From NCBI GenBank assembly GCA_938039915.1, contig CALHUA010000065.1, forward strand, positions 1 through 34,749: a stretch of DNA of 34,749 bases, given 5' to 3'. The notes beneath the pieces were generated by a model. It saw nothing but the letters and a program-made list of their open reading frames with translations. It ran no database searches and was not told the DNA's origin. Every line of letters begins with the position of its first letter. The stretch's first letter is position 1. A program made the translations under genes and the position numbers. This DNA is from an uncultured Anderseniella sp. GTDB lineage: Bacteria; Pseudomonadota; Alphaproteobacteria; Rhizobiales; Aestuariivirgaceae. Shown piece after piece: positions 1 to 34,749 of this stretch.

Positions 1-304
1 TGACAATCTTCGCCCCGGCCTTCTCGGCAAACGCCATGACCGCATCCACCTGCTCTTCACTGCCACAATTATGAGCCAGTGACACACCGGTGAACGAGCC
101 CGGCGAAAACTCGACCTGGGCATCTTCTGCCAATGCCTTGCGGCCATACAGACCGAGAATCATGCCGCCCAGATTGAAGAACGTCACATGCTCGTTGGAC
201 GATTCTGCAGCAGTCCAGCCGAGGCGTTCATAGAATGCCCTGGCCCGTTTCATGTCATCCACACCAAGCGTCACAATGGAGATGCGCGGCTCAAGACCGG
301 TCAT
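1..304 (-). CDS. VOC (glyoxalase/bleomycin-resistance) family protein, 3' part outside window
   Basis: The reading frame starts at 304 on the minus strand and runs off the left edge, so only the first 101 residues are visible. They read as a vicinal-oxygen-chelate domain: an initial strand (RISIVTLGVDDMKRARAFYE), then a second half with GGMILGLYGR and FTGVSLAHN. The fold is used by glyoxalase I, dioxygenases and resistance proteins; the substrate here cannot be told. The ATG overlaps the stop codon of the enoyl-CoA hydratase homologue by four bases (ATGA at 301-304), so the two are probably translationally coupled. Family assignment is good; specific function is unknown. Confidence 0.85.
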   Translation of the reverse strand, partial: MTGLEPRISIVTLGVDDMKRARAFYERLGWTAAESSNEHVTFFNLGGMILGLYGRKALAEDAQVEFSPGSFTGVSLAHNCGSEEQVDAVMAFAEKAGAKIV

Positions 305-1098
305 TTGTCATTCCATTCCGGTTTGCGCTTTTCCAGAAACGCACCGATGCCTTCCTCGGCATCCTTCATCATCATGTTATCGACGATAACCTTCGAAGTG
401 TGCCGGTAAGCCTCGTCCAGCGGCATCTCAAGCTGCTCGTAAAACGCCTTCTTGCCCAGCGCCAGTACCGCCTGGGAACGCTCCACCAGTTTTGCAGCGA
501 GTTGTCCGGTAACCGTCTCCAGATCATCATCTGCGCATACCTGGTTGACGATGCCTGCAGCCATCGCTTCTTCCGCAGTCATCAGCGCGCCCGTGGTCAA
601 CAGTTCCATGGCACGCTTGCGGCCGATATTGCGCGACAGGGCAACCATCGGCGTGGAACAAAACAGGCCTGAATTGATGCCGTTGACACCGAACCGGGCA
701 GACGCACCTGCAACCGCCATGTCACACGCTGCAACAAGCTGGCAGCCTGCCGCCGTAGCGATGCCGTTTACTTCCGCGATAACAATTTTCGGATGCGCGA
801 CGATCATCTGCATCATCTCGGAGCAACGCGCAAACAGTGCCTCGTAAAAAGCCCGCCCGCCATCGGCGTCTGAACGATGCGATGTCATTTCCTTCAGATC
901 ATGGCCGCCGCAAAAGCCGGGCGCTTCGCCTGCAATGACAATGGCACGAACCGACTTGTCGGTTGCCGCTGCCTCAAGTGCAGCCACCATGGCGTCCAGC
1001 ATGGCTGTAGACAGCGGGTTACGCCGTGATCCGCGCATCAGTGTCAGCCGCAAGATGCTGCCGGTGTTTTCAGTGGACAATAACGGTGTCTGGCTCAT
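301..1098 (-). CDS. enoyl-CoA hydratase/isomerase family protein lacking both catalytic glutamates
   Basis: A 265-residue crotonase-fold protein. The oxyanion-hole segments are recognisable: GFCGGHDL (about 61-68) and NGIATAAGCQL (111-121), followed by SARFGVNGINSGLF. In classical enoyl-CoA hydratase, two glutamates (144 and 164 in the rat enzyme) catalyse hydration. Aligning by the GGGCEL and AQFGQPE segments, the equivalents here are Gln120 and Gly140. This pattern is typical of the ECHDC3-like subgroup, whose reaction is poorly known. The start at 1098 is supported by a TGATG junction with the upstream gene stop, and the stop overlaps the VOC gene by ATGA. The product probably binds an acyl-CoA, but normal hydratase activity is unlikely. 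Confidence 0.9.
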   Translation of the reverse strand: MSQTPLLSTENTGSILRLTLMRGSRRNPLSTAMLDAMVAALEAAATDKSVRAIVIAGEAPGFCGGHDLKEMTSHRSDADGGRAFYEALFARCSEMMQMIVAHPKIVIAEVNGIATAAGCQLVAACDMAVAGASARFGVNGINSGLFCSTPMVALSRNIGRKRAMELLTTGALMTAEEAMAAGIVNQVCADDDLETVTGQLAAKLVERSQAVLALGKKAFYEQLEMPLDEAYRHTSKVIVDNMMMKDAEEGIGAFLEKRKPEWNDK

Positions 1099-1817
1099 CA
1101 GTGATCAGCCCCGTCTTCGGTTTCTTCAAGCAATTTCAACTTCTCGGCCCAGACTTTCTGCATGTTGAGATCAGCGACAATTTTCTTGTTGTTATCAGAC
1201 GGCAACATGGATTGCAGCCCTTCAATGAGCGATGTCTTCATCTGCTGGTCGAGATCGACTTCCTTCTCGATGTTTTCCAGCTCCTGCCTGATTTCTTCTT
1301 CATGTGTTCCCGACAATGCCGCATAGGCGAAACTTACAGATGTGATTGCTGTGTTCCATTCGCCGACCGTCTTGAAACCGAAACTCTTGATGTCTTTCTC
1401 AAGCGCCGGACCTTCTTTGGCCTGGGCCACAAACTGTTCAAGAGACTCGTATTCCGCGATATCGGTATCCTGATAGGTGTTCTTGAGTTTGACAAATCCG
1501 TCAATCGCCCGTTTGGCCAGGTCCGGTGTCAGTTCAACGGTTTCCACCGTGGAGATCGCAGGCGCCATCTCCTGGGTATTGTCGTTCTCATTGGTACTGT
1601 CGTTGTCCAAACTGTCCTGATCACCTGGCGAGAGTTGAAGCAACGGTTCGTTTCCAGGCGATGGAGCAAACGGTGCACTGCCCAACCCACCATTGGTTGC
1701 GGTGGGGCTTTGCGCCTCCAGCAGGCGCGTTTGATCCTTTGCCGCCAGCACAGGCTCGGCGCACATGACAACGAGTGCCAAGCTCATCAAACCAGCAATA
1801 TTTCCGGTGCCCTTCAT
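1098..1817 (-). CDS. conserved-looking secreted hypothetical protein
   Basis: A 239-residue protein of unrecognised family. The start chosen at 1817 gives an immediate Sec signal peptide (MKGTGNIAGLMSLALVVMCA, cleavage near AEPVLAA); an upstream ATG at 1886 would put 23 non-signal-like residues in front. After the signal there is a low-complexity Ser/Pro/Asn/Asp stretch to about residue 90. A predicted helical, charged domain then runs to the end, with an acidic segment (HEEEIRQELENIEKEVDLD) and a C-terminal Lys/Glu-rich helix. The stop overlaps the start of the enoyl-CoA hydratase homologue by one base (TGATG), so this is the first gene of a three-gene coupled operon. The 112 bp to the divergent thioesterase must hold both promoters. 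Function unknown. Confidence 0.7.
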   Translation of the reverse strand: MKGTGNIAGLMSLALVVMCAEPVLAAKDQTRLLEAQSPTATNGGLGSAPFAPSPGNEPLLQLSPGDQDSLDNDSTNENDNTQEMAPAISTVETVELTPDLAKRAIDGFVKLKNTYQDTDIAEYESLEQFVAQAKEGPALEKDIKSFGFKTVGEWNTAITSVSFAYAALSGTHEEEIRQELENIEKEVDLDQQMKTSLIEGLQSMLPSDNNKKIVADLNMQKVWAEKLKLLEETEDGADH

Positions 1818-1929
1818 CAGGACGGATTGTAGGGCACGGCAGATTGCGGGGGAAGTGCCATTGACGAGAAAGCCTGACTTGCCCAATACCAGTGAGTGAA
1901 TTGGACAAGCGTTGGCGGGATGCAGGTGA

Positions 1930-2355
1930 ATGGCACTGAAATGGTCGGCAGACGAGGTATTCGAGTTCCTGAGGGCGGAGTTCCCGCAGGCGCTGCGCGA
2001 TGGCGTAAACTATGAGGTGGTGAAGCTGGAACCGGAAGAAGCCCATGTCCGGCTCGTGGCCGGCGATCAGCAATTGCGCCCCGGCGGCACTGTTTCCGGG
2101 CCGGCCATGATGGAAATGGTGGACTTCTCGATCTATGTGTTGCTGCTGGCGCACCACAAGGAAGCGGCACGCCTTGCCGTAACCACCAATCTGGCAATTT
2201 CGTTCCTGCGCAAACCGCAGCCGGGGCCCATCGTGGCACAGATCCGGCTGATCAAGCACGGCCGCACCCTGACTGTGGCGCGCGTGGACATCATATCGGA
2301 GGTTGACGGCAAGCTGGTGGCCAGCTCAGAAGCGACATATTTCATGGGAAATTAA
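1930..2355 (+). CDS. PaaI-family hotdog-fold acyl-CoA thioesterase
   Basis: A 141-residue single hotdog domain. The characteristic helix follows a Gly-rich turn (RPGGTVSGPAMMEMVDFSIY), with Asp in the position used by PaaI/4-hydroxybenzoyl-CoA thioesterase relatives. Next come the strand pair TTNLAISFLRKPQPGPIVAQ and the terminal strands VARVDIISEVDGKLVASSEA. Family members hydrolyse acyl- or aryl-CoA thioesters in the cytosol; the substrate is not predictable. AGGTGA lies just before the ATG. The gene reads toward rplM and lies directly before it. A thioesterase before rplM-rpsI is, to my knowledge, a common order in Rhizobiales and is part of the taxonomic argument. Confidence 0.88.
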   Translation: MALKWSADEVFEFLRAEFPQALRDGVNYEVVKLEPEEAHVRLVAGDQQLRPGGTVSGPAMMEMVDFSIYVLLLAHHKEAARLAVTTNLAISFLRKPQPGPIVAQIRLIKHGRTLTVARVDIISEVDGKLVASSEATYFMGN

Positions 2356-2437
2356 TAAGGTAAAATAATACCACATGTATTTTGTGCAATAAAATCAGAT
2401 ATATATCATAATTTTCAATTTCATAATGCGCTTGACC

Positions 2438-2505
2438 CGATCTTCGGACCAGCGTAGAACCCACGCCAGCAAGATATCAGGTCGCCCCAAGGGTCCGAAG
2501 TATCG
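2438..2505 (+). promoter_or_regulatory. structured 5' leader of rplM-rpsI (candidate ribosomal-protein autoregulatory element)
   Basis: In the 182-bp gap before rplM, CGATCTTCGGACC (2438-2450) can pair with GGTCCGAAG-T-ATCG (2492-2505). This is a 13-bp stem with a single bulged T, closing a 41-nt loop. Inside it GCGT (2452-2455) can pair with ACGC (2463-2466). The upstream part (2356-2430) is very AT-rich and probably holds the promoter. In E. coli, L13 represses its own mRNA; whether this hairpin does the same is inference. Confidence 0.5.
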
Positions 2506-2537
2506 ATCTATAAATTAATCACTCAGGACTGACTGTC

Positions 2538-3002
2538 ATGAAAACCTTTTCTATTCGGGCATCCGAAATCGAGAAGAAGTGGATTCTGATTGACGCCGAA
2601 GGTCTGGTCGTAGGGCGCCTCGCCGCCGTTATTGCCACCCGTCTTCGCGGCAAGCACAAACCTTCTTTCACCCCTCATATGGACATGGGCGACAATGTTG
2701 TTGTCATCAACGCCGACAAGGTCGTGTTGACCGGCAACAAGCGTACCCAGAAAACCTACTACCGCCACACCGGGTATCCCGGCGGCATCAGGGAAGCCAA
2801 GGCCGACAGGGTCCTTGATGGTCGTTTTCCCGAGCGTGTGCTGGAACTGGCAGTCAAGCGCATGATGCCCGGCGGCCCGCTGAGCCGCGACCAGTTGTCG
2901 AACCTGCGCATCTTCGCCGGCACCGAACATCCCCATGAAGCACAGCAACCCGAGATCGTCGACGTCAAGGGCATGAACCCCAAGAACTCGCTGAGAGGTT
3001 AA
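2538..3002 (+). CDS. rplM: 50S ribosomal protein L13 (uL13)
   Basis: A 154-residue, full-length uL13. Hallmark segments are [20 protein letters not shown] (31 residues from an SxRAxE-type N-terminus), the central [18 protein letters not shown] and [12 protein letters not shown], and the C-terminal [21 protein letters not shown]. It is an early-assembling protein of the large subunit. An AGGA at 2525-2528 is 9 nt before the ATG. The rpsI gene follows after four bases, so the two form the usual rplM-rpsI operon, transcribed from the AT-rich leader upstream. Confidence 0.98.
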
Positions 3003-3006
3003 GGCA

Positions 3007-3489
3007 ATGGCTGAAGAAATCACCACACTGGAAGACCTCGGCGCAGCAATGGGCGCAGCGCCTGAAGCTGCAGCAGCACCTGCTGAGCCGAAAATCGATG
3101 CCCTTGGCCGCTCCTACGCGACCGGCAAGCGCAAGGACGCGGTGGCCCGCGTATGGATCAAGCGCGGCAATGGCAAGATCACAATCAATGGCCGTGAGAT
3201 CGAAACCTATTTCGCACGGCCCACCCTGCGCATGATCATCCAGCAGCCGCTGGAAGCGTGCGAACGCAAGGACGAGTTTGACATCGTCTGCACGGTCGGC
3301 GGCGGCGGTCTGTCCGGCCAGGCCGGTGCGGTACGTCACGGCATCTCCAAGGCACTGACCTATTTTGAGCCCGGCCTTCGCCCCGCGCTCAAGAGCGGTG
3401 GGTTCCTGACCCGTGACTCGCGTGTCGTTGAGCGTAAGAAGTACGGCAAGGCCAAGGCCCGCCGCAGCTTCCAGTTCTCGAAGCGTTAA
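3007..3489 (+). CDS. rpsI: 30S ribosomal protein S9 (uS9)
   Basis: A 160-residue uS9. The conserved body starts at about residue 38 ([20 protein letters not shown]) and contains [19 protein letters not shown]. It ends with the basic tail RRSFQFSKR, whose final Lys-Arg reaches the ribosomal P site in known structures. An acidic, Ala-rich N-terminal extension of about 35 residues precedes the body; such extensions are common in alphaproteobacterial S9. It begins 4 nt after the rplM stop and is followed by a strong intrinsic terminator. Confidence 0.98.
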
Positions 3490-3516
3490 ACCGAAAAACA
3501 GCTTTCACGAGCAGCG

Positions 3517-3546
3517 AAACCCCGGTCTGTGTGCCGGGGTTTTTTT
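3517..3546 (+). terminator. intrinsic terminator of rplM-rpsI
   Basis: A perfect 9-bp stem, AAACCCCGG (3517-3525) with CCGGGGTTT (3534-3542), has an 8-nt loop and runs into a T tract to 3546. It begins 27 nt after the rpsI stop. Confidence 0.93.
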
Positions 3547-3619
3547 GTTGATCAGCCATCGAGTGACAACTTGCACCATTGGGCCTGCGCAATGCGGCCA
3601 GCAGGTCGTATCCGATCAC

Positions 3620-3829
3620 TCAGATGTCCTTGGCAATCTGCGCAGCAGGAGCACATTTCCAGCGCTTTACCCGCCACTTCGGATGGCCGTTGGTCCATTG
3701 CGCGATCTGCGCCTGGCCGCCCATCAGGCATTGCATGGGCGTCACTGACTGGGCCGAATAGGTCAGGTGGACGTCTTTACAGGTATTGGCCTCAACGAGG
3801 AGGCAGACAGACATGACAAGCACAATCAT
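3620..3829 (-). CDS. small Cys-containing hypothetical protein
   Basis: A 69-residue reading frame that looks genuine. It has a short hydrophobic N-terminus (MIVLVMSVCLLVEANTCKDV), a central TPMQCLMGGQAQIAQWTN, then HPKWRVKRWKCAP, with five cysteines. I have an impression of a widespread small alphaproteobacterial family with a TPMxC motif and a final WxC, but cannot name it or check it. The ATG at 3829 is preceded by GAAAGG about nine bases upstream; a TTG at 3838 is a possible alternative. It stands alone between the rpsI terminator and the FAD monooxygenase. The hydrophobic segment may be a signal or anchor. Function unknown. Confidence 0.5.
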   Translation of the reverse strand: MIVLVMSVCLLVEANTCKDVHLTYSAQSVTPMQCLMGGQAQIAQWTNGHPKWRVKRWKCAPAAQIAKDI

Positions 3830-4022
3830 CTTTCTCAACCTTTCTCAAGGTCGGCAGATGCTCTGCTATTGAAATCTTCTTGTGTGCCGTCTTTTTGGTA
3901 GTCAGAGCACGCCGATCAGGCGGATCTTCCCCAGCGGAAAGTTTGAGCTTCAAAAGTTAACAATTCTATAAACTCGGTGAACTTGCAGGTCGGCGTTATC
4001 TGCCTCAGTTGCCACACGATTG

Positions 4023-5501
4023 TCAGCCCGCAAGAATGTGCGCCACATGCATATCCGGCCGAACAACCACAACGCCCCGGTTCGGTAACCCGGCTTTCGC
4101 GGCCGCCACCGCGGATTTTCCCGCGACTTCGATTGTAGTAACCGGACCGGTCCAGCCCGGAACGTCGCAAGCCTCAGCACCATCAAACCGCAGCACGATG
4201 TACCCCGCGTCCGTGAGCCATTCAAAGCTGTTGCCGCCATCCCATTCAAACCACGGAAATCGATCGCCGCTTCGAATTGAGCGTGAACCGGATCCGTCGC
4301 TCAGTGAACTCTTGCGGTAATCGATGACTGTCTGCGAGATGGTTTTGAACATCAGACGGCGCGTTTTGTGAAAGCGCAACACCATACTCAGCCAGTAAGG
4401 CAGGATATGCGTCCGGATGAACTGGGCAATCGGCGATATTGATACCAGCATGGTGAATGCCCGGTCGGTTGTATGAACCAGGCGCACGCCAAACGGCCTG
4501 CGTTCTTCACTATAGGAGTTCAACAGGCCCGGGCTCGCCCAGCCATTGACCACCCCGGCAAGTTTCCATCCCAGATTGACGGCATCACCAAGTCCGGTAT
4601 TCATTCCCTGTCCCCCGGCCGGGCTGTGGATGTGCGCGGCATCGCCGACAAGAAAGGCATCTTCGGCGCGAAAACTGTCTGCGATACGATGGTGAACCCG
4701 ATAAGCGGAATACCAAGAGTGATGTGTGATCTTCGCCGGAAGCCCGAGGTTTTCCTCAATATGGGCCTTCAGCAAGTCGAAAGGAAAATCGTCCGGGTTG
4801 GCAATGGATGGCGGTAAAACCCCGATTGCCCGATAGTGGTTACGGCCCGGCATCGGGAAAAATGCAAAAAAGTCACTGTGGTTGAAAACCAGAAGCAGGC
4901 CGTGCTTTTCCAGATCCAGGTCCAGGTTGATGTCCGCCACAAAAAACGACTGCTCGTTGGTCGCTCCCCGGAACGGCATATTGAGAAAATGCCGTACCGG
5001 ACTGCTGGCGCCGCCGCATCCGACCAGGTACCGGCACCGGAACGGTTCAGATGTTCCATCCGGCCGTTTCAAAGTGCCCGCATAACCTTCCGAATTGCGC
5101 TGCAGGTCAGCCACCTCCGTTGACCATTGAACCGAGCCGCCACGCGACGTGATATGGTCCAGCAGCAGAGCTTCATTGCGTGATTGCTCCAGAATGAACA
5201 AAAACGGATACGGGCTGAGCCCGGCTCCAATTTCGCCGAATTGGGCGGTTGCCCTGACACGGCCATTGATTATGAACCGGGCACTTGCCGCCATGAAACC
5301 ATCTTCAATGGCAGTCTCGGCAATACCGAGCTGATGGTATTGTTCAAGCGTCCGGGCCTGCACGGCCAGGGCCTTGCTGACGTCAGTAACCCCCGGCTTG
5401 CGGTCGACAATGACATGCGGCGCACCGTAACGGTGCAGTTGCGCCGATAACATCAAACCGGTCGGGCCGGCCCCTAAAACGAGGATTGGTGTGTTTATCA
5501 T
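4023..5501 (-). CDS. FAD-dependent aromatic-ring-hydroxylase-type monooxygenase
   Basis: A 492-residue class A flavoprotein of the PHBH/PcpB/MhpA type. The N-terminal dinucleotide-binding motif is GAGPTG near residue 10. The second FAD fingerprint is FLVGDAAHIHSPAGGQGMNT near residue 285. The C-terminus (VAAAKAGLPNRGVVVVRPDM) resembles the thioredoxin-like terminal domain of phenol/pentachlorophenol hydroxylases. Such enzymes use NAD(P)H and O2 to hydroxylate aromatic or polyketide substrates. Odd point: the middle DG motif reads VGCGGASSPVR where relatives have VGCDGA, so its aspartate is replaced by glycine. The start at 5501 overlaps the protease stop by ATGA; an ATG at 5513 is possible. 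It is the last gene of the sigma/anti-sigma/protease operon, an unusual setting for such an enzyme. Substrate unknown. Confidence 0.88.
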   Translation of the reverse strand: MINTPILVLGAGPTGLMLSAQLHRYGAPHVIVDRKPGVTDVSKALAVQARTLEQYHQLGIAETAIEDGFMAASARFIINGRVRATAQFGEIGAGLSPYPFLFILEQSRNEALLLDHITSRGGSVQWSTEVADLQRNSEGYAGTLKRPDGTSEPFRCRYLVGCGGASSPVRHFLNMPFRGATNEQSFFVADINLDLDLEKHGLLLVFNHSDFFAFFPMPGRNHYRAIGVLPPSIANPDDFPFDLLKAHIEENLGLPAKITHHSWYSAYRVHHRIADSFRAEDAFLVGDAAHIHSPAGGQGMNTGLGDAVNLGWKLAGVVNGWASPGLLNSYSEERRPFGVRLVHTTDRAFTMLVSISPIAQFIRTHILPYWLSMVLRFHKTRRLMFKTISQTVIDYRKSSLSDGSGSRSIRSGDRFPWFEWDGGNSFEWLTDAGYIVLRFDGAEACDVPGWTGPVTTIEVAGKSAVAAAKAGLPNRGVVVVRPDMHVAHILAG

Positions 5502-7186
5502 TTGAGGTACCATGACGCTTGTTTCGATTTAGCGATCAACTTCAATGATTTGAAAGCGTTGACACGACCCGCCCCGAACGTTTCATCCCAACCCGGCCGG
5601 CCGAGATCGCCAGCCGTGTCGCGAAGCACACGCAGCACCGCCGGCGCCGTCAGTTTCGGCGTGCGCCCGATCATGAGCGCAATGATGCCACTGACATGGG
5701 CGGCGGCAAAAGATGTGCCGGTCTGCAGCAAATGGGCATGCTTGAGCGCCGGTGCCAGAATGTCGACACCGGGTGCAGCGACCGCAATATAACGACCCTG
5801 ATTTGCAGACCCGTAGACGCGGTCGGCAACATCGGTGGCTGTGACAGCAATGACCTGCTCATAAGCCGCCGGATAGGCGGACGGGGCGTTTGCGCCACCA
5901 TTGCCCGCAGCGGCCACCATGATCGCCCGATTGCGGTAGGCAGCGATGATTGCCTGCTGCAACATTGGATCCTTCGGACCGGCAAGGCTCATATTGATGA
6001 TCCGGGCGCGCCTGGACAGGGCCCAGTCAAGGCCGCGCAGAATACCTGCGGTCGTGGCAAATGCAGGCTCTTTTGAACGCGAAGACCGGAATACGTTTAC
6101 ATCCAGCAACATGGCTTCTGGCGCAACACCGCGTATCTGCCCTCGCGCCCTGATAATGCCTGCGATTGCGGTGCCGTGATCACCCGGCCGGACCGCTGCC
6201 TTGCCGGCGACATGAAACGATGCCGCAACCGCGTTGGCCAGGTCGGGATGCGTTACGTCAATGCCGGAATCGATGATCGCAATGCGCGCGCCGCGGCCCC
6301 GCGTGAGCGCATGCGCCGACATGATACCGGTCTTGTTGAGCGCATACTGCAGATCGGCGGGCGGCAGTTTCCGGCCGCCGGTCTGCGGGCGGTACCGGTA
6401 GTTGGGCTGCGGCGCACCGACCCTGGGATCACCGCGCAACGCGGCAATCACCTGGGTAACCGTGCGTTTGTCGCGAATGCGGTAACGCACCAGCCGGGTA
6501 TCCAGGAGACCAAGTACCCACCGACCAGTGATCTCAAGTCGAAATTTCCTTGCCACCGCTTCTGCGTCAGCCGCACTGGCAGACCGGCGCATCATCACCA
6601 GCACATCCCTGGCGACTGCATGCGGGGTCTGGACATCAAACGCAGCAGGCGGCCTGGACGTCGCAAGGACCACATCACCCGGACGGCCGGGCATTGACTT
6701 TACAATACCAGGGAGCAGCGCACGGTTGCCTGCACGCATACAGCCATACACCCGGCGGCGGATTTTGTACCGCGACGCCTTTTTGGAGCAGCGGCAGCGC
6801 CAGGCTTTCACGCGCCCGCCGATGCAAATCAGATGAGGCCGGGTGCGACTTGGCTTTTTAGCCGCTGCCAGGTGTTTCTTGTGCTTGCGCATCTTTTGTC
6901 TGTAACGCGGCTTCTTTCTCAGACGGTGCATGCGGCGCAATCCGTGCCGGCGGAAGCGCTTGCGCATGCGCATTCTCCATCTCCACCTGCGCGATACCAG
7001 GACCGGTTCAAGAACACTACCGTCCTGAAGCACATGTGCCGGCATCGCTATAAAGGGGACCGTCGCCGCTCCGGCAGGTTGGCTGCGCCCGGCAAGCAGG
7101 CAGACGCACATCGCAGCCAGCAAAAACAACAGCGCCGGGTGATTGCTGCTTTGCAGGTGTTCGGATCTTGTCATGGCACGGCTCAT
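5498..7186 (-). CDS. secreted S8 (subtilisin-like) serine protease with an Arg/Lys-rich N-terminal region
   Basis: A 562-residue subtilase. The catalytic triad is visible: Asp306 (AIIDSGID), His337 (GDHGTAIAG) and Ser492 (GTSFAAAHVSG), with oxyanion Asn429 (AAAGNGG). Before the catalytic domain, residues about 194-265 look like an I9-type propeptide ending in PNYRYR. The N-terminus has a signal-like hydrophobic segment (about 18-41). Next comes an extraordinary basic block (about 66-115, nearly half Arg or Lys), then a small Cys module (CIGGRVKAWRCRC, with another Cys near 149). Start and stop both overlap the neighbours by ATGA. Co-expression with a sigma/anti-sigma pair suggests a role in envelope signalling or in processing the divergent giant secreted protein; this is inference. 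Confidence 0.92.
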   Translation of the reverse strand: MSRAMTRSEHLQSSNHPALLFLLAAMCVCLLAGRSQPAGAATVPFIAMPAHVLQDGSVLEPVLVSRRWRWRMRMRKRFRRHGLRRMHRLRKKPRYRQKMRKHKKHLAAAKKPSRTRPHLICIGGRVKAWRCRCSKKASRYKIRRRVYGCMRAGNRALLPGIVKSMPGRPGDVVLATSRPPAAFDVQTPHAVARDVLVMMRRSASAADAEAVARKFRLEITGRWVLGLLDTRLVRYRIRDKRTVTQVIAALRGDPRVGAPQPNYRYRPQTGGRKLPPADLQYALNKTGIMSAHALTRGRGARIAIIDSGIDVTHPDLANAVAASFHVAGKAAVRPGDHGTAIAGIIRARGQIRGVAPEAMLLDVNVFRSSRSKEPAFATTAGILRGLDWALSRRARIINMSLAGPKDPMLQQAIIAAYRNRAIMVAAAGNGGANAPSAYPAAYEQVIAVTATDVADRVYGSANQGRYIAVAAPGVDILAPALKHAHLLQTGTSFAAAHVSGIIALMIGRTPKLTAPAVLRVLRDTAGDLGRPGWDETFGAGRVNAFKSLKLIAKSKQASWYLK

Positions 7187-7851
7187 CTGGTTTCCCTGAC
7201 GAATGTCACCAGGTCCGGACGCGCCGCCAACGCCGCGAGTAACCGCTCACGCTCACTCTTGCTGAGATTGGCCGGGCCAATGCGAACCTTGAATAACCGC
7301 CCTGCCCTGGGCCCTTCGGTGATTGCAATATCCAGGTCAGTCAGAAGGTTGGTAATATCCGCCGCCGATGCCGTATCGGCGAAACGGACCAGCACGAACG
7401 TTCCCGCTGTCACGGCCTGCGACACGCCGGACGCCTCCCGGTAGCCCTGAACCGGTTCCGGCTGCGCCAACAGGAATATGGTGGCACCTTGAGCGAAGAT
7501 AGTCAGTGCTGCCGCAGCACCGACCCAACCAACCGCTCCCGAGGCGGGTGCCGTCATCAGATGCTTGAACCGGATCCACAGACCCGGCACCTGATCGTCC
7601 TTGCCCGCAATAACCTGCGTAACAAACTCGTCCGGCGTCGTGCGCGGTTTCGCAGCAACGGATTCATTGAGGTGCAGTGCCTCGTTGCGTTCCTTGTTAA
7701 TCAGATCCAGCCGTTCCTGCATGTCCGCATGGGTCGCCAGATAGGCATCGACACGGGCGATGTCCTCAGGCTCGAGCTTGCCGGTGACATACCATGGCAA
7801 GAGCATTTCGATCTCATCGTGTCCGGACATGTTGTCTTCGCTTTTATTCAT
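7183..7851 (-). CDS. membrane anti-sigma factor (ECF partner)
   Basis: A 222-residue single-pass protein. The cytoplasmic N-terminus has the pattern of anti-sigma domains (EIEMLLPWYVTGKLEPEDIA, about 14-33) but without the HxxxCxxC zinc motif. A membrane helix spans about 107-129 (GWVGAAAALTIFAQGATIFL). The remaining roughly 90 residues lie outside the cytoplasm and contain an alpha/beta segment (TFVLVRFADTASAADITNLL). The start at 7851 overlaps the sigma stop by ATGA; the frame extends to a TTG at 7857 but that is less likely. Its position directly after the sigma gene is the classical arrangement. It would hold the sigma factor inactive at the membrane until an envelope signal arrives. Confidence 0.85.
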   Translation of the reverse strand: MNKSEDNMSGHDEIEMLLPWYVTGKLEPEDIARVDAYLATHADMQERLDLINKERNEALHLNESVAAKPRTTPDEFVTQVIAGKDDQVPGLWIRFKHLMTAPASGAVGWVGAAAALTIFAQGATIFLLAQPEPVQGYREASGVSQAVTAGTFVLVRFADTASAADITNLLTDLDIAITEGPRAGRLFKVRIGPANLSKSERERLLAALAARPDLVTFVRETR

Positions 7852-8624
7852 GGCCAACCTCGATCCACACCTGCTGCAGTTAGCAGTTCCTGAAGCTTCT
7901 TGCGGGCGTTGAACAACCTGGCTTTCACTGTTCCTTCAGGAACGCTGAGAACCTCGCTCGCCTGTCTGATCGACATCTCGTGATAGTAGACGAGGTCGAT
8001 AATCTCACGGTGCAGCGGCGCAAGCGCGTCGGAGCATTTGCGCAACAACGCACTTTTGTCGGCTTTCTGACTGGCGATTTCCGGGTCGTCCTGTTGATCC
8101 GGGATCTGCGCAGCATGATCCTCGTTCCAGCACAGTTCACGCCGCTTTCTCATGACATTGCGCGACCGGTTGTGGGCGATTGCCAAAATCCAGGTTGAAA
8201 CAGATGAGCGGCCCTGGAAATTGCGCGCACCGCGCCATACTTCCAGAAACACTTCATTGGTCAGTTCTTCGGCAATGGCCGGGTTGCGAAGGATGCGTTC
8301 AACGAACCGGAAGACACCGGTCTGGTGTCGCGCAAACAGGGTTTTCATGGCCGTCGCGTCGGCATTTGAAATACGTGCCATCAGTTCGCGATCATCGGCC
8401 GCGTCGCCTTCCGTGTTCCGGACAGGGCGGTTGGTTCTGGAGAGTTTGTTTCGCGGTGTAGCCGAACGCGCACCTGTACAGTGTGAGCCCCGCGCGGCAA
8501 TCGGCTCGGCGGGAGCGAGGGCAAGATCGCGAAACTCGCCCGAGGCAACATCCTTGTCTCGAGCCCGAAAGTGGCGGCGGCCTGATAGAGGCGGGAACAT
8601 GGAAGGAGGGTCAAACGTGCTCAT
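7848..8624 (-). CDS. ECF-type RNA polymerase sigma factor with a long N-terminal extension
   Basis: A 258-residue sigma-70 family protein. Region 2 runs from about residue 78 (DDRELMARISNADATAMKTL) through AEELTNEVFLEVWRGARNF and SSVSTWILAIAHNRSRNVMR. Region 4 is at the C-terminus (LAPLHREIIDLVYYHEMSIR, then VPEGTVKARLFNARKKL). The start at 8624 is preceded by a near-perfect GGGAGG. It leaves an unusual extension of about 75 residues rich in Arg, Pro and Ala ahead of region 2, with a possible role in regulation. The stop overlaps the anti-sigma gene (ATGA). It heads the operon sigma, anti-sigma, S8 protease, FAD monooxygenase and is probably autoregulatory. Confidence 0.92.
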   Translation of the reverse strand: MSTFDPPSMFPPLSGRRHFRARDKDVASGEFRDLALAPAEPIAARGSHCTGARSATPRNKLSRTNRPVRNTEGDAADDRELMARISNADATAMKTLFARHQTGVFRFVERILRNPAIAEELTNEVFLEVWRGARNFQGRSSVSTWILAIAHNRSRNVMRKRRELCWNEDHAAQIPDQQDDPEIASQKADKSALLRKCSDALAPLHREIIDLVYYHEMSIRQASEVLSVPEGTVKARLFNARKKLQELLTAAGVDRGWP

Positions 8625-8781
8625 GCCGCCTCCCTTCAGGTTTTCGCGCCCCTCCAACAATTTTCATGATCCGGTGAATTTTCGGGCCGGGCAAAATCTT
8701 GTCCCAGACAGGCCGTACAGGCACCGGCAACGCGGCAATGACGACAACTGCGTCGCTTGATCCGTCCTTGCTGATGCCCAT
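8611..8781 (-). CDS. small ORF preceding and overlapping the ECF sigma gene
   Basis: A 56-residue frame with an excellent ribosome-binding site (AAAGGAG, 7 nt before the ATG at 8781). It reads MGISKDGSSDAVVVIAALPV, then PVRPVWDKILPGPKIHRIMK, and ends in a basic RKPEGRRHEHV. It overlaps the first 14 bases of the sigma gene in another frame. It may be a genuine small protein or a leader whose translation controls access to the sigma start. I recognise no family. Supporting evidence is only the Shine-Dalgarno sequence, length and position. Confidence 0.45.
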   Translation of the reverse strand: MGISKDGSSDAVVVIAALPVPVRPVWDKILPGPKIHRIMKIVGGARKPEGRRHEHV

Positions 8782-9284
8782 AACAATACTCCTTTGTCTC
8801 TTGCCTCTTCCGTCCTCCCGTTTCGGTAAATCACTGCGTCAGAGGTCACCGATCCATGTAACGTTAGTCACATCACGCGGAAATTGGTTGTGTCTGACGG
8901 TGCGCCCGTCCAGTTGGATCTGCCTTTGGTCAAACCAGCTGGTGAATTGCGCGCACTCTCGTTTCCAGTTGGAGACCTTCATATCGCGGCGGCCGCATCC
9001 GGTCTGTGAGAATTTACACAACCGACCCCACAGTCAGCGTCTTCACTCTCGCTGACACGACAGGCAACACATTGTTTCAAAACAAATTTTTGGTGGCAAA
9101 AATCTGATCTGCAATTGCGGTTTTGCCGTCAAAAGATGCGCAAGCCGCAATTTGCGTTGGCCAAAAACACACATCCCCCACAACCGAATGACGCCCCGGC
9201 GTGACTAACAAGGTGACAAGAACGCGGAGCAGACCTTCGCGAAAATTCACTCTCAACAGCCGGCACACCGGCAGGAGATCACCA
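8782..9284. promoter_or_regulatory. divergent control region between the sigma operon and the giant secreted protein gene
   Basis: About 500 bp without a convincing gene. It must contain the promoters of both transcription units. An 8-bp palindrome TAACGTTA lies at 8859-8866. Closer to the secreted-protein gene, AATTGCGG (9113-9120) and CCGCAATT (9145-9152) form an inverted repeat. Between its arms, TTTTG (9121-9125) and CAAAA (9130-9134) can pair, giving a compound hairpin upstream of the gene. I could not identify a shared ECF promoter pair with confidence. Confidence 0.4.
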
Positions 9285-12200
9285 ATGTTAGACAAACTTT
9301 ACGGAACCAGTTCCACAAAAACACTATGCGCCTTTGCACTGGCTGCAACCGCAGCCATAACTCTCAACTCCGGTCATGCCCGAAGCGCTTCGAATGCAGA
9401 AAGCATGCTGATCCCTGGCGATTCAATCGTGACCGGATTTTCCGGTCACAACGGTTCGCCACAGGATCGTACCATTGATCTGGACGGACCATCCGCCCAG
9501 GTTCTTTCGCTGCGGGATTTTGCACACGGTCCCCGGGGCGCACTTTCGGACGCAGCCATCAAGCACCGCATTACAGCCGGCCAGGTTGGTCAGGTGTTTG
9601 CGATTGCCCTGGATGACGGACAGGATCAGGCGGTTCCCGACATCTACCTGGGATCGACATCCTATTTCGGTCTTGAAATCGTCGTTCCCGACCGCAATAG
9701 CGACGGCAAGCCTGACCGGGTGAAAATAGGCCAACCGGACGCACAGTGGATGTCCGGCCAGTTTGGTCCGAATGGCAATCCCGGTTCGATCTGGCGCGTC
9801 AATGGCACGTCCGGAGAAGTAACCCTGTTCGCCACACTGCCAAACAACAGTGGAGCCGGTATCGGCGACATTGTCTTTGACAGGGAACAGCGTCAGTTCT
9901 TCGTATCGGATCTCGATACCGGTCTGATCTACCGCATAGGGCTGGACGGTACCATCATCGACAGTTTCAATCACGGAACTGATGGTCGGGCTGCTGCAGG
10001 CCTTGCTGAAATCGAAGACGACGGCAGAACCGCTGACATCACCAGTTCTGCATTCAATGGCGCAGATCCTGCCACCTGGGGTCATACCCAGAAGCACCGC
10101 CGGGTTGCCGGCATGACGCATCACGACGGCAGGCTCTACTACGCCATTGCCGACGGGCCACAGATCTGGTCGGTCGGAATTGGCGAAAACGGCAGCTATG
10201 CCGGTGATGCCCGGCTTGAACTGCTTGCCGCAGACCTGCCCGGCACCGGCCCGGTCACAGATATGCTGTTCGACAGGTCCGGGCGGCTTTATCTCGCCCA
10301 GCGTGGCGAGCAGCGTGCCAGTGATGAACCATCAAGCTTTGCCGAGCCTGGAACATCGGCAATCGTCAGGTACAGCCGCACAGACGGCAGCAACGGCGCC
10401 CCGGTCTGGACGAAAGATGAGGATGGCTATGCGCTCGGCACGCCTGGCGCACATAACCAGTCCAACGGCGGCATCGCGCTCGGCTATCAGCACGATCAGT
10501 CCGGCGCTCTGCAACGCGACAGGCCTGATGCCACGCTGTGGGCCACAGGTGACCGGCTGCTGTCCAGCGGATCATCAGCCGGTGCAGCCACGACGCAAGG
10601 GCAACCGGACGTGCACGGCCTGCAAGGCAATGATGTCTCCCTGCTCCGCCCGCTGAACACCCCGCCAGACCAGTCTTACTTCGTTGACTATGACGGTGAG
10701 TTTGGTGATCCCGGGAAGAGCGGGCACATGGGCGACGTCGAGATCTGGCAGTCGGACGACGGCCAACTCCTGCAACCGGACAACGACCTGATTGCGTCAC
10801 CAGGTGCTGAGGACTGGCCGGTTGCCGGTTTTGAGCCTCCTCTCGACGAAGTTCCACCGGGCATACCGCCGGAGTTCCCTCCACCGGAAGTTGCGTTCAA
10901 GACCAACCTGAAGCTGACCAAACGGGCGGTGTTCAAAAAGTGCAAGGTCATCGCAACCGGCTGGAAATGCCGTTACAAGATCAAGGTCAGTAATACCGGA
11001 CCTGACACGTATGTCGGCCCGATACGGATATCCGAACACCTGGTAAATCCAGGCGGAGCCACGCTCAATTTCAGTTCATCATGGAACTGCTGGACGGTCG
11101 GCACCGCTGATTATCGCTGCCAGCGGCCCAACCTGGTTCTGCCCCAGGGCGCCAGCGTATCACTCACGGCAATCGCGAAGGTGCCGGCAAGTTTCGCAAG
11201 ATGCCGCTTGAAAAACATCGCGAAAATCCGTCGTGCACCCGGTGGTTCGCGATGGAATACCAACCCACTGGATGACCTCGGTGCGGCAGTCGCGAAAGTT
11301 CCAGGCGACGATTGCGGACAGAAAGATCCGCCACCGAAGCCCACCAATCTTTCGTTGAAAAAGAAGCTGCTATCGTGCGGTGATGATCGGTTGAACGTCC
11401 TGTGCTCGTACCTGATTACCGTCGAGAACACGGGTCCCAATCCGTACAACGCACCTCTGGTGGTGCGCGACAGACCGCAGGCAGGTGCCACTTCGGTACA
11501 GTTCGGCATAACGCCGTGGAGTTGCGCACCTGGAGCCGGCAATGGTTACCGCTGTGAATACGGCGTGGCCAACATGGCGCCCGGTGACACGGTCACCCTG
11601 TTGACGTGGATGAAAGTTCCCAAGCAGGTCGTTCGCAACAAAAACTGCCGCGTCATCAACCGTGCACGCATACTTGAGGCACCCGGCGGCTCGCTGCTGA
11701 ACAGCGACCCGTCGGATGACAAGGCCAAGGCGGTTGCGAAAATCGCCGAGGAGATGTGCGGTCAGGATCTCGAAAAGGAGCCGCGGCCCCTGCAGACCAA
11801 TCTGAAGATTGAAAAGCAGGCCAGCCAGAGTTGCCGGAACACTGAAAGAAACCGCTGGTGTGTCAACTGGCAGATCAAGGTGACCAATACAGGTCCAGGA
11901 AGCTTCAACGACATCATCAGGTTCCGCGAGCAGTTTCCCGCCGGCGTCACGTTGTCACCACTGTCTACAGGCTTGTCCTGCACGGGATCTGTGTGCCAGA
12001 CCGATTCTGCGGTTGCGTTGACGGCGGCCGGTTCGGTCAAGTCGTTCGACGTGAGATTGTCCGGATCTGCTTCGGTGGCAAGACGGCTGCAATGCCAGAT
12101 CACCAACCAGGTGAAGGTCCTTGCCCCTGCCGGTGTCCCGAACAAGAACACGGACAAGAGCGATGACAAAGCCAGTGCCACTGCATCCCTGCCGCCGAAG

Positions 12201-12746
12201 TTCTGTGAGACGAGCCCGCTTGATAACACGCCGGCGCCGGGCCCAGGCACTGTCAAGCCGCCGGCAGACAAGTGCCGCCCTGGCTTTTCTCCGGTGCATG
12301 GCCGTTGCCAGCCCAACGTCAGCACCTGCCCTCGCGGTCTGAAGAAGGTATCAGCATCGCGGGTACGCAAACTGCGCCACAAGGGTTGGACAATCCGGCG
12401 GGTTCGGCAGGCAGGTCGTGCACTGTGGTGTGGCAAACCGGGCAAGAAGCAAGTGCTCAGATGCCGCAAGACCTGGAAACAGGTCGCATCAAAGGGCCGC
12501 ATTCCGAAAGGCTGGAAAAGCTATCGCGTCGGCCGCGGCAACGCTGCGATCTGGTGCGCCAAGAAGGTGCGCAAGCAGGTGTCAAAGTGCCGTCGCCCGG
12601 CACGCTGGAACGGCAAGCGCTGCATCACCCCGAAGGTCCGCTCATCGAGGAAGTGCAAGCCAGGCTTCACAGGACATAAGCCAAACTGCCGCCGGATCAC
12701 TGCGCCCAAGCGCAACCGGCACCGGCCCGGCCGGAACCGCCATTAG
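9285..12746 (+). CDS. large secreted protein: propeller-like domain, three DUF11-like repeats, Cys/Lys/Arg-rich C-terminus
   Basis: A 1153-residue protein. The ATG at 9285 is chosen because AGGAG lies 8 nt upstream and a signal peptide follows (CAFALAATAAITLNSGHARS). Residues about 60-510 have repeated strand motifs (GIGDIVFDREQRQFFVSDLD, PVTDMLFDRSGRLYLAQRGE), as in NHL/SMP-30-like propellers. Three homologous repeats of about 140 residues follow, at about 540-676, 686-826 and 837-976. Each starts TNLxLxK, has paired cysteines, an NTGP motif and a D-x-AxAxA ending, and resembles DUF11. The last 155 residues are extremely basic with many CxxG/RC motifs (for example KCKPGFTGHKPNCRR). No LPXTG or other anchor is seen. 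It is divergent from an ECF sigma/protease operon and may be its target. Function inferred only as surface or extracellular. Confidence 0.85.
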   Translation: MLDKLYGTSSTKTLCAFALAATAAITLNSGHARSASNAESMLIPGDSIVTGFSGHNGSPQDRTIDLDGPSAQVLSLRDFAHGPRGALSDAAIKHRITAGQVGQVFAIALDDGQDQAVPDIYLGSTSYFGLEIVVPDRNSDGKPDRVKIGQPDAQWMSGQFGPNGNPGSIWRVNGTSGEVTLFATLPNNSGAGIGDIVFDREQRQFFVSDLDTGLIYRIGLDGTIIDSFNHGTDGRAAAGLAEIEDDGRTADITSSAFNGADPATWGHTQKHRRVAGMTHHDGRLYYAIADGPQIWSVGIGENGSYAGDARLELLAADLPGTGPVTDMLFDRSGRLYLAQRGEQRASDEPSSFAEPGTSAIVRYSRTDGSNGAPVWTKDEDGYALGTPGAHNQSNGGIALGYQHDQSGALQRDRPDATLWATGDRLLSSGSSAGAATTQGQPDVHGLQGNDVSLLRPLNTPPDQSYFVDYDGEFGDPGKSGHMGDVEIWQSDDGQLLQPDNDLIASPGAEDWPVAGFEPPLDEVPPGIPPEFPPPEVAFKTNLKLTKRAVFKKCKVIATGWKCRYKIKVSNTGPDTYVGPIRISEHLVNPGGATLNFSSSWNCWTVGTADYRCQRPNLVLPQGASVSLTAIAKVPASFARCRLKNIAKIRRAPGGSRWNTNPLDDLGAAVAKVPGDDCGQKDPPPKPTNLSLKKKLLSCGDDRLNVLCSYLITVENTGPNPYNAPLVVRDRPQAGATSVQFGITPWSCAPGAGNGYRCEYGVANMAPGDTVTLLTWMKVPKQVVRNKNCRVINRARILEAPGGSLLNSDPSDDKAKAVAKIAEEMCGQDLEKEPRPLQTNLKIEKQASQSCRNTERNRWCVNWQIKVTNTGPGSFNDIIRFREQFPAGVTLSPLSTGLSCTGSVCQTDSAVALTAAGSVKSFDVRLSGSASVARRLQCQITNQVKVLAPAGVPNKNTDKSDDKASATASLPPKFCETSPLDNTPAPGPGTVKPPADKCRPGFSPVHGRCQPNVSTCPRGLKKVSASRVRKLRHKGWTIRRVRQAGRALWCGKPGKKQVLRCRKTWKQVASKGRIPKGWKSYRVGRGNAAIWCAKKVRKQVSKCRRPARWNGKRCITPKVRSSRKCKPGFTGHKPNCRRITAPKRNRHRPGRNRH

Positions 12747-12796
12747 ACAGGGCGATGGCGCGACGCCACGTCGCGACCACCCCGGTTGACCAAGAC

Positions 12797-12827
12797 AAGG
12801 GCCGGATGCTGTCAGCATCCGGCCCTT
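12797..12827 (+). terminator. hairpin terminator after the giant secreted protein gene
   Basis: A perfect 14-bp stem, AAGGGCCGGATGCT (12797-12810) with AGCATCCGGCCCTT (12814-12827), has a 3-nt loop and sits about 50 nt after the stop codon. The U tract on either strand is poor, so it may act as a transcript end stabiliser or a weak terminator. Confidence 0.75.
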
Positions 12828-13043
12828 ATGCAACTCTGGTCCGGAGTTGAACTACAATCCGGTCGGGTACGGCAGGTGTCCCGGGCTCTCGATCCCGGCT
12901 ATCGCTGTGACCTGCCATGCCACCGGCAATCAGACGAGCCAACTGACCACTTGCTCAAGTGCAGCTCACCACGGTGCCACTGGACTCGAAATCATTGCTG
13001 CAGAAGCCAACAATCCGGTTAAGCACGTCCCGATCCTGTCATG
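12828..13043. other. intergenic stretch with no recognisable gene
   Basis: These bases lie between two terminator hairpins of convergent genes. Open frames cross it, with Cys-containing peptides such as VTCHATGNQTSQLTTC. That faintly recalls the Cys-rich repeats of the preceding gene and could be a degenerate fragment, but there is no start signal. I see nothing I can call. Confidence 0.3.
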
Positions 13044-13071
13044 AAAAAGGGCGCCGCGATTTGCGACGCCC
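13044..13071 (-). terminator. intrinsic terminator of the outer-membrane protein gene
   Basis: Read on the minus strand, GGGCGTCGC pairs with GCGGCGCCC (one U-G wobble) around the loop AAATC and is followed by five Ts. It lies about 25 nt after the stop of the minus-strand gene ending at 13097. Confidence 0.85.
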
Positions 13072-13096
13072 TCGTAATTCACCAGAATACTATAAT

Positions 13097-14029
13097 TTAA
13101 TCGAGCCACACGCCGGAGCTAGCCCAGCGCATGAAGTTAGGCAGGTCAAGACCTGCGCCGAACCGCTCGGTTTCTTTCATGCTGCTACCGCCAAAGCTAT
13201 GACTGGTGCCAACCATGATCGTGTGTTCGGTGACGGCACCGGTATCGGACAGGGATCGACCATTGTCTGCATCAAAGCCGCGATATCCAATGAAGAACTG
13301 TGTGTCGCCAACAATTGGTATTCCGTTGACAAGCATATCGTAGCGTACGCCCCATTCAAATACATCCATGTCATTCAAACGAATGCCATCAATACCGTCC
13401 TGGTCGCCGTTCGCATAGGAAAATTCAGCCTGCAGTCTCGAATCCGGCGTGATGTACCAACGCCCGACACCGCGAACAAACAGCGCATTGTGAAAACCGT
13501 CCTGCGGGTTGGAATTGGTTGTGTCAGAGTCCATGTAACCGCCTTGCAGATAGAACGTGAGGTCGTTCAGATAAAACTGCAATTCGCCGCCAACAGCATA
13601 GGCGTCAACAGGGCTGTTATCGCCTTGGCCAAGCCCAAACGCGCCAAATGCACCAAACGCAAAAGAGTTCGGGTCACGGTATGTCAAATGTGTTCCCAGC
13701 TGCGAGGAATACTGGAAGGTATCGTTTGCATCACTGCTGTCAAATGCGGCATCTGTATATTCAAGTTTGCCGTCCATCTGGATTGACAGATTGTCACCCA
13801 GGGGAAGGCTGAGCCGACCGTCGATGCCCGATGAAAAGTGATCTTCCTTGTCTGGATTGTAGTTGCCGTCCGGCCCGGAACGAAATGTGTAACCGTTCCA
13901 ACTTTCCACTACCCCTGACACGACCAGCCCCTGAATGGCCTGCTCAGCATCAAAGTCGGCCGCGACCGCTTGGTTTACAGGCGCAAACAACGCCATAACA
14001 AGAACTGAAGATACAAATAGTTTTTTCAT
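13097..14029 (-). CDS. outer-membrane beta-barrel protein (porin-like)
   Basis: A 310-residue protein with a clear Sec signal peptide (MKKLFVSSVLVMALFAPVNQ, cleavage after AVAA). The mature part is built of alternating hydrophobic/polar strands rich in Gly, Asp, Asn and Tyr (SIQMDGKLEYTDAAF, FYLNDLTFYLQGGYMDSDTT, SRLQAEFSYANGDQDG, TQFFIGYRGFDADNG), as expected for a barrel of about 14 strands. The final residues (FMRWASSGVWLD) are atypical, since most barrels end in Phe. I cannot assign a specific porin family or substrate. It is a single-gene unit with its own terminator. The 266 bp upstream contain the promoter and the tail hairpin of the next minus-strand gene. Confidence 0.75.
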   Translation of the reverse strand: MKKLFVSSVLVMALFAPVNQAVAADFDAEQAIQGLVVSGVVESWNGYTFRSGPDGNYNPDKEDHFSSGIDGRLSLPLGDNLSIQMDGKLEYTDAAFDSSDANDTFQYSSQLGTHLTYRDPNSFAFGAFGAFGLGQGDNSPVDAYAVGGELQFYLNDLTFYLQGGYMDSDTTNSNPQDGFHNALFVRGVGRWYITPDSRLQAEFSYANGDQDGIDGIRLNDMDVFEWGVRYDMLVNGIPIVGDTQFFIGYRGFDADNGRSLSDTGAVTEHTIMVGTSHSFGGSSMKETERFGAGLDLPNFMRWASSGVWLD

Positions 14030-14263
14030 GATGTGGCCTCTGCCGATTCCGCCTTCAACTTACGCCCCCAGATAGGCCACCCTCACGTACCCATGTCAAT
14101 AATCGATGCGACGCACACGACCCTTTTTTTGAAAGTGTTGCATCTGGGCCACAGTATGATCTTGTTTGTCCTAATTCGGACGTTCCATAAAACCGGTAAC
14201 ATTCAAAAAGGTACAGACGGCTGAAAAACAACATATCGGGCGACGGGGACAGAGCCGAATGAT

Positions 14264-14291
14264 GCCTCCAGCGGCGACCGCAATTGGAGGC
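14264..14291 (-). terminator. hairpin downstream of the XRE regulator gene
   Basis: GCCTCCA (14264-14270) pairs with TGGAGGC (14285-14291), with an inner GCGG/CCGC stem. It begins 5 nt after the regulator stop on the minus strand. No T tract follows, so termination is possible but not certain. Confidence 0.5.
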
Positions 14292-14295
14292 TCGC

Positions 14296-15138
14296 TCATC
14301 TGTCGATCAGGGATCGTATGTAGTCAGGAGCTACACGGGCATCCACCGTTGCTTCCCGTACCAGCCAGTCAAAATGATCTGTCAGCGACCGAACCCGCTG
14401 ACTTTCGCGAAACGCCAGGTAACACTGGCCAACGTAGATAACCGCCAGGTTCGGCCCAAACACGGTGACAGGCGCACTGAACACCTTATGGGCATCAAAC
14501 ATGAACAGACGCAGTCTGGGGAACATCTCGTGGCACAGGTCTGCGATGAAATTCAACTGCTCATGGCGGATAACCTGATCGACGCCTGCATAGTACGCAG
14601 TTCCGGCCGCGCAAGCCTCCAGTTCGTGAACCGGCAAGGCGATTTCATAGTCGGACACACCTGATTGCAGCCAATCCAGTTGGCCACGCATCGCATTGAT
14701 CGCCAAAGCGAGGCGTTGATCACCAAATGCGGAATACTCCCAATCCAGCATGCTTTCCGTCTTCAGGATATCCGGCAGAGTCGCAGGAACATGACGCACC
14801 TTGTAGCCTGCCGCCTCCCGGTGCCATTCCATGAGTTGTGCATCCGCGGAGAGGCGTTCAGCGGGACTGAGGGCCATCGCGGCGGCAACTATATCGCCGG
14901 GCCGCTCCGGACGGTGTGTAAGCCCCAGCAGCCAATCGGTACTGACACCCAGCACCGATGCAGCATCTGCCGCCAGTTGAGAATTGGGAAGGCGCGGCAG
15001 GTCATCCTTGAGCAGTTGGCCAATTGTCGACCGGTCAACGCCGGTTTCCCTGGCCAGGGCACTGCGCGAAACATTGTTGCGCGCCATCGCCTCCAGGAGG
15101 CGAAGTCTGAACATCTCTGACCGGTCACGCTTGTCCAT
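14296..15138 (-). CDS. XRE-family transcriptional regulator with a C-terminal sensor-like domain
   Basis: A 280-residue protein. Residues about 8-75 form a helix-turn-helix of the Cro/XRE type (SRSALARETGVDRSTIGQLL, then SVLGVSTDWLLGLTHRP). The remaining 200 residues form a domain I do not recognise by name. It contains CAAGTAYYAGVDQVIRHEQL, HEMFPRLRLFMFDAHKVFSA and PVTVFGPNLAVIYVGQCYLA, which read like a small alpha/beta ligand-sensing domain. The ATG at 15138 lies next to an AT-rich region with three copies of a TGCAGWAWA motif, plausibly its own operator. It is divergent from a small DUF2061 membrane protein that it may control. Confidence 0.85.
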   Translation of the reverse strand: MDKRDRSEMFRLRLLEAMARNNVSRSALARETGVDRSTIGQLLKDDLPRLPNSQLAADAASVLGVSTDWLLGLTHRPERPGDIVAAAMALSPAERLSADAQLMEWHREAAGYKVRHVPATLPDILKTESMLDWEYSAFGDQRLALAINAMRGQLDWLQSGVSDYEIALPVHELEACAAGTAYYAGVDQVIRHEQLNFIADLCHEMFPRLRLFMFDAHKVFSAPVTVFGPNLAVIYVGQCYLAFRESQRVRSLTDHFDWLVREATVDARVAPDYIRSLIDR

Positions 15139-15150
15139 ATTAATCTGTAA

Positions 15151-15201
15151 TGCAGAAAATAATCACCAAAAAGGATATTATGCAGTAAAAGTGCAGAATA
15201 T
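15151..15201. promoter_or_regulatory. three TGCAGWAWA repeats between the divergent XRE regulator and DUF2061 genes
   Basis: TGCAGAAAAT (15151-15160), TGCAGTAAAA (15181-15190) and TGCAGAATAT (15192-15201) are same-orientation copies. The first two start exactly 30 bp apart and the last two 11 bp apart. They sit in an AT-rich segment between the two start codons, where an autoregulating XRE protein would bind. Operator function is inference. Confidence 0.5.
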
Positions 15202-15263
15202 CCAGAGCCGGTTTTCTGAGTTAGCAACAGCCCCACATACGGGCGCTGAACAGGAGAACTGCA

Positions 15264-15470
15264 ATGGACACCACCACCAGAACAATCGCCAAATCCGCCA
15301 CCTGGCAGATTGCCGGTTTTGTCACCATGACATTGATCGGTTTTCTGTTCACGAATTCGATTGCGGCCAGCAGCGGCATAGCCATCGCCGGCTCAATCAC
15401 CGGATTCCTCAGCTATTTTGTACATGAGGTGTTCTGGTCAAAGATCAGCTGGGGGCGGAAAGGGCTCTAG
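15264..15470 (+). CDS. DUF2061-family small membrane protein
   Basis: A 68-residue protein matching the DUF2061 pattern. An N-terminal TRTIAKSATWQIAGFVTMTL is followed by two short membrane helices (about 14-30 and 36-52). The family's end motif YFVHEVFWSKISWG corresponds to the usual Y-x-x-HE-x-x-W-x-x-I-x-WG. AGGAG lies 6 nt before the ATG. The family is widespread and has no established function. It stands alone, divergent from the XRE regulator, and the repeats between them suggest shared control. Confidence 0.9.
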   Translation: MDTTTRTIAKSATWQIAGFVTMTLIGFLFTNSIAASSGIAIAGSITGFLSYFVHEVFWSKISWGRKGL

Positions 15471-15519
15471 GATCTGTTGAGTTTCATTTTCCGGGTATTG
15501 GTTCGGTCATTACCAAAAT

Positions 15520-15598
15520 GGCAGGCAGCAGGGGTACCCAAGACATTCATTCCTATTGGGGCGGGAAAAAATGCCGATGCGGAAACCTGCTGCCTGCC
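15520..15598. repeat. 13-bp perfect inverted repeat with a 53-bp spacer in a convergent intergenic region
   Basis: GGCAGGCAGCAGG (15520-15532) is the exact reverse complement of CCTGCTGCCTGCC (15586-15598). It lies between the ends of the DUF2061 and PilZ genes. The arms could form a stem in RNA of either strand. Terminator, small RNA or remnant of a short repeat element are all possible; no second copy was noticed in this window. Confidence 0.6.
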
Positions 15599-15661
15599 GT
15601 GCTGCTGCCACTAGGGGCGACCTGTGATCAGCAAAAAGCGTTTCATCCATGTGCATCGCCG

Positions 15662-16606
15662 TTACTGCGGCACTGGTTTGTCTTTCGAAATCAGGTTGTA
15701 AAACGGGTCATCAAAAATCAGCCCCTTGTCCATTACAACACCGGTCAAATCCTTGTCGGCTCGCTGGATTCGACCCGTGATGTCATCGCCTACCAGCCTT
15801 TTTACCGTGACCTTCTCGTCTATTTCAAAGCCATCGAGACCGGTAATTCCAAGACCCTCGGCGGAAAAGTTCCTGACTGTCCCGGATTGTGTCTGCCGGT
15901 CCGAAACAACACTGACCTCGACCTGGCACGGGTACCTTTTCGATCCCCTGCGTTCAGCCCAGTTCGGAACCGACAACCTGCCATCACGATCCAGGCATGG
16001 GTGCTTGCCCGACAGCACATTGCTCAGTAGTCCGGCGGGCAATGACAGATCGTAGATTTGCTTTCCATGCTTTTTCTGAACGTGGTCACACAGGCCTGTC
16101 GCCTCTAACATGCCACTTGCAATATGCTTCCAGGCATCTGCGAAGACATCGCCTGAAATTCTCTGGTCTTTGGGGTCCGCTGCAAGTTTTGCCGCCATGC
16201 GCAGGCCAAATTGCATTCTTGCAGGCAACAGCATTATGTCGCCGAGGTCATAGTCTTTATCAACGACTTTGAGGAGTGTTGTCAGGGGTTTACGCAGATC
16301 ACCAGCCTCTGTGGGCAGGTATAACTGCAGATCTGCATACAAATCCCGCGAGGCCATGACCTTGTCGACAGCCATCGCCAGGTCCGTTGTTGCAGCCGTC
16401 AGGTAGGCGTTACCGGCTACATTGCCGATCGCATTGGAAAGCTCATGACTGTCGACGGGCTGATTGGGCCGGCTCCGCTCGGCTCCCACAGTTCCCGACG
16501 TCGCAAAGCTGAAATCGAATGGGGGGTCTTCCGCCAGTTCCTGTTCATTGAACAGCTGCTGTGCACCCAATGAATTGTCGCCGGTTTTTGAAAAATTCAT
16601 GACCAT
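15662..16606 (-). CDS. PilZ-domain protein with an uncharacterised N-terminal region
   Basis: A 314-residue protein. The C-terminal third is a PilZ domain with both c-di-GMP-binding signatures: RxxxR (Arg220-Gly-Ser-Lys-Arg224) and [D/N]xSxxG (Asn246-Phe-Ser-Ala-Glu-Gly251). It therefore probably binds cyclic di-GMP. Residues 1-215 match nothing I know. They begin with a polar, low-complexity stretch and continue as mainly helical sequence (YLTAATTDLAMAVDKVMASR, then MLLPARMQFGLRMAAKLAAD), possibly a partner-binding domain. No signal or membrane segment is present, so it is cytosolic. GGGAGAG precedes the ATG at 16606; an in-frame ATG lies two codons later. The output process (motility, polysaccharide, cell cycle) cannot be told. 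Confidence 0.88.
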   Translation of the reverse strand: MVMNFSKTGDNSLGAQQLFNEQELAEDPPFDFSFATSGTVGAERSRPNQPVDSHELSNAIGNVAGNAYLTAATTDLAMAVDKVMASRDLYADLQLYLPTEAGDLRKPLTTLLKVVDKDYDLGDIMLLPARMQFGLRMAAKLAADPKDQRISGDVFADAWKHIASGMLEATGLCDHVQKKHGKQIYDLSLPAGLLSNVLSGKHPCLDRDGRLSVPNWAERRGSKRYPCQVEVSVVSDRQTQSGTVRNFSAEGLGITGLDGFEIDEKVTVKRLVGDDITGRIQRADKDLTGVVMDKGLIFDDPFYNLISKDKPVPQ

Positions 16607-16996
16607 ATCTCTCCCAAGCAGAGCTATACGGTGTTAACGCCGGCGTATTTAGATTATCTAAAAAATTATCCGCCATCGCAATTCCTGCAATAACGACACA
16701 TAATGACAAAGTGACATTAATATACCAAAATGCAATTATCTGACTTAACGTTATATAAAAGTCTCATTTTTTGCCGAAATCGAACTCAAAAATTGTATTT
16801 CTGCAAATTTTTCATCGAAATATGTGTGAAAACCTCCCTAATTAGTTGAGAACGCTTATTGCCCTACACGTTACGTTGAGCAACAATATACATTATTGAC
16901 ATGTAACCAATACATCGGAGTCCAGTTTTTATGTTGCAGAGTTGACGGCATTACGTAGGGACAGATGAGGCCACCTTCGGTGTCGCATATTACGAA
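16607..16996. promoter_or_regulatory. AT-rich divergent control region (PilZ gene / BTAD regulator gene)
   Basis: A 390-bp stretch much richer in A and T than the rest of the window, with no gene. It must carry the promoters for the PilZ gene (leftward) and the BTAD regulator (rightward). A TTGACA occurs at 16896-16901, but no -10 element is found at the right spacing. The AT content could reflect horizontal acquisition or silencing by nucleoid proteins. Confidence 0.4.
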
Positions 16997-19024
16997 ATGT
17001 CATTCTTCTGCGGGGGGAGAATTGAATTGGAGGCAATCTACAAAGTAGGCGTATTCGGCTATCCGCACATAATTGTGGATGGGCAGACGATCACTGCGCC
17101 CGAAAAACTGGCAGTAGCGCTTGCCACCCTGGCAAGCCAGCCGGATCGAATGTTGAGCCAGAGACGACTGGTATCCATGCTTTGGGGCGATAATGACCGG
17201 GCCAAGGCCAATGCCAGTTTCAGGCAGTTCCTGGTCAAGGTCAGAAGACTCGAAACACAGCACGGCGGCATCCTGCTGAGCAAGTCCGGTAAACTGGTGT
17301 CTTACGACAACACCATTGTTCAGGTTGACCTTGAAAAAGCACTGAACCATGACTTCATTGCCGATGCCAGAAGCGGCAATTTTCCGGGCTTGACAACGTT
17401 CGTCACGATGCTGGACTCGCCCCTGCTGCAAGCAGTCAATATCGATACACACGAGTTTGAAGATTGGCACTACGAACTTTCGAACAGATTGCTGACCGCC
17501 AAAGGCGCAGCACTGTCAGCCCTGTTGGAACAGGAAACAGACCCCGACAGGATCAAGCAGGTCGCCACGGACCTGCTTGAACTCGACCCCAGCAATGAAG
17601 CTGCCTACAGGACCTTGATAAAATTCTGGGGAGAACAGGGAAACCACTCAAGAGCGCTGAAAGTCTACAATGAATGCCGCCAGGTGTTGTTGACCGACTA
17701 CGGCATCAAACCGAGCCTTTCGACCGAGCAGCTCGCAGCCACCATGGGCATCAAGGAACATTCTCCAAGACCACCGTTGGCGCCATTCACATCCGCTGGC
17801 AACGTGCGTTCAGCACATGCGGACAAAGATACAGCGCAGATTGAGCAAACCCAGAGAATCGGCGCACCGCGGATGATCCTGCTGCCGCCTCGTATGGTCC
17901 AGAGCGCGGCACCTTCGGTGCAACTGATTGAAGCGCTGCTCGACGATATTACCGCTGGCCTGACCCGCTACCGCAGCATCGCAGTGCTTGCAGCTCATAG
18001 CGGGCGTATGGCGAGCCAGGACTGCGGTCGCGATTTTGACGCGATCGGCAAGCGTTTTGGCGTGGACTATATTCTATCAACAGTTGTCAACTTCGACGAT
18101 GCCGGATCTTTGGTAACCTTTCTTGTGCTTGATGCGCACACAAGCGAAAGCCTGATGGCCATCACCAAGCGGCTGCGCGATGACGATCTGCCAGGATTGT
18201 TTTCAAGATTGAGTCTCGAGATTGTCCGGCAACTCGTCTCGACGATAGAACGCCGCGAAATTGCCGTTCCCACAACAACCGACAACAGCAATGCATATCA
18301 ATATTTCCTCAGCGGGCGCCGTTTGCTGTGGCACTCCGATCTCCCGGAAATAAGGAAAGCACGCGCGAGTTTTCGTCGCTCGATAAATGAGGCGGACAAC
18401 TTCGCGCCCGCTTATTCCGGATTATCCCGAACACTGAGCATGGAAAGACTGGTGCGCGGCATGTCTTCCAGCGAATTGCTCATCGAGTCCCTGGAATATG
18501 CCCACAAGTCTATCAGGCTTGACCCTCTGGATGGGCGCGGCATGCGCGAACTCGGCTTTACCAATCTGTATCTTCGACGCCATGACGAAAGCCTTGAAAA
18601 CTTTGCCGCTGCCGCAGACCTGACACCAAACGATGCGGATATGCTGGCAGACTATGCCGATGCGCTTTCTCATGCTGGACAAGGTGCCGAGGCACTTTCA
18701 ATCTGCCTGCAGGCGAAAGCTTCCAATCCAGATCCGCCGGCCTTTTACGATTGGCTACATGCCAGCATCCTGTATCAACTTTCCGCCTACAAAGCGGCAA
18801 TTGCGATATTGCAGCCACACCAAAACAACCCGGCAATCGCCCGCCTGCTCGCTGCATCTCATGCAATGTCAGGAGATCTGAGCACCGCAAAACGGTATGG
18901 CGCAACTGTTCGCGAGAATTATCCCAGCTTTGAACTCAATCGATTGAGTGAGCTGGTTCCTGACAAGAACGCGAACGATACCAAACACTTGGTAGAGGGC
19001 CTGCGCATGGCCGGCTTATCCTGA
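16997..19024 (+). CDS. SARP-like transcriptional regulator: winged helix, BTAD, TolB/FlgO-like region and TPRs
   Basis: A 675-residue regulator. Residues about 14-105 form an OmpR-type winged helix as in SARPs (KLAVALATLASQPDRMLSQR, LVSMLWGD, ANASFRQFLVKVRRLE). About 115-255 form the BTAD helical repeat (LLELDPSNEAAYRTLIKFWG, ALKVYNECRQVLLTDYGIKP). About 295-425 resemble the TolB/FlgO-like segment of CadC-type regulators (FGVDYILSTVVNFDDAGSLV). From about 430 to 640 there are tetratricopeptide-like repeats. No membrane helix is seen. The start is uncertain: the ATG at 16997 lacks a Shine-Dalgarno, whereas a TTG at 17027 has GGGGGGAG 7 nt upstream. It lies 112 bp before the precursor-peptide gene, whose promoter carries SARP-type repeats, so it is the likely activator. 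Confidence 0.87.
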   Translation: MSFFCGGRIELEAIYKVGVFGYPHIIVDGQTITAPEKLAVALATLASQPDRMLSQRRLVSMLWGDNDRAKANASFRQFLVKVRRLETQHGGILLSKSGKLVSYDNTIVQVDLEKALNHDFIADARSGNFPGLTTFVTMLDSPLLQAVNIDTHEFEDWHYELSNRLLTAKGAALSALLEQETDPDRIKQVATDLLELDPSNEAAYRTLIKFWGEQGNHSRALKVYNECRQVLLTDYGIKPSLSTEQLAATMGIKEHSPRPPLAPFTSAGNVRSAHADKDTAQIEQTQRIGAPRMILLPPRMVQSAAPSVQLIEALLDDITAGLTRYRSIAVLAAHSGRMASQDCGRDFDAIGKRFGVDYILSTVVNFDDAGSLVTFLVLDAHTSESLMAITKRLRDDDLPGLFSRLSLEIVRQLVSTIERREIAVPTTTDNSNAYQYFLSGRRLLWHSDLPEIRKARASFRRSINEADNFAPAYSGLSRTLSMERLVRGMSSSELLIESLEYAHKSIRLDPLDGRGMRELGFTNLYLRRHDESLENFAAAADLTPNDADMLADYADALSHAGQGAEALSICLQAKASNPDPPAFYDWLHASILYQLSAYKAAIAILQPHQNNPAIARLLAASHAMSGDLSTAKRYGATVRENYPSFELNRLSELVPDKNANDTKHLVEGLRMAGLS

Positions 19025-19045
19025 CAGGTTAGATCAGAAGAAGTA

Positions 19046-19100
19046 GTGTGATCGGGCCCGACCTGAAATCACACTTGAATCACACCCGTCCGCCTACGGT
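19046..19100 (+). promoter_or_regulatory. SARP-type heptamer direct repeat and -10 element before the precursor-peptide gene
   Basis: ATCACAC occurs at 19068-19074 and 19079-19085, separated by 4 bp (11-bp period). A third copy is in inverse orientation (GTGTGAT, 19046-19052). Nine bases after the last repeat is TACGGT (19095-19100), fitting TAnnnT. SARP regulators are known to bind heptamer direct repeats with 11-bp period about 8 bp before the -10. A hairpin between the first and second copies (loop containing the palindrome TCGGGCCCGA) could instead end the upstream transcript. Confidence 0.65.
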
Positions 19101-19136
19101 TCAGTTGTTAAAAATTCAACAAAGGCGGAAATTCCA

Positions 19137-19325
19137 ATGAACACAACATACGCACAAGACAGCACTTGCAGAAACTCAGTTCGCTCAAGTAACGGTCAGC
19201 TGTTTCCTATCTCAGCACGCGCTGATGCATCCACAGTCGCCGATCTGACGGACAATGGCGTGTTGTCATCAATCGTATTCACCGTGCGCTCCGAGCCTGG
19301 CCAGGTGTCTTGCACAGGTTGTTAG
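19137..19325 (+). CDS. candidate RiPP precursor peptide (YcaO/TfuA substrate)
   Basis: A 62-residue peptide with an AAAGGCGG ribosome-binding site. The leader-like part (1 to about 45) contains SNGQLFPISARADASTVADL and is polar with little Lys. The C-terminal part reads SSIVFTVRSEPGQVSCTGC and ends in a Cys-x-x-Cys pair; the only other Cys is at position 11. A short peptide with Ser/Thr/Cys near the end, directly before a YcaO gene, is the standard layout of an azoline- or thioamide-containing ribosomal peptide. No double-Gly cleavage site is obvious and no protease is in the cluster. Identification rests on context and composition; I recognise no described precursor family. The preceding repeats suggest activation by the BTAD protein. 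Confidence 0.75.
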   Translation: MNTTYAQDSTCRNSVRSSNGQLFPISARADASTVADLTDNGVLSSIVFTVRSEPGQVSCTGC

Positions 19326-19331
19326 AGCAAC

Positions 19332-19351
19332 ACGGGTTCAAGTGAACCCGT
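19332..19351 (+). promoter_or_regulatory. short hairpin just after the precursor-peptide gene
   Basis: ACGGGTTC (19332-19339) pairs with GAACCCGT (19344-19351) around a 4-nt loop, starting 6 nt after the stop codon. On the plus strand it is followed by A residues, so it is not a classical terminator. It could protect the 3' end of a short precursor transcript. Confidence 0.5.
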
Positions 19352-19377
19352 AAAAATTGCCTGAACACATCAGAAGC

Positions 19378-19425
19378 GACCAGGGTCATGGTTTTTGGTT
19401 GTTTCAACCAAAAACCATCCTGGTC
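19378..19425 (+). promoter_or_regulatory. long hairpin between precursor and YcaO genes (attenuator or processing site)
   Basis: GACCAGG (19378-19384) plus ATGGTTTTTGGTTG (19388-19401) pair perfectly with CAACCAAAAACCAT (19405-19418) plus CCTGGTC (19419-19425). This gives 21 bp with one 3-nt bulge and a TTT loop. It is the strongest secondary structure in the window and sits where expression of a peptide is usually uncoupled from that of its enzymes. No U tract follows. Confidence 0.65.
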
Positions 19426-19503
19426 AGATTTGCAGGTTTTCCAATTGATTGATGTATCAACAGCAATATCCATGAACTTTTCATACTGGTCGGGAGCAGG
19501 TCG

Positions 19504-20748
19504 ATGATGATCCCGGGGCAGGAAGCACGGACATCTTACCCGACGAATGATCGCATTTGCGGTTCACGTCTTACGCTGGCGAGATTGCGTCCTCATTTTT
19601 CTGCCCTGGGCATCACCCGGCTCGGCCAGTTGACCGGCCTGGACAATCTCGGTTTGCCGATAGCATTTGCAACACGGCCAAACTCGCTCAGCTTGTCTGT
19701 AAGTCTGGGCAAAGGTGCCGATCTCGACTCTGCCCTGGTTTCAGCGGCCATGGAGGCTGCGGAAACCGCCATCGCAGAAGTGCCACCGAAAGACCTCGTC
19801 GAGCTGTCCGCTCGCGAGGCCCGCAACCGGGGTTTCCAGGTGGTGGACCTTGATCGAATTGCCCGCTGTCATCCTCATCGGTTGAACGAGAACGACAAAA
19901 TTTCCTGGATTGAAGCACTCAACCTCATATCAGGTGAGCGGTTCCTAGTTCCGTGGAGTCTCGTCGGCCTTGATCACAGGCTTAGTCCACCCAACTTCAA
20001 CAATGCATTCTATGTGACATCAGACGGTCTTGCGTCCGGCAACAGTCGAGGCGAAGCGATATTTCATGGTATTTGCGAACTTGTTGAACGTGATGCACTT
20101 GCCTCCTGGCAGTTTGCCGCTGACGATGAAATCAGGCGCTCGCAGTTGACCATCACAGGTGACGAAGATCCGCGCCTGCCGGTTATTCTTGAGGCCATTT
20201 CGGCTTCAAACAGTTCTCTGCGTGTCTACGAAATGCGTACTGATACGGGAATACCCTGTGTGATGGCCGTTATGGACGCGACAAGCCGGCAAAGCGCCGC
20301 GGTCGCCTCGGCAACATGTGGCGGATGTGCATGTCATCCATCGTTCGGGCATGCAATCGTGAAAGCCGTTACCGAAGCAGCCCAGGCCCGGTTGGCACTT
20401 GTCGCCGGCGCACGCGACGATTTTTCCTCCAAGCACTATGAACCGGCCGATGCAATCAGATTGCCGGCGGCCGACAACGCCAACCGACCAACTCTCCCGA
20501 AAATGGCCCGAACTACCTCCCGTCGATCCGGCTACGGCACACACGATATCGACTTAGGCGTCACCGATGTGGCGGCAGCTTTGGCCAGGGTCGGTGTTGA
20601 CCAGCTATTCGTAGTGGAATTGCCTGCTCAACAATTCGGCATCAGCGCCGTACGCGTCATTGCCACCGAATTGCAGGTACCTCTTCACGGTGAACGCGTA
20701 CAGGTCACACCAAGAGGGTTGCGAAACCTGAAGGCGGCAGCCGCATGA
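19504..20748 (+). CDS. YcaO-domain peptide-modifying enzyme
   Basis: A 414-residue YcaO protein. The ATP-binding signatures of the family are present in order: SLGKG (67-71) with Glu84 and Glu87 (SAAMEAAETA), SGNSRGEA with ELVERD (178-197), and the ExxQxR motif (Glu291, Gln294, Arg296). YcaO enzymes activate backbone amides with ATP, making azolines, or with a sulfur donor and TfuA, thioamides. No fused ThiF/E1-like leader-binding domain is present, and the C-terminus (RGLRNLKAAAA) lacks the Pro-rich end of azoline cyclodehydratases. Cys271, Cys274 and Cys276 form a CGGCAC cluster. GGGAG lies about 7 nt before the ATG. The stop overlaps tfuA-like by ATGA. Confidence 0.93.
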   Translation: MMIPGQEARTSYPTNDRICGSRLTLARLRPHFSALGITRLGQLTGLDNLGLPIAFATRPNSLSLSVSLGKGADLDSALVSAAMEAAETAIAEVPPKDLVELSAREARNRGFQVVDLDRIARCHPHRLNENDKISWIEALNLISGERFLVPWSLVGLDHRLSPPNFNNAFYVTSDGLASGNSRGEAIFHGICELVERDALASWQFAADDEIRRSQLTITGDEDPRLPVILEAISASNSSLRVYEMRTDTGIPCVMAVMDATSRQSAAVASATCGGCACHPSFGHAIVKAVTEAAQARLALVAGARDDFSSKHYEPADAIRLPAADNANRPTLPKMARTTSRRSGYGTHDIDLGVTDVAAALARVGVDQLFVVELPAQQFGISAVRVIATELQVPLHGERVQVTPRGLRNLKAAAA

Positions 20749-21482
20749 GAATCCTGTTTACCGGGCCAACCCTTTCCAGTCAGCTTCAGACCATAACCGA
20801 GCGCTATCCGGAGATCGATGTACGCGGTCCGGCCGCATGGGGCGATGTTGCCCAGGCCGTTCATGATGGCGCGACCAGAATCGGCATTGTCGACGGGTAC
20901 TTCGAGCAAACCAGATCTGTCTGGCACAAGGAGATCATTTTTGCCCTTTCGCGCGGTGTGAAAGTTGCCGGCGCGGCAAGCCTCGGTGCGTTGCGGGCAG
21001 CGGAGTGTGAACCATTTGGCATGATCCCGATCGGGACAATCGCCAATGATTATATCTCAGGCGCACTGGTCGATGACTCCGATGTGGCACTGGTGCACGC
21101 CCCGGCTGAAGTCAATTACCTGGCATTGTCCGAGCCCCGGGTAAATGTAATCGCCACGCTCAACTCAATGTTGAAGGAAAATCTGCTGTCCACGACGGAA
21201 TGGAAAAATGCCAAGGCTGTTGCAGACAGGATGTTTTACGCCGAACTCAGTTTGCGAGCCGTGTTTTCAAACATGCAGATCATGAATGCAAACCGTATCG
21301 AGCGGCTGATAGAAATAGCCAAGGTCAAATACGTAGATTTGAAGCAGACAGACGCCCTGGAATTGGTCGATTGGCTGCAATCTGACACGGACATTCCCGC
21401 GGCAACTGGCAAACCGTGGAACTTCAACCAGACAACACAATGGATCGAAATGCGTGAGGCGATGAGTTCAAACGATAGGTGA
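20745..21482 (+). CDS. TfuA-like protein (YcaO partner)
   Basis: A 245-residue protein with the complete TfuA-like signature. An N-terminal ILFTGPTLSS is followed by GPAAWGDVAQAV, IGIVDGYFEQTRSVWHKEII, then GAASLGALRAAECEPFGMIP and DDSDVALVHAPAEVNY. TfuA was named from trifolitoxin production. Its relatives work with YcaO to introduce thioamides, as in thioviridamide-type peptides and in thioglycine of methyl-coenzyme M reductase, where they are thought to help deliver sulfur. The overlap with the YcaO gene (ATGA) implies coupled synthesis. This pairing is the main reason to predict thioamidation rather than azoline formation. The C-terminal 60 residues are less conserved-looking and helical. 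Confidence 0.93.
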   Translation: MRILFTGPTLSSQLQTITERYPEIDVRGPAAWGDVAQAVHDGATRIGIVDGYFEQTRSVWHKEIIFALSRGVKVAGAASLGALRAAECEPFGMIPIGTIANDYISGALVDDSDVALVHAPAEVNYLALSEPRVNVIATLNSMLKENLLSTTEWKNAKAVADRMFYAELSLRAVFSNMQIMNANRIERLIEIAKVKYVDLKQTDALELVDWLQSDTDIPAATGKPWNFNQTTQWIEMREAMSSNDR

Positions 21483-21576
21483 AACCTGCCGGCTTAGTGG
21501 TTGCCCGGGTTGGCGTGTTGCCAATCACGCGCACCAGGTAACCGGCACACATGGGGCAACAACGGGGGTATATGCG

Positions 21577-22038
21577 ATGACAAGTCCAATTGCGACAACC
21601 AAAATAGCAAATTTGCTGAATGAACTTTCACAGGTCAACGGCGTTAACAGCAAGTCTTTGATGACAATCGGGGAGGTGTCGAAAAATCTGGACATGACAC
21701 CCAGAACCATTCGCTTCTACGAGCAGTCCGGCATCGTCACACCGCACAGAAGTGGTCGGTTTCGATTGTTCAGCTACAAGGACATTTGTTCACTGCGGCT
21801 GTCAAAACAGCTGCGGTCCCTGGGCATGGAAGTCAAGGATATTGCAAGCCTGATACAGACGGCAGCGGCTGGAGGACGTGACATAGACTATAACGATCTT
21901 CTTCTGGAAACGCTCAGCGAGCGCCTGGAATCGCTTGGCTCGGAACTCAGTGCCGCCGAACAGCGCTTTGCCAGTTGCCAACAGGCGTTGAACGAACTGG
22001 CCAGCAATGCCTCAGAAAACAAAGTGGCTCACAAATAG
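21577..22038 (+). CDS. MerR-family transcriptional regulator
   Basis: A 153-residue regulator. The winged-helix domain begins near residue 29 after an unusual N-terminal extension of about 28 residues: MTIGEVSKNLDMTPRTIRFY, EQSGIVTPHRSGRFRLFSYK, then LRLSKQLRSLGMEVKDIASL. A coiled-coil helix (about 113-145, LLLETLSERLESLGSELSAA) ends the protein. The effector domain is short and has one Cys (near 133), so it does not resemble metal-sensing CueR/ZntR proteins. GGGGG lies about 8 nt before the ATG. It follows the TfuA gene by 94 bp on the same strand and may control the peptide cluster or the copper genes next to it. The target is unknown. Confidence 0.88.
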   Translation: MTSPIATTKIANLLNELSQVNGVNSKSLMTIGEVSKNLDMTPRTIRFYEQSGIVTPHRSGRFRLFSYKDICSLRLSKQLRSLGMEVKDIASLIQTAAAGGRDIDYNDLLLETLSERLESLGSELSAAEQRFASCQQALNELASNASENKVAHK

Positions 22039-22050
22039 GTCTGAGCCACT
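22023..22050 (+). terminator. hairpin at the end of the MerR gene
   Basis: AGTGGCTCA (22023-22031) pairs with TGAGCCACT (22042-22050). The 9-bp stem overlaps the stop codon and has a 10-nt loop. The tail is not U-rich, so termination strength is uncertain. Confidence 0.55.
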
Positions 22051-22133
22051 CTGGAAAATTTGCCGGTGTGGTTGCAGACCGGCTAACCGGCGTTGGCTGG
22101 AGCCTTAACCGATCCTGATCGCACTTCAGCGCT

Positions 22134-22799
22134 CTAGCGATACTCCTTGATGTCACCGTACTTGCCGTTGGTACGCAGGATTATCGTAACCTCTTCGCCG
22201 GTCCTGTTGCGCCACCACCAACCATGTTCACCATCGAACAGAGCCTCGAACTGGCCCTTTTTCTCTGCCACCGCGCGGCCCTTTTCATACACCACCGACT
22301 CGCCTTCAGCCTCTCCATGGTGATTGAAGTTGACCACGGCGCCATTGGCTGTCCAGTTGAACTGGACAACATCGCCCTTGTGCATTTCAAGCTTCACCTC
22401 CAGGCCCTCGCCTGGCGCCAGCTTGACAGCCGTCTCACCCGATTGTGGCGCATACTCATCCTTACCGTCGTGTGCATGGGCCGGGGTCACGAACAGACTG
22501 GCGAACAACTGACCGATCGAGCTTGATTGCTGGCCACTTGACGGTTTGTTCAGCAGCACAGGTTTCTTCTGATCGCGCTGCCGGTCCGCCTCGGCTTCGT
22601 CTGCCAGTTGCGACTTGATCTCGCCCATCTGCTTCAGCCCCAGCACCTTGCCGACACCGGTCGGATCAATGTTGTATTCAGACGGCAGAACGACCGTCAC
22701 CAGCAATGTGGCAGCCACGCCCGCGGCAACAAGTGTGGATTTCAGCAGTTGCGCAGACGTCGGCAGTTCTGATTTCGGTGGAACCGGTGAATTGTACAT
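22134..22799 (-). CDS. transmembrane anchor protein (HupE-associated)
   Basis: A 221-residue protein with one membrane helix near residues 20-40 (TLVAAGVAATLLVTVVLPSE). After a charged linker (EAEADRQRDQKK) comes a His-containing domain outside the cytoplasm (AHAHDGKDEYAPQSGE, FNHHGEAEGESVVYEKG) ending with GEHGWWWRNRTGEEVTIILR. This matches a family usually labelled transmembrane anchor protein and found beside HupE/UreJ genes. The start at 22799 is chosen because GGAG lies 9 nt upstream and it leaves 19 nt after the HupE gene; an ATG at 22832 would overlap that gene. The His-rich stretch suggests metal contact. Exact role unknown. Confidence 0.8.
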   Translation of the reverse strand: MYNSPVPPKSELPTSAQLLKSTLVAAGVAATLLVTVVLPSEYNIDPTGVGKVLGLKQMGEIKSQLADEAEADRQRDQKKPVLLNKPSSGQQSSSIGQLFASLFVTPAHAHDGKDEYAPQSGETAVKLAPGEGLEVKLEMHKGDVVQFNWTANGAVVNFNHHGEAEGESVVYEKGRAVAEKKGQFEALFDGEHGWWWRNRTGEEVTIILRTNGKYGDIKEYR

Positions 22800-22818
22800 G
22801 GGTGTATCTCCGATGGAT

Positions 22819-23553
22819 TTAGGTGACGGCATATCCTGTGAGCTGGTATCCGACGAGCATGAAGCCTGCAGTCATGATCACAACGTTTGCCGTGTATGCA
22901 TGTTTGGTGAATGTGCTGGTGCGCCGCCAGAAGCCCATGATTATGAGCATGACCGCCAGTGCCGATATCTGTCCGAATTCAACCCCGACATTGAAGGCCA
23001 GCAGGTTTGGCACCAGGCCGTAGGGCGCGATATCATAATCGAGGATCTTGGTGGCAAGCCCGAGCCCGTGAAACAGGCCGAATATCAGGGTTGCCAGTTT
23101 TGTATCGGGCTGGAAGCCAAACCAGCGCTGGTACGCGCCAAGATTGTCCAGCGCCTTGTAGACGACCGACAGACCGATAATAGCATCGATCAGGTAGGCA
23201 TTGACCTGCCAGCCGAAATAGACCCCGGAGATCATCGTCAGGGAGTGTCCGAGCGCGAACAGGCTTACATAGACCGCCACGTGCTTGAGGCGATAGAGAA
23301 AGAATATGACGCCCAGCAGAAACAGCAGATGATCATATCCGGTCACCATGTGCTTGGCCCCCAGATACAGGAACGGCACCAGGTGCGGGCCGACGATTTC
23401 CTGGATATAGCCCTTGTCACCTTCAGTGACATTGTGGGCCAGCACATCGCCTGCAGGAAATGACAGAACCAGCAGTGATAATGCCAATGCCAGCAAGCAT
23501 CTGGCCTGAACGGGCCGACAATCTGTTTCGAACTGAGACAATTTACCGGGCAT
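22819..23553 (-). CDS. HupE/UreJ-family membrane protein (candidate metal transporter)
   Basis: A 244-residue polytopic protein with about six to seven helices after a signal-like segment (LLALALSLLVLSFPAGDVLA). The family hallmark is YLGAKHMVTGYDHLLFLLGV, followed by ALGHSLTMISG and FGLFHGLGLA. HupE/UreJ proteins are associated with nickel or cobalt uptake. Members next to copper genes may move copper, and metal specificity here is inferred only from neighbours. The start at 23553 has GGGAG 5 nt upstream; the frame remains open to 23607. It is transcribed with the anchor protein, 19 nt apart, and divergently from the DUF2946/PCu(A)C/SCO operon. Confidence 0.85.
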   Translation of the reverse strand: MPGKLSQFETDCRPVQARCLLALALSLLVLSFPAGDVLAHNVTEGDKGYIQEIVGPHLVPFLYLGAKHMVTGYDHLLFLLGVIFFLYRLKHVAVYVSLFALGHSLTMISGVYFGWQVNAYLIDAIIGLSVVYKALDNLGAYQRWFGFQPDTKLATLIFGLFHGLGLATKILDYDIAPYGLVPNLLAFNVGVEFGQISALAVMLIIMGFWRRTSTFTKHAYTANVVIMTAGFMLVGYQLTGYAVT

Positions 23554-23990
23554 TGTAACTCCCATCACGCGATTCACCCCAGACCAAGCAAGCAGAGTGC
23601 CAATCACCCCTCGCCATCAATCATCTTGAGTCCCGACCTGCGCTGATCGATGCTGTTGTGTTTTTTGGTACATGTTCCGGGCAACTCGCATCGCACCGGA
23701 TACGGCGTAATCTGCAGCGGCCATCGGCCGGCCGGATCATTACGATGCGAAACTCTGCGCGCATCGGCCACATCAGCCATGGCTCCGAAACTAAAGCGTA
23801 GGCGGCGACAGGGACCTGGTATGTGGTTATTCCCACATTGGCCAATTCATATCTGCGCAACCCGTATCGAGCAACGGGCCTTGGAGCCTGAAAATGAGCG
23901 GCTTTCACATTCCTGTCCCGCCCACTGCGCCATCATGTCAAATCGCCAATCCGCACACTGCATGATAGCTGGAAGCAAGGATAGGAAAGC
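23554..23990. promoter_or_regulatory. divergent control region of the copper-handling locus
   Basis: A 437-bp stretch without a supported gene; open frames here have unnatural composition. It must hold promoters for the HupE operon (leftward) and the DUF2946 operon (rightward). An 18-bp dyad lies at 23821-23838 (ATGTGG, 6-nt spacer, CCACAT), which could be an operator. Confidence 0.4.
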
Positions 23991-24377
23991 ATGCAGCCGC
24001 GCAGGAACCGCAAAACGTTCAACACAGTGACACGACTCCTATGTGTCATTGCGCTGCTTTTCGTCGGTTTCGCCCATAGAGTTCCCGCGCTGTCGCCGCA
24101 ACCGGATGTCGACCTGTCCGCCTATGCCCTGCCCGATGGCACCCTGCCTGTCATCTGCCATACACCGGCTGGAGCAGGCGATGGCAGTGACAATGCCGAT
24201 GTCTCCGGTGATTGTGAATTTTGCAGGCTTGCAGGCGCGGCAGTCCTGCCAACGCCACAGGAAATCCTGGTACCACCTTATGCCATGGTGGATAAGGCGG
24301 TTCGCGTTGTTCATGATCTGGCGGATTTTCCGATCCACTTCGCCGGTACGCCGACACGCGGGCCACCGCTGGCCTGA
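23991..24377 (+). CDS. DUF2946-like periplasmic protein
   Basis: A 128-residue protein with an N-terminal signal or anchor (VTRLLCVIALLFVGFAHRVP). It has a CHTPAGAGDGSDNADVSGDC segment followed by CRLAGAAVLPTP, and ends TPTRGPPLA. The Cys-x-x-Cys (DCEFC) followed by alanines and the terminal RGPP are the pattern of DUF2946. This family is common beside copper transporters and chaperones and may bind metal through its cysteines. AGGATAGGAAAGC precedes the ATG. The PCu(A)C gene begins 152 bp later, so the genes may share a transcript. Function in copper handling is inferred from context. Confidence 0.75.
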   Translation: MQPRRNRKTFNTVTRLLCVIALLFVGFAHRVPALSPQPDVDLSAYALPDGTLPVICHTPAGAGDGSDNADVSGDCEFCRLAGAAVLPTPQEILVPPYAMVDKAVRVVHDLADFPIHFAGTPTRGPPLA

Positions 24378-24529
24378 GCTGTAACCGCGCCAAGCTGAAA
24401 CGACGCTGCAATTTTCAGCTCATTTCCGCCGCGCGACAGGTTTCAGCCGTGCAAATCAAACAACCCCTTTGACAACAATTCAATTGACCGCTGCAGCAGG
24501 TTCATCCGCGCACGGCAATGGAGACGACA

Positions 24530-25180
24530 ATGCAAATGAAATTCCTGTCCCTGGCCCTGTTTGCCAACCTCATCGCCGCAACCGGCGCGCACGCGACACT
24601 CGACACGCCACAATTGCCGGATAACGGATACAGCAAGGCTGTATTTGACGTCTCCCATGGGTGGGACGCGCACAAAGAACCGGCGCCCGGCATCATGATC
24701 CTGGCGGCATCATCCGGTCACGGCACCGACCATGCGGCAATGAACCAACCGGGCTATACCGTGGGCGATCTGGTCATCACCAATGTCCGCGCCGGCGCAA
24801 CCGTGCCGAAAGCGCCCGTTGCCGGTGGCTACATGGTGATAAAGAACAATGGCAGCGCATCCGATTTTCTCATCGGTGGCCAGGCGGCATTTGCCGGTGA
24901 TGTTCAGATCCATGAAATGAAATTGCAGGGCGACGTGATGAAAATGCGTGAGCTCGCCGATGGCCTTGAAATTCCAGCAGGCGGCGAGGTGATGCTGCAA
25001 CCCGGTGGCTACCACGTCATGTTCATGAAACTGAGCGAGCCACTGAAAGAAGGTGAGAACCGCAAGGCCACCCTGACATTCAAGAATGCCGGAAGCGTGG
25101 AAGTTGAATTTGCTGTGAAAAGCCGCAAGGACCTGAAATCTCACGGCATGGGCCACTCCGGGCACGGGAGCAGCAACTGA
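24530..25180 (+). CDS. PCu(A)C copper chaperone with a YcnI-like N-terminal segment
   Basis: A 216-residue secreted protein. The C-terminal 140 residues are a PCu(A)C (DUF461) domain with the copper ligands of the H(M)x10Mx21HxM type. His128 and Met130 (VQIHEMKL), Met139 and His162-x-Met164 (GYHVMFM) are visible; the last spacing is one residue longer. PCu(A)C delivers Cu(I) to cytochrome oxidase or SCO in the periplasm. The first 45 mature residues (HATLDTPQLPDNGYSKAVFD, then VSHGW) resemble the start of YcnI/DUF1775, which binds Cu(II) through its N-terminal His. A His/Gly-rich tail ends the protein. The ATG at 24530 has GGAG 6 nt upstream. Its stop overlaps the SCO start (TGATG). Confidence 0.88.
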   Translation: MQMKFLSLALFANLIAATGAHATLDTPQLPDNGYSKAVFDVSHGWDAHKEPAPGIMILAASSGHGTDHAAMNQPGYTVGDLVITNVRAGATVPKAPVAGGYMVIKNNGSASDFLIGGQAAFAGDVQIHEMKLQGDVMKMRELADGLEIPAGGEVMLQPGGYHVMFMKLSEPLKEGENRKATLTFKNAGSVEVEFAVKSRKDLKSHGMGHSGHGSSN

Positions 25181-25794
25181 TGTCTGCCTTGCACAGGAGA
25201 ATGGGAATCTGGGCGGCGTCAGCCGCCCTTGTTCTCGCCGGTGGATTTGTCTGGCTTGCGACAACAGATGCACCGCAGCAAATCGCTCAGCGGGTAGTCC
25301 AGTCGAGCGGTATCGGTCAGCCATTCAACCTGGTTGATCACAATGGAAATCCCATAACCGAGAAAGCCTTCGAGGGATCTCCCACAGCTGTGTTTTTCGG
25401 GTTTACCCATTGCCCGGAAGTCTGTCCGACAACGCTGTATGAAATTTCCGCCTGGCTTAAAACGCTTGGTCCGGAAGGTATGCCGATCAAGGCGTTCTTC
25501 ATAACCGTGGATCCCGAACGCGACACCCCGGAGATCATGAAGAGCTATGTGTCCAATTTCACAGACCGCATCATCGGGATCACCGGCAAACCGGACGACA
25601 TCGCCAGTCTGGCCAGGTCCTGGCACGTGTACTGGAAGAAAATCCCGCTCGAAAGCGGTGACTACACCATGGATCACACGGCATCGGTTTTTCTGATTGA
25701 TGCAGAAGGCAATTTCAAAAGCACAATCGCGTTTCGTGAAAACACGGATACGGCCGTTGCGAAGTTGAGGAAGCTGGTGTCGCCAAGTTCATAG
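25180..25794 (+). CDS. SCO1/SenC family copper-binding thioredoxin-like protein
   Basis: A 204-residue protein anchored by one N-terminal helix (about 8-27, MGIWAASAALVLAGGFVWLA). The thioredoxin fold carries the SCO copper site: Cys78 and Cys82 in THCPEVCPTT, and His166 in YTMDHTASVF. The signature FFITVDPERDTPEIMKSYV is also present. SCO proteins reduce and metallate the CuA site of cytochrome c oxidase. The gene overlaps the PCu(A)C gene by one base, so chaperone and SCO are made together, consistent with a copper relay to a terminal oxidase. A strong terminator follows. The assignment is secure; the target oxidase lies outside the window. Confidence 0.95.
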   Translation: MSALHRRMGIWAASAALVLAGGFVWLATTDAPQQIAQRVVQSSGIGQPFNLVDHNGNPITEKAFEGSPTAVFFGFTHCPEVCPTTLYEISAWLKTLGPEGMPIKAFFITVDPERDTPEIMKSYVSNFTDRIIGITGKPDDIASLARSWHVYWKKIPLESGDYTMDHTASVFLIDAEGNFKSTIAFRENTDTAVAKLRKLVSPSS

Positions 25795-25852
25795 TCGATC
25801 AGCCTGAAATGCAGCTGTCGGGTGAGAACCGGACGCTGATCGTCCAACTCAC

Positions 25853-25880
25853 AACCCCGGACAGGTGCCGGGGTTTATTT
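25853..25880 (+). terminator. intrinsic terminator of the copper chaperone operon
   Basis: AACCCCGG (25853-25860) pairs with CCGGGGTT (25868-25875) around a 7-nt loop, followed by TATTTT. It lies about 60 nt after the SCO stop codon. The following 290 bp up to 26172 show no gene. Confidence 0.9.
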
Positions 25881-26172
25881 TCGTTGGCACAAGACCATCC
25901 TTACGCGAATCAGTTTAGGCTTTGCCATAGTTTCTATTTGATGCAAGACCAAGCAGACTTGGGCAGGCGGCATGTTCAGACCGGACGATGTTTTTGCTTC
26001 ACCGCGCATGGCTGGCAGCCTACTCAAACAGCTTGGGATGAATTGCAATTACCTGATTGGAGATTTGTGAGTTCAGCAGTAGCGTGTCGGACGGACGGAA
26101 AAAGGAATCACGCACATCTTACCCCAATCGAAAAATACACTCTGGCAGTTTGCCTATGACAATGCCGGCCTG

Positions 26173-26502
26173 GTGAAAGATGCTCTGGCTCGCGCCCTGC
26201 AACTTCACGAGCAGGACCAGCAAACAGCGATTGCCAGCGTTCAGACTGCATTGAGCGCGCTGGCCAGATTGCGGTCGCGTGCACCGGAATCTTCAGCACT
26301 CCTGGGCACGGTACTGTTCTTCGGCATCGATCTGGAGGTCAGGCTGACAGCTGCAATTGCCACCCAGAAAGTCGATTTTCAACACGCAATCGGTGGCGAG
26401 ATTGCCCGCACTGAAGAACTGATCGCCGCAATCAAGAAACACCTGGACCAGGATTTACCCGAGAGCAACATGGGTTCAAATGACCCCATAAAGCTGGCCT
26501 GA
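26173..26502 (+). CDS. small helical hypothetical protein, start uncertain
   Basis: A 109-residue frame with amphipathic helices (LARALQLHEQDQQTAIASVQ, then GEIARTEELIAAIKKHLDQD), giving a phasin-like or coiled-coil impression without a recognisable signature. The GTG at 26173 has no Shine-Dalgarno. The frame stays open upstream to 26083 (NTLWQFAYDNAGLVKDALAR is continuous with it) but contains no normal start codon. The gene may use a rare start near 26116, or its 5' end may be damaged. It stands alone between the copper operon terminator and a convergent small membrane-protein gene. Function unknown. Confidence 0.45.
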   Translation: MKDALARALQLHEQDQQTAIASVQTALSALARLRSRAPESSALLGTVLFFGIDLEVRLTAAIATQKVDFQHAIGGEIARTEELIAAIKKHLDQDLPESNMGSNDPIKLA

Positions 26503-26529
26503 CACTTTGAATGCGGTCAGGTGTATGAT

Positions 26530-26697
26530 TTAGCCCGGGAACATTTTGCGGACGAAAACGACGATTGCCACCAGAATTATGGCAAAAATGCCGAGCTGAA
26601 CAGCAGTGCCCTGGCTCCCCAAATCCGCAAACACCTGCAACAGGAAATAGGCGATTCCGAAAAAAATGCCGGTCATGATGAGTTGAACAAAGGTCAT
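26530..26697 (-). CDS. 55-residue two-helix membrane protein
   Basis: A short reading frame with two hydrophobic helices. It starts MTFVQLIMTGIFFGIAYFLL, has a polar turn (ADLGSQGTAVQ), then a second helix (LGIFAIILVAIVVFV), and ends with the positively charged RKMFPG. AGGG lies 8 nt before the ATG at 26697. The regular helix-turn-helix membrane topology and positive C-terminal end argue for a real small membrane protein. No family is recognised. It is convergent with the small helical hypothetical gene, the stops being 27 nt apart. Confidence 0.6.
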   Translation of the reverse strand: MTFVQLIMTGIFFGIAYFLLQVFADLGSQGTAVQLGIFAIILVAIVVFVRKMFPG

Positions 26698-26885
26698 GCC
26701 ACCCTACGCCCTTAATCATAGCAAAGTAGGTTGCTCCCCAGCACAAGACTACCCGCTATGGTAGAATATTCAACAGGGTATTGGTCTTTATGCCAGCATC
26801 CATGCCACGCTGATGAATATGAATCAGGCACTTGACAATTCCAAGCTCACACCATGAGAGGAATGTGCCGGACCAGGCCACCTGC

Positions 26886-27107
26886 TCACATCTGCCGCCT
26901 CACCCACTCGTCGGCCACATCGCCCATCGTCTTGTCCGTTCCGTCCTTGATCCACCGCATGAACGGCCGGTCAAACTTGAAGCCCGCACCACACTGGGAT
27001 TTGAGAAACCGGCGAACATTCTGAGTATTTCTGTAGCCCACCGTGACCGCAGTGGAGCGGGTGATGGTGTCGGTGTGCCAGTTGAACTTGCTCATGTCTT
27101 TAGCCAT
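26886..27107 (-). CDS. DUF6434-like small protein
   Basis: A 73-residue soluble protein with a distinctive conserved pattern: FNWHTDTITRSTAVTVGYRN, TQNVRRFLKSQCGAGFKFDR, then PFMRWIKDGTDKTMGDVADE. This matches the DUF6434 domain, which in Firmicutes is found alone or with SAP domains and has no known biochemical role. The ATG at 27107 lies 8 nt after the histidine-kinase stop, so it is probably the last gene of that operon. A second ATG at 27095 (MSKFNWHT) is equally possible, as neither has a clear ribosome-binding site. Confidence 0.75.
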   Translation of the reverse strand: MAKDMSKFNWHTDTITRSTAVTVGYRNTQNVRRFLKSQCGAGFKFDRPFMRWIKDGTDKTMGDVADEWVRRQM

Positions 27108-27115
27108 TTGCGCAA

Positions 27116-28510
27116 TTACGCCGAACCGGCTTTGGTATCCATTCTGCCTGCTTCACCTGATGCAGGCAGCACAATCTCGATTTTCAGTCCATGCGGTGCA
27201 AGGTTTTCTATCGCCATGTGACCATTGTAGATCTCCAGGATATCCTGTGTGATCGCCAGGCCCAGACCTGAACCAGGCACATCTTCATCCATCCGGCTGC
27301 CGCGTTCCGATATGGCGAGCGTCTGTTGGTGCGGCACTCCGGGCCCGTTATCCTCGACCACGATTACCACGTCGTTGCCGCGCACCCGCACGCTGACGCT
27401 GACTTCGTCCTGCGCCCACTTGCGGGCATTGTCCAGAATATTGCCTGCAATCTCCTCAAGGTCCATCAGGTCAATATCCGCGTACACTCCGGCTGCAATA
27501 TCTTCATTCCAGGTAATTTCCTTGCCGCGTGGCAGTTGCCGGAACGCACGGACGAGTTTGCTGATTGCAGGTTTGAGCTCGGTTCCCTTCCCTACAAGAC
27601 GCTGCTGGCCGCGCGCCCGGGCCTTGGCCAGTTGCCGTTCGATCTGCCGGTTCATCACACCAATCTGAAGGTTGATTTCGCGGGAAATATTATCATGGCC
27701 GGCTTCACCGACGGCTCGCCCCTCAGCCGAAAGGATTGCGAGCGGTGTCTTAAGGCCATGTGCCAGATCCGACGCACTGGCGCGGGCCCGATCAACCATG
27801 TCCGTTCTCTCGTTCAGCAGACCGTTCAACTCGGCAACAAGGGGTTCTACCTCGCTGGGAAACTGCCCTTCCAGCACAGCCTGCCGGTTGCTTGAAAGAG
27901 CGTTGAGGCGCTGCCGCAGGGTGCTCAGCGGCCGTAATCCGATCAGGGTCTGGGCCGCCATGGCGGCAAACAGAAACAGGGCAAGCAGCGCAACCAGAAC
28001 CGACACGTCAGAGGCAAACGATGCCCTCGCCGTGGTAAGTTCGTTCTGGTCCATGGCCACGATCAGCTGAACCTGCCGGTCCTTCTCGCCAGCCTTTATG
28101 ACAACGGTCCGTCCCACCAGCAACAATGTCCCGGTGTTGGATTTGACGTCACGATGCCGGGAAATTTCGCCTGTTCCGTTCTGCACGCCAGGTGCCGTGA
28201 TTGTCTGATCCCACAATGAGCGTGATGAAATCACCTCGCCGCTGGTCGTTGTCACCTGCCAGTACAGCCCCCCGAACGGGCGTTCAAATCGCGGGTTGTC
28301 GAGCGTATCGGAGACGGTGATCTCACCCCTGTCCGATGCTTCAAGCCGGGTGGTCAACTGGTTCAGGTGCGCCTCAAGTTCCTTGTACAGGCGCTCGGAT
28401 ACATGTTGCTCAAAGATCTGCGTCAACACGCTCCAGTACACGACCAGCGCACCGATAATGCAGATTGCGGCAGCCGCAAAGAGCCTGAATTTCAGCGAAC
28501 GCCAGATCAT
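27116..28510 (-). CDS. membrane sensor histidine kinase (PhoQ-like)
   Basis: A 464-residue kinase. Membrane helices lie at about 8-30 and 168-190, flanking a periplasmic domain of about 135 residues. The H-box is unusual but typical of PhoQ-like kinases: SDLAHGLKTPLAIL with His251. The N-box (EIAGNILDNARKWA, Asn361), G1 (EDNGPG, 386-391) and G2 (GSGLGLAI, 413-420) are intact. It should autophosphorylate in response to an envelope signal and phosphorylate the response regulator, with which it overlaps by ATGA. The periplasmic domain (PFGGLYWQVTTTSGEVISSR) resembles PhoQ-type sensors, so divalent cations or cationic peptides are possible ligands; this is inference. Confidence 0.93.
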   Translation of the reverse strand: MIWRSLKFRLFAAAAICIIGALVVYWSVLTQIFEQHVSERLYKELEAHLNQLTTRLEASDRGEITVSDTLDNPRFERPFGGLYWQVTTTSGEVISSRSLWDQTITAPGVQNGTGEISRHRDVKSNTGTLLLVGRTVVIKAGEKDRQVQLIVAMDQNELTTARASFASDVSVLVALLALFLFAAMAAQTLIGLRPLSTLRQRLNALSSNRQAVLEGQFPSEVEPLVAELNGLLNERTDMVDRARASASDLAHGLKTPLAILSAEGRAVGEAGHDNISREINLQIGVMNRQIERQLAKARARGQQRLVGKGTELKPAISKLVRAFRQLPRGKEITWNEDIAAGVYADIDLMDLEEIAGNILDNARKWAQDEVSVSVRVRGNDVVIVVEDNGPGVPHQQTLAISERGSRMDEDVPGSGLGLAITQDILEIYNGHMAIENLAPHGLKIEIVLPASGEAGRMDTKAGSA

Positions 28511-29172
28511 TCCGCGTCATCGCCAATAATGTAGCCATACCCACGGCGGTTCCCGATCACCGAAGAACCGATCTTGCGCCTGAGACGGCCGATCAATACC
28601 TCAAGATTGTTGTTACCGCGTTCCTGGCCAATACCGTAGACGTGTTCGGTGAGTTCGTGCGGCGCGACAACGCGGCCGGCATTATAGATGAGATAGGTCA
28701 ATGCGCGGTATTCCAGCGGTGTCAAACTCACCCGGGCGCCGTTCACCGACACTCGCATCAACCGTGCATCAAGGGTCAGGGAGCCAATGGTAATCGATGA
28801 CGTGGCCTTGCCGGCGGTCCGGCGTACAATGGCATGCAGGCGGGCAACCAGTTCTTCCATCTGAAACGGCTTTGTAAGATAATCATCAGCGCCTGCATCT
28901 ATACCGGTCACCCGTTCGCGCCAGCCCGACCGCGCCGTCAGTATGAGCACCGGAATTGTCACGTCCGCATCGCGCCAGCGCTGCAGCACGCTTATGCCAT
29001 CGATCTTGGGCAAACCGAGATCAAGCACAATTGCTGCATAGTCCTCCGTACTGCCGAGAAACCAGGCGTCTTCACCATCCTCGGCAACTTCCGGTACAAA
29101 GCCTGCACCTGACAGAACACGGCACACGTCGCGCGACAGTTTCGGCTCATCTTCAACAACCAGAATACGCAA
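28507..29172 (-). CDS. OmpR-family response regulator
   Basis: A 221-residue regulator: receiver domain with the phosphoacceptor Asp51 (IVLDLGLPKIDG), Thr79 and Lys101 (YLTKPF), then a winged-helix DNA-binding domain (SLTPLEYRALTYLIYNAGRV, NNNLEVLIGRLRRKIG). The start is taken as the TTG at 29172, giving the canonical MRILVVEDEP. AAGGGGAGG lies exactly 8 nt upstream, whereas the GTG at 29199 has no such signal. It overlaps the kinase gene. Probable targets are the divergent genes at 29206 and 29793, whose shared control region has direct repeats with 11-bp spacing. Confidence 0.95.
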   Translation of the reverse strand: MRILVVEDEPKLSRDVCRVLSGAGFVPEVAEDGEDAWFLGSTEDYAAIVLDLGLPKIDGISVLQRWRDADVTIPVLILTARSGWRERVTGIDAGADDYLTKPFQMEELVARLHAIVRRTAGKATSSITIGSLTLDARLMRVSVNGARVSLTPLEYRALTYLIYNAGRVVAPHELTEHVYGIGQERGNNNLEVLIGRLRRKIGSSVIGNRRGYGYIIGDDAE

Positions 29173-29205
29173 AGCCTGAACCTCCCCTTGTGACAACACG
29201 CATGG

Positions 29206-29652
29206 TTAATCCCGTTGCCTGAAGCCATAGTGATCAAATGCTTCGTCCAGAGTGAAGATTCTCTCGTTTCTGGCATCCATGACGTACCGGGTCACACGCC
29301 CGCCCGGCAGCAGGACAATGAATATATAGACCTTGTTTGGTCCACGCTCTCGATATCTGACATCAAGCACTTCACCATCTACCTGTCTCTTGAATTTCCG
29401 CATCAGGTCATGCAGAGGCCTGACCTCGCCGCTTTCAATTGCATCACGCAATTGCCGGCGCTCGCGCCTGCGCCATCTGCGACGTCTGCGTTCACGGCGC
29501 CGCTCACGCCGGCGGCGTTGCCACGGTGGCCGCCCCTGCGCTGCGGCAGGATCATCCGGCAAAACACAACAAATCATCGCCGCACAGGCCGTCAGGAAGG
29601 CCCGGCGCGACAACTCGATTTGTTTGTCCGGCACATCAAGAAACTCATTCAT
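29206..29652 (-). CDS. secreted PepSY-like protein with an Arg-rich segment
   Basis: A 148-residue protein. A twin-arginine-like signal starts near residue 15 (SRRAFLTACAAMICCVLPDD). A stretch of about 27 residues (41-67) is almost entirely Arg, Trp and Glu. The C-terminal domain (about 70-140) has the PepSY pattern: LRDAIESGEVRPLHDLMRKF, VLDVRYRER, then VYIFIVLLPGGRVTRYVMDA. PepSY proteins often sit next to PhoQ-like two-component pairs in alphaproteobacteria and may inhibit proteases or modulate the sensor. It lies 33 nt before the response-regulator start in the same direction, so it heads that operon. Confidence 0.82.
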   Translation of the reverse strand: MNEFLDVPDKQIELSRRAFLTACAAMICCVLPDDPAAAQGRPPWQRRRRERRRERRRRRWRRRERRQLRDAIESGEVRPLHDLMRKFKRQVDGEVLDVRYRERGPNKVYIFIVLLPGGRVTRYVMDARNERIFTLDEAFDHYGFRQRD

Positions 29653-29675
29653 TTGACGTCAGGTACCATCTTAAG

Positions 29676-29704
29676 ACTGACAAAACACTGACATTTCCTG
29701 TCAG
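29676..29704. promoter_or_regulatory. candidate response-regulator binding site
   Basis: ACTGACA occurs at 29676-29682 and 29687-29693, an 11-bp period. The second copy forms an inverted repeat with TGTCAG (29699-29704). It lies between the divergent PepSY gene and small secreted-protein gene. OmpR-family proteins typically bind such tandem repeats; binding by the adjacent regulator is inference. Confidence 0.55.
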
Positions 29705-29792
29705 CGGGCCCTCAGCAGGCATTGGATATGGTTTGGGCATCAGAGCAAAAACTATCGGCTCTGCAGATCATAAAAGCCAGATGGAGAAGAAA

Positions 29793-30104
29793 ATGTACAA
29801 GTCACTTCTGATTACCGTTGTTTCTGCCCTGACCATTTCGTTCGGCGCCGGCGCTGCCGCAGCCCAATCCACACCCGGCGCGGACTGGCGCCAGCACAAT
29901 CAGTCGGAACGCATTTTCAATGGCGTACAGAACGGCTCCCTCACATTTCGCGAAACCGGACAACTGGTCCGCGGCCAGGCCCGCATCCGCAACCAGGAGC
30001 GCCGCTTCAAGAGCGACGGTGTTGTCACCGGCCGCGAACGTGTGCGCATGCATCGCAGCCTGAACCGTCAGAGCCGCCGTATCTATCGCCGCAAGCACAA
30101 CTGA
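29793..30104 (+). CDS. small secreted basic protein with an EF-hand-like DG motif
   Basis: A 103-residue protein. The ATG at 29793 is preferred: GGAG lies 7 nt upstream and the signal peptide begins at once (MYKSLLITVVSALTISFGAG, cleavage after AAAAQ). The mature part reads RIFNGVQNGSLTFRETGQLV and then FKSDGVVTGRERVRMHRSLN, two NG/DG-x-x-T-x-x-E repeats resembling half EF-hands, and ends RRIYRRKHN. I recall similar small Rhizobiales proteins near two-component systems but cannot name the family. It is divergent from the PepSY gene and shares its control region, so it is a probable target of the response regulator. Calcium binding is possible but unproven. Confidence 0.8.
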   Translation: MYKSLLITVVSALTISFGAGAAAAQSTPGADWRQHNQSERIFNGVQNGSLTFRETGQLVRGQARIRNQERRFKSDGVVTGRERVRMHRSLNRQSRRIYRRKHN

Positions 30105-30244
30105 GCCGCCAGGTTCGGGTCGTGATGCTGACCAACGCCCTTTCAGATGTGTCACGGCCTGTATGCTGATCACCGGCTCCGTCCTTGACCTCAGCCAAGC
30201 CCCGCTTACCAGGCAGTTGCAAGGACTGTCCGGTGCTCAGCATG

Positions 30245-30275
30245 AAAGCCCCGGAGAAATCCGGGGCTTTTTTTT
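30245..30275 (+). terminator. strong intrinsic terminator
   Basis: AAAGCCCCGGA (30245-30255) pairs with TCCGGGGCTTT (30260-30270) around a GAAA tetraloop and runs into a T tract to 30275. It lies 140 nt after the small secreted-protein gene; nothing else is seen in between. Confidence 0.95.
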
Positions 30276-30376
30276 GCAGCGGTTTCCGCCATCGACACGG
30301 CGCACCAGGTCCGGCCTCAACTTTGCCCTGTTGCAGCGATACGCAAAATCCGCAATTGCGGGAGTAACACATCGAC

Positions 30377-31285
30377 ATGCTGCATCATGTGGCAGAGTTT
30401 ATGGCGCGGCGGGTATGGTACGCTTGGGTGCTGCGCGTGGCGATCTGTTCCGCCGGCACGCTGCTGATTGGCCCTCTGTCGGCTGCTGCACTGTTCTTGT
30501 TTTTCCCGACCAATGATCCGGAAGCCATGCGGCAGATGCAGGCATGGCTGATCGTTGCCATTGTTTTCAGTTCCCTCGCCGCCATGGTGCTCACCTACTA
30601 CTTCGTGCGCCTGTGTTTTCGTTATCTGGACCGGCGTGATCCGAGCGAACTTCGCATGGATATCAATGCCCGCATGCCTGTGATGCTGCTGTCGGGATGT
30701 ATCGTGTCAGGCAACGTCCTGGCGATCATATTCCTGTTCCAGTTGGCCGTCGGCTGGATCGAGGTGAAATCCATATCCGATCCGTTTAACTCCGTGTTTC
30801 TGCTATCTGCGTTTACCAGCCTGGTCCAGTTTGCAAGCATCGGATTTGCTGAGGAAGTGCGCTATCGCGCTTATGGATATGCATCGGGAGAAGGATCGGT
30901 GCCGTTGCCCGTTCTGGTCATTGCAAACGCCGTCATCTACGCGCTTCTGCATGCCCAGTATAACCAGTTTGGCATCGTTGCATTGGTCAACCTGATGGTC
31001 ATTGCAGGCTTCTACATCGCCGCCCTGCATTTTTTCAACTCGATCTGGTTTGGTGTGGGCTTTCATTTCGCCTGGGATTTCACCCAGGTTTCGGTATTCG
31101 GTCTGGCCTTTTCCGGCACCGGCAATACCAGTTTGATCGTGATCGAACAAAGCGGCCCGCCCATGCTGGTGGGAGGGACAGCCCTTATCGAAGCCGGACT
31201 GGTGTATTTCGTGGTGTTCGCCGCCGCCACCTCGCTCATCGCCTATCTGCTCAGGCAAAGATCTGCTGGCCTGACCCCTGTTTGA
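30377..31285 (+). CDS. CPBP-family intramembrane metalloprotease
   Basis: A 302-residue membrane protein with about eight helices. The CPBP (CAAX protease/Abi) motifs are present: EExxxR as Glu159-Glu160-Val-Arg-Tyr-Arg164, the second-motif His192 (YALLHAQYNQFG) and the third motif His230 with Asp234 (GFHFAWDF), where many members have Asn. The family includes Rce1-type CAAX proteases and bacteriocin self-immunity proteins; the substrate here is unknown. The ATG at 30377 has only a distant GGGAG; an ATG at 30401 is an alternative. It lies alone between a terminator and the channel gene 76 bp downstream. Confidence 0.88.
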   Translation: MLHHVAEFMARRVWYAWVLRVAICSAGTLLIGPLSAAALFLFFPTNDPEAMRQMQAWLIVAIVFSSLAAMVLTYYFVRLCFRYLDRRDPSELRMDINARMPVMLLSGCIVSGNVLAIIFLFQLAVGWIEVKSISDPFNSVFLLSAFTSLVQFASIGFAEEVRYRAYGYASGEGSVPLPVLVIANAVIYALLHAQYNQFGIVALVNLMVIAGFYIAALHFFNSIWFGVGFHFAWDFTQVSVFGLAFSGTGNTSLIVIEQSGPPMLVGGTALIEAGLVYFVVFAAATSLIAYLLRQRSAGLTPV

Positions 31286-31361
31286 CCGTGTTATCCAGGG
31301 ACTTGTAAACTTCCCTGATTTACTGCTTAGCTTCCCAAGCCATTGATACAAGAGGATAACC

Positions 31362-31790
31362 ATGTCGGGTCAGATGATCTGGGGAACAGTGATGCTGGGC
31401 ATCTGCCTGCTGCTGCATGTCGGCTTCCTGATTGTCGACATACGACTGTTGAAATGGCTCAACGGGAAACTGTGGGCGTCAGGGCAGTTCTGGTCTACGA
31501 CAGTGTTACTGAGCGCAGCGCTCATCCTCATCGTATTTTCCCATTCGGTTCAGGTGTGGCTGTGGGCAATGTCGTTCATTGCGTTCGGCGCCTTCGCTGA
31601 TCCCGGGCCAGCAGTGTATTTCGCACTTGTTACCTATACGACGCTGGGTTACGGCGACCTGGTTCTGGCCGAGAACATCCGCCTTTACGGTGCGCTCGCA
31701 TCGGTTACCGGTGTATTGGGTTTCGGTCTCAGCACTGCCTTCCTGGTCGCAGTGTTCGCCAAATTGCTGCCCAATCATCTCGCCGACTAG
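31362..31790 (+). CDS. small ion-channel protein with potassium selectivity filter
   Basis: A 142-residue protein with about four hydrophobic helices. The pore loop contains the potassium filter TTLGYGD (93-99), preceded by the pore helix YFALVTY and followed by the inner helix (LASVTGVLGFGLSTAFLVAV) with a hinge-like Gly. It matches the Ion_trans_2 family, so it would form a tetrameric potassium-selective pore. No cytoplasmic RCK/TrkA-N domain is present, so gating is unknown. GAGGAT lies 6 nt before the ATG. The extra two N-terminal helices are longer than in KcsA-type channels. Confidence 0.85.
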   Translation: MSGQMIWGTVMLGICLLLHVGFLIVDIRLLKWLNGKLWASGQFWSTTVLLSAALILIVFSHSVQVWLWAMSFIAFGAFADPGPAVYFALVTYTTLGYGDLVLAENIRLYGALASVTGVLGFGLSTAFLVAVFAKLLPNHLAD

Positions 31791-31794
31791 ACCC

Positions 31795-31826
31795 TTCACG
31801 CTCAAACAGAAGCGTTTGAGGGTGAA
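31795..31826 (+). terminator. hairpin after the channel gene
   Basis: TTCACGCTCAAAC (31795-31807) pairs with GTTTGAGGGTGAA (31814-31826) with one mismatch around a 6-nt loop, starting 4 nt after the stop codon. There is no T tract, so termination is uncertain. Confidence 0.5.
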
Positions 31827-31994
31827 GAACTCTGGATGCTCCTTGTACATATCTCGAAAACGTCATATTTTCCATTCACAGCAGTTTGCAAGGCGGTAAA
31901 CCGCACCAGTGCTGTTTCCGTACTGAAAGCAAGCCTGCACACCTGCACGATCTGCCGCTCAAGACCGGATGTCTGACCCCGTAAGGAATGTAAT

Positions 31995-33152
31995 ATGCCA
32001 ACAGGTAAATTATCGCTGCCTGCCGCTGTAATGTTTGCCGGCGCATTGCTTCTGAGCGCTTGCGAGGAAGCTCCGAAGCCCGAGAGTTCGCCACCACCGG
32101 CCCCCAAGATCAGTGTCGCCAAGCCGGTCGTCAAAAAAATAGTCGAAACCGATGTTTTCACGGGCCGGTTTGAAGCAAAGGAAGATGTCGAGCTTCGTGC
32201 CCGTGTCGCAGGCTACCTGCAGGAAATTCATTTCAAGGATGGTGAACTGGTCGAGGCCGGCGATTTGCTGTTCACCATCGACCAGAAGCAGTTCCAGGCA
32301 GAACTGGAAAATGCCCAGTCCAGCGTTGAGGTCGCACAGAGCCGGCTTGACCTGACCAAGGAAGAATTTGAGCGCGGACAGAAGCTGCGCACCTCCGGCA
32401 CGATTGCCGCGTCGGCCCAGGACCAGCGCCGCCAGGAATTCCTGGCTGCACAGGCAGAGCTTGCAGGCGCCTCGGCCCGGCTCCGCACCGCCCAGCTGAA
32501 CCTTGGCTACACAAAAATCTATTCACCCGTAAAGGGGCGCATCGGCCGCAACCTGATATCAGTCGGCAACCTGGTTCAGGCAAACTCCACCGTTCTGGCG
32601 TCAATCGTGTCGCTGGATCCGATCTACTTCTATTTCGACGTCGATGAGCGCTCCTATCTCGCCTATTCCAGACTGAGCCGCAACGGCACCCGGCCATCGG
32701 GCCGGTTGACGCCCTATGAAGTGAAGATACAGCTCACCGACGAGGACGAACCGAAGCACACCGGCAATCTGGATTTCGTGAACAACCGCATCGACAACGC
32801 CACCGGTACCATGCGCGGACGTGCGGTTGTTGCCAACACCGACCTGTTCCTGCAGCCCGGCCTGTTCGGGCGCATCTCGATCCCCGGTTCCAACGAATAT
32901 GAAGGCGTGCTGATACCGGATCAGGCGGTCGGAACGGATCAGAACAGGCGGATTGTCTTTGTCGTCGGCGAAAACAATGTGCTGACCCCTACCGTCATCA
33001 GGCCCGGCCCGCGCATCGACGGATACCGCCTGGTTCGCACCGGCCTCAAGGGCGATGAAACAATCGTGGTCAACGGTCTTGCCAGGGTTCGTCCAGGCAT
33101 GACCATCGATCCGCAAGTACAGGAACTTCCCCCTGTTGCGGCCGGGGATTAG
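31995..33152 (+). CDS. RND efflux periplasmic adaptor lipoprotein (membrane fusion protein)
   Basis: A 385-residue adaptor of the AcrA/MexA class. A lipoprotein signal ends in LLLSACEEAP with Cys23 as lipidation site. The lipoyl/biotinyl half-motifs (RVAGYLQEIHFKDGELVEAG and YTKIYSPVKGRIGRNLISVG) flank a helical hairpin (QFQAELENAQSSVEVAQSRL). Beta-barrel and membrane-proximal domains follow (GTMRGRAVVANTDLFLQPGL). It links the inner-membrane pump encoded 6 nt downstream to an outer-membrane TolC-type channel that is not in the window. No TetR-type repressor gene is adjacent; the 204 bp upstream must hold the promoter. The exported compounds cannot be predicted. Confidence 0.95.
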   Translation: MPTGKLSLPAAVMFAGALLLSACEEAPKPESSPPPAPKISVAKPVVKKIVETDVFTGRFEAKEDVELRARVAGYLQEIHFKDGELVEAGDLLFTIDQKQFQAELENAQSSVEVAQSRLDLTKEEFERGQKLRTSGTIAASAQDQRRQEFLAAQAELAGASARLRTAQLNLGYTKIYSPVKGRIGRNLISVGNLVQANSTVLASIVSLDPIYFYFDVDERSYLAYSRLSRNGTRPSGRLTPYEVKIQLTDEDEPKHTGNLDFVNNRIDNATGTMRGRAVVANTDLFLQPGLFGRISIPGSNEYEGVLIPDQAVGTDQNRRIVFVVGENNVLTPTVIRPGPRIDGYRLVRTGLKGDETIVVNGLARVRPGMTIDPQVQELPPVAAGD

Positions 33153-33158
33153 GCCGAC

Positions 33159-34749
33159 ATGCGCTTTGCCCACTTTTTCATCGACCGGCCGATATTCGCC
33201 AGCGTGATCTCGATTCTGATCGTGCTCATGGGCGCCATTTCCTACTTCCAGCTGCCGGTCGGCCAGTACCCCACCATCGCACCACCGACCATTGTGGTAA
33301 CGGCAAATTATTCCGGCGCGGATGCCGAGACGGTTGCGGAGACCGTGGCGGCACCGATCGAGGAAGAGATCAACGGCATTGAAAACATGCTGTACATGTC
33401 GTCCAACTCGACCAGCGCCGGCACCATGGCGCTGACCATCACCTTCAAGAGCGGCACCGATCTGGATGATGCCCAGGTTCTGGTGCAGAACCGGGTCGCG
33501 ATTGCCGAACCCCGCCTGCCCGAGGAAGTCCGCCGCGTCGGCATTACAACCCGCAAAAGCTCACCGAACCTGATGATGGTCGTGCACATGCTGTCACCCG
33601 ACGACAGCCTGGATCAGCTTTATGTCTCCAACTATGCCCGCAACAATGTACGCGATGTCCTGGTGCGGCTTGACGGTGTTGGCGACCTGACGATTTTCGG
33701 CGAGCGCGAATACTCACTGCGTGTCTGGGTCGACCCTGAAAAACTTGCCTCCTACAGCATGACGGCGGCAGATCTGCTGGCCTCGCTTAGAGAGCAGAAT
33801 GTCCAGGTGTCCGGCGGTGCAATCGGTGCCGAACCGGCGCCAGGCGACACCGATGTGACCTACACGGTAACGACGCAAGGCCGGTTTTCCACCGTACGGC
33901 AATTCCGCAATGTCATCGTCAAGGCGGGCGATAACGGCCGCCTGATCCGGCTGCAGGACGTGGCACGGGTGGAGATCGGTGCCAAGAGTTACACGACCAA
34001 TTCATATCTCAACGGCAAGTCGGCGGTTGCGCTTGCGATTTTCCAGCGTCCGGGCACCAATGCGCTGCAAAGTGCGGATGAAATCATTGCTGCCATGGAG
34101 CAGTTGAAGCCGTCGTTTCCACCGGGCATCGAATATCAGATCGTCTACAACCCGACCGAGTTCATCTCGGAATCCGTAAACGAAGTCTACAAGACATTGT
34201 TTGAGGCGATCCTGCTGGTCGTACTGGTTGTCATCGTGTTCCTGCAGTCCTGGCGCACTGCGATCATTCCGATCGTGGCCATCCCGGTGTCCCTGATCGG
34301 TACTTTCATGGTGATGTCCCTGCTGGGTTTTTCACTCAATACACTGACCCTGTTCGGCCTGGTGCTTGCCATCGGTATCGTGGTGGATGACGCCATCGTG
34401 GTCGTGGAAAATGTTGAGCGCAATATCGCCAACGGCATGTCGCCCAGGGAAGCATCGCACCGGACCATGGATGAGGTGGGTTCTGCCGTCATTGCCATCT
34501 CTCTGGTCCTGGTGGCCGTGTTTATCCCGACCGCCTTCGTGCCGGGTATCTCCGGCGCTTTTTACAAGCAGTTCGCCATTACCATTGCCACGTCCACCGT
34601 CATTTCCGCCATTAACTCGCTGACCCTGTCACCGGCGCTGGCGGCATTGTTGCTGAAGCCCCACGATGCGCCAAAGTCCCGTTCCATGCTGGCCAGGGCA
34701 GGCGCCTGGGCAGCCGACAAGTTCAATTCCGGTTTTGACAGGACGAGCA
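33159..34749 (+). CDS. RND efflux pump (HAE-1/AcrB type), 3' part outside window
   Basis: The ATG at 33159 follows the adaptor stop by 6 nt; the frame is open to the window end, giving the first 530 residues of about 1040. It begins MRFAHFFIDRPIFASVISIL, as AcrB-type pumps do, and then shows LPVGQYPTIAPPTIVVTANY. The proton-relay aspartates are present in helix 4 as Asp410-Asp411 (GIVVDDAIVVVENVER), equivalent to AcrB 407 and 408. The Pro-rich loop VFIPTAFVPGISGAFYKQFA is also intact. It is a proton-driven multidrug or hydrophobic-compound exporter working with the adaptor. The assignment is secure; the substrate is unknown. Confidence 0.96.
   Translation, partial: MRFAHFFIDRPIFASVISILIVLMGAISYFQLPVGQYPTIAPPTIVVTANYSGADAETVAETVAAPIEEEINGIENMLYMSSNSTSAGTMALTITFKSGTDLDDAQVLVQNRVAIAEPRLPEEVRRVGITTRKSSPNLMMVVHMLSPDDSLDQLYVSNYARNNVRDVLVRLDGVGDLTIFGEREYSLRVWVDPEKLASYSMTAADLLASLREQNVQVSGGAIGAEPAPGDTDVTYTVTTQGRFSTVRQFRNVIVKAGDNGRLIRLQDVARVEIGAKSYTTNSYLNGKSAVALAIFQRPGTNALQSADEIIAAMEQLKPSFPPGIEYQIVYNPTEFISESVNEVYKTLFEAILLVVLVVIVFLQSWRTAIIPIVAIPVSLIGTFMVMSLLGFSLNTLTLFGLVLAIGIVVDDAIVVVENVERNIANGMSPREASHRTMDEVGSAVIAISLVLVAVFIPTAFVPGISGAFYKQFAITIATSTVISAINSLTLSPALAALLLKPHDAPKSRSMLARAGAWAADKFNSGFDRTS

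Follow-up and report, generated by a model that had tools for sequence, protein, structure and literature searches.

A tandem heptamer pair of conserved 11-bp period as the probable operator of a SARP-type regulator in alphaproteobacterial TfuA-YcaO peptide clusters

The DNA analysed here (the window) is a stretch of 34,749 nucleotides from an uncultured Anderseniella sp. whose genome is 78% complete. It carries a regulator gene, a gap of 112 bp, a short precursor ORF, and then ycaO adjoining tfuA, an arrangement that makes it a TfuA-YcaO RiPP cluster. The gap holds a direct pair of heptamers ahead of a presumed -10 element and a Shine-Dalgarno-like sequence. The features, with their basis in brackets, are:

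16997 to 19024, plus strand: regulator gene, 675 aa (translation; Pfam and AfsR sequence matches, structure model, fold matches)
17039 to 17326, plus strand: winged-helix DNA-binding part, residues about 15-110 (secondary structure of the model)
Inside the winged helix, plus strand: recognition helix around residues 71-86, ANASFRQFLVKVRRLE (model)
17327 to 17743, plus strand: BTAD, all-helical, residues 111-249 (Pfam match; model)
17843 to 18826, plus strand: CadC-like half, residues 283-610, in the C-terminal alpha/beta and TPR region (VIA-align)
19046 to 19052, minus strand: inverted copy, GTGTGAT on the plus strand, judged incidental (present in the window, missing from the L029 and L031 gaps)
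19068 to 19074, plus strand: upstream operator heptamer ATCACAC (sequence; conservation in orthologues)
19079 to 19085, plus strand: downstream operator heptamer ATCACAC, period 11 (sequence; conservation in orthologues)
19095 to 19100, plus strand: presumed -10 element TACGGT, 9 bp past the operator (inferred from the sequence and from equally spaced TACGCT in L029 and TACGAT in L031)
19106 to 19108, plus strand: predicted transcription start (from the presumed -10 alone)
19123 to 19129, plus strand: Shine-Dalgarno-like AGGCGGA (sequence)
19137 to 19325, plus strand: precursor peptide gene, 62 aa, C-terminus ...VFTVRSEPGQVSCTGC (translation; orthologues)
19504 to 20748, plus strand: ycaO (Pfam YcaO, E 6.5e-62)
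20745 to 21482, plus strand: tfuA (Pfam TfuA, E 5.9e-37)

The precursor is 63, 60 and 31% identical to those of the orthologous loci L029, L031 and L033, respectively. Repeated cores occur among the relatives: the precursor of genome G044 (L033, 9464-9778, minus strand) contains DKLDGVMFTMRSEPTE three times, and that of G046 (L034, upstream of ycaO) contains four copies of VLTTMR(A/S)Q; in the window the core is present once. The peptides of L128, L129, L130 and L137 look repetitive too, at the DNA level. For the YcaO and TfuA proteins of the window (19504-21482), the best NCBIfam scores were those of the McrA-glycine thioamidation pair (TIGR03266 and NF033432), under the curated cut-offs. Two strong hairpins (19332-19351 and 19378-19425) separate the precursor from ycaO, and the 178-nt stretch between these genes has a folding z-score of -5.2 against shuffles; the hairpins may determine how much precursor transcript is made relative to enzyme transcript. 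The next gene after tfuA encodes a MerR-family regulator (21577-22038) and is retained in L029, L030 and L031; in Rhizobium, a small gene takes this position.

The initial annotation had described ATCACAC-N4-ATCACAC, followed after 9 bp by TACGGT, ahead of the precursor gene, and reading of the sequence confirmed this arrangement (19068-19085 and 19095-19100). The heptamers have a 4-bp spacer and thus an 11-bp period, and the full repeat unit, AATCACAC, starts at 19067 and at 19078. The 34.7-kb window has exact heptamer repeats with this period at three positions (19067/19068, 28755 and 29676), so that the pair alone is unremarkable and needs outside evidence. With up to three mismatches, the search pattern matched the window once, at the pair itself, against a mean of 3.35 in shuffles, a count that amounts to no test. 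The tandem score of the gap was equalled in 0 of 1000 shuffles, using a matrix partly trained on the window site. The annotation had let its stretch begin at 19046; the direct pair within it held up, and the inverted GTGTGAT at its start is absent from the two closest orthologues. We rejected an inverted-repeat or CRP-like site formed by GTGTGAT (19046) and ATCACAC (19068) on the same grounds and because the two arms are 15 nt apart.

Conservation of the repeats in orthologous loci, on which the annotation had staked its reading, was found: the 11-bp period is kept while the letters change. Heptamer pair and period are in place in three orthologues, with regulators 80, 79 and 49% identical to that of the window. 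The gap of L029 (80%) reads AATCACACTTGAATCACAC, then 9 bp and TACGCT; that of L031 in genome G042 (79%) reads AATCACACTTGAGTCACAC, then 9 bp and TACGAT; and that of G044 (49%), whose cluster is apparently divided between two contigs (L080 and L033), reads CTCACACAGGAGTCACGC. A third heptamer, ATCCCAC, lies 11 bp upstream of the pair in G042. No pair was found upstream of ycaO in G046 (L034), where the regulator (40% identical) is located after tfuA and the gene order is altered. One of the regulator relatives carries a name, belonging to a MAG labelled Anderseniella sp. IP29b_bin.131.

We scanned six genomes of the window's genus with the pattern at no more than one mismatch and obtained 12 matches, compared with two for a reversed control pattern. 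The three orthologous precursor promoters account for four of the 12, since the third heptamer of G042 makes its promoter match twice. The other eight (L199, L203, L204, L206-L210) fall inside coding frames or where these begin; four of the eight coincide with the start of a single gene, whose product begins MCDACVIESVK. The motif-like ATTACACATGCATCACAC seen in L204, L206 and L208, with a variant in L199, is the reverse strand of this gene start and was dismissed as a chance look-alike. Among the non-promoter matches inspected in these six genomes there was no second operator target.

Profile searches for ycaO in 397 genomes of the order, 199 of one family, 289 of the class and 148 of one genus, plus smaller sets, yielded many clusters with a homologous regulator ahead of precursor, ycaO and tfuA. 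Searches of the families around G078, in 20 genomes, and around G130, in 28 genomes, gave no additional cluster at the thresholds used. A scoring matrix was built from the window and the three orthologues only and scanned on both strands of unseen loci of 10-11 kb. The best match in the gap took rank 1 in L122, L132 and L160, rank 2 in L123 and rank 3 in L161; in L120 and L121 it came at rank 4, and in L119 at rank 13. The gaps of L129, L186 and L130 are long; the matrix failed in the former two, the rank-3 match in L130 was poor, and none of the three has a convincing site. When periods of 6-17 were tested, period 11 scored best in 8 of 11 unseen gaps (the poor match of L130 is among the eight), with a mean score of 8.4 as against at most 4.4 at other periods. 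In the farther loci the heptamer letters drift to about RTNACRC and the 11-bp period stays. With a search pattern defined after the gap sites had been seen, a pair at period 11 was present in 12 of the 15 gaps between regulator and precursor that measure 85 bp or more, and other spacings gave none; this set of 15 includes L129, L130 and L186 and excludes L135, L184 and L187, for which the script found no precursor start. In a tree, a single clade of 11 rows accounts for the gap sites (10 rows have one, L034 lacks it), apart from that of L132. They are thus essentially one clade and one locus and represent few evolutionary events.

A -10 element can be made out clearly in the closest relatives only: the three nearest loci have TACGGT, TACGCT and TACGAT, 9 bp from the operator, compared with 8 bp quoted for SARP promoters. 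Farther out the -10 is ambiguous, and its spacing, by eye, seems to vary between 8 and 9 bp. When columns were counted over 23 distinct sequences from outside Rhizobium lineage 1, no single sharp hexamer emerged (L129, L130 and L186 had been omitted from the 12-locus list of this analysis after their earlier failure), and no -10 hexamer was evident in 25 distinct sequences of Rhizobium lineage 1.

Rhizobium provided a larger set of promoters. In the genus of G435, 91 of 148 genomes have a ycaO of this type, and a search of plasmid DNA with part of the L119 locus of G435 returned 115 records, 114 of them from Rhizobium, including p42e of R. etli CFN 42. We collected 56 promoters, 53 from the 91 ycaO-matching Rhizobium (g32) genomes and three from a sister genus; six of these loci are shared with the 12 gap-site loci. 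A period-11 pair was found in 55 of the 56, and each other period from 7 to 18 gave 0 or 1. The one miss, L227, differs in the last base. The commonest form, GTAACGC-TTAA-ATGACGC with small variants, accounts for 36 loci (L227 included), and a second form, GTCAC(G/A)C-C(G/T)(G/A)A-ATAACGC, for 17. On p42e of CFN 42 the genes are annotated as BTAD regulator (RHE_RS26310), hypothetical protein (the precursor, RHE_RS33860), YcaO and TfuA. In a 13.7-kb stretch of this plasmid (L261) the cluster's strand has the pattern at two positions only, 6175 (ahead of the precursor) and 8399 (at the tfuA end), and the other strand has none. The site at 8399 precedes a small gene, RHE_RS26295, which is identical, by eye, to that of L119. 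The two matches are exactly the two predicted promoters.

Besides the precursor gap, the pair recurs in two other places, which were noticed first and counted afterwards; L187, whose regulator match is truncated, was left out of the place counts. Around the tfuA stop, 12 of 36 regulator loci have a pair, with at most two at any other spacing. Just before the regulator gene, on either strand, it is present in 5 of 37 loci (other spacings, at most one), and these five are minus-strand sites. In 25 Gln-type loci, a matrix test of the regions ahead of the regulators, aimed at clusters whose precursor directly follows the regulator (L033, L187 and L121 dropped), gave a mean of 6.4 at period 11 and of 5.9 at the next best period, a faint excess. 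None of the three places has a site in 17 of 38 regulator loci, and the tfuA-end search in the window revealed no second pair.

Pairs at or just past the tfuA stop lie, in cluster orientation, at L119:7100, L120:7346, L121:6931, L122:7507, L134:7415, L160:6949, L161:6793, L184:7302, L188:6580, L189:6587, L190:6959, L191:6921 and L195:8204, and at L261:8399. The distance from this pair to a small gene of about 70-100 codons is mostly 57-75 bp (27 or 51 bp in L191, 148 bp in L195). A Pfam scan of the small genes after tfuA (four proteins from 13 loci: L119, L134, L160 and L188) found no family above its curated cut-off.

A chance repeat, or DNA conserved for some other reason such as an RNA element, could in principle account for the pair, as other period-11 heptamer repeats exist in the window. 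Against this, the period is kept across several lineages despite the change of letters, and the pair recurs in the two places just described. Persistence of the period through the changes of letters sets the pair apart from an isolated resemblance, and we consider the probability of this explanation negligible.

Another candidate is some other cellular response regulator of the OmpR/PhoB type, the adjacency of the BTAD gene being incidental. The SARP-type reading given in the annotation stood as far as the heptamer direct repeats and their period of 11 are concerned; such geometry is not peculiar to SARPs, as PhoB/OmpR-type winged helices also use tandem half-sites. PhoB is described as binding a tandem half-site pair (PMC3264566), and Streptomyces PhoP as sharing the AfsR site at afsS (PMC10972967). 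The control loci speak against such a regulator. In clusters without a neighbouring regulator, no pair was found at the tfuA end at any spacing (0/25), and 1 of 26 has one upstream of ycaO (L177); some of these loci have scant upstream sequence (L181, 172 bases) or a homologue of the C-half elsewhere (L127, L131, L165, L177, L196). As the pair is rare where no regulator adjoins, it tracks the regulator and not the biosynthetic genes. A global regulator would, moreover, have many sites, whereas the window's genome (78% complete) contains a single exact match, and the other matches inspected in the genus sit in coding frames or at their start. As to PhoB itself, the half-site TGTCA reported in PMC3264566 is, by reading, absent from both strands of the site ATCACACTTGAATCACAC (ATCACAC, in reverse GTGTGAT). 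Taken together, binding by another OmpR/PhoB-type protein of the cell seems very unlikely, and the SARP-type reading of the heptamer pair is supported.

The protein encoded upstream fits that reading. The annotation had assigned it a winged helix plus BTAD, and this was borne out by a predicted fold of the AfsR/EmbR kind and a Pfam BTAD match (PF03704, E 1.2e-10, 42.4 bits against a cut-off of 22.1, residues 160-248); TPR was also matched. Pfam Trans_reg_C scored under its cut-off (E 0.029). By sequence, the regulator matched AfsR with E 9.7e-6 (residues 1-254) and 1.4e-4 (whole protein). A structure model from 38 sequences (mean pLDDT 87.8, pTM 0.60) shows, in order, a winged helix, the all-helical BTAD, a disordered linker (255-288), an alpha/beta part and TPR helices. 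In Foldseek, TPR proteins came out on top; AfsR ranked 3, 4 and 16 (TM-score by target 0.68-0.71) and EmbR 26 and 28 (0.50-0.51), in both cases with the N-half. As in SARPs, then, an OmpR-type winged helix stands at the N-terminus (model residues 15-110) and a BTAD follows it, the latter detectable in 29 of 38 homologues at E 0.01.

The C-half is of another type. Residues 283-610 aligned with CadC in VIA-align at Z 23.3-23.5 over 299-303 residues (rmsd 3.5-3.6, 10% identity), the next rows being at Z 17.9; the C-terminal part thus has the sensor fold of the CadC/ToxR group. No transmembrane helix was found between the DNA-binding and sensor parts by simple hydropathy: the maximum 19-residue mean is 1.38, at residue 359, outside the 250-290 linker. 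As there is no strongly hydrophobic 19-residue stretch, the window regulator is probably soluble; by the same measure, 9 of the 38 homologues exceed 1.6 somewhere. Near another YcaO-TfuA cluster, L035 encodes a protein (1367-3241, minus strand) whose C-half resembles that of the window regulator and whose N-half is similar to class III nucleotide cyclases (Pfam Guanylate_cyc, E 0.0019, under cut-off). The C-half was likewise matched in L037, L039, L040, L041, L043, L045 and L046.

In the winged helix, W63 and R76 are present in 38 of 38 regulators and Q77 in 27, and position 81 is Arg or Lys in 36. The AfsR residues T88 and R92 contact bases according to PMC10936776; in the phmmer alignment, mapped by counting, they correspond to Q77 and K81 of the window regulator. 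A site is present in 20 of 27 Gln77 loci versus 1 of 11 others (Fisher p 6e-4, uncorrected for relatedness, which is a confounder; for L033 the residue was taken from L080, the second contig fragment of that cluster, and L121, entered by hand, was later confirmed as Gln).

We conclude that the heptamer pair is most likely the operator of the SARP-type regulator encoded directly upstream, which would activate the precursor-ycaO-tfuA operon. Two SARP-type protomers would lie side by side on both heptamers, on one face of the helix and in place of a -35 element, and the bound protomers would recruit polymerase to the -10 at 19095. The operon would thereby be switched on, with the precursor promoter as the presumptive target of the regulator, and the CadC-like C-half probably senses a signal. 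The regulator could instead bind the pair as a repressor that a signal relieves. Protein on the downstream heptamer, which is placed shortly ahead of the presumed -10, could obstruct polymerase, and some sites precede the regulator gene itself. On the other hand, the 9 bp to the presumed -10 are close to the 8 bp of SARP activators such as AfsR (PMC10936776). A scan of 18950-19520 for sigma-70 promoters detected no -35/-10 pair, which would suit an activated promoter, an argument that carries little weight given that shuffles average only 0.5. We regard repression as unlikely and favour activation by the SARP-type regulator.

Beyond the window, we think it rather probable that such proteins form a widespread alphaproteobacterial one-component class, with the DNA-binding half of a SARP and a CadC-like sensor half. 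Its regulon would be small and cluster-bound, acting via RTNACRC-N4-RTNACRC at the precursor operon (in one clade), at a small helical gene downstream of tfuA and, in part of the loci, at the region upstream of the regulator. If so, SARP promoter logic would be a cross-phylum device rather than an actinomycete one, and the regulator would offer a handle for turning on silent peptide clusters. TfuA-YcaO clusters are common in Rhizobium and relatives, and the prediction is a precise regulator-site pair that is testable in R. etli CFN 42, a standard laboratory strain and soil symbiont.

TfuA-YcaO clusters have been reported widely in Proteobacteria and in Rhizobium (PMC8120280); in the main text of that paper, BTAD and SARP do not appear and 'regulator' appears once. 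Judged by titles and the openings of abstracts, the literature retrieved in broader searches had nothing on how proteobacterial TfuA-YcaO clusters are switched on. Nor did we find SARP or BTAD operators in proteobacteria in the open-licence literature, judged partly by title or abstract. What our results add to the known systems is probable SARP promoter logic in Gram-negative RiPP clusters, with a regulator joining SARP and CadC-like halves.

With AfsR and other SARPs of Streptomyces, as described in PMC10936776 and PMC10972967, the system shares the winged helix plus BTAD fold, two 11-bp direct repeats directly ahead of the -10 (presumed in the window), a large form carrying additional C-terminal domains and, as predicted for the window, control of specialised-metabolite genes. 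At the afsS promoter, the afs box covers the -10/-35 spacer and its upstream repeat overlaps the -35 (PMC10936776). In contrast to AfsR, the window system is alphaproteobacterial, has heptamers ATCACAC/RTNACRC instead of CGTT(T/C)ATCGNN, stands 9 bp from the presumed -10, and has a CadC-like/TPR C-half where AfsR has NOD plus TPR. PimR and other SARP-LAL regulators also have heptamers with 4-nt spacers and a large C-terminal half; the main operator of PimR, however, consists of three heptamers that do not overlap the -35, and its C-half is of the ATP-binding LAL type (PMC5930380). Thioamidated RiPP clusters of the TfuA-YcaO kind resemble the window in having ycaO adjoining tfuA and a small precursor ORF. 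Unlike 'small' SARPs, which have no C-half, the window regulator has one that is CadC-like. CadC is the membrane-bound pH and lysine sensor of E. coli. The window C-half shares its fold (Z 23.5 over about 300 residues) at 10% identity, and the window regulator differs from CadC in an N-half made of winged helix and BTAD and in having no strongly hydrophobic 19-residue stretch.
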